From NCBI GenBank assembly GCA_022824225.1, contig JAJEAH010000083.1, forward strand, positions 1-43,331: a stretch of DNA of 43,331 nt. Reading direction: 5' to 3'. A program made the position numbers and the translations under genes. Below, piece by piece: positions 1 to 43,331 of this stretch (position 1 is its first letter; every line of letters starts with the position of its first letter). This stretch comes from Chloroflexota bacterium (GTDB taxonomy: Bacteria > Chloroflexota > UBA11872 > VXOZ01). The notes under the pieces were generated by a model. It was not told the origin of the DNA. It did no database searches and saw only the letters and a program-made list of their open reading frames with translations.

Positions 1-94
1 GCAGCCGCGCCGCCAGCCGCTCAACCTGCGTGGTCTTGCCGGAGCCCTCCACGCCCTCGAATGTTATGAAATAGCCCTGCGCTGCGTTTGCCAT
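1..94 (-). CDS. tmk: thymidylate kinase, N-terminal part (runs off the window)
   Basis: dTMP kinase phosphorylates dTMP to dTDP with ATP in the cytoplasm. Only the first 31 codons are inside the window, read leftwards from the ATG at 94-92. The fragment contains the P-loop [12 protein letters not shown] (about residues 12-23), which is typical of tmk and gives the identification. The rest of the gene lies beyond base 1. No gene overlaps it, and the next gene downstream of its start codon is about 450 bp away, so it probably has its own promoter there, though I could not find a convincing one. Confidence 0.85.
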
Positions 95-403
95 GTGCTT
101 GCCAAATCGACCTCACGAGAGCGCGGTATACCGAGAATTTCTGCAAAGCGAGCGATGCGTGATATGCCTAGTGTCGTGTTTCAGCATCGCGCCCGCGCGG
201 CGTTCCGGGGGCGTCGATCGTTGCCGGTGGACTTGAGCTTCACCAAGCATAGTCGCAACGGCTAACCCGATGTACCGGGATCCAACGAACCGCGCCGCGG
301 CGTCCGCATCCTGGCCGCGCGCCGGTCACGAAACGCTAGTAGTTCAACCATTCCTGAAGTGATGAGCAGAGACTACGATGGCCCAGGTTCGCACGGGAAT
401 TGC

Positions 404-466
404 GTTGGTTGGCGCGGAACGCACGCGGGTTGGCACGGAACCCGCGCGGGTTGGCACGGAACCCGC
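404..466. repeat. 21-bp tandem repeat, three units
   Basis: Two identical units of GCGGGTTGGCACGGAACCC plus GC (425-445 and 446-466) follow a degenerate third unit (404-424). They sit in the 452-bp gene-free gap 95-546 between tmk and the phosphohexomutase gene. Apart from this array I see nothing definite in that gap. The period is a multiple of three, so it leaves long spurious open frames. Confidence 0.75.
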
Positions 467-546
467 ACGCAACCTGCGCCTGTTTCCCGCGTTGCCGGGC
501 AGGAACGCCACGGGCAATTGCTCATCCTTGCAGTGTAGTTGAACGA

Positions 547-1980
547 CTAGACCCCCGCCAGCGCACGCGCCACCTGCAGCAGCGCCTGCACGCTGTCAGG
601 CGAGTCCGCCTCGGCGTAGATGCGCATGATGGGCTCCGTGCCCGAAAAGCGCACGCACACCCAGGCCCCGTCCTGCAGCGTGTAGTGAAAGCCGTCTTCG
701 GTGCGCGATGCCACCACCTCGCGATTCGCGATAGTCGTTGGCTCGTGCGCGCGCATACGCGCCGTGATGTTCTCGCGTTCTTCCTGGGGGAAGTCCAGGT
801 CCAGCCGGTCGTAGGAGTGCGGCCCGACCAGGCTGAAGAGGTGCTCCACCAATTCCGTTGGCGTGCGTCCCGACTGCACCACGTAGTCCAGCAGGAAGAG
901 GCCCGCCAGGATTCCGTCGCGTTCCGGCACGTGTCCGTGAAAGGCGTAGCCGCCGCTCTCCTCGCCGCCCAGCAGGGCGTCGGTCTCCAGCATCTTGGGC
1001 GCGACGTACTTGAACCCCACGGGCGTTTCATACACCGGCACGTCGAAGTGTTCGCCGAGGCGGGTGAGCATGGCGCTGGACGTGTACGTCTTGACGATGG
1101 GCCCGCGCAGCCCGCGCGCTTCCAGGAAATAGAGCGCCAGCAGGGACATGACCGTAAGCTGGTTCAGAAACTCCCCGTTCTCGTCACAGGCGCCGAGCCG
1201 GTCGGCGTCGCCGTCGGTGGCCAGGCCCAGGTGCGCATCCATCTGGCGCACCACGTCGAAGAGGCGCTGCAGGTTGCCGGGTATCGGCTCCGGATTGTGC
1301 ATGTCGGGGAACTGCGGATTGCGCTCGTTGTGCAGGTCGTAGACCCGCAGCGAGCCGCCCTGCAAAATGTTGCTGAACCAATCGCGGCCGGCGCCGTACA
1401 TGGCGTCCACGACCAGTTTCCCATCCCACGCGCGCACGCTCTCCAGGTCGAGCATGCGGCCAATGTGGTCCAGATACCGGGGGGCGGGATCGAAGCGCGC
1501 ACAGAGGCCCTGCTTTTCGGCTTGCGCCAGAGGCGTGGCGCGCACGTCGCCGGAGCTCAGTGTGGTGAGTATCCCCTCGATCTTGGCGAGTTCTTCCGGC
1601 GGCGTGGCGCCGCCGTAAGCCGACCGCACCTTGTAGCCTTGGTAGTCGAAGGGGTTGTGGCTGGCCGTGAGCGTAATGCCGCCGCCGGCCTGCCGGTCCA
1701 CGATGGCGTGGGCAAAGACCGGCGTGGGCGTGGGCGCGCGGGTGAGGGCGACCGGGATGTTGTTGCCCGCCAACACTTCGGCGGCAGCCTCCGCAAACAT
1801 CTCGGCGTTGAAGCGGGTATCGTAGGCCACCACGAAGCCGCGCGCGGCTTCGTCCGGGTGGGCCTCCTGCCAGTACTGAGCGACGGCTTGGGTGAGCAAA
1901 CGGACGTTGGCAACGGTGTAGTCGGCGCCGATTACGGCGCGCCAGCCGTCGGTGCCAAATTTGATCGGCGAAGACTCCAT
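547..1980 (-). CDS. phosphoglucomutase/phosphomannomutase family protein
   Basis: A cytoplasmic alpha-D-phosphohexomutase of 477 residues, a normal length for the family, that moves a phosphate between C1 and C6 of a hexose. All four signature regions are present: FGTDGWRA near the N-terminus, the phosphoserine loop TASHNPFDYQGYKV near residue 106, the metal loop DGDADRLGA near 256, and the sugar-binding loop GGEESGGYAF near 341. The C-terminal phosphate-binding RFSGTEPIMRIY is near 447. The gene product could supply glucose-1-phosphate or mannose-1-phosphate; the motifs do not decide which. The neighbouring GDP-sugar reductase-like gene upstream on the same strand (130 bp away) makes a mannose/GDP-sugar role plausible, by inference only. 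The start ATG at 1980 is followed directly by the conserved N-terminus. Confidence 0.9.
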   Translation of the reverse strand: MESSPIKFGTDGWRAVIGADYTVANVRLLTQAVAQYWQEAHPDEAARGFVVAYDTRFNAEMFAEAAAEVLAGNNIPVALTRAPTPTPVFAHAIVDRQAGGGITLTASHNPFDYQGYKVRSAYGGATPPEELAKIEGILTTLSSGDVRATPLAQAEKQGLCARFDPAPRYLDHIGRMLDLESVRAWDGKLVVDAMYGAGRDWFSNILQGGSLRVYDLHNERNPQFPDMHNPEPIPGNLQRLFDVVRQMDAHLGLATDGDADRLGACDENGEFLNQLTVMSLLALYFLEARGLRGPIVKTYTSSAMLTRLGEHFDVPVYETPVGFKYVAPKMLETDALLGGEESGGYAFHGHVPERDGILAGLFLLDYVVQSGRTPTELVEHLFSLVGPHSYDRLDLDFPQEERENITARMRAHEPTTIANREVVASRTEDGFHYTLQDGAWVCVRFSGTEPIMRIYAEADSPDSVQALLQVARALAGV

Positions 1981-2093
1981 GGGTTTTCAAACGCTCCTTA
2001 GGGATGGCGGGGACGACGCACGTGCGTGCTGCGCTGCGCGGTCGCGAGCGCGGCAAGCGCTATGGAGCAGCGCACGCAACAGAGTAGCGCACG

Positions 2094-2121
2094 CTACGAA
2101 GTAGCGCCCACTACGAAGTAG
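2094..2121. repeat. two short palindromes CTACGAAGTAG
   Basis: The palindrome CTACGAAGTAG occurs at 2094-2104 and again at 2111-2121, 17 bp apart. The first extends to a 15-bp inverted repeat, CGCTAC-GAA-GTAGCG (2092-2106). The second contains the TAG stop codon of the reductase gene. They may act as a weak transcript-end hairpin, but there is no T-tract, so this is uncertain. Confidence 0.4.
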
Positions 2122-3073
2122 ACCGCACTCGGCTCCGCCAGTAGTCAAGCGTGTCGGCCAGTGTCTGCTCCAGCGCAATGACGGGCCGCCAGCCGGTTTC
2201 CGCCCGGATGCGGCGGGGATCGGCCTGGAGAATAGGCAGGTCGCCTGGCCGCAACAGCGCGGGATCGGTCTCTACGGCAATGTCTACCTGCGTCAGCTTC
2301 AGCATGGTTTGCAGCATTTCGTCGATGGACCGCGCGACGCCGGAGCCGACGGTGTACACCGCCCCCGGCGCGCCTTTCTCCAACGCCAGCCAGTAGGCGG
2401 CGGCAACGTCGCGCACGTCCAGGAAGTCGCGCTTGGCGCTCATGTTGCCCACCCGCATCGCCGGTGGACGCATGCCCGCTTCCATCTCCGCCAGTTCGTG
2501 GGCGAAGCGGGCAATAACGAAGTCCGGCGCTTGGCGGGGTCCGACGTGGTTGAACGGACGCACCCGCACGATGTCCGCGCCGTGGCTCTGAGCATACTGC
2601 AACGCCAGCATGTCCTGCCCGACTTTGCTCACCGCATAGGGGTCGGCGGGACGCAGCGGCGTGTTCTCGTCCACGGGCAGGTCCTTCTCTTCCACCATAC
2701 CGTAGACGCTGCTGGAACTCACCACGAGCAGCCGCGCGTCCGGGGCCCGCTCCTGCATGGCCAGTATGACGTTCAGTTGTCCCAGGATGTTGGTGGTGAG
2801 GGTCGCGGCGGGATCGCGCCACGCGGTCGGCACGTGGGCTTGGGCGGCGAGATGGAAGACCCAGTCAGGCTTGCTATCTTCCAGCGCCGCCGCCACGCCG
2901 GCCTTGTCGGCAATATTCGCGGTGTGCAGACTGATGCGCTCGCCCAAGTGCGCGAGATTGGGGTGCGGCCCCGGCGTCTGCGTCAGGCCCCACACGTCCG
3001 CGCCCCGCGCCACGCACAAATCGGCCAGATGACTGCCTGCAAAGCCGGAAATGCCGGTAATGAGTACGCGCAT
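2111..3073 (-). CDS. NAD-dependent epimerase/dehydratase, GDP-4-keto-6-deoxymannose reductase-like
   Basis: An extended short-chain dehydrogenase of 320 residues that acts on nucleotide sugars. It begins with the Rossmann motif GISGFAGSHL, has VVSSSSVYG followed by the catalytic YAVSK (Tyr-x3-Lys), and carries RPFNHVGPRQ, RDFLDVRDV and a C-terminal TGWRP. These are the hallmarks of the GDP-mannose 4,6-dehydratase / Rmd branch, and the NHVGPRQ and RDFLDVRDV forms fit the reductase best. I place the start at the ATG 3073-3071, directly before the Rossmann fold. The open frame runs 26 codons further upstream without conserved sequence. Together with the downstream phosphohexomutase it could make GDP-deoxyhexoses for surface polysaccharide. 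Exact substrate specificity is not proven. Confidence 0.8.
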   Translation of the reverse strand: MRVLITGISGFAGSHLADLCVARGADVWGLTQTPGPHPNLAHLGERISLHTANIADKAGVAAALEDSKPDWVFHLAAQAHVPTAWRDPAATLTTNILGQLNVILAMQERAPDARLLVVSSSSVYGMVEEKDLPVDENTPLRPADPYAVSKVGQDMLALQYAQSHGADIVRVRPFNHVGPRQAPDFVIARFAHELAEMEAGMRPPAMRVGNMSAKRDFLDVRDVAAAYWLALEKGAPGAVYTVGSGVARSIDEMLQTMLKLTQVDIAVETDPALLRPGDLPILQADPRRIRAETGWRPVIALEQTLADTLDYWRSRVRSTS

Positions 3074-3347
3074 GGGTGCGGCTTCTCGCAACAGGTGAAA
3101 GGGCGGGTTTCTGTGGCGATTATACGTGGGACGCCCAAGCGGCGGCAACAATGTCTATGACCGGGATTGTCGCACTCGCAATTGGGCGTCTAGTATGCGA
3201 AGTGGCCTGCTACGGTCTTACAAGCAGTGTGCTTAGATAGTTCCTTGTCGCCCGGGAGAGGGTGACGAACCACCCTTTCCGTCTGCGCACATCTGTTAGG
3301 GAGCCGCAGTTTCCATAGCGGAAATTGACGCCACGGGAATTGCAGGA

Positions 3348-4499
3348 CTACAAGTTCACTGCCAAAGTGGTACCCCACCCATCCGTTAGAGCAGTTTCTG
3401 TAATCGACTCGCGGATCTTTACCAGCATCTCTCGATTGGCGTAATACCCAATCTCACCTCTATGCTGCAACTGGCTGACGAGAATGCCAGGATGTACACG
3501 TATCGAGTCCGCAAATCCCCTCAACTTGGCTTTGGGGTAGCGGGGCCTGACTTGACCGATGAACTCTTCGAGCGCCTCCTGCGGCACCAGCCAGTTCGCG
3601 GCCAATGAGTCTGCTGCTAGTTCGTGCTTGGGCCTTTGCTCAACCGGAGTGGACTTGCTGCCGACTAAGTCCACGTCCAGGGCTGTGAATTGGTTCCGAA
3701 TGCCGTCCCCTCTCTTGATGTGTCCGAGTTCATGCATAAGAGAGTGCCAGAAGTAATCGATGCGGTCGTAACGAAGTGACAGCGCAACCACGGGAGAATC
3801 GTCATCCAACCAGAAGCACGCGCCGTCTATTCGTGTCCTCGGCAATGCCTCGATTACGAGGAACCGAATGCCGGCGTCATTCAGGATTGCTGGAACACGC
3901 TGTACGTCTTCAACACAGTGCGCGAGCCGACGCAGACCGCCAATTGTCTCGCTCATCCGGCTGCGATCAAACCGGCCTGCATCAATCGTTTTGGCAAGGT
4001 GCTTTGCCCGGAATAGCCACGCTCGTTGTCCTGCAGAGACCTCATTGTATGAGCTAGACTTCCGGGCCGCGTGGTCCAGAAAGTCAGGATCATGGACTAC
4101 TGATGGGATTTCTAGGAATGCGCAGATGTTGCGCTCGAGTACGTCGAGTTCGACAGAGTCCTCGATCCAGTTGCGCTTCACGATCTGATTGATGGGAGCC
4201 TTAGAAAACAGCCTTGCGCGGCGGGAAACACTGCCGTCGTCTCTTGACTGCGAATGCCTGTAGAGCTGATATGATGCTTCAAGATTCAGCCAAAACTGGG
4301 CGTCCGTACCGAATGCGTCGCCAAGCTCATCGGCAGTCTGTGGGGAAACGGTTCGCTTGCCGGTTACGACCTCGCTTACCAAGCGGGCGGGCCGCCCCAT
4401 GATGTATGCCAAGTCAGCCTGCGTCCATCCGCGGGCCTCTAACTCCTCTTGAATAAAATCCCCGGGGGGAAACGCCTCGGCTACCCTTCCCTTAGGCAT
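3348..4499 (-). CDS. higA: HigA-type antitoxin fused to an ImmA/IrrE metallopeptidase domain
   Basis: 383 residues. Residues 1-80 form a HigA-type helix-turn-helix, with FPPGDFIQEELEARGW, the recognition segment IMGRPARLVSEVVTGKRT and FWLNLEASYQLYR. Residues about 160-350 form an ImmA/IrrE domain with the zinc-protease motif HELGH at 256-260. The HTH should bind the HigB toxin and the operon's own operator. The protease domain, by family knowledge, often cleaves or is linked to release of repressors. The start at 4499 is 30 bp after the higB stop, so the order is toxin then antitoxin, as usual for higBA. A shortened paralogue of the HTH part lies at 8524-8823 on the other strand. Confidence 0.85.
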   Translation of the reverse strand: MPKGRVAEAFPPGDFIQEELEARGWTQADLAYIMGRPARLVSEVVTGKRTVSPQTADELGDAFGTDAQFWLNLEASYQLYRHSQSRDDGSVSRRARLFSKAPINQIVKRNWIEDSVELDVLERNICAFLEIPSVVHDPDFLDHAARKSSSYNEVSAGQRAWLFRAKHLAKTIDAGRFDRSRMSETIGGLRRLAHCVEDVQRVPAILNDAGIRFLVIEALPRTRIDGACFWLDDDSPVVALSLRYDRIDYFWHSLMHELGHIKRGDGIRNQFTALDVDLVGSKSTPVEQRPKHELAADSLAANWLVPQEALEEFIGQVRPRYPKAKLRGFADSIRVHPGILVSQLQHRGEIGYYANREMLVKIRESITETALTDGWGTTLAVNL

Positions 4500-4529
4500 C
4501 TCACTCTCCTCCTACTACCCAAAGCACGC

Positions 4530-4826
4530 TCAGTGATAGTCCTCAATTGCAATGACCACGATAGTCTTGTTGGGCGACCTGCCCTCGTACGCCACAATGA
4601 GCCTGTATTGGTCATTCAGTCTCATCGAGTGTTGATGTTTGCGTGCACCCGCTAACTTCTCGAAGTGAAAGGACTTCATCTGATAGAATGTGCGCTCGTC
4701 AGTCGCAGCTCGTATGGCCTGCATGCGCTTGCGAAATGCCCGAATGACTGCCCTCGACCACTTTCCTCTGAAGGAAGGGTCGGTCTCCAATCTTTCCAGT
4801 TCGCTGTCTTCATAGCGCACATCCAT
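4530..4826 (-). CDS. higB: HigB-family (RelE superfamily) toxin
   Basis: A 98-residue protein of the RelE/HigB fold, predicted to be a ribosome-dependent mRNA interferase neutralised by the downstream HigA. Recognisable features are the central SFHFEKLAGARKHQHSMR, the strand QYRLIVAYEG and the C-terminal VVIAIEDYH, which is typical of HigB toxins. The ATG at 4826 is preceded by GAGAG at a short spacing. The 35-bp perfect palindrome 37 bp upstream is the likely promoter-operator. A 21-residue C-terminal remnant of a second copy is found at 8429-8494. The conserved basic and His residues look intact, so I expect an active toxin. Confidence 0.85.
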   Translation of the reverse strand: MDVRYEDSELERLETDPSFRGKWSRAVIRAFRKRMQAIRAATDERTFYQMKSFHFEKLAGARKHQHSMRLNDQYRLIVAYEGRSPNKTIVVIAIEDYH

Positions 4827-4862
4827 CTCTCAACTACTGTACCTCTGCTCTGCAAGTTCTAC

Positions 4863-4897
4863 CTATACAGTATTACACTTAGTGTAATACTGTATAG
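4863..4897 (-). promoter_or_regulatory. perfect 17+1+17 palindrome, likely higBA operator
   Basis: CTATACAGTATTACACT and its exact reverse complement flank a single T. The AT-rich palindrome stands out against the GC-rich surroundings and ends 37 bp before the higB start codon. HigA proteins are known to repress their operon by binding such palindromes, so this is the natural autoregulatory site. The TATAC/GTATA ends could also supply a -10 element. I did not find a clean -35. Confidence 0.65.
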
Positions 4898-5095
4898 AGG
4901 CCATATTTAGAAGTGCGCAAACCCAATCGGAGGGAAAACCGGACGATTCGAGAACTGCACTTTGGCTCTCGGCTTTCTTAGGCGTGGGCTCTACCAGTGT
5001 AGAGTTGGCCCAAGTCCGTGCTCCGGCGCGTGATACCTCACGTCATCCACCGGTTAACAGTATAGATTGGGGGGCTCTATAGTTCCTCAAGGGTT

Positions 5096-7003
5096 TCATA
5101 GCCTCTGCGCCTCATAGAGATCCCGAAAGAGCCCCGGCTGCGCGAGCAGTGTTTGCGGCGGGCCGTCCTGCGCCAGTCTGCCCTCATCCAGCACCAGTAT
5201 GCGGTCGGCGCGCATCACCGTCACAAGCCGGTGGGCCACGACCATGGTGGTGCGCCCCTGGCGGGGGGTTTCCAGCGCGGCGCGCACCTTCAGGTCGGTG
5301 AGGGCGTCCAGTGCGGACGTCGCCTCGTCCAGCAAGAGGATGCGGGGTTGATCGAGAATCGCGCGGCAGAGCGCCAGGCGCTGGCGTTCGCCGCCGGAGA
5401 GCGCCAGACCGCGCTCCCCGACGAGCGTGTCGTAGCCATCCGGCAATGACCCAACAAAATCGTGCAGTTGCGCGGCCTTGGCGGCTGCAAGGACGCGTTC
5501 GCGCGGAATCTCGCGGGGAGGATACACAAGATTGGCGTAGATGCTGTCGTTCCAGAGGATGACATCCTGCGGCGCCAGGCCAGTCATCCTACGCAGGTGT
5601 GGGAGCGGCAGCGATTCTATGTTTGTGCCGTCCACGCGAATTAGGCCGGAGCGAGGTTCGTAGAAGCGCAGCAGGAGATCGATAATGGTACTCTTGCCGC
5701 CGCCGCTCGGCCCCACGACGCCGACAAACTCACCAGGAGCGATCCGAAACGATACACGTTCCAGGCCGAATCCCTCGCGCCCGTAATCGAAAGAGACATT
5801 TGAGAATTCGATTTCAGCGCCGTTGGGAGCGGCAGCGTCCTTGGCTGTTGTTGCTGCGCGCGTACCCGTTCGTGCTTCGACAGGCTCAGCACGAACGGGT
5901 ACTTTCGCGTCTTCGTCCAACAGACGCTCTGTATTGCCAGTGCCTCTCGCAATGTCAGCCGTTGCTTGTGCCGCAAGTCCCTTAGCGAGTGGCAAGCCAA
6001 TTTCGGTGTCGTGCCCGGCCGGAAGGCCCTCTTCACTAGGCAATTCCAGCAGAGAGTCAATGCGCTCGGCAGCGGCTTTCGCCTGACCGGTGCTGACGTA
6101 GCCGTCGAGGATGGCTTCCAGGGCTAGGTACGCACGCGGCACGTAGATGATGAATGCCACCAAGCCGCCAATGCTCAGCCGCCCGCTCATGACCTCGTAT
6201 GCGCCGTAGCCGTACACCAGCCCGACCCCGACGTTTTGGATCAGGTCCATTGGCAGTGTCAGTACCAGATTGTGGAAGGTAACGACCTTGGCCTTGATGC
6301 GCCGGTCGGCCTGTACCCAAGCGAACCAACGTGCCGTTTCATAGGGCACGGCGGTTTGAGCGCGCACGGTGCGCATGCCGGGAATCACCTCTTGTAAGTA
6401 GCTCATAGCGTGTTCTCGGCTCTGATGGAGTTCCCGGTCGATAGCTTCCGCGCGGTGCTGCATCCGGCGTGCAAAGAGATACGAGATTGGGAATACGATC
6501 AGGCTTACCAATAGCAAGCGGGTGTTGAGATAGAACATAACACCCAGCGTACCCAGCAGCATCACGGCGTTGGTGAATACGGGCAGCAGCTCATTGCTGA
6601 CGTATACTTCGCCAATTTCACCGCAGACTTTGGTGATCGTGCGTATGATGCGTCCGCTGGTAATGCGCTCCAGGTCGTGAAGCTTTGTGCGCAGCATGTG
6701 ATTGAACAGGGTTTGCCGCAGCGATTGCGAGACTGCCTCGCCAATGCTGGCGCGCAGGTAGTTCTGCACAGCTCCCAGCGCCATCGTGAGCAGCGGAAAG
6801 GTGATGATGCCAATAAGCAACGGCACGATCAGCGCGACGTTCCCGGCGGGAATCGCCTCGTCGATCAGCCGCTTGACCAGCAACGGCGAAACAAGGCTCA
6901 CGCCGGTGCTCACGATGACGAGCGCGATGATGCCCGCGATGAGGTGCGCGTGCGTGCGCAGTTGCCGCTTTACGACGTGGTAGGTCGTGAGATTGCCTCC
7001 GAT
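5096..7003 (-). CDS. ABC-type exporter, fused membrane and ATPase domains (start uncertain)
   Basis: A half-transporter of the MsbA/LmrA type that should work as a dimer in the inner membrane. The N-terminal 300 residues are the six-helix membrane domain (LIAGIIALVIVSTGVSL, TMALGAVQNYLRASIGE). The ATPase domain has Walker A GPSGGGKST, the signature LSGGERQR, Walker B ILLLDEATSALD and the switch His in VVAHRL. The linker between the domains is about 50 residues longer than usual and includes a translated repeat hairpin (5862-5902). The frame is open up to an ATG at 7216, but that extension reads through an intergenic repeat (7071-7118). A strong AAGGAGG at 7016-7010 precedes an ATG (7008) that is one frame off and stops after 12 codons. 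No ATG, GTG or TTG lies in frame near it, so I mark the start at the first in-frame codon (ATC, 7003) after that site. Substrate unknown. Confidence 0.85.
   Translation of the reverse strand: MGGNLTTYHVVKRQLRTHAHLIAGIIALVIVSTGVSLVSPLLVKRLIDEAIPAGNVALIVPLLIGIITFPLLTMALGAVQNYLRASIGEAVSQSLRQTLFNHMLRTKLHDLERITSGRIIRTITKVCGEIGEVYVSNELLPVFTNAVMLLGTLGVMFYLNTRLLLVSLIVFPISYLFARRMQHRAEAIDRELHQSREHAMSYLQEVIPGMRTVRAQTAVPYETARWFAWVQADRRIKAKVVTFHNLVLTLPMDLIQNVGVGLVYGYGAYEVMSGRLSIGGLVAFIIYVPRAYLALEAILDGYVSTGQAKAAAERIDSLLELPSEEGLPAGHDTEIGLPLAKGLAAQATADIARGTGNTERLLDEDAKVPVRAEPVEARTGTRAATTAKDAAAPNGAEIEFSNVSFDYGREGFGLERVSFRIAPGEFVGVVGPSGGGKSTIIDLLLRFYEPRSGLIRVDGTNIESLPLPHLRRMTGLAPQDVILWNDSIYANLVYPPREIPRERVLAAAKAAQLHDFVGSLPDGYDTLVGERGLALSGGERQRLALCRAILDQPRILLLDEATSALDALTDLKVRAALETPRQGRTTMVVAHRLVTVMRADRILVLDEGRLAQDGPPQTLLAQPGLFRDLYEAQRL
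5862..5902. repeat. hairpin repeat, invariant-loop family, inside the ABC gene
   Basis: Arms GTACCCGTTCGTGCT (5862-5876) and its exact complement (5888-5902) enclose the 11-nt loop TCGACAGGCTC. The element is translated in frame as about 14 residues (VPVRAEPVEARTGT) in the linker between the membrane and ATPase domains. Related hairpins with the same loop but different arms are at 14905-14939, 30040-30088 and 32666-32706. Confidence 0.85.
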
Positions 7004-7070
7004 GGCATGCCCTCCTTGATTTGGTGTAGCTACGCAGCGAGAATCAGCGCTCCTTTCTCCGGCGTACTTT

Positions 7071-7118
7071 TCTCTTGCTCCCCCTTCCTCGTTGGGAGAG
7101 GATCGGGGTGAGGGTGAC
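7071..7118. repeat. dispersed intergenic repeat fragment (GGGAGAGGATCGGGGTGAG type)
   Basis: A run of CTCCCCCTTCCTCG, GGGAGAGG and GGGGTGAGGGTGA resembles a common bacterial intergenic repeat. A shorter relative (CACCCTAACCCTCTCCCCC) lies at about 13098-13116. It is covered by the open frame upstream of the ABC gene, and this is why I do not accept the most upstream start codons for that gene. Confidence 0.45.
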
Positions 7119-7343
7119 CCACGGCGTGTCATCCGTACCGGCGGCCGGACTCTCGTACGGAAATATCGGCCCCAATTCGTGTGCGCGGGCCGCAAAACAG
7201 CCAGTATACGCGCCACGCGGGATTCGTGAAGAAACCGCCCAAACCGGCCCGGACTGGGCGCAAACGTGCGCGTGTACCGTCAAGGTGGTATACTATTAAT
7301 GCGATTGAGCGGGGCCTTGCCGCTGTCTCTGACATAAAATAGC

Positions 7344-7374
7344 AAGACACCCGGGTACATAACCCGGGTGTCTT
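7344..7374. terminator. strong Rho-independent terminator, probably bidirectional
   Basis: A perfect 13-bp stem AAGACACCCGGGT / ACCCGGGTGTCTT with loop ACATA. The plus side ends in TTTTCGTCTT and the minus side in GCTATTTTATG. On the minus strand it follows the stop codon of the nucleotidyltransferase gene by about 38 bp and is its natural terminator. On the plus strand no gene precedes it closely. Confidence 0.85.
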
Positions 7375-7411
7375 TTCGTCTTACTTTAGATAGACGCCGG
7401 CAATCACTTCT

Positions 7412-7771
7412 CTAGCATGAGCCGGAGCCTGTCGCCACATTTTCGCGCATTTCCAGATAAACGGCTTCGGTCAACACGCGATCTCTCATATACGGTGGGA
7501 GGCTGCAGCAGGTCGAAACGTCCACGTGCCGCCCGAATAGCTCCTCTAAGTAGAAGCAGAGGTCCATGTAGCCTTCCAGGGTCAGGAGTTCGTCCGCGAG
7601 TTCAACGAGCACATCCACGTCGCTCTCCGCCGTAGCCTCATCTCTGGCTACCGAGCCGTAGAGCGCGATCTTCTCTACGCCAAGACGCTTGAGGTGCGCG
7701 CGATTTGCTGTGAGCATGTTCAGAGCGTGTGATCGCGTTAGCGTTTTTGGCGACCTTCTTTTGAACGTCAT
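7412..7771 (-). CDS. MNT-type minimal nucleotidyltransferase
   Basis: A 119-residue stand-alone nucleotidyltransferase. The signature is ALYGSVARDEATAESDVDVLVE (Gly-Ser plus Asp-x-Asp) near residues 37-58, with a third acidic position in RHVDVST further on. Small proteins of this kind are usually the antitoxin (MNT) half of a HEPN/MNT pair, where they AMPylate or otherwise block the HEPN RNase. No recognisable HEPN gene is adjacent, which is unusual. The nearest gene is a divergent 100-residue protein 320 bp away. The ATG at 7771 gives the conventional N-terminus, and a strong terminator follows the gene. Confidence 0.8.
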   Translation of the reverse strand: MTFKRRSPKTLTRSHALNMLTANRAHLKRLGVEKIALYGSVARDEATAESDVDVLVELADELLTLEGYMDLCFYLEELFGRHVDVSTCCSLPPYMRDRVLTEAVYLEMRENVATGSGSC

Positions 7772-8093
7772 AGCTTACCTTCTCACAACGCAGTACGAAA
7801 CCAAACCCATTTCGCAAATTGCATAACCGCCTTCTTCATGGCAGCATGTATCCCTGCGTTTGTTATCCTACTGAGGATAGTGCAAAAATCCTACTTGAGG
7901 GATCGGAAAGTCAAGCATCACGATGAACATACGCTTCGCGGACAACGCCCTAGCAAGACTGGAAACTGAACCTTCTTTTCGTGGAAGATGGTCGCGAGCG
8001 GCAGTGGAGCGTTTTGCAGACGTATGCAGCCTATACGCGCAGCCTCCGAATGGCATACCCTGTAAACGGTTGCAATAGCATAGAGGTGAATCT
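7772..8093. other. divergent intergenic region, AT-richer than surroundings
   Basis: 322 bp between the minus-strand nucleotidyltransferase gene and the plus-strand small gene. Promoters for both should lie here. I see no convincing sigma-70 pair, hairpin or repeat, and no credible gene. The visibly lower GC of 7780-8500 fits a horizontally acquired patch. Confidence 0.4.
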
Positions 8094-8396
8094 ATGGAAT
8101 ACAAACAGCTTGAAGGAATTTTGGAGCGATTCGTACATGACGAGACCAACCCTAGAGACAAGAAGTGCAAGCTCATTCTCTTTGGAGTTTATTTTGCTAA
8201 AGCAATTGAGGAACTACAAAAGGGGAACAGTAAGACCTACAGCAAATTAGCAGCGAAAATAAAGGAGAAGGAATCAAGGTGTGGGATGACAACCGAGCTA
8301 AGACATGCTGTCGAACACTTAAGTAAGGATGTCACATTGAACTGTCAGGTAATTGAAGCGATCAAGGCTGCTAAGTCCGACACCGGAGGCGATTAG
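8094..8396 (+). CDS. small hypothetical protein (100 aa)
   Basis: I do not recognise the family. The protein is Lys/Glu-rich, predicted mostly helical and soluble, with no membrane segment or signal peptide. The start ATG at 8094 has AGAGGTGA seven bases upstream, a good ribosome-binding site. Codon use is AT-richer than in the flanking housekeeping genes, suggesting recent transfer. Residues RHAVEH near position 70 match the loose RX4H pattern of HEPN RNases, and a minimal nucleotidyltransferase lies divergently upstream, but the match is too short to call a HEPN protein. The gene lies in a patch with two toxin-antitoxin relics, so a TA-related role is possible but unproven. Confidence 0.6.
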   Translation: MEYKQLEGILERFVHDETNPRDKKCKLILFGVYFAKAIEELQKGNSKTYSKLAAKIKEKESRCGMTTELRHAVEHLSKDVTLNCQVIEAIKAAKSDTGGD

Positions 8397-8428
8397 TAGA
8401 CAGAGGGGCTAGCTAGGTATATAGGTCC

Positions 8429-8494
8429 CTGGAGTACGAGGGAAAGTCACCCAACAAGTCTGTCGTAGTGATTTCGATTGAAGACTATCACTGA
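8429..8494 (+). pseudogene. C-terminal remnant of a higB toxin gene
   Basis: The frame reads LEYEGKSPNKSVVVISIEDYH then TGA. This matches the last 21 residues of the intact HigB at 4530-4826 (VAYEGRSPNKTIVVIAIEDYH). Upstream the frame reaches a stop codon at 8414-8416, and the rest of the gene is missing. The fragment sits 29 bp before a higA-like gene, the same arrangement as in the intact operon, showing that a second higBA copy lost its toxin. Confidence 0.85.
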
Positions 8495-8523
8495 GATAGC
8501 AGTGAAGAGGAGGGCATAATCAC

Positions 8524-8823
8524 ATGCCCAAGAGGACGGTAGCCGAGGCTTTCCCCCCTGGGGAATTCATACAGGACGAACTGGAGTCTCGCGGTTGGTC
8601 GCACACCGACCTCGCAAACATCATGGGGCGTCCTGCGCGTCTCATAGACGAGATCATCGCTGGCAGGCGCAGCGTTTCGCCGGAGATAGCCAGAGAACTT
8701 GGCGATGCGTTCGGCACGGACGTAGACTTCTGGCTGAACCTTGAGGCATCGTATCGACGCCATACGCCTCTGCAGACAGAGGATCATGGCAGCCGCCAGC
8801 AGGAAGAGCGACAGGCCGTGTAG
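8524..8823 (+). CDS. short HigA-type antitoxin, orphan (HTH domain only)
   Basis: 99 residues, equivalent to the first 85 residues of the large HigA at 3348-4499: FPPGEFIQDELESRGW, IMGRPARLIDEIIAGRRS and ELGDAFGTDVDFWLNLEASY are almost collinear. The ImmA/IrrE half is absent; the homology ends soon after EASYRR and a divergent 15-20 residue tail follows. The ATG at 8524 has AGGAGGG about ten bases upstream. Its toxin partner survives only as a remnant, so it may be a free antitoxin or a regulator that binds the other operon's operator. The stop is ten bases from the end of the convergent mfd gene. Confidence 0.8.
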   Translation: MPKRTVAEAFPPGEFIQDELESRGWSHTDLANIMGRPARLIDEIIAGRRSVSPEIARELGDAFGTDVDFWLNLEASYRRHTPLQTEDHGSRQQEERQAV

Positions 8824-8832
8824 GCAGCGGCT

Positions 8833-11800
8833 CTATCGATGCGTTCCCACCAGCACCTTCGATTCCAGCAGCAAGTCCAGCAGCGCGTCCAGGCCGTCGC
8901 GCCACTTCTCTTCCTCACGCCCCACGTGCCAGCGGACGACGCTGCGGGTCAGGCGCACGGCGGCGGCGAACTCCTTGAAGATGCGCATGCGGTCGAACAC
9001 GCGCTCATCGCGGAAGCGAATCACGAGCGCGTTGTCCTCGAATGCCAGCGAGAGGATACCGTTTTCGGCGGCGCGGGCGCGCAGCCGCAGGAGTGCGAGC
9101 AGGTTCTTCACCGCCGGCGGGGGCGGGCCGAAGCGATCGCGGAGTTCTTCGGCGAACGCCTCCGTTTCCTCCCGCGTCTTCAACGCCGCCGCCCGTTGGT
9201 AGAGCTTCATCTTGGTCCCGACGCCGCCCACGTACTCATCCGGAATATAGGCGGCCAGCGGCAGGTCCACCACGGTTTCCAGCGATTGTTCCGGCGGCAG
9301 GTCCTCTTTGGGCTCTGCGCCGAGCATGGACCGCACCGTTTGCTGGAGCATCTTCGTGTAGAGATTGAGGCCCACGGCATTGACGAAGCCGTGCTGCTCG
9401 GCTCCCAAGAGGTTGCCCGCGCCGCGAATCTCCAGGTCGCGCAGCGCGATCTTGAAGCCCGCGCCCAGACCGGTGGCCTCCATGATAGCGTCCAACCGCT
9501 TCTCGGCTTCTTCCGTGAGCTGTTTCACCGGGTCGTAGAGCAAGTACGCGTAGGCTTGCACGTCGGCGCGCCCGACCCGCCCGCGCAGTTGGTAGAGTTG
9601 CGCCAGCCCGAAGCGCCAGGCGTCATTGACGATGAGGGTGTTCACGCGCGGGATGTCCAGGCCGTTCTCGATGATGGTGGTGCTCACCAAAATATCGAAT
9701 TCGCCCTGCACGAAGGCGTGCATCACTTTTTCCAAGCGATCGGATTCCATCTGGCCGTGTCCCACCGTAATCCGCGCCGCGGGCACGAGTTCGCGCAGGT
9801 GATACGCCAGCGAGTAGATGGTTTCGATGTCGTTGTGCACCATGAAGACCTGCCCGCCGCGGTTGAGCTCCCGCTGGATGGCGTCCTTGACCAGGTCGTC
9901 GTTGAAGGCGGTGACGTAGGTCTTGACGGCCAAGCGGTTGGGCGGCGGCGTCTCGATGACGCTGAGGTCGCGGATGCCCGCCAGCGCCATGTGCAGCGTG
10001 CGCGGGATGGGCGTGGCGGAAAGCGCCAGCACGTCCACCTGTTTGCGCAGTTGCTTGAAATGCTCTTTCTGGGCCACGCCAAAGCGCTGTTCTTCGTCTA
10101 CTATGGCAAGCCCCAGGTCCTTGAAGCGCACGTCTTTCGAGAGCAGGCGGTGGGTGCCGACGACGATATCCAGCTTGCCGGCGCGCAAATCCGCCAGGTG
10201 CTTCTGGATTTCTTTCGGCGTCCGAAAGCGGCTTACCAAGCCCACGCGCACGGGAAACGGCCGCAGGCGGCTGCTCAGCGTCTCGTAGTGCTGGAGCGCG
10301 AGCACGGTGGTGGGCACGAGCACGGCGACTTGCTTGCCGTCCATCACCGCTTTGAAGGCGGCGCGGATGGCCACCTCGGTCTTGCCGAAGCCCACGTCGC
10401 CGCAGATCAGGCGGTCCGTCGGCTTGGGCTGCTCCATGTCGGCCTTGACGTCGCTGATAGTCCTCTCCTGGTCCGGGGTCTCGACATACGGAAAGGCCTG
10501 TTCGAGCTGGCGCTGCCAATCGGAATCGGGCGCAAAGGCGTGGCCCGGTTCGGATTCCCGCGCCACCGCCACGTCCACCAGGTCCTGGGCCATGTCCACC
10601 ACCGCTTGCTGGGCCCGTTGCTTGGCGCGTTGCCATTCTTGCGTGCCCAAGCGAGAGAGATTGGGCGCACGCTCGCCCATGCCCACATATTTTTCAACCC
10701 GGTCCATGTGGTCGGTGGGCACGTAGATGCGGTCGTCGCGGGCGAATTCCAGCACCAGGTATTCGCGTTCGCCGGAAGGCCCGGGCATGCGCTGGATGCC
10801 CGCAAAGCGCCCGATGCCGTGGTCGATGTGGACCACGTGGTCGCCGACTTGCAGTTCGTCCAACAGGCGCTGGCCGCGTACCGAGGGGCGCAGGCTCGCG
10901 GCGGTGGGCGGGCGCTTCCAGCCAAAGATCTCGGCGTCCGAGAGCACCAGCAGCCCCGCTTTCTCGCAGCGGAGGCCTTCCGCCAGGGAGAGCTGTACCA
11001 CGCTGACGCTGCCCGGCGGAGGCGCGTTGGGTATACCCTCCAGCACGGTGGGGGAAAGGTCGTATTCCAGCAGGATTTCCGTGACCCGTTCCACCTGGGT
11101 CGTCGCCAGCACCACGCGCAGGCCTTGGCCGCAGAAGTCCGCCACGCCCCGGGCCAGCCGTCCCGGCCGCCCGCCGAACACGGGCAGTTCCTCCAAGCCG
11201 TCGCTTTGGCCGCTGTCTTGGCCGCACATGTCCAGCACGGCGTACTCGTCTACCTGCGCCCATACTGCGGCGGCGGCATGGTAGGACTCAGGCCAGTCGG
11301 CAGACAGTTCCCCGCCCGCGATGAGCCTGCGCTTGCGCTCGGCAGTCTGCGTCTCCAGGTCTGCCGCCACGTCCCGCAGGTGAGCGGCGTCTTCCGCCAG
11401 CAGCAGGCCGTCGGGCAGATAGTGGAGCAGGTTGTGATTCAAGAATGGCATGGCGTAGAACGACGCGTGCTCGAAGTATGTGCCTTCTTCCAGCAAGCGC
11501 AGGTGGCGCTGCCACTGCTCGCGCACTTCAATCAGCAGGCCGCTGCGGTCCAGCGCGCCGACGGCGGCGGCAAAGTCGGCGCTGCGCCACGTCGGCACCT
11601 CGTTGGCGGGCAGCATAGTAAGCGACGTGTGCTGCGCGGTGCTCCGTTGGGTGGAGACGTTGAAGGGGCGCACGGAATCTATCTCATCGCCGAAGAACTC
11701 CACGCGCATAGGTTGGGGCTCCGACGGTGGGAAGATGTCCATGATGCCGCCGCGGCTGCTGAACGTGCCCGGCTCTTCCACCTGGGACATGGGTTCGTAG

Positions 11801-12309
11801 CCAAAGCGCAGCAGCCGGTTCTTCAGGGCCGCCGGCTCGATGCGCTGGCCGGGCGCCAGCGCGAGCACGTGTTCGCCTAACTCCGCCGGCGCCAGCAGCC
11901 GCTCGCACAGCGCGCGCACGGAGGTAACGACGACGGGAAACCCGCCCGGCGGCAGGTTGGCGTTCCGCCCGGCCACCAAGGCGCCGAGCACGGCGATGCG
12001 CGCGCTGAGCGTGGTGGAAAAATGGGGCAGGTTTTCGTAGGGCAGGTAGTCAAGCTCCGGGTAGAAGTGCACGTTCGCCGCCTGCGGCGACCATGAGCGC
12101 AACTCTTCGTAGAAGCGGTGGGCCCGGTCGCGGTCGGCGCACACCACGAGCACGGGCTTTGCCGCGTGCTGCTGGGCCACGGCGGCCAACACCGGCCGCG
12201 CGGCGGCACGCACCGGGGCGCGCTGTGTGGCATGCGTGGACAGCCAATGCCGGGTGGTTTCCGCCCACGGCAACGTGCCGACGAGCTCGCGAATGCCGTC
12301 TAGATTCAT
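8833..12309 (-). CDS. mfd: transcription-repair coupling factor
   Basis: Mfd (1158 residues, full length) removes RNA polymerase stalled at DNA lesions and recruits UvrA. The UvrB-like N-terminal modules ([26 protein letters not shown]) are followed by the RNAP-interacting domain ([19 protein letters not shown]). The RecG-like translocase has Walker [13 protein letters not shown], the DEEQ box [22 protein letters not shown] and the QLRGRVGRA motif. A C-terminal TRCF domain completes it. The gene lies 86 bp downstream of pth on the same strand and may be cotranscribed with it. The plus-strand open frame of more than 1000 codons over this gene is an antisense shadow. Confidence 0.97.
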
Positions 12310-12395
12310 GGGTGTCCGTTCACCGTGTGCAAGCGGTCACAATTGAGGTCCGGGCGTTGCATAGGCGGCCCCAGCCGCCCGCCCAAAGGAGCATG

Positions 12396-13049
12396 CTACG
12401 TATCCTGGGATGCTGCCGTTTGCGGTTCCTTTGCCGGGTCCGGCGGCGCGGGAGTTGGCGCGCGGCTGTTGAAGCGGGTCATGGTCTTGTCCAGCCCCGC
12501 TGTAGCGAGGCTCAGCGCCGCGTCCACGGCCAGGTCAATGGTCTTTTCGATGTCCGGCTGCTCGTGCGCGGCGAAGTCGCTGAGCACGTGGGCAATCGGG
12601 TCCACGCCGGCCGGAGGCCGCCCCACGCCAATGCGAATGCGCGGAAAGTCCCGTGTGCCCAGCGCCGCAATCACCGATTCTACCCCGCGGTGACCGCCAT
12701 GGCTACCCCCCGCCCGGAGGCGCAGCCGCGCAAACTCCAGATCGATGTCGTCATAGATAACGGCAATGTGCTCGGGAGGAATCTTGTAGAAACGCGCCGC
12801 CGCGCTCACGGCCTTGCCGCTGTCATTCATGAACGTGGTCGGCTTGAGCAACAGCAGGGCGTGCTGCCCCGCTCCGGCCCTACCGAACAGGCCGTGAAAG
12901 CGCCGGTCGGTGACGGAGACGCCGGCCTTCGCCGCCAGGCCGTCGATCACGTGAAAACCGACGTTGTGGCGGTTGCCGGTGTATTTCTTTTCAGGATTGC
13001 CCAGCCCGACGATGAGCCAGCGGGTGGGGTCTTCCGATGTTTGTATCAT
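12396..13049 (-). CDS. pth: peptidyl-tRNA hydrolase
   Basis: Pth releases peptides from prematurely dropped peptidyl-tRNA in the cytosol. The protein shows LIVGLGNPEKKYTGNRHNVGF with the catalytic His at residue 28, KPTTFMNDSGKAV, the Asp in VIYDDIDLEFARLRLR and GSHGGHRGVES. At 217 residues it is about 25 longer than usual because of a Pro/Ala-rich C-terminal tail of low complexity. It lies directly upstream of mfd on the same strand. The region on its 5' side is 900 bp of repeats, so any promoter must lie within or next to these. Confidence 0.95.
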   Translation of the reverse strand: MIQTSEDPTRWLIVGLGNPEKKYTGNRHNVGFHVIDGLAAKAGVSVTDRRFHGLFGRAGAGQHALLLLKPTTFMNDSGKAVSAAARFYKIPPEHIAVIYDDIDLEFARLRLRAGGSHGGHRGVESVIAALGTRDFPRIRIGVGRPPAGVDPIAHVLSDFAAHEQPDIEKTIDLAVDAALSLATAGLDKTMTRFNSRAPTPAPPDPAKEPQTAASQDT

Positions 13050-13141
13050 GTGAGAACCTGGACTAGGGTTTCAGCACCCTTGCATTGTGAACGCTCTCAC
13101 CCTAACCCTCTCCCCCAGGAGAGGTTGAATGGGTATGTACA

Positions 13142-13252
13142 TGTCATTCCAAGCGCAGCGTCGTACAGGGCTCATGGAGTATGGAGATGCCGGCGTTGCG
13201 GGACTGTACTCTAGATTCCTCACTCCGCTGCGCTCCGTTCGGAATGACATGT
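13142..13252. repeat. palindromic dispersed element (TGTCATTCC...GGAATGACA)
   Basis: The left end TGTCATTCCAAGCGCAGCG and the right end TCCGTTCGGAATGACA are inverted copies around a variable centre containing TCTAGATTCCTCACT. Members of the same family occur at 20610-20810, 23795-23872, 24022-24125 and 25340-25660. It is part of the 900-bp gene-free gap 13050-13949. Confidence 0.75.
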
Positions 13253-13311
13253 GAGGTTGATCGATGACATGTGGGGTCGATTAGTGACATGTGCGAATAT
13301 GGAGCTGTGCT

Positions 13312-13685
13312 TCCCTCCCCTGTAGCGCGGGGGCTTGTCCCCCGCCTCTTGACGAGACCCCGGCTCAAGAAACGGGATGCACAACGCGTGCGGACGGACT
13401 CCCGTATTCACGGGAAAAACGATTTGATGCCCTGTTGCCAAGACAACGCCTGACGCCCATCGGCTGCGTTACCCTCCGGTGTACTGCGGGGACCTGTCCG
13501 ATACTGCGCCCAAGCTCTGCGGAAGCACGCTCCCTCCCCTGTAGCGCGGGGGCTTGTCCCCCGCCTCTTGACGAGACCCCGGCTCAAGAAACGGGATGCA
13601 CAACGCGTGAGGACGGACTCCCGTATTCACGGGAAAAACGATTTGATGCCCTGTTGCCAAGACAACGCCTGACGCCCATCGGCTG
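13312..13685. repeat. 155-bp direct duplication (two copies, 219 bp apart)
   Basis: Bases 13312-13466 and 13531-13685 match at every position except one (C at 13391 versus A at 13610). Each copy starts TCCCTCCCCTGTAGCG, contains GGGGGCTTGTCCCCCGCC and ends CGCCCATCGGCTG. The near-identity indicates a recent duplication. No gene is contained; the open frames through it are reading-frame artefacts. Confidence 0.92.
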
Positions 13686-13720
13686 TGCTTCCCTCCGGTG
13701 AACCGCGGGGGCTTGTCCCC

Positions 13721-13893
13721 AATGGTGTCGCATCAATGTCGAAAGCGACCGATAGACAGCCGCCACTTGGGTTCTCATGCTGTCGTAGGGGCACGTCATG
13801 TCGTGCCCCTACGACAGCGGAACTGAGTTTCAATCGCCTTAGCAACACAGATTACCATGGTAACCCAAGGCAAAAGCCCAATGCGACAGCATT
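13721..13893 (-). mobile_element. 173-bp MITE-like element, copy A
   Basis: Terminal inverted repeats AATGGTGTCGCAT (left) and, at the right end, the complement of AATGCTGTCGCATT. Copy B (34123-34295) is exactly as long and similar throughout but inverted. Both copies are bounded on each side by the same direct sequence GGGCTTGTCCCC, which looks like a target duplication. Inside is a hairpin with 15-bp arms (13781-13795 and 13802-13816, TGTCGTAGGGGCACG). There is no transposase, so it would be moved in trans. Confidence 0.75.
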
Positions 13894-13949
13894 AGGGCTT
13901 GTCCCCCGCTCCTGTCGTGCCCCCAGGTTTACCGTAGCGGCGGCCTCGC

Positions 13950-14846
13950 TTAGCTGCCAATGAGCAGCCCGTCGGCCTTCACCGCCTGGTAGAGCGCGAA
14001 CCATGCGTCCAAAGACAGTTCTTGCGGTCGGCACTGCGGCGATATACCTGCTTCCTTCAAGAGCCAGATCATGTGTTCGTCGTCGACGCGCAGCAGGGAG
14101 CGTACGGAATTATGTATCTGCTTGCGCCGCTGGGCAAAGCCCGCCCGGGCCAAGCGCAGCACGTCGTCCACGGCTGTCGCGGGGAAGTACGGCTCCGGGC
14201 GCTTCACCGCCTCCACCACGGCAGAGTCCACCTTGGGCCGTGGAAAGAACGCCTGCGCCGGAACCGTGAACCGGAGCTTGGGCTCTGTGTACGTTTGCAT
14301 GAAGAGCGAGAGATAGCTCATGTCCCCCGGCAGGGCGCACACGCGCGCCGCCACCTCGCGTTGCAGCATGACCACCATGCGCCGGGGCCCTGCCGGATGT
14401 GCCGCAAGCTGCCGGAGAACCGGCGTGGCGACGCTATAGGGCAAGTTGGCCGCCAGCACGTACGGCGTTTCGCCAAAGTACGGATACGGATCGAACCCAA
14501 CGGCATCCTGGTGCACCGTCTCCACGTTTGGGTAGAACGCGAGGGTTGCATCCAGCACGGACAACATGCGCGCGTCGATTTCCACCGTTACCACGCGCCG
14601 GGCCGCTTCCGCCAGGCAGACGGTCAGACTGCCAAGACCGGGTCCGATTTCCAGGACGTAGTCGTGGCCGCCGCGCCGCACGCGGCGCATGATCCCCTGT
14701 AGTACCGAGGGGTCGGTGAGGAGGTGCTGGCCGAGCTTGCGGCTGAGACGCAAGTCCACGCGGTCCAGCAGCGCGCGCATGGTGCGCGGACGGCACAGGT
14801 CGCGGGCTTGCGCCGGGATTTCATACACTGTGGAATCGAGCATCAT
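13950..14846 (-). CDS. rsmA: 16S rRNA (adenine1518/1519-N6)-dimethyltransferase
   Basis: RsmA/KsgA dimethylates two adenines in the 3' end of 16S rRNA during small-subunit assembly, using SAM. The protein (298 residues, normal length) has the entry segment RKLGQHLLTDPSVLQGI, the SAM motif VLEIGPGLGSLT, the acidic loop VEIDARML and the catalytic NLPYSVATPVL. A C-terminal helical domain with FAQRRKQIHNSVRSLL ends the protein. The start is an ATGATG pair at 14846. The gene stands alone, with repeats on its 3' side and a hairpin repeat near its 5' end. Confidence 0.95.
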   Translation of the reverse strand: MMLDSTVYEIPAQARDLCRPRTMRALLDRVDLRLSRKLGQHLLTDPSVLQGIMRRVRRGGHDYVLEIGPGLGSLTVCLAEAARRVVTVEIDARMLSVLDATLAFYPNVETVHQDAVGFDPYPYFGETPYVLAANLPYSVATPVLRQLAAHPAGPRRMVVMLQREVAARVCALPGDMSYLSLFMQTYTEPKLRFTVPAQAFFPRPKVDSAVVEAVKRPEPYFPATAVDDVLRLARAGFAQRRKQIHNSVRSLLRVDDEHMIWLLKEAGISPQCRPQELSLDAWFALYQAVKADGLLIGS

Positions 14847-14904
14847 TCAGGGGAACGTAATAAGACTAACTGTTGTACTAGAGGCTGTTAACAGGACCGG
14901 CAAA

Positions 14905-14939
14905 GCCGTTCGTGGTGAGCTTGTCGAACCATGAACGGC
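14905..14939. repeat. hairpin repeat, invariant-loop family
   Basis: Arms GCCGTTCGTGGT and ACCATGAACGGC (one G-T wobble) enclose the loop GAGCTTGTCGA. A second, shorter hairpin with the same loop in reverse (CCCT-TCGACAAGCTC-AGGG) follows immediately at about 14939-14957. Both lie between rsmA and the deacetylase gene. Confidence 0.8.
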
Positions 14940-15048
14940 CCTTCGACAAGCTCAGGGCGAACGGATGACATAGGAATACGTCCTCTTGCAAGTATCCATT
15001 AACCCAAAGCAACAAGACGCGCTTGTAGTGCGGAACGCCCCTAGTTCT

Positions 15049-15054
15049 TATAAT
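15049..15054 (+). promoter_or_regulatory. -10 element TATAAT for the deacetylase gene
   Basis: A consensus TATAAT lies 47 bp before the start codon at 15101. The best -35 candidate (TTGTAG, 15023-15028) is spaced 20 bp away, longer than ideal, so only the -10 is convincing. A GGAGGAGC ribosome-binding site follows just before the start codon. Confidence 0.5.
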
Positions 15055-15100
15055 ACCGTAGAGGAGAGAGCAACATTCTGTTGAATGGAGGAGCAATAGC

Positions 15101-15823
15101 ATGCGCGTACAGGCGATCGGCGCCCATCCTGACGATATCGAACTGCTGTGTGCCGGCACGTTGGCAAAGTATGCCGAACAGGGCCACCACGTGACCATGT
15201 GCTACGTCTGCAACGGCGGCCTAGGGCACGTGGAAATCATGCCGCCGGAACTGAAAGAGATTCGCAAGCAGGAATCGAAGAACAGCGCCGACGTCATCGG
15301 CGCGGACTTCCAATGGCTCGACATCGACGACGCCGACGTGCGCCAGAGCACCAACGCGGCGCTGGCGGGCTTGGTCGACGCCGTGCGTGAAGCCCAGCCG
15401 GACGTGATCATCACCCATGCGCCCAATGACTACATGGACGACCACCGCCTGGTGGGCGAACTGGTGCTGAAAGCCAGCTTCGATGCCACCATTCCGCATT
15501 ACGATTCCAAGCAGGAAAACCCCGCGCAACTCGTGCCCATCTTCCACATGGATACCCTGATGGGCGTGGACTTCCTGCCGGAAATGTGGGTGGACATCAG
15601 CGAGACCATCGAGACGAAACGCCAGATGCTGGCGTGCCACGAGAGCCAGTACGCCTGGCTGAAGGAACACGACAACATCGACTACATTGACTCGATGGTC
15701 ACCGTGGCCAAGTACCGGGGCCTGCAAGTCGGCACGCCCTACGCGGAAGGCTTCCGCCAGGTGCGCGTCTGGGGCCGCACGACGACGGTGCCCCTGCTGC
15801 CGACGGACATTGCGCGCGGGTAG
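15101..15823 (+). CDS. PIG-L/LmbE family deacetylase
   Basis: A zinc-dependent N-acetyl hydrolase of 240 residues, the family that includes GlcNAc-inositol, bacillithiol and mycothiol deacetylases. The zinc and catalytic motif AHPDDIE is at residues 8-14. A second conserved segment, THAPNDYMDDHRLVG, contains the downstream histidines. The start ATG has GGAGGAGC at good spacing and a TATAAT further up. There is no signal peptide, so it should be cytoplasmic. The substrate cannot be told from the sequence; a sugar-linked or thiol-linked acetamide is typical of the family. Neighbours are unrelated, so it is probably monocistronic. Confidence 0.9.
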   Translation: MRVQAIGAHPDDIELLCAGTLAKYAEQGHHVTMCYVCNGGLGHVEIMPPELKEIRKQESKNSADVIGADFQWLDIDDADVRQSTNAALAGLVDAVREAQPDVIITHAPNDYMDDHRLVGELVLKASFDATIPHYDSKQENPAQLVPIFHMDTLMGVDFLPEMWVDISETIETKRQMLACHESQYAWLKEHDNIDYIDSMVTVAKYRGLQVGTPYAEGFRQVRVWGRTTTVPLLPTDIARG

Positions 15824-15864
15824 CAATCGTGTAAGTTCCCGGCTTTCAGGTTAGCAAGTGAGGT

Positions 15865-16272
15865 TTAGCCTGGCTCAATTGGTGAGTCAACAACAGCAAG
15901 CAACTCGCGAAACACATACAGTCTCGGCCACGATTCTGGTCGAAATTCGACTATCCCCAGGCCAGCGAGTCGGTCAAGTATCCGTCTGGCGCCCGCGGGT
16001 GAAATGTTCAAGAGTCGTGCCGCTGTTGGCGCAGTCATGAACGGCCTCTCGAAGAGCGTTTCGAGCAGCATGAGGGCATTCGCCGACTCGCGGTTGTTCT
16101 GTAGTAAATCTCTCATGTTGTCGTGGAGGCCTCGCAAGCGCCGAGCGCGGTGCAGGGCATCGCGGGCCTGTTCAACGACGCCATCGAGAAAATACCCAAT
16201 CCAGGTCTGCCAGTCTCCGGTCGCGCTTACTCTGAATAGGTGGTCGTAGTAGGCGTGTTTGTCTCGCTCGAA
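15865..16272 (-). pseudogene. Fic family protein, C-terminal remnant
   Basis: The frame, read leftwards from 16272, starts FERDKHAYYDHLFRVSATG and continues GDWQTWIGYFLDGVVEQA, then a winged-helix domain with LFERPFMTAPTAARLLNIS, ending at the stop 15865-15867. This is the well-conserved C-terminal half of Fic-domain AMP-transferases that carry a helical linker and a DNA-binding wing. A TGA lies immediately before FERDKH. Just upstream another frame reads LSPSF, the expected preceding segment, so an 11-base insertion seems to have broken the gene. The Fic core (HPFxxGNGR) is missing; the gene was cut close to the cas3 start. It is about 136 codons of an expected 350-380. Confidence 0.85.
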
Positions 16273-16340
16273 TCAGGCGCGAAGCTAGGGGAGAGGCAAG
16301 GCGAGCACGTTCTTGGCGCAGAGAGAGAAAGTAGACTCTC

Positions 16341-18938
16341 ATGGAGAACAGGTCTCGCACAAAGCGGTTCTGGGGCAAGGCGGACCGCCAGGACCGCAGC
16401 CGCGTCCATTTGCTGGAGCATCACCTGGCGGACGTGGGCGCGTGCTTTGAGGTTTTGCTGGAACAACCGCTAATCCGGCGGCGGCTCGCGCACACCGCGG
16501 GGCGGCAGGACCTTGACGCCGCAACGCGGGCGCGGCTGTGTGTGCTCGCTGCCTTGCACGACATCGGCAAAGTGAACGCCGGGTTTCAGACACAGATTTG
16601 GGACGATGCCGATTTCCCGCCGGGAACGCGCAGGCCGGGCCGCGCTGGGCACACGCTGGATTTGACGCCGGTGTTGTGCGATGAGGACAGCGAAACGGCC
16701 GGCTGGTTCTTCGACGCTTTGGGTTGGTGGAATCACCTGTTGACGTGGGACGACCGGGACGGCGCAACCGTGTGCGGGCTGTTCGTCGCCGCGCTTTCGC
16801 ACCACGGCCGGCCGCTGCAGCTAGATGGCATCAAGCAGCACAACCCGCGAATCTGGCGTCCGTTTGGCGCGTTGAATCCGCCGGAATACACGCGGCGCGT
16901 CGGCCGGATGCTGCGCAAGTGGTTCCCGGAGGCTTTTGCTCCCGCGGGGGAGCCGCTGCCGTCTGCGCCGGAGTTCCAGCATCACTTCCTCGGCCTGTGC
17001 AACCTTGCCGACTGGATCGGGTCCAATGAAGCATGGTTCACGTACCTGGACGAGCCCCGGGATGACTACATCGCCGACGCGCGCGAGTCGGCGCGTCAAG
17101 CCATCCGCATCGCCGGTCTGTGCGTAACAACGCAACGGCAGAAGGTCATCAGGACCGGAGCGCCGGACTTTGCGGGGTTGTTCCCGCACATCGAGCGGCC
17201 CAATGCCATTCAACGTGCGGCCCGCGATGCGCCGCTCAGGGAGCCGCTGGTCATCATCGAGTCGGAGACCGGCTCCGGCAAGACCGAGGCCGCGCTGTGG
17301 CGGTTTGCCGAGTTGTATGCCGCCGGCCTGGTGGACGGGCTGTACTTCGCTCTGCCCACCCGCGCCGCCGCCGCGCAGATTCACAGGCGGGTGCGCCGTC
17401 TCGCCGCCCGGCTGTTCCCGGCCGGCGCGACTCCTGAGACTGTGCTGGCCGTGCCGGGCTACCTGCAAGCCGGCGACGTTACCGGCCATCACTTGCAGGA
17501 TTATCAAGTCTGGTGGGACGACCACGCCGCCGACGGGCGTCGTTGGGCCGCGGAGAGTCCCAAGCGGTTCCTCGCCGCGCAAATCGCCGTGGGCACAGTT
17601 GACCAGGTCTTGCTGGGTTCGTTGAAGGTGAAGAACGCCCACATGCGGGCCGCGAGCCTGGCCCGCAATCTGCTGGTGGTGGACGAGGTCCACGCTTCCG
17701 ACGCCTACATGCGCGAGATATTGGGGGCGGGGCTGGAGGCGCACCTCGACGCCGGCGGTTACGCCCTGCTCATGTCGGCCACGTTGGGAGCGGTGGCCCG
17801 ACGGAAGTGGCTGGGCGCTGACGACACGAATTCGCTGGCCGATGCTATCAACGTCCCCTATCCCGCTGTTAGCGCGCGCAGCGCAACCGTCGCTGCCGGC
17901 GAAAACGGCCAGGCCAAAACCGTTCGCATGGAAAGCCGCCCCATCATGCGCGAGCCGCCGGCTGTCGCCCAAATCGCGTTGGCTGCCGCCCGCGCCGGGG
18001 CCAAAGTCCTGGTGGTGCGCAATACGGTCGATTACGCGGTCAATGCGTGGCAAGCCGTGGCGGAATTGGCCAATGACGAGGTGGAAATCCTGCTGCACCA
18101 TGGCCGCTATGCCGCTGCCGACCGGAAGCATCTGGATTCTTGCGTGGAGGCGCTGCTGGGTAAGGACAAGCGACCGGAGGGCGGCTGCGTGGCGGTGGGT
18201 ACGCAGACGCTGGAGCAGTCGCTGGACATCGACGCCGACCTGCTCATCACCGACCTGTGCCCCGCCGACGTGCTGCTGCAACGCATCGGCCGGCTGCATC
18301 GCCATGACCGGCACGACCGGCCGCCGGACTACGCCGCGCCGCAGTGCATCGTGCTGACGCCGGCGTGTAACGACTTGTCGCCGCTGCTGGCGGGCGGCCG
18401 GGATGCCAACGGCCTGGGGCCGCATGGCGGCGTCTATGAGGACCTGCGGATTTTGCAGGCAACGCTGGGGCTGGTTGCCGAACATCCGCAGTGGGAAATA
18501 CCGGCGATGAACCGGGAACTGGTGGAGCGGGCGACCCATCCGGAGGAGCTTGCGGCCATAGAGACCAGGGGCGACGCCTGGAAAGAGCACGGCATCGAGG
18601 TCAAGGGCGGCGAGATCGGCGACTGGCAAACGGCGGGCAACGCCACAATCCGCCGTGATAGAAGCTTCTTCGAGGACAACCGCGAGATGCTGTTTCCCCC
18701 GGACGACGAGCGCATTCGCACCCGCCTGGGCGACGACCGGGTGGACATCGCGTTCAGCCCGCAGCCGGCCAGCCCTTTCCATGGCGCGCCGATCGAGCGC
18801 ATCGCTATGAGCGTGCGCTGGTTGTCAGGCGAGGAGCTACCGGAGAAAGTGGAAACGGCCCCAATAGACGGCGGGTTCGAATTCGCCGTGGGACCGCGCC
18901 GGTTCCGCTACGACCGGCTGGGCCTGCGGCGGGTGTAG
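16341..18938 (+). CDS. cas3: CRISPR-associated nuclease-helicase Cas3
   Basis: 865 residues. An N-terminal HD nuclease domain has His28 (LLEHHLAD), the HD pair at 73-74 (AALHDIGK) and a later HHGRPLQ. It is followed by a superfamily 2 helicase with Walker A SETGSGKTEAA near 307-316, the DEVH box VVDEVHASD near 443, the SAT motif LMSATLG, GTQTLEQSLDIDAD and motif VI QRIGRLHRH near 645. Cas3 degrades DNA bound by Cascade in type I CRISPR interference. All motifs look intact and the length is normal for type I-E. No Cascade gene (cse1, cse2, cas7, cas5, cas6) or cas1/cas2 is present. The flanks are a broken fic gene and degenerate I-E repeats. A 653-codon frame on the other strand is a shadow. 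Confidence 0.93.
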   Translation: MENRSRTKRFWGKADRQDRSRVHLLEHHLADVGACFEVLLEQPLIRRRLAHTAGRQDLDAATRARLCVLAALHDIGKVNAGFQTQIWDDADFPPGTRRPGRAGHTLDLTPVLCDEDSETAGWFFDALGWWNHLLTWDDRDGATVCGLFVAALSHHGRPLQLDGIKQHNPRIWRPFGALNPPEYTRRVGRMLRKWFPEAFAPAGEPLPSAPEFQHHFLGLCNLADWIGSNEAWFTYLDEPRDDYIADARESARQAIRIAGLCVTTQRQKVIRTGAPDFAGLFPHIERPNAIQRAARDAPLREPLVIIESETGSGKTEAALWRFAELYAAGLVDGLYFALPTRAAAAQIHRRVRRLAARLFPAGATPETVLAVPGYLQAGDVTGHHLQDYQVWWDDHAADGRRWAAESPKRFLAAQIAVGTVDQVLLGSLKVKNAHMRAASLARNLLVVDEVHASDAYMREILGAGLEAHLDAGGYALLMSATLGAVARRKWLGADDTNSLADAINVPYPAVSARSATVAAGENGQAKTVRMESRPIMREPPAVAQIALAAARAGAKVLVVRNTVDYAVNAWQAVAELANDEVEILLHHGRYAAADRKHLDSCVEALLGKDKRPEGGCVAVGTQTLEQSLDIDADLLITDLCPADVLLQRIGRLHRHDRHDRPPDYAAPQCIVLTPACNDLSPLLAGGRDANGLGPHGGVYEDLRILQATLGLVAEHPQWEIPAMNRELVERATHPEELAAIETRGDAWKEHGIEVKGGEIGDWQTAGNATIRRDRSFFEDNREMLFPPDDERIRTRLGDDRVDIAFSPQPASPFHGAPIERIAMSVRWLSGEELPEKVETAPIDGGFEFAVGPRRFRYDRLGLRRV

Positions 18939-19085
18939 CCCCGGTTGACTGAGGCTGCGCTCGGATTGACAGAAAATGCGGCCCCGCAACGACTTCAAGG
19001 CTGTGCCTCCTGACCCCCCAGAGCGATGTGGTTGAGCTTCGCTAGAATTGACAATAGCCCATTGACCCCTAGGAAGAGTCTGAAC

Positions 19086-19235
19086 TACTTGGCAAAGGCA
19101 TCGGGGATAGACCGGACGTAAGGGCGTGAAGGGAAAGATGAAGACGGTTCCCCCGCAGACGCGGGGATAGACCGTATATCATATTGGCTTGACGAGGTTT
19201 GTAATGCGTTCCCCCGCACATGTGGGGGTAGACCG
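19086..19235 (-). CRISPR. degenerate type I-E CRISPR cluster, three repeats
   Basis: 29-bp repeats at 19146-19174 and 19207-19235, with a decayed copy at 19086-19114 in which only TCGGGGATAGACCG is kept. The spacers are 31 and 32 bp, giving a 60-61 bp period. Read on the minus strand the repeat begins CGGTCTATCCCCGCG and holds the GC-rich dyad (CCCCGC/GCGGGG) of I-E repeats. The third copy has CACATGTGGGGG in its centre. The cluster starts about 147 bp after cas3. Several mutations in each repeat suggest the array is old. Confidence 0.85.
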
Positions 19236-19379
19236 CGGCCAGCTAATAAGCTCGTAACGGCGGTCATCGCGCTTGCGTTCGCAATCGCTGCCGCGCTTGG
19301 TTACGCAGACCCCGGCGAGCAGCAAGCCGTCAGCGGGTTGGTCGAGTCGTTGTTTGCGGAAAGGTCATGGAGGCGTACT
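19236..19379 (+). other. open stretch fused to a CRISPR repeat, phage-like membrane segment
   Basis: Directly after the third CRISPR repeat the plus strand reads RPANKLVTAVIALAFA then a Gly/Ala-rich hydrophobic helix and GEQQAVSGLVESLFAER, in the frame of the following lipoprotein. Short holin-like phage proteins have this look. There is no start codon, so it is probably the 3' part of a gene whose 5' part was lost at the repeat. Identity is uncertain. Confidence 0.4.
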
Positions 19380-19793
19380 ATGAGAAGACTCTTCGCGGTT
19401 CTGGCGTTGTTGGCGCTCGCAGGTTGCAGTTCTGACGCGGAGATTGCATCCCGCAATTTGTCGCAGGCGGCAGACCAATTTGAGATTAGCCGCCGCATCG
19501 TGTTCTACAACGGCATCACAGATTCCTACATGCTGGTGATCGAAGGCCGGTGCTCCATCTTTGAGGACAGAGCAGGCGGCTCGGCGCAACTTGAAGTGAC
19601 GTGCAAAGTCGGCGACGACGCTTACAAGAAGCACTTCCTGGGCCTGAGCGATAACGTGACCTACTTCGCGGAACAGCGGGACGCGGCCGACGTGAGCGCA
19701 TTCCACTATCGGGTCACGTTCAAGCCACAGCAAATCGTCCCTGACATTGACATCCGCGTAGACCCCGGTGACGGGCCGCGGAGCCAGCCGTGA
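19380..19793 (+). CDS. phage-type beta-sandwich lipoprotein
   Basis: 137 residues from the ATG at 19380, which has TGGAGG upstream. The N-terminus MRRLFAVLALLALAGCSSD is a lipoprotein signal with lipobox LAGC, so the mature protein would be lipid-anchored outside the membrane. The body contains SQAADQFEISRRIVFYNGI, a GRCS-x-CKVGDDAYKKHFLGLSDNVTY block and YRVTFKPQQIVPDIDIRV. From memory this closely resembles a small lipoprotein family encoded by many tailed phages of Actinobacteria and Proteobacteria; its role is unknown. It is flanked on both sides by CRISPR repeats, so the gene looks like captured or inserted phage DNA. The open frame continues upstream to a TTG, but the signal peptide fixes the start. 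Confidence 0.75.
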   Translation: MRRLFAVLALLALAGCSSDAEIASRNLSQAADQFEISRRIVFYNGITDSYMLVIEGRCSIFEDRAGGSAQLEVTCKVGDDAYKKHFLGLSDNVTYFAEQRDAADVSAFHYRVTFKPQQIVPDIDIRVDPGDGPRSQP

Positions 19794-19842
19794 GATAGGT
19801 GTTTCGTGCCATAGTGGGAGGCAGCGCAGGCACAGCGACCAA

Positions 19843-19932
19843 TCTCCCCCCGCACACGCGGGGATAGACCGGGCACTCGGGCTACAATCGGCATTGAATA
19901 CGCGGTTCCCCCGCACGCGCGGGGATAGACCC
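19843..19932 (-). CRISPR. CRISPR cluster, two type I-E repeats
   Basis: 29-bp repeats at 19843-19871 and 19904-19932 enclose one 32-bp spacer (19872-19903). Repeat and period match the cluster at 19086-19235 and the orientation is the same, so both are parts of one former array. The distance between the clusters (607 bp) is not a multiple of the 61-bp unit. The last repeat ends in ACCC instead of ACCG. Confidence 0.85.
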
Positions 19933-20155
19933 GGCGCAGCAAGACTCTTTGCCGGTCTTTCCAGCGACGTGCGGGGCAGGCGGTTGGCGCCGGGGTGCAG
20001 ACATTCGGCAGCCAACGCCCGCAGCCGGTCTGGCGTGAAGGCGATCGCGTTCGCTCCGGTTTGAGCGAACGCCCCCTGGGCGATGTCGGGGCCGGCCGTT
20101 CTGGGGGAAGAAAAGCCGAATCAACCGGAATTGCCTATCCGGCTACGGCTCATGG

Positions 20156-20229
20156 TGGCTGGGGAACCAGGATTCGAACCTGGACTTATGGATCCAGAAT
20201 CCACTGTCCTACCATTAGACGATTCCCCA
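20156..20229 (-). tRNA. tRNA-Gln (anticodon CTG)
   Basis: Read from 20229, the acceptor TGGGGAA pairs with TTCCCCA; then follow G and an encoded CCA. The D-arm is GTCTAATGGTAGGAC, the anticodon stem GTGGA/TCCAT with loop TTCTGGA, and the T-arm CCAGG-TTCGAAT-CCTGG. The anticodon CTG reads CAG codons. The discriminator G and the sequence agree with bacterial tRNA-Gln. It lies 224 bp from the last CRISPR repeat; tRNA genes are common integration sites. Confidence 0.95.
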
Positions 20230-20455
20230 AGGCGGCTAGCGCTCGCACACAGACCGTACCGGCACACGGCGATTACTGCCGTACGTTCGCGTGCAGCGGA
20301 GCCAATTTCATGGTACTAAGGCGCTCGGACTCTCGTCAACAGGGCGGAGAATATGAGGCTAGCCGGTTTGGGCTTGTAGCCTGTGCAAGCGGCGTTGCCA
20401 AGTCCTGCCAGGGGCAGCCAAGTCCTGCCCAGGGCGGCTAGGTCATTTGGGGCAT

Positions 20456-20631
20456 AGCAGAATGTCGATCCAAGCGAAGCCGAATGTCGATCCGGGCGTA
20501 GCAGAGCGTCGGTCCAGGCATAGCAGAATGCCGATTCAGGCGTAGCAGAGCGTCGGTCCGGGCGTAGCAAAATGTCGATCCGGGCGTAGTTGAATGTCAT
20601 TCCGAGCGCAGTTCAATGTCATTCCGAGTGG
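20456..20631. repeat. 22-bp tandem array, eight units
   Basis: Units begin AGCAGAATGTCGATCC and end GGGCGT. They change gradually along the array; the last two read AATGTCATTCCGAGCGC, which is the tip of the dispersed palindromic element that starts right after. It lies in the 1040-bp gene-free gap 20230-21269, which otherwise holds the element at about 20610-20810 and the next array. I see no gene in this gap. Confidence 0.85.
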
Positions 20632-20788
20632 AGCGAGGAATCTAGAGTCCGCGTCTCAACCAGGCCGCAGCGGCTCGCGCCCCAGACCCCGCGCGCCAAG
20701 CGGAGCGAGGAATCTCATTCGCGGAATACAGAGTCCGCGTCTCAACCGTCGCAGTTGGCCCGGCACCTTAGATTCCTCACTGCGCTGC

Positions 20789-20950
20789 GCTCCGTTCGGA
20801 ATGACAGGTGCATGCGCTCCGTTCGGAATGACAGGTGCATGTGCTCCGTTCGGAATGACAGGTGCATGCGCTCCGTTCGGAATGACATGGGCATGCGCTC
20901 CGTTCGGAATGACATGGGCATGCGCTTCGTTCGGAATGACAGGTGCACAT
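20789..20950. repeat. 27-bp tandem array, six units
   Basis: The unit GCTCCGTTCGGAATGACAGG plus TGCATGC is repeated six times with few changes (CATGGGC in units four and five). Its core TTCGGAATGACA is the right tip of the palindromic element at about 20610-20810. Because 27 is a multiple of three, all frames stay open, which explains several long spurious open frames here. Confidence 0.9.
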
Positions 20951-21269
20951 GCGGTGCGTGGTACCGATGCTCCGTGTGACCGCCTGCCGTGCACAACGAG
21001 CCGGACAACGAATTGCCATGCGCTACGTGCCGGACAACGAATTGCACTGAATAGGGCGCGTACGACCGGTACGTTGCGGGAAAGTCTACCCACCGCCGCG
21101 TGCGCAGGCTACACTAGTAAGGTGGCACAACGGCCGGCTCCCGCCGGCGCCGGCTCTTCGGGATTGATTCCGGCCTGCGCCGCGCAGCCACGACCGTCCG
21201 GGATGACGTAAATCCACAACGCGGGGCGCAAGCGAACGTACCTGAAGGAACGGACAACCGACACGACCT

Positions 21270-23645
21270 ATGGACCCCAAAACACTCGAACTGCTTGAAT
21301 TTCCCAAGATTCGCGCGCTGCTCGCGGAGCACGCGCATTTTTCCGCCAGCAAGGCATTGGCGGCGGAACTCACGCCTTCCACCGGGCCGGAGGCCGTAGA
21401 GCATCTGCTGGCCGAGACCGCCGAAGCGCGGGACCTCTTGCGCCTGCACCCCAACTTCACCATCGGACCGGCCCATGACGTGCGCGAGCTAGTTGGCTAC
21501 GCCGCGCGGGGCGGGGTGCTGAGCGCGGCGGCTCTCCTGGAAATCTCCGACACGGTGCGCAGCGGCCGCATGACGCGGGAAATGCTCGTGCGCCGCACCG
21601 AGACGTTCCCTTTGCTCAGCCGCCTGGCGCGGGAAATCATGCGCTGCGATCCGCTGCAAGGCGCTATCGAACAAGCCGTGGGGCCCGACGGCGAAATGCT
21701 GGATAGCGCCAGTCCGCTGCTGCGCTCGCTGCGCCAGGAAGTGCGAGCCGTCCACAACCAGTTGCTCGACCGCATGCAGGCCCTCTCGCGGGCGCCCGAA
21801 TACCTCACCTTCTTGCAGGACCCCATCGTTACACTGCGGTCGGACCGCTACGTGCTGCCGGTGAAGTCCGAGTTTCGCGGGCGTGTGCAGGGCATCGTGC
21901 ATGACGAGTCCGCCAGCGGCGCGACCGTTTTCGTGGAACCGCTGGACGTGGTGGACATCAACAACCGCTGGCGCAGCGCCCAACGCGAGGAACAGCGGGA
22001 AATCGATCGCATCCTGCGCGCCCTATCCACGGAAGTCGGCGTGTATCAAACGGAACTCAACGAAAATGTGGCTACCCTGGCGGGAATTGACGTAATCCTG
22101 GCCAAAGCCCGCTACGCCGAGACCATGGAAGCCGAGCGGCCCGCGGTCGTCAATGGCTATCACTTCTTGTTCCGCAAGGCCCGCCACCCCTTGCTCACCG
22201 GCGAAGTTGTGCCAATCGACGTCTATTTGGGCCGGGACCCCAACCGCGCCAGCGGGCGCGAATTCTACGTGCTCGTCATCACCGGCCCGAATACCGGCGG
22301 CAAGACCGTGGCGCTCAAGACCGTGGGCTTGCTCACGGTCATGGGGCAGTGCGGGCTGCATCTGCCGGCGGCCGTGGGCTCGCGGCTGGCGGTGTTCCGG
22401 CAGGTGCACGCCGACATCGGCGACGAGCAGAGCATCGAGCAGAGCCTTTCCACGTTCTCGTCCCACCTCTCCAAGATCATTCCCATCCTGGAGGAGGCCG
22501 ACGAGCGGTCGCTGGTGCTGTTCGACGAGCTTGGCGCGGGCACCGATCCCCAGGAAGGCTCGGCCCTGGCCCAGGCAATCCTGCTCTACCTGCGGGATAG
22601 GCGCGTGCCCACGGTGGCGACGAGCCACTTTTCGGCGGTGAAGGCCCTGGCCCACGTGGAAGAATTCATGCAGAACGCCAGCGTGGAATTCGACGTGGAG
22701 CATCTGGCGCCAACGTATGTGCTCACTATCGGCTCACCGGGCACCAGCCACGCGCTGCAAATCGCCGGGCGGCTGGGTCTCGATCCCGCGATTGCGGCGC
22801 TGGCGGAAGCGCGGTTTAGTCCCACCGAACAGGCCGTGGACGAACTCATGGAATCCCTGCGGGACGAAACCGAGCAACTGAAGGCTGAGCGTGAGCACTT
22901 GGCGAACGACCGCGCCAGCGTGGAAGCGCAGCGCGACGCCCTGGCGGCGCGGGTGCGGGATATGGAAGCCGCAATCGCCGAGCAACGCACCGCCGCCTGG
23001 CAGCAGGCAACGCAGGAGGCGGGCGAACTGGTGCAGCAGATCGATTCGCTGGTGCGCCAGGCGAAGGCATTTGCCGCGCCGACGGACGCAAACCGCAAGC
23101 TGCTGGAACACACCGCCACCCAGGCGCGGGAACGACAGCGGGAAATGCGCACCCGCGAGCGGGGAACCCGCCAGGTGACTGAACCGCTGACCGTGGCCGC
23201 GGGCGATACGGTGCGCGTAAGGGGCTGGCAAGTGCCCGGACAGGTGCTGGCCGCCCCCGACGCCCGGGGGCAGGTTGCCCTGCAGCTCGGTCAGATCAAG
23301 ACCCGGGTGGCGGTGGATGAGATTGCGTCGGTGGATGCTCCGCCCCGGCAGCCGCAACCGGAAACCCGCAACCGCGATACCACGCCATCCGCCCCGCTGG
23401 TGCCAATCGAGATCGACATCCGGGGCAACCGGGCTGAGGAGAGTATTGGCACGGTGGACCGCTATCTCGACCAAGCGTTGCACGGCGGTTTGAAGAGCGT
23501 GCGCATCATTCACGGCAAGGGTACCGGCGCGCTGCGCGCCGCCATCCACGACATGCTGCGGGGCCATCCGCTGGTCCGCCGCTACCGCACGGCCCCCGCG
23601 CGGGAAGGCGGCGACGGCGCGACGGTGGTAGAACTCGCCCAGTAA
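21270..23645 (+). CDS. mutS2: endonuclease MutS2
   Basis: 791 residues, full length. MutS2 is a MutS homologue without the mismatch-recognition domains. It limits recombination and, by more recent work on the family, can act on collided ribosomes. Core and lever parts are followed by the ATPase with Walker A ITGPNTGGKTVALKT, Walker B LVLFDELGAGTDP and the ABC-like STFSSHLSKI. A coiled-coil of about 120 residues (EQLKAEREHLANDRASVE) leads to the C-terminal Smr nuclease domain, with IEIDIRGNRAEES and IIHGKGTGALR. The start ATG at 21270 fits family N-termini (MDPKTLELLEFPKIRALL). The gene stands alone between repeat-filled gaps. Confidence 0.95.
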   Translation: MDPKTLELLEFPKIRALLAEHAHFSASKALAAELTPSTGPEAVEHLLAETAEARDLLRLHPNFTIGPAHDVRELVGYAARGGVLSAAALLEISDTVRSGRMTREMLVRRTETFPLLSRLAREIMRCDPLQGAIEQAVGPDGEMLDSASPLLRSLRQEVRAVHNQLLDRMQALSRAPEYLTFLQDPIVTLRSDRYVLPVKSEFRGRVQGIVHDESASGATVFVEPLDVVDINNRWRSAQREEQREIDRILRALSTEVGVYQTELNENVATLAGIDVILAKARYAETMEAERPAVVNGYHFLFRKARHPLLTGEVVPIDVYLGRDPNRASGREFYVLVITGPNTGGKTVALKTVGLLTVMGQCGLHLPAAVGSRLAVFRQVHADIGDEQSIEQSLSTFSSHLSKIIPILEEADERSLVLFDELGAGTDPQEGSALAQAILLYLRDRRVPTVATSHFSAVKALAHVEEFMQNASVEFDVEHLAPTYVLTIGSPGTSHALQIAGRLGLDPAIAALAEARFSPTEQAVDELMESLRDETEQLKAEREHLANDRASVEAQRDALAARVRDMEAAIAEQRTAAWQQATQEAGELVQQIDSLVRQAKAFAAPTDANRKLLEHTATQARERQREMRTRERGTRQVTEPLTVAAGDTVRVRGWQVPGQVLAAPDARGQVALQLGQIKTRVAVDEIASVDAPPRQPQPETRNRDTTPSAPLVPIEIDIRGNRAEESIGTVDRYLDQALHGGLKSVRIIHGKGTGALRAAIHDMLRGHPLVRRYRTAPAREGGDGATVVELAQ

Positions 23646-23794
23646 CAGGCGGGCGCTCCCTGCGCAGCGCCCCGCCGTAGCCGCGATTCTGTAACTCGCC
23701 CAGGAGCGGGCGGGCGCTCCCAAGACCGCGATTAGTGGATACTGACTTTGTCTGCACAGGTAAGAGCGTCAACGTAAACGGCTGCTCCCCGATA

Positions 23795-24002
23795 TGTCAT
23801 TCTGAGGAGTGCAGCGACGAAGAATCTAGAGTCCGGAGCGCTTTTGATTCCTCGCTGCGCTCGGAATGACATTGACTGCCGTTCGGAATGACATAGGGGT
23901 GCACCGTTCGGCGTGGCATGGGCGCGTGCAGCGTTCGGCGTGGCGTGGGCACGTGCTGCGTTTGGTTTGGCGTGGGCGCGTGCAGCGTTCGGCGTGGCGT
24001 GG
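23795..24002. repeat. palindromic element plus 27-bp tandem array
   Basis: 23795-23872 is a short member of the TGTCATTC...GGAATGACA family with an AGAATCTAGAG centre. From 23881 a 27-bp array follows its right tip: one unit of 25 bp still reads GTTCGGAATGACA, and three and a half later units read GTTCGGCGTGGCGTGGGC. This is part of the 714-bp gene-free gap 23646-24359. The first bases after mutS2 (23646-23735) also hold a short duplication of GGCGGGCGCTCCC. Confidence 0.8.
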
Positions 24003-24021
24003 ATGTGCGTTCCCTGTCTTT

Positions 24022-24125
24022 TGTCATTCCGAGCGCAGCGAGGAATCTAGCTCCCGCGCAACGTGCCGCCCGCTTGGCGCAGCTCCTTAGATTCCTCACT
24101 GCGCTGCGCTCCATTCGGAATGACA
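24022..24125. repeat. palindromic dispersed element, complete copy
   Basis: 104 bp with termini TGTCATTCCGAGCGCAGCGA and, inverted, TTCGGAATGACA. Both ends carry GAGGAATCTA or its complement. The centre (about 40 bp) is unique. This is the cleanest copy of the family in the window and can serve as reference for the others. Confidence 0.85.
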
Positions 24126-24359
24126 TTCGATACACCCTTCGCGCTACCTCTTCACCATCCCCCGTCTCCCCGCCTTCTACAAGATACAAATGACATGAGT
24201 TGTAGTCCAGCAAGGAATTCAGGTCTAAATCTACCAATCCCCCCAAGACGCAGGTTGCAAACCTGCGCTACCGGGGAAATCGCCCAGTCAAGCCATTGAC
24301 GACGGCGGCCAGGCCGCGAGCGACGGGCCGTTGCGACCGCACGCGGCCGACGGCCTTCC

Positions 24360-25151
24360 CTACACGCCCTTGGACGTAAGGAAGTCGTAGCTGGAGCGCA
24401 GGCAGTCGAAGGGATCACGCCGGCAGGTGTCTTGCTCCACGGCGTACCATTCCACACCCGTCTCGTTGCCGGCGGCGATGATGCCGTCCCAGTCCAGGTT
24501 GCCCTCGCCCACCGGGCACATGATCGGCCCGTCCTTGGCGTCCACTTCCTTGTCTTTGGCGTGAATCACCGGTACGCGGCCGGCGCACTGCCGGAGCAGG
24601 CGCTCGGGATTGGCCCCGGCGTGGGCTACCCAGTAGACGTCGAACTCCAGCGTAAAGTTCGGGCCGCCTTCCTCGATGAAGATGTCGATGAGGGTCTTGG
24701 GGCCGGGAGCGTAGCGCTCGAATTCGTGGGAGTGGTTGTGGTAGCCGAAGGTGAGACCGGCGGCTTTGAGCTTCGCGATGACGGGCTGTGCCGCCGCCAG
24801 GAACGCGCGGTAGCCCGCCTCGCCCTGGCTGCGGTACGGCTGCGGAATGCCGCCGATGGCAACGTAGTCGCACGCCAGCACGCCATGGTAGTCAATCTCC
24901 GCTTGGGTGTCATTGGCCAGGTTGTCCCAACTGCGGTGGGTGGCAATGCAGCGGATGCCGTTGTCATCCAGCATCTGCTTGGCTTCCTGCACGGTGATTT
25001 CCGGGTTGTCGCTCTCCAGCGCGCCGATAGCGGAAAACTGCGCGGCCTCATAGCCAATACTGCTGATCTTGCGCAGGGATTCGGCCAGGTCTTGGCGCGT
25101 GTGCGTGTGGTCGCGGACGGTGTACATCTGCGCCGCCACTTTGCTCGGCAT
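24360..25151 (-). CDS. sugar phosphate isomerase/epimerase (xylose isomerase-like TIM barrel)
   Basis: 263 residues of the AP endonuclease family 2 / xylose isomerase-like TIM-barrel superfamily, which includes sugar and inositol isomerases and epimerases. Recognisable are MYTVRDH near the N-terminus, GYEAAQF, the metal-binding FGYHNHSHEF, the acidic TLEFDVYWV and the HAKDKE segment, then GEGNLDWDGI. The start ATG at 25151 has AGGAG at good spacing. The gene is monocistronic by its surroundings. The oxidoreductase at 26717 belongs to a family often paired with such isomerases in sugar or inositol catabolism, but here the two are on opposite strands and 1.5 kb apart. Substrate unknown. Confidence 0.88.
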   Translation of the reverse strand: MPSKVAAQMYTVRDHTHTRQDLAESLRKISSIGYEAAQFSAIGALESDNPEITVQEAKQMLDDNGIRCIATHRSWDNLANDTQAEIDYHGVLACDYVAIGGIPQPYRSQGEAGYRAFLAAAQPVIAKLKAAGLTFGYHNHSHEFERYAPGPKTLIDIFIEEGGPNFTLEFDVYWVAHAGANPERLLRQCAGRVPVIHAKDKEVDAKDGPIMCPVGEGNLDWDGIIAAGNETGVEWYAVEQDTCRRDPFDCLRSSYDFLTSKGV

Positions 25152-25339
25152 CGGTTGCTCCTTGTGCTCAGATTCACCTGGGGCTGCGGGCTATTCTCAC
25201 GTGATTATATACTCTTTGCCGCCGTCCCAGTAGCGCCGGCCGTACCGGTGAGCGGATTCCTGCCGGGCGGAAAGTAGCGCTAGGCGCAGACACAGCGCCC
25301 CGCAACGAGTTTGCGCGCAGTGCCGTTTCTCAAAAGCGT

Positions 25340-25660
25340 TGATTCCTCTCTGCGCTGCGCTCCGTTCGGAATGACAATTGTGGATTCGAATGAAGCTCAC
25401 GCAACTGTCATTTCCAGTGAGGCTCCCGCACCCGTCATTCCGAACGAAGCCCATGCAACTGTCATTCCGAACGCAACTCCCGCACCCGTCATGCCGAATG
25501 AAGCCCACGCAACTGTCATTCCGAACGCAACTCCCGCACCCGTCATTCCGAATGAAGCTCACGCAAAAATCATTCCGAACGCGACTCCCGCACCCGTCAT
25601 TTCGAACGAAGCCCATGCATCTGTCATTCCGAACGAAGCGGAGCGGAGTGAGGAATCTAG
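25340..25660. repeat. 54-bp (2 x 27) tandem array inside a palindromic element
   Basis: Units of 27 bp alternate: GTCATTCCGAACGCAACTCC plus CGCACCC, and GTCATTCCGAACGAAGCCCA plus TGCAACT. Eight units occupy 25407-25622. The array is bracketed by inverted tips: CTCCGTTCGGAATGACA on the left (25340-25378) and TGTCATTCCGAACGAAGCGG with GAGGAATCTAG on the right (to 25660). It lies in the 1.56-kb gene-free gap 25152-26716. Confidence 0.88.
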
Positions 25661-26029
25661 GATCCGCGACGCAACCGGCGCAATTGGCTCAACAGCTTTT
25701 GGGAACCTCTGGATGAGTCCTGACTAGGTTGTGTGGGCATTTTGCCGTCATTCCCGTGAAAACTCGCCCCCGCACGGGGGCGCGTAATCCATCTTCACGC
25801 GACACTGGATCGTGCTGCTACGCGGGGTGGCAAGCGGCCACATACGTAAGTACCATCTTTGTCAATTGCTTGCTTTGCCACTCTGTGGAGCAAAGCCAGA
25901 GATGATCCCGTACGAACGCTTGAGATTCCGCGTCTTTGACGAATTCAGCGAACCCTGTTCGACGCTTGCGGTCGAAATGACACTGAATGTCCACAGAGCC
26001 TAGTGTGACACACTCTTGGTAGAGCGGAT

Positions 26030-26260
26030 TCCGTGGCAGAGGAGAAAGGGCCGCAAGGAGCAGCCCACATTTGCCGAGCCGGAGTTTCCACCAAGGAAGC
26101 ACAGGACGCGGCGGAAGAAGCCGGGACCGTGGTGAGCAGCAAAATGTCCGCAAGCGGAAGCACAAGACACGGCGGGAGAAGGTTTTGGAGCGGCTGGAAG
26201 CGCTGGCGCCCTGGGTGCGGCTGGCGGCGCGCATCGAGCCGCACGGCTTGTCTGCACGAA
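26030..26260 (+). pseudogene. IS5-like transposase N-terminal remnant
   Basis: Two adjoining segments resemble the N-terminus of IS5-family transposases. About 26048-26110 reads QPTFAEPEFPPRKHRTRR. About 26145-26240 reads RKRKHKTRREKVLERLEALA then PWVRLAARIEPH. A further frame reads PPYPPDAAYQAY soon after, like the following conserved PPYPL motif. Stops and frameshifts separate them, and nothing resembling the catalytic DDE part is present. No clear terminal repeats were seen. The rest of the gap (25665-26030 and 26260-26400) shows nothing I can name. Confidence 0.5.
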
Positions 26261-26401
26261 CACCGTTCGCCCCCGTATCCTCCCGATGCCGCATATCAGG
26301 CGTACGGGGCAGGCTCTGAGCTTGCGCAGGGCGAACAGGCCCGCCGCGAGGTGGCTATTGGCCGTTTGTGCCGCGCCGGACTTGCACAGAGTTAGTCGAA
26401 G

Positions 26402-26473
26402 CAGCCTGCGCTGAACCTGTCGAAGCAGCCTGCACTGAGCCTGTCGAAGTAGCCTGCACTGAGCCTGTCGAAG
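26402..26473. repeat. 24-bp tandem repeat, three units
   Basis: CAGCCTGCACTGAGCCTGTC plus GAAG is repeated three times (first unit CAGCCTGCGCTGAACCTGTC). The core GAGCCTGTCGA is the invariant loop of the hairpin family seen elsewhere in the window, so this array appears to be built from that loop rather than from the arms. Confidence 0.85.
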
Positions 26474-26716
26474 TGCTCAGCGCAAGCGTTTTCATCAACC
26501 CTGGTGACCCCCTCCAAGAACATCGCAAACAGGCTCTGGGCAGATGGGGCGAGCTAACCGGCCCGTGCGCTAGCGAGGATGGTTCTCACGGTGTCGAAAT
26601 GCGCGAATTGCGAGATACTATGGGTGTGGCCGAAAGCGCCGGGTGAGCACTTCGCGGCAGCCGCAGTCGGCGCCGAGGCTTGTAAGAACTGCAACACACG
26701 TAGGGAGATGAGAACA

Positions 26717-27721
26717 ATGAAGCGGGTTGGCATCATCGGGTGTGGCCGAATCGCGGAACAAGGACACGTGCCGGGCTATGTCGAGTTGGCAGACCGGATC
26801 ACGGTGGCAGCGGCGGCGGACCCGGCGGCGGCCCGGCGGGACCTGGTAGGCGAGCGGCTGGGCGTGCCGCAGGCGGCGCGCTACGCCGACTATGCCGACC
26901 TGCTCGCGCGCGACGACCTGGATTACGTGGACATTTGCCTGCCCCACCACCTGCATCACGCGGCCACCATCGCCGCGGCCCGGGCGGGGCACAACATCCT
27001 GCTGGAAAAACCCCTTGCCGCGCGCGAGGACGAGGCTCTGGAGATGATCGCGGCGGTCGAGCAGGCCGGCGTTACCTTCTCGCTCATCCACAACTATGCC
27101 CGCCAGGCCGTGCCCGGCCGCGTGCTGGAACTGGTCCACGCCGGCGCTATCGGCACGCCCTATCTCGTTCGTTTCGAGGGTCTCGGCAGCTACCACTACG
27201 AGGGCACGGCGGACTATGACCCGGGCTGGCGCGCCAAGGCCGCTCGCGGCGGCGGCGGGGCGTTGCTCGATAATGGCTACCACAGCATCTATCTGGCGCG
27301 CTACTTGCTGCAGTCCGAGGTGCGGGAGGTCTTCGGCGCGGTCGGCACGTTCGCCCGCGACTTCGAGGTGGAAGACACTGCGCTGGCCCTGTTCCGGCAC
27401 GAAAACGGCGCTATTACGTCCATCCAAAACGGCTGGGGCGCCGACCGCAGCATGCCGGCCCGGGAAATTCAGGGCTCGCAGGGATCGATTCTCCTCGCCG
27501 GCGGTGAGTCCTCCATCGAGTTGTGGCAAGGCGATCAGTGCGAACGCCCCGCGCCCTGGGCGCCCGCGCCCGGCGCGTTTACGCGGGTTTTCAGCGCGTT
27601 CTGCGACGCCCTGGACGGCAATGGCCCGGTGCCGACCACTGCCGCGGACGGCCTGATGAACCTGCGTATCATCCTGGCCGCCTACGAAGCCAGCCGCACC
27701 GGCAGCGTTGTGAAGCTCTAG
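26717..27721 (+). CDS. Gfo/Idh/MocA family oxidoreductase
   Basis: 334 residues. A Rossmann NAD(P) motif VGIIGCGRIAEQGHVPGY opens the protein, followed by DICLPHHLH, the conserved lysine motif EKPLA, and the C-terminal beta-sheet domain with GGGALLDNGYHSIY. Members oxidise or interconvert sugars, inositols and related compounds. I use the ATG at 26717, which has TAGGGAG ten bases upstream. The frame is open for 46 further codons, and these contain two CxxC pairs (see findings), but family N-termini begin at the Rossmann motif. The gene appears monocistronic. Substrate unknown. Confidence 0.9.
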   Translation: MKRVGIIGCGRIAEQGHVPGYVELADRITVAAAADPAAARRDLVGERLGVPQAARYADYADLLARDDLDYVDICLPHHLHHAATIAAARAGHNILLEKPLAAREDEALEMIAAVEQAGVTFSLIHNYARQAVPGRVLELVHAGAIGTPYLVRFEGLGSYHYEGTADYDPGWRAKAARGGGGALLDNGYHSIYLARYLLQSEVREVFGAVGTFARDFEVEDTALALFRHENGAITSIQNGWGADRSMPAREIQGSQGSILLAGGESSIELWQGDQCERPAPWAPAPGAFTRVFSAFCDALDGNGPVPTTAADGLMNLRIILAAYEASRTGSVVKL

Positions 27722-28217
27722 ACCGCACCAACGCTGACTGCTGGCATTGAACGCCCGTTTTGTCCACGCCGCCGCCAGGCAGCCGCTGGCGCGTTTGCCG
27801 CGCGGATCATAGCGACACAGCGCTGCGGTCGGATAAACACATGGGTCTCCGTTCGGAATGACATGTGGCATGGGAGTGTACAGGCGAGGCCCACCACCCA
27901 TCCCCCAATTCCGCCTACGTGTTTCCCTACTCGTACAGGAATAACGACACGGCGATCCCTAAAGCAGCACGTGGGGCTATCCACTAGACCTGTCAGCGAA
28001 TTCTCTGACCCGTATAGGAGTGACGAGGTCTACGGGCCGGTGGTGCTGTCACGTCTCTATCTACCACCGCAGAGGGATTCTGGAGTTGCGCGGCCGGCAT
28101 CGTATGGTATGACCCCAAACTTTACAGGTTTGCAATTCCCTTGTAATATTTCCATGTGCCGTACGCGAAAATGGGATAAATAGACGAGAGTAGTTTACGA
28201 TATAGTAGGAGCAGTCT
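27722..28217. other. intergenic region without recognisable gene
   Basis: 496 bp. A single tip of the palindromic family (TCTCCGTTCGGAATGACA) is at about 27845-27862. Towards the end the sequence becomes AT-richer (TTGTAATATTTCC at about 28140, GGGATAAATAGA), where the promoter of the following small membrane-protein cluster should lie. I see no RNA gene. Confidence 0.4.
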
Positions 28218-28577
28218 ATGGCTGCGGCGAAGGAAGCGGAGCAAGCGCCGCCGGATGACGCGCAGTTGCGGCGGGAGGTGCAGGCCATGGTGGCCGCGCA
28301 CCAGGAGTTGGGCGAGCGCTTTGGCGCCGAGTTGGCGGATTCGTTGGTTGAGCGCCTACACGCCGCCATCGACCTGCGGGTCGAGGAAAAGCTCCGAAAG
28401 CGAAAGAGCGGCGCATCCCCCCTGGTCCTGCCGGTAGTCTCACTCATCATTGGCCTTCCGGCCATGGCCATCGCCGGCGTCGTTGCGGGCCCCCTTGTAT
28501 CACCTGCTATCTTCCTGACTCCCTGGATTGCCATCATCGCCATCAACCTCATCTATGCATTCAGCAAACGTAGCTGA
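28218..28577 (+). CDS. small membrane protein, helical region plus two TM segments (copy 1)
   Basis: 119 residues. The N-terminal 65 are charged and helical (HQELGERFGAELADSLVERL, AAIDLRVEEKL). Two hydrophobic segments follow (about 69-92 and 95-114) and a short basic tail ends it. TAGGAG precedes the ATG by eight bases. It is clearly related to the next two genes: the pattern LG-x(4)-ELAD-x-L-x-E-x-L-x-A-x-ID-x-RVE is shared. I do not know a function; similar short proteins of unknown role occur in Actinobacteria and Chloroflexota as far as I recall. The helices may form a coiled-coil oligomer at the membrane face. Confidence 0.75.
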   Translation: MAAAKEAEQAPPDDAQLRREVQAMVAAHQELGERFGAELADSLVERLHAAIDLRVEEKLRKRKSGASPLVLPVVSLIIGLPAMAIAGVVAGPLVSPAIFLTPWIAIIAINLIYAFSKRS

Positions 28578-28721
28578 GGCGGACTACAATAAGTCTATGC
28601 ACGGCGCATCGCCAGACACCGACGATAAACTGCGTACACCGGTGCATATGAGCCGCCATAGACAGGGGTAGAAGTCCGCGAGTCTTCAGATCGGACACAG
28701 CGCCAAAGCTGGCAGGAGAAT

Positions 28722-29084
28722 ATGAGCAGTAATTCGCCCGAGCAGAATAGCAAGAGTCGCCAAGAGGCCAAGAGCGCCCGTGACGAGCTTGATGCCATCC
28801 TTTCGGCGCGGCAGGAACTCGGCACGGAATACAATGACGAACTGACGGACATGCTCATGGAGAAGCTCGACGCCGAGATAGACCGCCGCGTGGAAGCGCG
28901 CCTTGCGCGAGTGTCCGTCGGCAAGCTCTCGCCCGCCGTGCCGATCACCTCACTCATATTCGCGATTCCGGCAACCGGAGTCGCCGCTGAAACTGCCGGC
29001 TTTTGGGCAGTCCCCTTCGTCTGGGCAGGGATAGTGTTGGTGAATCTCATTTTCTCCGGCAAGAAGATCAGCGACATATTCTAG
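28722..29084 (+). CDS. small membrane protein, helical region plus two TM segments (copy 2)
   Basis: 120 residues, a close paralogue of the next gene. The cytoplasmic helix contains ARDELDAILSARQELGTEYN and LMEKLDAEIDRRVEARL. After SPAVPITSLIFAIPAT come two hydrophobic segments, and the C-terminus is SGKKISDIF. GGCAGGAG stands directly before the ATG with good spacing. Gaps of 144 bp before and 72 bp after are compatible with one transcript. Function unknown. Confidence 0.78.
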   Translation: MSSNSPEQNSKSRQEAKSARDELDAILSARQELGTEYNDELTDMLMEKLDAEIDRRVEARLARVSVGKLSPAVPITSLIFAIPATGVAAETAGFWAVPFVWAGIVLVNLIFSGKKISDIF

Positions 29085-29156
29085 ATGAGCTAAGGCAGGT
29101 GTGGACTAACGAACCGCCGCACGCGACCTGCTTCAGCACCAAGAAGGAAACAGCGC

Positions 29157-29522
29157 ATGGGCTCCAAGAAGGACGAAAGAAAGAAGAAAGAGCGCAAAGA
29201 AGCCAAGAACGCCCGTGACGAGCTTGACGCTATTCTCTCGGCGCGGCAGGATCTCGGCGCGGAGTACAACGACGAACTGGCGGACTTACTAATGGAGAAA
29301 CTCGACGCCGAGATCGACCGCCGTGTGAAAGCGCGCATGCAGAAAGCCCCCGAGAAGAGTACCTTCTCTCCCGCCGTGCCGATCACGTCCCTGGCTCTTG
29401 CGATTCCCTCTACTGCGATTGCGGCCGCTATGCTCGGTTTTAGGGGTGCGCTTGTCGTCTGGGCCGCCGTGATCATCGTCAACATCCTCTATTCAGGCAA
29501 GAAGCTCAGCGACATTTTCTGA
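29157..29522 (+). CDS. small membrane protein, helical region plus two TM segments (copy 3)
   Basis: 121 residues. Very similar to copy 2 along its whole length, also at DNA level: ARDELDAILSARQDLGAEYN, LMEKLDAEIDRRVKARM, SPAVPITSLALAIPST and the end SGKKLSDIF. The N-terminus is lysine-rich (MGSKKDERKKKERKEAKN). AGGAAACAGC precedes the ATG. Copies 2 and 3 are a recent duplication, while copy 1 is older. The conserved EYNDEL and KK-x-SDIF ends suggest functional constraint rather than decay. Confidence 0.78.
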   Translation: MGSKKDERKKKERKEAKNARDELDAILSARQDLGAEYNDELADLLMEKLDAEIDRRVKARMQKAPEKSTFSPAVPITSLALAIPSTAIAAAMLGFRGALVVWAAVIIVNILYSGKKLSDIF

Positions 29523-29566
29523 CCGTTTCCGGCATTGTTGTGTGCTATTCGCAAGAGGAGTCGGAG

Positions 29567-29824
29567 ATGGAAAGCTATGAGTTCTGGGCTACGATCGTCA
29601 CCATCGTGCTGGCCGCCATTGCGGTTGCCACGTTCGTTACACACGGGCAGAATAACCTGCGCAACGAACTCCGCGCGGAAATTCGCGAATTAAGCACGCG
29701 CGTGGACGAACTGGGAATTCGCGTTTCCAATCTTGAGCAACGCGTGGCCCGCCTCGAAGGCTTGTTCGAAGGCTTGCGGGATATGCTAAGGCGCGGGGAA
29801 GCGAGCAAAGTAGACCAACCCTGA
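29567..29824 (+). CDS. small membrane protein with one TM helix and a coiled coil
   Basis: 85 residues from the ATG at 29567, which follows GAGGAGTCGGAG. One TM helix (FWATIVTIVLAAIAVATFV) is followed by a long regular coiled coil (LRNELRAEIRELSTRVDELG, VSNLEQRVARLEGLFEGL). The open frame reaches nine codons further upstream, but the ribosome-binding site favours this start. It is unrelated in sequence to the three preceding paralogues but lies 44 bp after them and shares the design of membrane anchor plus cytoplasmic helix, so the four may act together. Function unknown. Confidence 0.75.
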   Translation: MESYEFWATIVTIVLAAIAVATFVTHGQNNLRNELRAEIRELSTRVDELGIRVSNLEQRVARLEGLFEGLRDMLRRGEASKVDQP

Positions 29825-29854
29825 ATCGTCTCTTCCTCCGGCGATGTTTGCAGG

Positions 29855-29884
29855 CGTAGGGGCACGGCATGCCGTGCCCCTACG
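29855..29884. repeat. 30-bp perfect palindrome CGTAGGGGCACGGCATG...
   Basis: CGTAGGGGCACGGCA and its exact complement meet without a loop. The same arms (GTCGTAGGGGCACG) form the internal hairpin of MITE copy A (13781-13816) and, decayed on one side, of copy B (about 34200-34236). Here it lies 30 bp after the membrane-protein cluster, where it could also act as a transcript-end structure. Confidence 0.8.
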
Positions 29885-30449
29885 TTCGTATCTGCGGAAC
29901 AGCGCCTCTTCCGCACGCGCCATGCTCCGCAGTCCGGCGCCGCTCCGTTCTTAGGGATTGATTAGATCATTTTTCCTCCGAATGCCGCTCTCCCAGAGCT
30001 TCTTGAAGGAGGAATGAAACCGCCGCAAGTTGCCAAGAAGCCGTTCGTGCTGAGGGCTGCGCGAAGCCCCTGTCGAAGCACGAACGGCTAACATCAGCCT
30101 TGTAGCCCCCCTAAGAAGATCGTAAACAGGCTCCTAGACCCCGGCGGCTGCCGGGATGGCCGGTGACGGGCTGTCCCTCTTGCACTCTCGCCTCCCTCGG
30201 ATCCGATGTGTCGCGCCAAGCCGCTTGCGGCGGCCGCCTCGACGTCCTTGCCCCCACACGCATAAATCCTGTTGTACAACGTTCACGTAATGGTTAATAT
30301 GGAGAAAGGCGACTTGTGCGGTTCCTTCTCGTCTTCCGCACGTTTGGCAAGCGCAGCAGACCGACCGGAGTGAGAGGCGCAAAGAAGGGACTGAAAAGAG
30401 AACTGCCGATGGATCTGAGTAGCCATACGACTATTAGGGAGCACCGCTC
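29885..30449. other. intergenic region before the second ABC gene
   Basis: About 565 bp. It contains the hairpin repeat at 30040-30088. Otherwise I see no gene, RNA or clear promoter. AGGGAGCACC shortly before 30450 is the ribosome-binding site of the ABC gene. Confidence 0.4.
30040..30088. repeat. hairpin repeat, invariant-loop family, with nested hairpin in the loop
   Basis: Arms GCCGTTCGTGCT and AGCACGAACGGC are perfect. The loop is the usual GAG...CCTGTCGA interrupted by GGCTGCGCGAAGCC, itself a small inverted repeat. It therefore looks like a member of the family with a secondary insertion. Confidence 0.8.
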
Positions 30450-32405
30450 ATGATGTACGGCGGCGGCGGTGGCGGCTGGAGTTGGGGCATGAACCGCCCG
30501 TACCGCTCAAGAGAGGAACAGGCCAAGGTGGAGTTGACGGCGGCCGGCGTGCGCCGCGTCCTCGGCTACCTGGTACCGTACTGGCCCCACGAAGTCGTTA
30601 TTCTCATCTGTGTGCTGGCGATGACGGGACTTGGCCTGATTCCCCCGCTGCTAATGCGCGGCGCCATCGACACCGCCATACCGGACAAGGACTTTGGTCT
30701 GCTCAACTGGCTCGTCATCGGCATGGTCGCGCTGCCGTTCCTCTCCGGTCTCATCGGCGTGCTGCAGAGCTACCTGAACGCCCTGGTCGGCCAGCGCATC
30801 GTCTACGACCTGCGCAAACAGCTTTTCCGCCATATGCAGCGCATGTCGCTGCGCTTCTTCACCAAGACCCGCAGCGGCGAGATCATCTCCCGCATCAACA
30901 ACGACGTCGCCGGTGTGCAGAGCGTCATCGCCGGCACCGTCATTTCGATCATTACGAACATCTTTACCGTCGTGGGCACGATCGCCGTGCTCTTCGTCAT
31001 GAACTGGCAATTGGCGCTCGTCGCGCTCATCGTCACGCCGGCGTTCGTGCTGCCGACCCGCCGCGTGGGGCGCTACCGGCGTGAGGTCTCGCGAGAAACG
31101 CAGGAGAAGCAGGCCGACCTCAGCGCCTTCCTGCACGAAATGATGAACATCAGCGGCTACCTGCTCATGCGCACGTTTTCCGGCGAGCAGCGGGCGGATA
31201 CGCGCTTTCGCGGCATCGGCCGCGACCTACTGCGCCTGAACATCAAGCAGGCCATGGTCGGCCGCTGGTTCTTCATGTTCCTGGGCTTGTTCGCCTCCAT
31301 CGGCCCGGCCGCCATCTACTGGTACGGCGGCCGCCAGGTGATGCAGGATTCCTTGAGCATCGGCACCATCATCGCTTTTGTTATGTACCTGCGTAATCTC
31401 TACGGCCCGTCGTCGCAACTGGCGAACATCTACGTGGACGTGCAGGGCGCCATGGCGCTGTTCGACCGCATCTTCGGCTACCTGGACATGGAGCCGGAGA
31501 TCTTCGATACGCCGGACGCGCGGGAGGTCGCCAGTGTTGAGGGGCGCATCTCCTTTGACGACGTCTGGTTCCGCTACAACGACGAGGCGGCCTGGGCGCT
31601 GGCGGGCATTACGTTTACGGCGGAGCCGGGCGAGATGATCGCGCTGGTCGGCCCCAGCGGCGCGGGCAAGACGACGCTGACGTATCTCATTCCCCGCCTC
31701 TACGATCCGGTGAACGGCCAGGTGCGCTTGGATGACTACGACCTGCGCGACTTGCAGTACCTCTCGCTCATGCGGCACGTGGGCGTGGTGACGCAGGAGC
31801 CGTTCTTGTTCCATACCTCGCTGCGAGAAAACTTGCTCTACGCGAATCCGGACGCGACGGAAGCGGACGTGATCGAGGCGGCGAAAGCGGCGCAAATTCA
31901 CGATTTCATCGAGGGACTGCCCGAGAAGTACGGGACCGTCGTGGGCGAGCGGGGCTTCCGACTCTCCGGGGGCGAGAAGCAGCGCGTCGCCATCGCCCGG
32001 GTCTTCCTCAAGAACCCGCGCATCATCATCCTGGATGAGGCCACCTCGTCACTCGATTCGCAGTCGGAAGAACTGATCCAGCAGGCGCTCAATACCTTGC
32101 GCCAGGGCCGCACGAGCTTTGTCATCGCCCACCGCCTCTCCACCGTGCGCGCCGCGGACCGCATCCTGGTGCTGGACGAAGGCCGCGCCGTCGAATCCGG
32201 TACACACGAGGAACTGTTGGCAAAGGGCGGCCTGTACGCCAAGCTGCACAGCATCCAGTTCCGCACCGAGCCGGAACCGGCGACCGACACTGAAGTCTCG
32301 GATGGTGGCCCCCGCATGCCGCCATCCGCTCGCGGCCGCAGACCGGCAGGCAGAGCAATGCCGGGCTTTGAGAGGTCAGGACCATTCGGCGGCGAGCCGG
32401 ACTAA
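30450..32405 (+). CDS. ABC-type exporter, fused membrane and ATPase domains
   Basis: A 651-residue half-transporter of the MsbA-like exporter class, expected to dimerise in the cytoplasmic membrane. A Gly-rich N-terminus (MMYGGGGGGWSWGM) precedes the six-helix domain (VVILICVLAMTGLGLIPPLL; LRFFTKTRSGEIISRINNDV). The ATPase domain has Walker A GPSGAGKTT, Q-loop VTQEPFLF, signature LSGGEKQRVAIAR, Walker B IIILDEATSSLD and the switch His in FVIAHRLSTV. The linker is of normal length, unlike in the first ABC gene (5096). AGGGAG precedes the ATGATG start. Substrate (lipid, drug or peptide) cannot be told. It stands alone. Confidence 0.9.
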   Translation: MMYGGGGGGWSWGMNRPYRSREEQAKVELTAAGVRRVLGYLVPYWPHEVVILICVLAMTGLGLIPPLLMRGAIDTAIPDKDFGLLNWLVIGMVALPFLSGLIGVLQSYLNALVGQRIVYDLRKQLFRHMQRMSLRFFTKTRSGEIISRINNDVAGVQSVIAGTVISIITNIFTVVGTIAVLFVMNWQLALVALIVTPAFVLPTRRVGRYRREVSRETQEKQADLSAFLHEMMNISGYLLMRTFSGEQRADTRFRGIGRDLLRLNIKQAMVGRWFFMFLGLFASIGPAAIYWYGGRQVMQDSLSIGTIIAFVMYLRNLYGPSSQLANIYVDVQGAMALFDRIFGYLDMEPEIFDTPDAREVASVEGRISFDDVWFRYNDEAAWALAGITFTAEPGEMIALVGPSGAGKTTLTYLIPRLYDPVNGQVRLDDYDLRDLQYLSLMRHVGVVTQEPFLFHTSLRENLLYANPDATEADVIEAAKAAQIHDFIEGLPEKYGTVVGERGFRLSGGEKQRVAIARVFLKNPRIIILDEATSSLDSQSEELIQQALNTLRQGRTSFVIAHRLSTVRAADRILVLDEGRAVESGTHEELLAKGGLYAKLHSIQFRTEPEPATDTEVSDGGPRMPPSARGRRPAGRAMPGFERSGPFGGEPD

Positions 32406-32769
32406 AGCCTGGCAATGTGGCCGGCTTGAGTGTAGGTCCGCCCCTATTCGCATGCGCTTCGACAGGCTCAGCGCGAACGGCAAAGCACACTATCCCTTTG
32501 AGGACAAGACCCTTCCTAGAACGAATCACCTGGCTTGAGAGAGCAGCGCCAGTTAGCCGGAGAGTGATGCCATTCGTCAGTGGGACGGCCGTTAGTTAGA
32601 GGTCAAGACCATTCTTCAGTGGGCTGCACCATCAGCCAGAAAGGGGCTGCACCGTCAGCCAGAAAGCGACCGTTCGTCCTGAGCTTGTCGAAGGATGAAC
32701 GGTCGCGCGTTGCCTACGCCCGGTCCACCTATTAGCTGCGGCTGGAAGCATAGTATGCGTCCCAGTGTC
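32406..32769. other. intergenic region with short repeats
   Basis: 364 bp between convergent genes. It holds a half copy of the hairpin family (GCGCT-TCGACAGGCTC-AGCGC, about 32452-32472), a 23-bp tandem pair GGGCTGCACC(A/G)TCAGCCAGA (32621-32666) and the full hairpin at 32666-32706. No gene and no classical terminator with a T-tract was found for either flanking gene; the hairpin may serve as one. Confidence 0.55.
32666..32706. repeat. hairpin repeat, invariant-loop family
   Basis: Arms GCGACCGTTCGTCCT and AGGATGAACGGTCGC (one wobble) enclose the loop GAGCTTGTCGA. Compared with 5862-5902 the outer arm bases differ on both sides in a compensating way, which keeps the stem. The element lies 63 bp past the stop codon of ribF. 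Confidence 0.85.
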
Positions 32770-33720
32770 TTAAGGCAGCGCGTACGGGGCGAGCGTGACG
32801 AGCGCGTTCTCGACATCCTGCTTCATCTGCGCGATCAAGGCCTCGACGGAGGCAAACTTCAACTCGTCGCGGAGTTTCTCCACGAAGTGCAGGCGGAGGG
32901 ACTGATCGTAGAGGTCGGCATCGAAGTCCAAGAGAAAGGTCTCGATGGACTGTTCGTCCGAATCGTCGAACGTCGGGCGCACGCCAATGCTTGTAACTGC
33001 CGGGTGCGCCGTGGCGTTACCTTCCGGTGCCAGCGTCGCATAGGTAGCGTAGATGCCGTGGGCGGGCACGGCGAGCGGTTCGGCGAGGTGCAGGTTGGCG
33101 GTGGGAAAGCCGAGGTTTCTGCCGCGTCCGGCGCCGCGCACCACAGTGCCCGTGAGCGTCGGCCAGCGGCCCAACAGGCGTGCCGCCTGCGTCACGTCGC
33201 CGGTGGAAAGATGCTCGCGAATGCGCGAACTGCTGACTACCTGCCCCTCATGGACGTAGGGCGGTGAGACTTCTACGTCGAAACCGAGTTCTCTCCCTAA
33301 CGCCTGCAGCACGTCGGGTGTGCCGCTGCGCCGGTGGCCCAGGGCAAAATCGCTGCCGACAACGAGCACGCGCAGATCGAGACGGTCGCGCAAGACCTGC
33401 ATGAAGTCGCGCGGGCTTAGGCGGGAAAGCTCCAGGGTAAAGGGCCAAAGGACGAGCAGGTCGATGCCGCTGGCGGCGATGGCCGCTTCTCGTTCCGCGA
33501 GCGTGGAGAGGCGGGGTATCTGCGCGCCGGGCCGCAGCACTTCCGGCGGCGGCGGCCAAAGGATGATGACGGCGGACTGCCAGTCATGGGCGCGCGCCCG
33601 CGCCGCAACCGCGTCCAGCACGTGCCGGTGACCCCGGTGGATGCCGTCGAATTTGCCGATAGTGAGCACTGTGGGACGGCCCGGAGCAAGAGACTCAGGG
33701 TCTCGGCGAAATACCTCCAC
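32770..33720 (-). CDS. ribF: bifunctional riboflavin kinase / FAD synthetase
   Basis: 316 residues, normal length. It phosphorylates riboflavin to FMN and adenylates FMN to FAD. The N-terminal adenylyltransferase has TIGKFDGIHRGHRHVL, VLVVGSDFALGHRRSG and VVSSSRIREHL. The C-terminal kinase has GTVVRGAGRGRNLGFPTANL and SIGVRPTFDD. In many bacteria ribF follows truB in the nusA-infB operon, and here it is on the same strand but separated from truB by 800 bp of repeats including MITE copy B. No FMN riboswitch was recognised upstream. Confidence 0.95.
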   Translation of the reverse strand: MEVFRRDPESLAPGRPTVLTIGKFDGIHRGHRHVLDAVAARARAHDWQSAVIILWPPPPEVLRPGAQIPRLSTLAEREAAIAASGIDLLVLWPFTLELSRLSPRDFMQVLRDRLDLRVLVVGSDFALGHRRSGTPDVLQALGRELGFDVEVSPPYVHEGQVVSSSRIREHLSTGDVTQAARLLGRWPTLTGTVVRGAGRGRNLGFPTANLHLAEPLAVPAHGIYATYATLAPEGNATAHPAVTSIGVRPTFDDSDEQSIETFLLDFDADLYDQSLRLHFVEKLRDELKFASVEALIAQMKQDVENALVTLAPYALP

Positions 33721-33835
33721 TGTGCTTGCCTATCCTTACCCCTGCCTAAGTAGTTTGGCGGCTAGTGGCGCTGCAGCTTCGTCTCAAGGAATACTCGTAC
33801 CGGCGCGCTTTTCCGACACCACCGCGATACGGCGC

Positions 33836-34122
33836 AGGTTGCAAACCTGTCCTGAGCACTTCGGCAGGCTCAATGCAGGCTTGCCGAAGGGACTGCGCTA
33901 CCGGACACATGGCAGCGACGCTCACGTCCTCGTTACACCGTTCTCACTGTAGCGCGGGGGCTTGTCCCCCGCCTCCCCGGCCTATGCAGGCCACAAACCT
34001 GTCCTGAGCACTTCGGCAGGCTCAATACAGGCTTGCCGAAGGGACTGCGCTACCGGAAGCATGGCAGCAACGCTCATTTCCTCATTAACCCCGTCCCCAC
34101 TGTAGCGCGGGGGCTTGTCCCC
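33836..34122. repeat. 152-bp direct duplication (two copies)
   Basis: The segment from CAGGTTGCAAACCTGTCC (33836) to GGGGGCTTGTCCCC recurs 152 bp later (33988-34122) with few differences. Each copy holds a CTTCGGCAGGCTCA...TGAGC-like hairpin part and CTGTAGCGCGGGGGCTTGTC. The first copy shows the empty insertion site of the MITE, the second is filled. Together with the MITE and the following array it fills the 802-bp gene-free gap 33721-34522. Confidence 0.85.
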
Positions 34123-34295
34123 AATGCTGTCGCATTGAGTTCTTGCCGTGGGTTATCATGGTGATCTTTGTTGCTAAGGCGATTGACACTTAGTTTCGCT
34201 GTCGTAGGGGCACGACAAGTCGTGGCCCAACCACAGCATGAAAAGCCAAGCGACGACTGTCTATCGCTCGCTCTCGTCTTTAATGCGACACCATT
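34123..34295 (+). mobile_element. 173-bp MITE-like element, copy B
   Basis: Ends AATGCTGTCGCATT (left) and the complement of AATGGTGTCGCATT (right). Same length as copy A (13721-13893) but in opposite orientation. The element interrupts a repeat that is intact at 33950-33980; GGGGCTTGTCCCC is present once in the empty site and on both sides of the filled site. The internal hairpin is partly decayed (AGTCGTGGCCCAACC). No transposase is encoded. Confidence 0.78.
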
Positions 34296-34393
34296 GGGGC
34301 TTGTCCCCCGCCTCCCCGACCTGTGCTGCCGCCGCTTGCCGCAGTGTGGTGCGAGCACACCAAACCGAGAGACTGGGCACAGGTTACAAACCT

Positions 34394-34498
34394 GTACTGC
34401 CGGCGCCCCTACCCGTGCTGCCAGCGCCCCTTCCTGTGCTACCGGCGCCCCCATCTGTGCCATCGGCGCTCCTACCTGTGCAACCGGCGCTCCTGTTC
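34394..34498. repeat. 21-bp tandem array, five units
   Basis: Units such as GTGCTACCGGCGCCCCCATC plus T repeat five times with changes at several positions. The array ends 25 bp before the truB stop codon. The period keeps a reading frame open, which explains the overlapping spurious frames. Confidence 0.85.
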
Positions 34499-34522
34499 AT
34501 CATTACAGGAATGTCGAACCAC

Positions 34523-35416
34523 TCATGGATTATAGCGAAACACTTTCACCGGCTGCCAGAGCGGTGGGGTAGTGTCTACTGCCTGCAATACCGCGATCAA
34601 GCGCCCCTGGGGGTCGTAAGCGCGGGCGAATTGTCCTGAGGAAACCGCGCTGTCCGCCGCCATGCGCACGCCGTTTAGCACCTGTGCCGTCTCCTCACCA
34701 CTCAAGCGGCGGGCGGGCCAGTGGCGCAGCGGCAGATCCAAGGGGAGAATGACCTCTTGCCAGCCCCGGTCTGCTACACGCTCCTCAAGTTCAGCAAGGG
34801 GAATCGCGTCTGCCAGTGAGAAAGAACCCACGCTGGAGCGCACGAGCGAATCCAAGTGCGCGCCGCAGCCGAGCGCCTCGCCGAGATCCCGCGCCAAGGC
34901 GCGAATATACGTGCCGGTGGAGCATTCCACCTCGAGGGTGAGAAGCGGGAGTTGCACATCAAGGACTTCAAGGCGATAGACTGTCACCTCTCGCGGCGCC
35001 AACGCCACGGTCTCACCCCGCCGCGCCCGCACGTAAGCCCGGGTGCCCTGCACGTGTACGGCCGCGTATGCGGGCGGCACCTGAGCAATTGTGCCGATGA
35101 ATTGCTGTAGAGCGGCGCGCACGGCAGCCGCAGCCGCGTTCACCGGCCGCTCTTGCACCAGATCTCCCGCGCTGTCGTCGGTCGTGGTCGTGCGGCCGAG
35201 CAGAATGCCCGCGCGGTACGTCTTCCGCGTATCTGCAAGGTACTCGATCAGGCGCGTTCCGTGTCCGACACCGACGACCAGGACGCCGCAGGCGAGCGGA
35301 TCCAGGGTGCCGGCGTGCCCCACACGCCGCTGGCCCACAACGCGGCGCACGGTATTCACAACGTCGTGGGACGTGCAATTCATGGGCTTCGCTATGTTGA
35401 GAAAGCCGTGGCGCAT
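34523..35416 (-). CDS. truB: tRNA pseudouridine55 synthase
   Basis: 297 residues from the ATG at 35416. TruB converts U55 in the T-loop of tRNAs to pseudouridine. It starts with the family's usual GFLNIAKPMNCTSHDVV. The catalytic Asp is in VGHAGTLDPLACGVL, with KTYRAGILLG, YIRALARDLGEALGCGAHL and a C-terminal PUA-like part. An alternative in-frame ATG at 35515 overlaps the nrnA stop as TGATG and would add 33 residues by translational coupling, but this extension is basic, low in complexity and not family-like. Sixth gene of the nusA block. Confidence 0.93.
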   Translation of the reverse strand: MRHGFLNIAKPMNCTSHDVVNTVRRVVGQRRVGHAGTLDPLACGVLVVGVGHGTRLIEYLADTRKTYRAGILLGRTTTTDDSAGDLVQERPVNAAAAAVRAALQQFIGTIAQVPPAYAAVHVQGTRAYVRARRGETVALAPREVTVYRLEVLDVQLPLLTLEVECSTGTYIRALARDLGEALGCGAHLDSLVRSSVGSFSLADAIPLAELEERVADRGWQEVILPLDLPLRHWPARRLSGEETAQVLNGVRMAADSAVSSGQFARAYDPQGRLIAVLQAVDTTPPLWQPVKVFRYNP

Positions 35417-35514
35417 GGCTGCGTGTTCGTCCCGCGTGTGCTGGTGTTGACCGACCGGCCGCGGAGCGCGGCGTACACGCCAGTGCCGGCGCGGCTGCGG
35501 CAGGCTCCCGCGCA

Positions 35515-36657
35515 TCAGTCCAGGTGTGCCTCGGCAGCCGCCAGCGCTTTGCGCAGGGCCGCGTCCAGCGGCTCGATCAGGAGCGCCCCCGCGGCGCGGG
35601 CGTGGCCGCCGCCGCCCAGCGATTGCGCAACGTCCGCTACGTTCACGCTGCGCGAGCGCAGAGAAACCCGCGTGCGCAGGGGGTCTTGCTTGTTGTCCCA
35701 GGCCAAGATGACGACTTCCGCGCCAGCCATGTTTTCGATCAGGGATGTTAGGCCGGTGAGATCGCTCTCTTTGGCGTTGAGTTCCCTGCGCACGGCGCGG
35801 GGAAAGGCCGCCCACACAATGCGGCCGTCTGGGCTGCGCTGGAGATTGTTGAGCCCGTACCCCCAGAGCCGGAGCTTCTCGTAGCGCGTGGCGTGAAAGA
35901 CCCGTTGGCAGATATCGGCAAGCGGCGCCCCGCGCGCCAGCAGCCGGGCCGCCACCGCCAAGGTGCGCGGCGTAACGCTCTCCGTCCGAAACCCCAACGT
36001 ATCGGTCACGAGGCCGGTCAACAAGGCAGTAGCCGTATCCTGCGTGAGCGGGACGCCCAGCGCCGCCAGCAGCGTATCGACGATTTCGGCCGATGCGGCC
36101 GCCGCGGCATCCACGAGGTTCACCCGGCCAAACCGGGAGTTCGTCTGGTGGTGGTCCAGGTTGAGGATTGGCGCCGCCTGGAAGCGGCGTTCGTTCTCGG
36201 TATAGACCGCGCCCACGCGCTCCAGGCTGGCAGCATCGCAGACGATGATGAGATCGGGCCGAAACGCCAGCTTGTCAAGGTGGTGGAGTTGCTGAATCCG
36301 GTCGGCATGGGGCACGAACAGCAGGTCCTGCGGCGTCGGGTCGCTGCACACCATGGCCGCGGTCTTCCCCAGCTTCCGCGCGGCGGCGTAGAGCGCAACC
36401 GTGCTGCCGACGGCGTCCCCGTCAGGTCCGGCATGGGTGGTGAGCAGGATCCGTTGCGCGCCCTGGACTAGGGCGCACGCCTCCTGCCAGGCCGCGGGCG
36501 GTATCGCCTCGCCGGTATCTCGCGGAAGGGCCGGCTGTATCTCTGGACGTTCCCGCGCCGTTGCGGGGGCCGCCGGGGCAGCCGGGCCTTGGCTTGCGGC
36601 CTTCGGCCCTGCCGCAGGCGTCGGCTTAGCCGCAGGCGTCGGCTTGTCAGTCGTCAC
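35515..36657 (-). CDS. nrnA: DHH family phosphoesterase, NrnA-like oligoribonuclease/pAp phosphatase
   Basis: 380 residues. NrnA degrades short RNA oligomers and dephosphorylates pAp. The DHH domain shows THAGPDGDAVGS, IVCDAASLERVG and LDHHQTNSRFG, and the C-terminal DHHA1 domain ends with LGGGGHARAAGA. A Pro/Ala-rich stretch of about 45 residues (KPTPAAKPTPAAG) precedes the fold and is probably disordered. The start is a GTG at 36657 that overlaps the rbfA stop as GTGA, so translation should be coupled. The position between rbfA and truB is the classical one for nrnA in Gram-positive-like operons. Confidence 0.92.
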   Translation of the reverse strand: MTTDKPTPAAKPTPAAGPKAASQGPAAPAAPATARERPEIQPALPRDTGEAIPPAAWQEACALVQGAQRILLTTHAGPDGDAVGSTVALYAAARKLGKTAAMVCSDPTPQDLLFVPHADRIQQLHHLDKLAFRPDLIIVCDAASLERVGAVYTENERRFQAAPILNLDHHQTNSRFGRVNLVDAAAAASAEIVDTLLAALGVPLTQDTATALLTGLVTDTLGFRTESVTPRTLAVAARLLARGAPLADICQRVFHATRYEKLRLWGYGLNNLQRSPDGRIVWAAFPRAVRRELNAKESDLTGLTSLIENMAGAEVVILAWDNKQDPLRTRVSLRSRSVNVADVAQSLGGGGHARAAGALLIEPLDAALRKALAAAEAHLD

Positions 36658-37082
36658 CGGGAAGGTAGCTCCTCAGGGTGTTCGCCGCGCTCGCCATCGG
36701 TCTCGTGGACATTGGCATCCGGCGCTGGGGTTTGTTCCGTGTCCTCCAAATCCCGAAAGAGGGCCAGCACGCGATCGCCCTGCTCCATGCCTTCATCGAG
36801 CCGAAAGGTAAGTTCCGGAGCCTTGTACCAGGTCAGGCGCTGGGCCAAGCAACGGCGCACGTAACCCGCAGCGCGTTGCAGCGCTGCCAGCACGGCCTGC
36901 TCCGCTTCGGGGTCCCGCTGCGCCGGTATCACGAAGACCCGGGCGTACCGCCGGTCCCGGGAAAGGCGCACTGCCGACACCGTAATATCATGCAGGCGGG
37001 GGTCGCGCACGTCCGCGCGCAAGATGTCGGTCAGTTCCTCGCGCAGCAAGGCCGTTGACCGCTCCAGCTTTCGCAAGTCCAT
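36654..37082 (-). CDS. rbfA: ribosome-binding factor A
   Basis: 142 residues. RbfA is a KH-fold factor for late 30S maturation and cold adaptation. Conserved parts are LREELTDILRADVRDPRL, TVSAVRLSRDRRYARVFV and the helix LQRAAGYVRRCLAQRL with ELTFRLDEGMEQGDRV. An acidic C-terminal tail follows. The start at 37082 has GGAGGGAG upstream; the frame is open for 61 more codons, which are basic and not conserved. A GC hairpin GTGCGCT-CACG-AGCGCAC (37099-37116) stands directly upstream of the ribosome-binding site and could modulate translation. Confidence 0.93.
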   Translation of the reverse strand: MDLRKLERSTALLREELTDILRADVRDPRLHDITVSAVRLSRDRRYARVFVIPAQRDPEAEQAVLAALQRAAGYVRRCLAQRLTWYKAPELTFRLDEGMEQGDRVLALFRDLEDTEQTPAPDANVHETDGERGEHPEELPSR

Positions 37083-37341
37083 GTGATGCTCCCTCCGTGT
37101 GCGCTCACGAGCGCACGCCCTTGAGCGCATGCTCACGCGCATGCCGTGCCGTACGTTTGGCCCCGCACCACCGCCGCCAGCGCGCGATGTTCCCGCGGCC
37201 GGCGGCCCTGCCGTTGCGGTTGTGCCGCAAAGTCGCAACGTCCCTGCCGCCCGGCCGGTGCGCAAGGAAAAGCTGCGAGCCCGAAGACCCGCAGCCTTGG
37301 GCTTGCACCGTCATAGCGGGGCAAGCGTGGCGTCGTCGGCG

Positions 37342-39243
37342 TTAGACCCGCGCCCGTTCTTCCGTGTGGAACGTTTCCAGGCTATCGCCTTCGCGGGCGT
37401 CGTAGGCCTCGCCGATGCCAATGCCGCACTCGTAGCCGCTGGTCACTTCTCTCACGGAGTCCTTGAACCGGCGCAGGCTCGTGACAGTGGACATGACCAG
37501 TTGCCGCTTACCGCGCAGCACGCGCACCTGCGCGCCCCGGCGGATTACGCCGTCGCGGACGATGGCGCCGAGCACGCTCTGCCCGCGCGCCCGGTTGAAG
37601 ACGGCCCGCACTTCCGCTTGGCCGTCCACCACTTCGACGATCTCGGGCTCCAGCAAGCCGAGCAGCGCCTTCTGCATCTCTTCGATGAGCAAGTAGATGA
37701 CGCTGTAGCGCCGGATCTCGACGTTTTCCGCATCCGCCAAAGACCGCGCGGCCGTATCCGGCTGCACGTTGAAAGCGGCAATGAGCGCATTGGCGGCGAT
37801 AGCGAGCTGCACGTCGGTCTCGCTCACGGGGCCCACGCCGCTGTACACCACGCGCACGCGCGTTTCGTCGGTCGAGAGTTGCTCCAACGACTGCTGTATG
37901 GCTTCCATGGAGCCGCGATTATCGGCTTTGACTACGATGTGCAGTTCTTCCACGCCCTCGCCGGCGGTGGCGCTGAGCGTATCCAGCGACATGCGCTCGG
38001 TCTCTGCCTGCTCCCGCTCGTCTAGTTCCTGCAGCAGCACTTTCGCCGCCTTGTCGTTCACCACGACGATGAGGGTCTCGCCGGGCGCGGGCAATTCGCC
38101 CAGGCCCAGGATTTCGGCAGGCACACTTGGCCCGGCTTCTTTGCAGGACGCGCCGTTTTCATCGAAGAGGGCGCGCACGCGGCCGGAGGTCTTGCCGCAG
38201 ACCACCGTATCGCCCACGCGGAGGGTGCCTTCCTGCACCAGCACCGTTGCCACCGGGCCGCGGCTCTTATCCATGTTGCTTTCGATCACCACGCCCCGGG
38301 CCGGAATGCGCGGGTCGGCGCGCACGGCTTCGAGTTCCGCAAGCAGCGCGATCATTTCCAACAGGTCGTCCAGACCCGCATGGGTCTCGGCGGAGACCTC
38401 CACGAGCACGGTATCGCCGCCATATTCTTCGATGACGATTTCGTGTTCGGTGAGTTGCTGCTTCACGCGATCGGGATTGGCGTTCGGCAGGTCGATCTTG
38501 TTGAGCGCGATGAGGAACGGGACCTTGGCCGCCCGCGCGTGATTGATAGCTTCGACAGTCTGCGGCATCACGCCGTCGTCGGCGGCCACCACGATGACGG
38601 CTAAGTCCGTCACCTTGGCGCCCCGGGCGCGCATGGCCGTGAACGCCTCGTGGCCGGGCGTGTCGATGAAGGTGATGGGGTCGCCGTCGTGATCGACCTG
38701 ATAGGCGCCGATGCGCTGGGTAATGCCGCCGGACTCACCTTCCGCCACGTTGGTCTGGCGCAGGGCGTCCAAGAGCGAGGTCTTGCCGTGATCGACGTGG
38801 CCCATGACGGTAATCACCGGCGCGCGCTTCTCGAAGCGCCGCCGGGGACGCACGGCAGTGCCCGTTTGCTTGGCAACTTCCAGCACCACGTCTTCTTTGG
38901 GCTTCGCCGCGGGCGCTTTGGCCTCTTCTTCCACCACGGTATGGCCCAATGCCTCGACGACCAGGGACGCCGTGGCAAAGTCGAGTGTTTGGTTGATGGT
39001 TACGGCCGTGCCGCGCGTGAAGAGTTCCTTGATGACGGCGGCGGGGCTTTCCTCCAGCCGCTCCGCGAGCTGGGCAACGGTGATGTCTTGGGGAAGCTTG
39101 ATCTTGCGGGGAGTCAACACGCGCGCGGGCGGCTCGCCATGCGACGGGCCCGCGGCGCGACCGCGTTGGTCGGACCGCCCGCGGCCGCCGGACGAACGCC
39201 GTCGCGAACGCGCGCCGCCCCTAGATCTGGAACCAGTTCTCAT
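37342..39243 (-). CDS. infB: translation initiation factor IF-2
   Basis: 633 residues, a short IF-2 with a reduced N-terminus. The Arg/Gly-rich start ([20 protein letters not shown]) leads to the IF2N domain ([20 protein letters not shown]). The GTPase domain has G1 [10 protein letters not shown]3 DTPGHEAF and G4 NKID. Domains II-IV follow, with GECG-like [17 protein letters not shown] near the end. IF-2 delivers initiator tRNA to the 30S subunit. I choose the ATG at 39243 because AGAGGAG precedes it; the frame continues 11 codons upstream. The gap to rbfA is 259 bp. Confidence 0.96.
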
Positions 39244-39316
39244 AGTAGCTACTCCTCTCACAGCCCACTCTCCCACGGCGGAGAGCTGAGGGAGCGTTGC
39301 GCCATTTGGTTTGCGT

Positions 39317-39673
39317 TTACGCTGTATTCGGGGGCGCGTGGGCCGGCTCTGCCAGACTCTCGGCCCATGCCTGCAATTCCGCTAACGCCGCGGCGTCGAT
39401 GCCGGTACGCAACGCTCGCTTCAGGGCGCCCGCCCGCAACGCTCTCCTTGCGCAACCGGCGTCCACACATACATAGGCGCCACGGCCTTCCGCCTTGCCG
39501 GCGGTATCGATTGTGACGCCCCCTTCCGGCGTGCGCACGATGCGTGCCAGGTCTCGCTTGGGCTTCGTCTGCCGGCAACCGATGCACGTCCGCTGCGGAA
39601 TGTGCCTGCCTTGCGGCAGGTTCCCGCCTTGCGGCGGGTGCTCTTCTTGCGGCATGGCCGTGCGCTTTGCCAC
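39317..39673 (-). CDS. ylxR: YlxR family RNA-binding protein
   Basis: 118 residues (DUF448). The core shows [38 protein letters not shown] and [10 protein letters not shown]. YlxR-like proteins are small nucleic-acid-binding proteins between nusA and infB, and their position here is exactly that. The N-terminal 27 residues are a poorly conserved Gln/Pro/Gly-rich stretch ([14 protein letters not shown]). MPQEE, seven codons in, is an alternative start. Confidence 0.9.
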
Positions 39674-39775
39674 GCCTGCCCTCCCGGACTATCTGGATTC
39701 TCGTTACGCGCCGCACCGCCGCGCGGGACCCAGCCGCCGGCATCTCCCGCCCGGCCCGGCCTGGCACGCTGGGCC

Positions 39776-39903
39776 ACCCGCCTCGGGCGGGCAACCCGCT
39801 GCGGCCAACATGCCGCGGGCAATTCGCTTTGGGCCGCCCTCGCTCCGGTCAACTCGTCTCGGGCCGCCCGCCTCGGGCGGGCAACCCGCTGCGGGCAACA
39901 CTT
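39776..39903. repeat. GC-rich duplicated segment between ylxR and nusA
   Basis: CCCGCCTCGGGCGGGCAACC followed by CGCTGCGG and CAACA occurs at 39777-39810 and 39865-39901. CCCGCCTCGGGCGGG forms a small hairpin in each copy. They fill most of the 251-bp gap between nusA and ylxR on the minus strand and may be weak attenuating structures inside the operon. Confidence 0.6.
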
Positions 39904-39924
39904 TGCGAGCAGCACGTTTTCCGC

Positions 39925-41274
39925 CTAGGCGTTGCTCTGAGGCCCGGCTGCGCGCGGGACGTCCGTCGGCTCCGGCTGGGCGACTGCCGCCGGCGGGGAC
40001 GCGGCTTCCGCTTCGTCTCCTTCGACTCCGGCATCTGCCGACACATCGGCTTCGGCCAGGCTTCCCACGTCTACGGCGCTTTCAACGCCTGCCGCGCCCT
40101 CTGCGCTCGCCGCATCCTCGGCCTTTGCCGCATCCTCGGCCTTTGCCGCATCTTCGGCAAGCGCCGCATTTTCGGCAGGAGCAGCCTTTTCGGAAAGGGC
40201 CGCATCCTCAGGCGGCGCGTCGTTGGCGTCCTCTTCTTCAGTGGAACGGATGTTTATCTTCCAGCCGGTGAGCCGATTGGCGAGGCGGGTATTCTGGCCG
40301 TCGCGTCCGATGGCTAACGAGACCATGTTTGCGTCGACGAGCACAGAGGCTACCTGTTGCCCATCGATCTCCACCAATTCCACCCGTTCGACCTCGGCCG
40401 GGGAGAGCGCATTCTGGATGAAGGTGGCCGTGTCGTCGCTCCACTCGATGATTTCCACTTTTTCGTTGCCCAGTTCGCGCAACACGTTCTGGATGCGCGT
40501 GCCCCGCATACCGACGCAGGACCCCACCGGGTCCAGGCCTTCTTGCGTGGCGGCTACCGCCACTTTCGTGCGGGAGCCCGGATCGCGGGCGATTTCCTTG
40601 ATTTCCACCGTGCCGGACTGCACTTCGGGCACTTCCTGCTCGATCAGGCGTCGGATGAAGTCCTTATGGGCGCGAGACACACGCACCACAGGGCCTTTGA
40701 GGTCCTTGCGCACCTCCGCAATATAGGCGCGCAGACGCTGGCCCAGGCGGTAGCGGTCGCGCTCGCCGGGCACCATGTCCGCAGACGACATCAGCGCTTC
40801 GGCCCGCCCGAAGTCCAGCACCACGCCGCGGCCGTCCACCCGCTGCACTCTGCCGCTGACGATTTCGCCCACGCGGTCGATGAAGTCGTCGTAGACGTGG
40901 TCGCGTTCTTTCTCCCGCAGCGTCTGCAGCAACACCTGCCGCGCGGCCTGCGCGGCGATGCGACCGACGTTGGGGGGCGTTATTTCGACCTCGATTTCGT
41001 CGCCGGGCTCGGCTTCAGGGTCGATGGCTTGCGCCTCGGACAAGATGACCTCGGCCTCGGGGTCCGCTACCTCTTCCACCACCAACTTGGGCACGTATAT
41101 TTTCGATTCGCCGGAGGCCAGGTCGAAGTACGCCACGGCGTTCGGCACCTGGTCGCCGGTAACTTTGCGATAGGCAGACAGAATCGCGGTTTCGAGCGCG
41201 CTGATCACGTCTTCCTGGTTTAGTCCTTTTTCGCTGGCAATCTGCGCGATTGCCGACCCAAAGTCGCTTCTCAT
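39925..41274 (-). CDS. nusA: transcription termination/antitermination factor NusA
   Basis: 449 residues. NusA binds RNA polymerase and controls pausing, termination and antitermination. The N-terminal domain (FGSAIAQIASEKGLNQEDVI) is followed by the S1 domain (VGEIVSGRVQRVDGRGVVLD) and two KH domains (VGMRGTRIQNVLRELGNEKV; VSLAIGRDGQNTRLANRLTG). The last 110 residues are an Ala/Glu/Asp-rich repeat tail (AALAEDAAKAEDAAKAED), not the acidic repeats of enteric NusA. The ATG at 41274 has GGAAGG upstream; nine further codons are open but unconserved. It is the first gene of the block, and rimP, often upstream of nusA, is absent here. Confidence 0.95.
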   Translation of the reverse strand: MRSDFGSAIAQIASEKGLNQEDVISALETAILSAYRKVTGDQVPNAVAYFDLASGESKIYVPKLVVEEVADPEAEVILSEAQAIDPEAEPGDEIEVEITPPNVGRIAAQAARQVLLQTLREKERDHVYDDFIDRVGEIVSGRVQRVDGRGVVLDFGRAEALMSSADMVPGERDRYRLGQRLRAYIAEVRKDLKGPVVRVSRAHKDFIRRLIEQEVPEVQSGTVEIKEIARDPGSRTKVAVAATQEGLDPVGSCVGMRGTRIQNVLRELGNEKVEIIEWSDDTATFIQNALSPAEVERVELVEIDGQQVASVLVDANMVSLAIGRDGQNTRLANRLTGWKINIRSTEEEDANDAPPEDAALSEKAAPAENAALAEDAAKAEDAAKAEDAASAEGAAGVESAVDVGSLAEADVSADAGVEGDEAEAASPPAAVAQPEPTDVPRAAGPQSNA

Positions 41275-41332
41275 TCGCGATTCCTTCCCCCCGTCTGCCA
41301 ACAGTTTCCCAGGCCAGGCACCAGGAATTAAG

Positions 41333-41355
41333 AAAAAAGTGGGCTTTCCCCACTT
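41333..41355 (-). terminator. Rho-independent terminator in the nusA leader (possible attenuator)
   Basis: On the minus strand AAGTGGG-GAAAG-CCCACTT is followed directly by TTTTTTC. No minus-strand gene precedes it closely; the next gene downstream is nusA, 59 bp away. A TATAAT box stands just upstream, so the hairpin would lie inside the nusA leader RNA and could attenuate the operon. Confidence 0.7.
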
Positions 41356-41369
41356 CCACAGTCACCCTC

Positions 41370-41378
41370 ATTATAGCA
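41370..41378 (-). promoter_or_regulatory. extended -10 promoter of the nusA block
   Basis: The minus strand reads TGCTATAAT, the TGN-TATAAT form of an extended -10 promoter, which needs no good -35 (none is seen). Transcription would start near 41363 and meet the leader terminator after about 10 bases. Confidence 0.6.
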
Positions 41379-41470
41379 CCATGCCCCCACAAATGGGCGG
41401 CGACTGATCGTGCAAAGCGCCGCGATTGGGAGTAGTATGATAGCAAGGCATAGCGATTAGGAGTGTGAAT

Positions 41471-42199
41471 ATGAGTTGGTCGTGGGTCATCCGAATGCTC
41501 ATCATCCTGGTGGTGGTTTTGGTCGTGGTTGCGGGAACTGTCGTGGCGCTCCGCCTGACGGACCCTGAGTCCGAGGAGGCGGGTGCGGCAACGCCGACGA
41601 CGGAAGCCGGCATGGCAGCCGAAGTGACGCCGACACCCGCGGCCACTACGGCTCCAACCCCGCCCACGGCGACACCGCTGCCTCTTCCCACACCTTCGCC
41701 GGCCCCCACCACCGTGCCGGAACCCACCGCGGTCCCGGCGCTTGCCGCCGGTGATCCCTGTACGCCGGCGCTCAACGCCACCATCGCGGCGGCCAACCGG
41801 AGCCAGTCCGCCTTCATGCGCGGGGAGGCTGCCGCCGACCAATTGAGCGCAACCTGGGGCGCCCTGGCCGACCGGGCGCAGGCGTCTGCCGAATTCTTGC
41901 TGACAAAGACTACCGATACGTACAGCGTCGTCGCGATCACCGCCATCGATCCGCAGGTGAACGACTGCTCGATCCAGAGCGTGACCGAGGACGGCAATGA
42001 AGTAGTCATCGAGACTCAGGAAGTGTGGACCTACGACGCTACCTTGCGTTGCACGGCCAGCGACGACGAACAGACGTCACGCGAAGTGGTGACGTATCCC
42101 GGCCAGCAGTACACGTTGGCGCGGGTCGACGACGGCTGGGAGTTGCAGGGCTGGGTCATCGGCGTGGTGAACATCGCGCCGGCCTGGGAGTGTACGTAA
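41471..42199 (+). CDS. membrane-anchored protein with Pro/Thr linker and extracellular domain
   Basis: 242 residues. One N-terminal membrane helix (MLIILVVVLVVVAGTVVAL) acts as signal anchor. Residues about 35-95 are a Pro/Thr/Ala-rich spacer (TPTPAATTAPTPPTATPLPL), as in wall-spanning surface proteins. The C-terminal 130 residues contain a helix pair and several strands (YSVVAITAIDPQVNDCSIQS, QYTLARVDDGWELQGWVIG) with four Cys that could form disulphides. The strand pattern recalls the ARC6-type IMS/DUF4101 domain, but this is a weak guess. ATG at 41471 has AGGAG seven bases upstream; a GTG two codons earlier is too close. It is divergent from nusA. Function unknown. Confidence 0.8.
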   Translation: MSWSWVIRMLIILVVVLVVVAGTVVALRLTDPESEEAGAATPTTEAGMAAEVTPTPAATTAPTPPTATPLPLPTPSPAPTTVPEPTAVPALAAGDPCTPALNATIAAANRSQSAFMRGEAAADQLSATWGALADRAQASAEFLLTKTTDTYSVVAITAIDPQVNDCSIQSVTEDGNEVVIETQEVWTYDATLRCTASDDEQTSREVVTYPGQQYTLARVDDGWELQGWVIGVVNIAPAWECT

Positions 42200-42384
42200 G
42201 GAGCCGTCCTTACAACCCGGACGCGCAGCGCCTTGCTGCAACCGGCGACCGTTGCCGTCCGCTGCTACGGTGCGCACAACCCCGGCGCTCGCGCGCTTGC
42301 CGTCACGCAGGGCGGCGCGCCGCAGCCGGCAGCGTGACGAGCCGAGCCCTGCTCACCGCCAAGAGCTCACTGCCAAGGAATGAA

Positions 42385-42415
42385 AGTGAGGACACCCGTA
42401 ACGGGTGTCCTCACT
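42385..42415. terminator. Rho-independent terminator between convergent genes
   Basis: AGTGAGGACACCCGT and its perfect complement are separated by one base (effective loop GTAAC, 13-bp stem), followed by GTTTCTCTCTTC on the plus side and TTTCATTCC on the minus side. It lies between the anchored protein (plus) and the DUF378 gene (minus) and can end both. The remaining part of the gap 42200-42522 shows no gene. Confidence 0.8.
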
Positions 42416-42522
42416 GTTTCTCTCTTCTGGCAGCACAGGGCCTCCGGTCTGGGCAGCGCCCGGCCTCTGGATCAAGGCAGGTCAATCTCACCGCCAGAGA
42501 GGCACAGGCTGACTCACATTGC

Positions 42523-42738
42523 TCACGCGCCGTTGCCGACGAGAAGGCCAAAGTAGAGGGCGGCCAGACCGCACACGCCAACGACGATATAGAGCACACG
42601 TGAAATCGTGTTGACGTCGCCAAACTTGAGCCCGCCCGCGATCAGGGCAACGAGGTCGATTTTCGCCAGACCAACGAGGCCCCAATTGATGGCGCCAACC
42701 GCGGCAACGATAATCACGAGGAGTTCGATCAAATCCAT
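42523..42738 (-). CDS. DUF378 family small membrane protein
   Basis: 71 residues with two membrane helices. The signature INWGLVGLAKIDLVALI directly after the first helix and the second helix YIVVGVCGLAALYFGLL identify DUF378 proteins, conserved small membrane proteins of unknown function. GGAG lies before the ATG at 42738. No operon partner; a bidirectional terminator is downstream. Confidence 0.9.
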   Translation of the reverse strand: MDLIELLVIIVAAVGAINWGLVGLAKIDLVALIAGGLKFGDVNTISRVLYIVVGVCGLAALYFGLLVGNGA

Positions 42739-43117
42739 GCTTCTTCTCCTACGTCTACAACCTGACCAACGCTCTACTCGCCCTTGCCCCCTCCTTTTGC
42801 CGACACGGCCGGCGCGTGAAGGCGGCCCCCTGCCGCTGCGCTCGCATCACACTCCCCATGAGCACGTCAGCTAGCGTGGCAGCGCGGAAACCGACCCCCA
42901 AACTACTAGACAAACCGAGCAATAGCATATGCTTTACTCTCCCGTAGCGTATACGCACTTGACACAGGAGTCAAGTCAATGCAGGTACGTCACTTCAGCG
43001 GCCGCGCAGACAAGGGCAAGAGTGGCATGCATGGCGGGAATTGCCCTCATTTGCGCGCGAACGATGTGCGGCCGCGCCGCCTGGTGGCAGCCGGCGGGCC
43101 GCTCATCCGCACCGCGC
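42739..43117. other. intergenic region with a short inverted repeat
   Basis: 379 bp. At 42957-42976 ACTTGAC-ACAGGA-GTCAAGT forms a 7-bp inverted repeat, possibly an operator. Short plus-strand open frames here have no family-like features. No RNA gene was seen. Confidence 0.4.
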
Positions 43118-43331
43118 CTAGTTCTGCGCGGGAACCAACACGGCATCGATCACGTGGATGGTACCGTTGGCAGCCTGGATGTCGGTGATAATGACCTGCG
43201 CGTCGTTGATGCGCACCGTGTCACCGTCCACCGTCACCATCACGTCGCTGCCCTGCACCGTCGTCGCCGCGTCCAACTGCGCCACGTCCGCGGCCATTAC
43301 GTTACCCGCGACCACGTGGTACAGCAGAACG
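43118..43331 (-). CDS. fasciclin (FAS1) domain protein, C-terminal part (runs off the window)
   Basis: The last 70 residues of a FAS1 domain. YHVVAGNVMAADVAQL is the end of the central region, VQGSDVMVTVDGDTVRINDA follows, and VHVID-type NGTIHVIDAVLVPAQN is the conserved H2 box that ends the domain. FAS1 proteins are secreted or cell-surface adhesion proteins. The N-terminal part, including any signal peptide, is beyond base 43331. Confidence 0.88.
   Translation of the reverse strand, partial: VLLYHVVAGNVMAADVAQLDAATTVQGSDVMVTVDGDTVRINDAQVIITDIQAANGTIHVIDAVLVPAQN

Follow-up and report, generated by a model that had tools for sequence, protein, structure and literature searches.

How did an intact gene of a phage-typical family come to lie between two repeats of a short chromosomal CRISPR array? 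This question is raised by a contig of a Chloroflexota bacterium (assembly GCA_022824225.1, contig JAJEAH010000083.1, positions 1 to 43,331; this whole stretch of 43,331 nucleotides is referred to as the window). The coordinates of the features discussed are given in Table 1. As described below, the presence of an intact foreign phage gene inside a reduced type I-E array is real, and several routes by which it may have arrived there are considered.

Table 1. Features of the CRISPR locus and its insert in the window
Feature	Position	Strand	Remarks
cas3e	16341..18938	+	Intact, 865 aa, HD nuclease and helicase; the locus has no other cas gene
Gap between cas3 and array	18939..19099		A complete operon would hold cas8e to cas2 and the leader here (cf. 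L037)
R1, 3' half of repeat	19102..19113	+	Probable deletion junction
Repeat R2	19147..19174	+	Single change, in hairpin loop
Repeat R3	19208..19235	+	Deviations only at positions 14, 16 and 21 (insert-facing half); hairpin kept
Foreign insert between R3 and R4	19236..19843	+	608 bp; no target-site duplication or terminal inverted repeat
Lipoprotein gene (PF25682 / phrog_478)	19380..19793	+	137 aa, lipobox cysteine 16
Repeat R4	19844..19871	+	Deviations only at positions 1 and 3 (insert-facing end)
Repeat R5	19905..19931	+	Single change, in hairpin loop
tRNA-Gln(CTG)	20156..20229	-	Bounds the variable region with cas3 and the array

A reduced type I-E locus beside tRNA-Gln

No cas genes other than cas3 were found in the window. 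The encoded protein matches profiles PF18019 and PF22590 as well as the PADLOC Cas3e model (E = 1.3e-165), and an alignment with three relatives revealed that its HD, Walker A, DEVH and QRIGRLHRH motifs are retained. Cas1 (PF01867) and Cas7 (PF09344) were sought in the assembled genome, which is 95% complete, and neither gave a match; the same search detected both proteins in the congener G002. This is a type I-E system reduced to cas3e and a short array.

G002 contains a complete type I-E operon (L037), with the gene order cas3-cas8e-cas11-cas7-cas5-cas6e-cas1-cas2-array and a Cas3e that is 62% identical to the protein encoded here. The two loci share the same repeat family (~28 nt), ~33-nt spacers and a 61-bp period. 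They differ in that L037 has 37 identical repeats, whereas in the window cas3e is accompanied by four and a half non-identical ones. The gap between cas3 and the array showed no similarity to cas8e or to the leaders of two relatives, and no remnants of the cas8e-cas2 genes were found between cas3 and R1. A related cas3, split and with an in-frame TAG, was observed in another genome of the class (L021 / L010; G028:C15:13690-16310).

In four congeners, the interval from the gene at 15101-15823 (or from the gene that follows it) to tRNA-Gln holds other sequence, and therefore cas3 and the array constitute a variable region next to this tRNA gene. The flanks of the region are syntenic in the congeners. 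No duplicate of the tRNA-Gln end, of the kind expected of an att site, was found at the far end of the region. The gene that precedes cas3 (15826-16324) looks Fic-like; its counterparts in the congeners are longer, and what is present here is the C-terminal portion, cut off just before cas3.

Repeats and geometry of the array

The first-pass annotation had described five 29-bp repeats in the same direction with periods of 60-61 bp. Four direct repeats (R2 to R5) were borne out, with start-to-start spacings of 61, 636 and 61 bp. Only 12-13 nt from the 3' part of a repeat (CGGGGATAGACC) make up the fifth, R1 (near 19086), placed 60 bp before R2, and the sequence in place of its 5' half is unrelated; the start of the array at this half repeat is probably a deletion junction. 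The interval between R3 and R4, previously given as 607 bp, is real and measures 608 bp.

R2 to R5 match their consensus, GTTCCCCCGCACACGCGGGGATAGACC, at 25-27 of 28 positions, compared with 18 of 28 for the best non-array site in the window. In a genome-wide pattern search that allowed up to 3 mismatches, the consensus repeat was confined to this locus in the 3.37-Mb genome, and the quality of the four repeats is not a product of chance. The palindromic repeats of 28-29 nt and the spacers of ~32-33 nt are those of a type I-E array. The sequences of R2, R3, R4 and R5 are all distinct, R3 and R4 differing at 5 of 27 positions. Neutral decay of the repeats (~7%) was considered as the source of this variation and dropped: R2 and R5 are altered only in the hairpin loop, and all four repeats form intact hairpins.

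Excision of the R3-to-R4 interval gives back the exact 61-bp period, with no spacer missing, so that the register of the array is kept on both sides of the insert. The idea that R4 and R5 form a second array with its own leader was rejected, as comparison with the leaders of two relatives showed no similarity. The exact core of spacer S1 was sought in viral contigs and was not found.

The insert carries an intact lipoprotein gene of a phage family

The single complete ORF of the insert, preceded by an RBS-like GGAGG, encodes a protein that matches PF25682 over its full length (178 bits against a gathering cut-off of 27, E = 6e-53) and also phrog_478 (E = 6.6e-52). It has a signal peptide with the lipobox LALAGC, whose cysteine is invariant in the alignment. 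All 50 strongly conserved positions (those with at least 90% conservation among 146 relatives) are retained, and the gene is therefore intact.

The earlier suggestion that this is a complete lipoprotein gene of a phage-typical family was upheld: the family occurs in 799 phage records, and alignment identified proteins with 60-70% identity in phages of Mycobacterium, Delftia, Pseudomonas, Vibrio, Paenibacillus, Rhizobium and others. Among 400 Chloroflexota genomes, it was detected only in the source genome and was absent from the 399 others. Since the family is phage-typical and missing from these relatives, the insert is foreign to the host lineage. The GC and GC3 values of the insert and of the gene are not extreme.

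In the three phages inspected, the lipoprotein gene is situated among small early-region genes, outside the lysis module, with replication genes nearby in two of them. The gene of the window resembles the PF25682 protein of Mycobacterium phage VG64 and phrog_478 in its full-length match and conserved positions, but its setting is a CRISPR array of the chromosome, not the early region of a phage. Nothing observed here supports the PHROG label "RDF" (recombination directionality factor), which is doubtful for this protein because of its lipobox and predicted exported beta-rich domain. The modelled fold comprises a helix and a six-strand sheet (pLDDT 77, middling); a fold search with this model gave no match at E 0.001, and a sequence search for a solved structure of the protein found none. 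A role in superinfection exclusion would be a guess from the lipoprotein nature and phage distribution of the family.

The part of the insert upstream of the gene (~19238-19379) had been annotated as a truncated phage-like membrane frame. This description was not confirmed, as holin and spanin profiles scored only E 0.02-0.07 and the frame has no relatives in phage collections, and its identification as a holin or spanin was rejected. No counterpart of this frame was present next to the lipoprotein gene in 146 related loci.

Single copies of the array repeat in viral contigs

A strict search of viral contigs for the I-E repeat retrieved one contig, L218 (IMGVR_UViG_3300049728_000129), with a solitary repeat at 5386-5412 that is identical to the window consensus at 27 of 27 nt. 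Under a simple base model, ~7e-6 such matches are expected by chance. The contig also has terminase- and portal-like ORFs. A looser search added close single copies in L219 (an 86.7-kb record) and L224; matches in L222 and L223, obtained in the same search, could be due to chance.

These single copies of the I-E repeat are solitary repeat units (SRUs), a known feature of phages; SRUs are covered, together with mini-arrays and proposed SRU-repeat recombination, in the review PMC8616872. They likewise recall RNA anti-CRISPRs (Racrs), whose function is addressed in PMC10651486. The repeats of the window differ in belonging to a chromosomal array. The solitary repeat of L218 is a candidate RNA anti-CRISPR.

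None of six viral records that carry SRUs or arrays, mostly fragments, contained the lipoprotein family (0/6). Conversely, a search of 146 related loci for solitary repeats of eight common types close to the gene gave nothing beyond chance, except for the I-F array of L125 described below. A source phage with adjacent lipoprotein gene and SRU was thus found neither among the SRU records (mostly fragments) nor among the lipoprotein-bearing phage loci examined.

Origin of the insert

The first-pass annotation knew of no standard mechanism for such an arrangement. This was not supported, as three routes are on record. Faure et al. 2019, as quoted in PMC8616872, proposed that SRUs recombine with repeats of CRISPR loci; the same review quotes Varble et al. 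2019 for recombination between spacer and protospacer; and PMC10434264 cites, by title, the integration of prophages into CRISPR loci (Varble et al. 2021). The two cases of Varble et al., as cited there, share with the window the presence of phage DNA inside a CRISPR array, but here a single phage gene is found, without an integrase or att repeat. Of the integration, array-phage recombination and oversized acquisition that had been offered as explanations, recombination fits best and oversized acquisition is disfavoured.

We tentatively favour, with somewhat less than even confidence, the view that a phage with a solitary host repeat recombined with the array and left the lipoprotein gene between R3 and R4. 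A type I-E locus acquired horizontally beside tRNA-Gln would have shrunk to cas3e and a short array. A single crossover between an SRU carried by a phage and one repeat of the array would then have placed phage DNA between two hybrid repeats, of which R3 would join a host 5' part to a phage 3' part and R4 a phage 5' part to a host 3' part. The bulk of this DNA would have been lost later, leaving 608 bp with one intact gene, perhaps kept by selection. This second, deletional step is needed because the remaining phage DNA is gone. We infer these events, since no phage with both the gene and an SRU was found.

Such a crossover predicts phage DNA between hybrid repeats, a preserved array register and the existence of phages with SRUs of this kind. 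In its favour are the foreign, phage-typical nature of the gene, the restored register, the single repeats of L218, L219 and L224, the earlier proposal of SRU-repeat recombination (PMC8616872), and the occurrence of the gene family beside a different array in L166 (see below). All five deviations of R3 and R4 face the insert, which fits one breakpoint between positions 4 and 13. The hybrid-repeat pattern is nevertheless weak, because random placement of the changes would produce it with P ~0.08; this value and the lack of a viral record pairing gene and SRU count against the crossover. If true, it would provide a sequence footprint of the previously proposed integration of phages into arrays via phage-borne repeats, testable by looking for foreign stretches flanked by hybrid repeats in arrays, and would be a second consequence of SRUs besides RNA anti-CRISPR action.

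Next in rank comes the entry of a stray phage gene, by illegitimate or transposition-like insertion, into a reduced array under little constraint, the position between repeats being incidental; we consider this possible, though unlikely. It is simple, insertions should be tolerated in a locus without Cas1 and Cas7 whose repeats vary, and a PF25682 gene stands alone between hairpin repeats elsewhere (L124). PMC2886076 also describes degraded I-E loci, wear of terminal repeats and an array interrupted by an IS. On the other hand, the insert has neither the ends of a transposed segment nor a recognisable transposase, and its removal restores the register exactly. Insertion of an IS was rejected on the same grounds (no duplication, no inverted ends, no transposase ORF in the insert). 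If true, plain insertion would represent another gene capture in a reduced CRISPR locus. Somewhat less probable still is recombination through a spacer, in which the 33 bp after R3 would be a phage-derived spacer that recombined with its protospacer, a later deletion leaving the gene before R4. As expected of a spacer, the insert does start directly at the edge of the repeat, and there is the precedent of Varble et al. 2019 (quoted in PMC8616872). However, a search for phage sequences matching the first bases of the insert found none, the deletion would have to end near R4, and only the left border is accounted for, which leaves the altered 5' end of R4 unexplained.

The false joining of phage DNA to the array at a repeat during assembly has to be weighed as well, given that this is a metagenome-type contig of a genome in 87 contigs and that both borders fall at repeats. 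We regard it as very doubtful, though conceivable at the inner borders: R2 to R5 are all distinct and occur nowhere else in the genome, which makes a mix-up of short repeats unlikely, both flanks of the region show conserved synteny with congeners, and the GC and GC3 of insert and gene are unremarkable. Acquisition by Cas1-Cas2 of a 608-bp phage fragment as one giant spacer would account for repeats bounding the insert on both sides, yet appears extremely unlikely. Cas1-Cas2 integration duplicates the leader-end repeat, and the repeats flanking the insert would therefore be expected to be identical, but R3 and R4 are not; moreover, prespacers are normally trimmed to ruler length, and Cas1 was not found in the genome.

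Lipoprotein genes of the family beside other arrays

Two of 66 genome loci with a PF25682 gene have it near an array, which exceeds our expectation and provides a lead. In L166, a contig of a sponge gammaproteobacterial MAG (JAPPND010000210.1), 31 bp separate the end of the gene from a 34-repeat array that belongs to another type; the whole arrangement spans 4761-7834. Two copies of the 10-mer GATGAGGCCC, nearly the core of the repeat, stand just ahead of the gene, with no others in the 17.5 kb of non-array contig, which suggests that worn repeats are also present on this side of the gene. Alignment of the full-length repeat to this region is weaker, its score being reached by 0.7% of background windows. 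No SRU of the L166 repeat was found in viral contigs, and the lipoprotein family was detected in 3 of 369 sampled genomes of this organism's class.

In L125 (Phytohalomonas), the PF25682 gene lies 2.3 kb from a worn I-F array at 2303-2686. Several of the seven repeats of this array are altered, and no cas genes were seen within ~15 kb on one side of it. In L124, G/C-rich hairpin repeats (ACCCCCCTGTCAAGGGGGGGTAGGGGGG) at 4828-4855, 5461-5488 and 5623-5650 enclose the gene. The notion of a general mobile cassette flanked by direct repeats was rejected, as such repeats accompany the gene at few loci only and are mostly host hairpin repeats.

An extension of the SRU crossover would be that phage SRUs act as landing sites into host arrays and that the lipoprotein gene adjoins SRUs in its phages, so that it has repeatedly been left in or beside arrays (the window and L166). 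We consider this quite improbable; if true, the proposed route would have left a natural footprint, and a phage gene would recur in CRISPR loci.

Other features of the window

At 5096-7216, the window encodes a 706-aa protein for which PADLOC gave weak matches to the MADS defence components mad3 and mad8. Units of 22 bp and 27 bp (CATTCCGAGCG / TGCGCTCCGTTCGGAATGACA) are repeated in tandem at 20429-20974; parts of them recur at ~100 places in the genome, and also in congeners and at contig ends.
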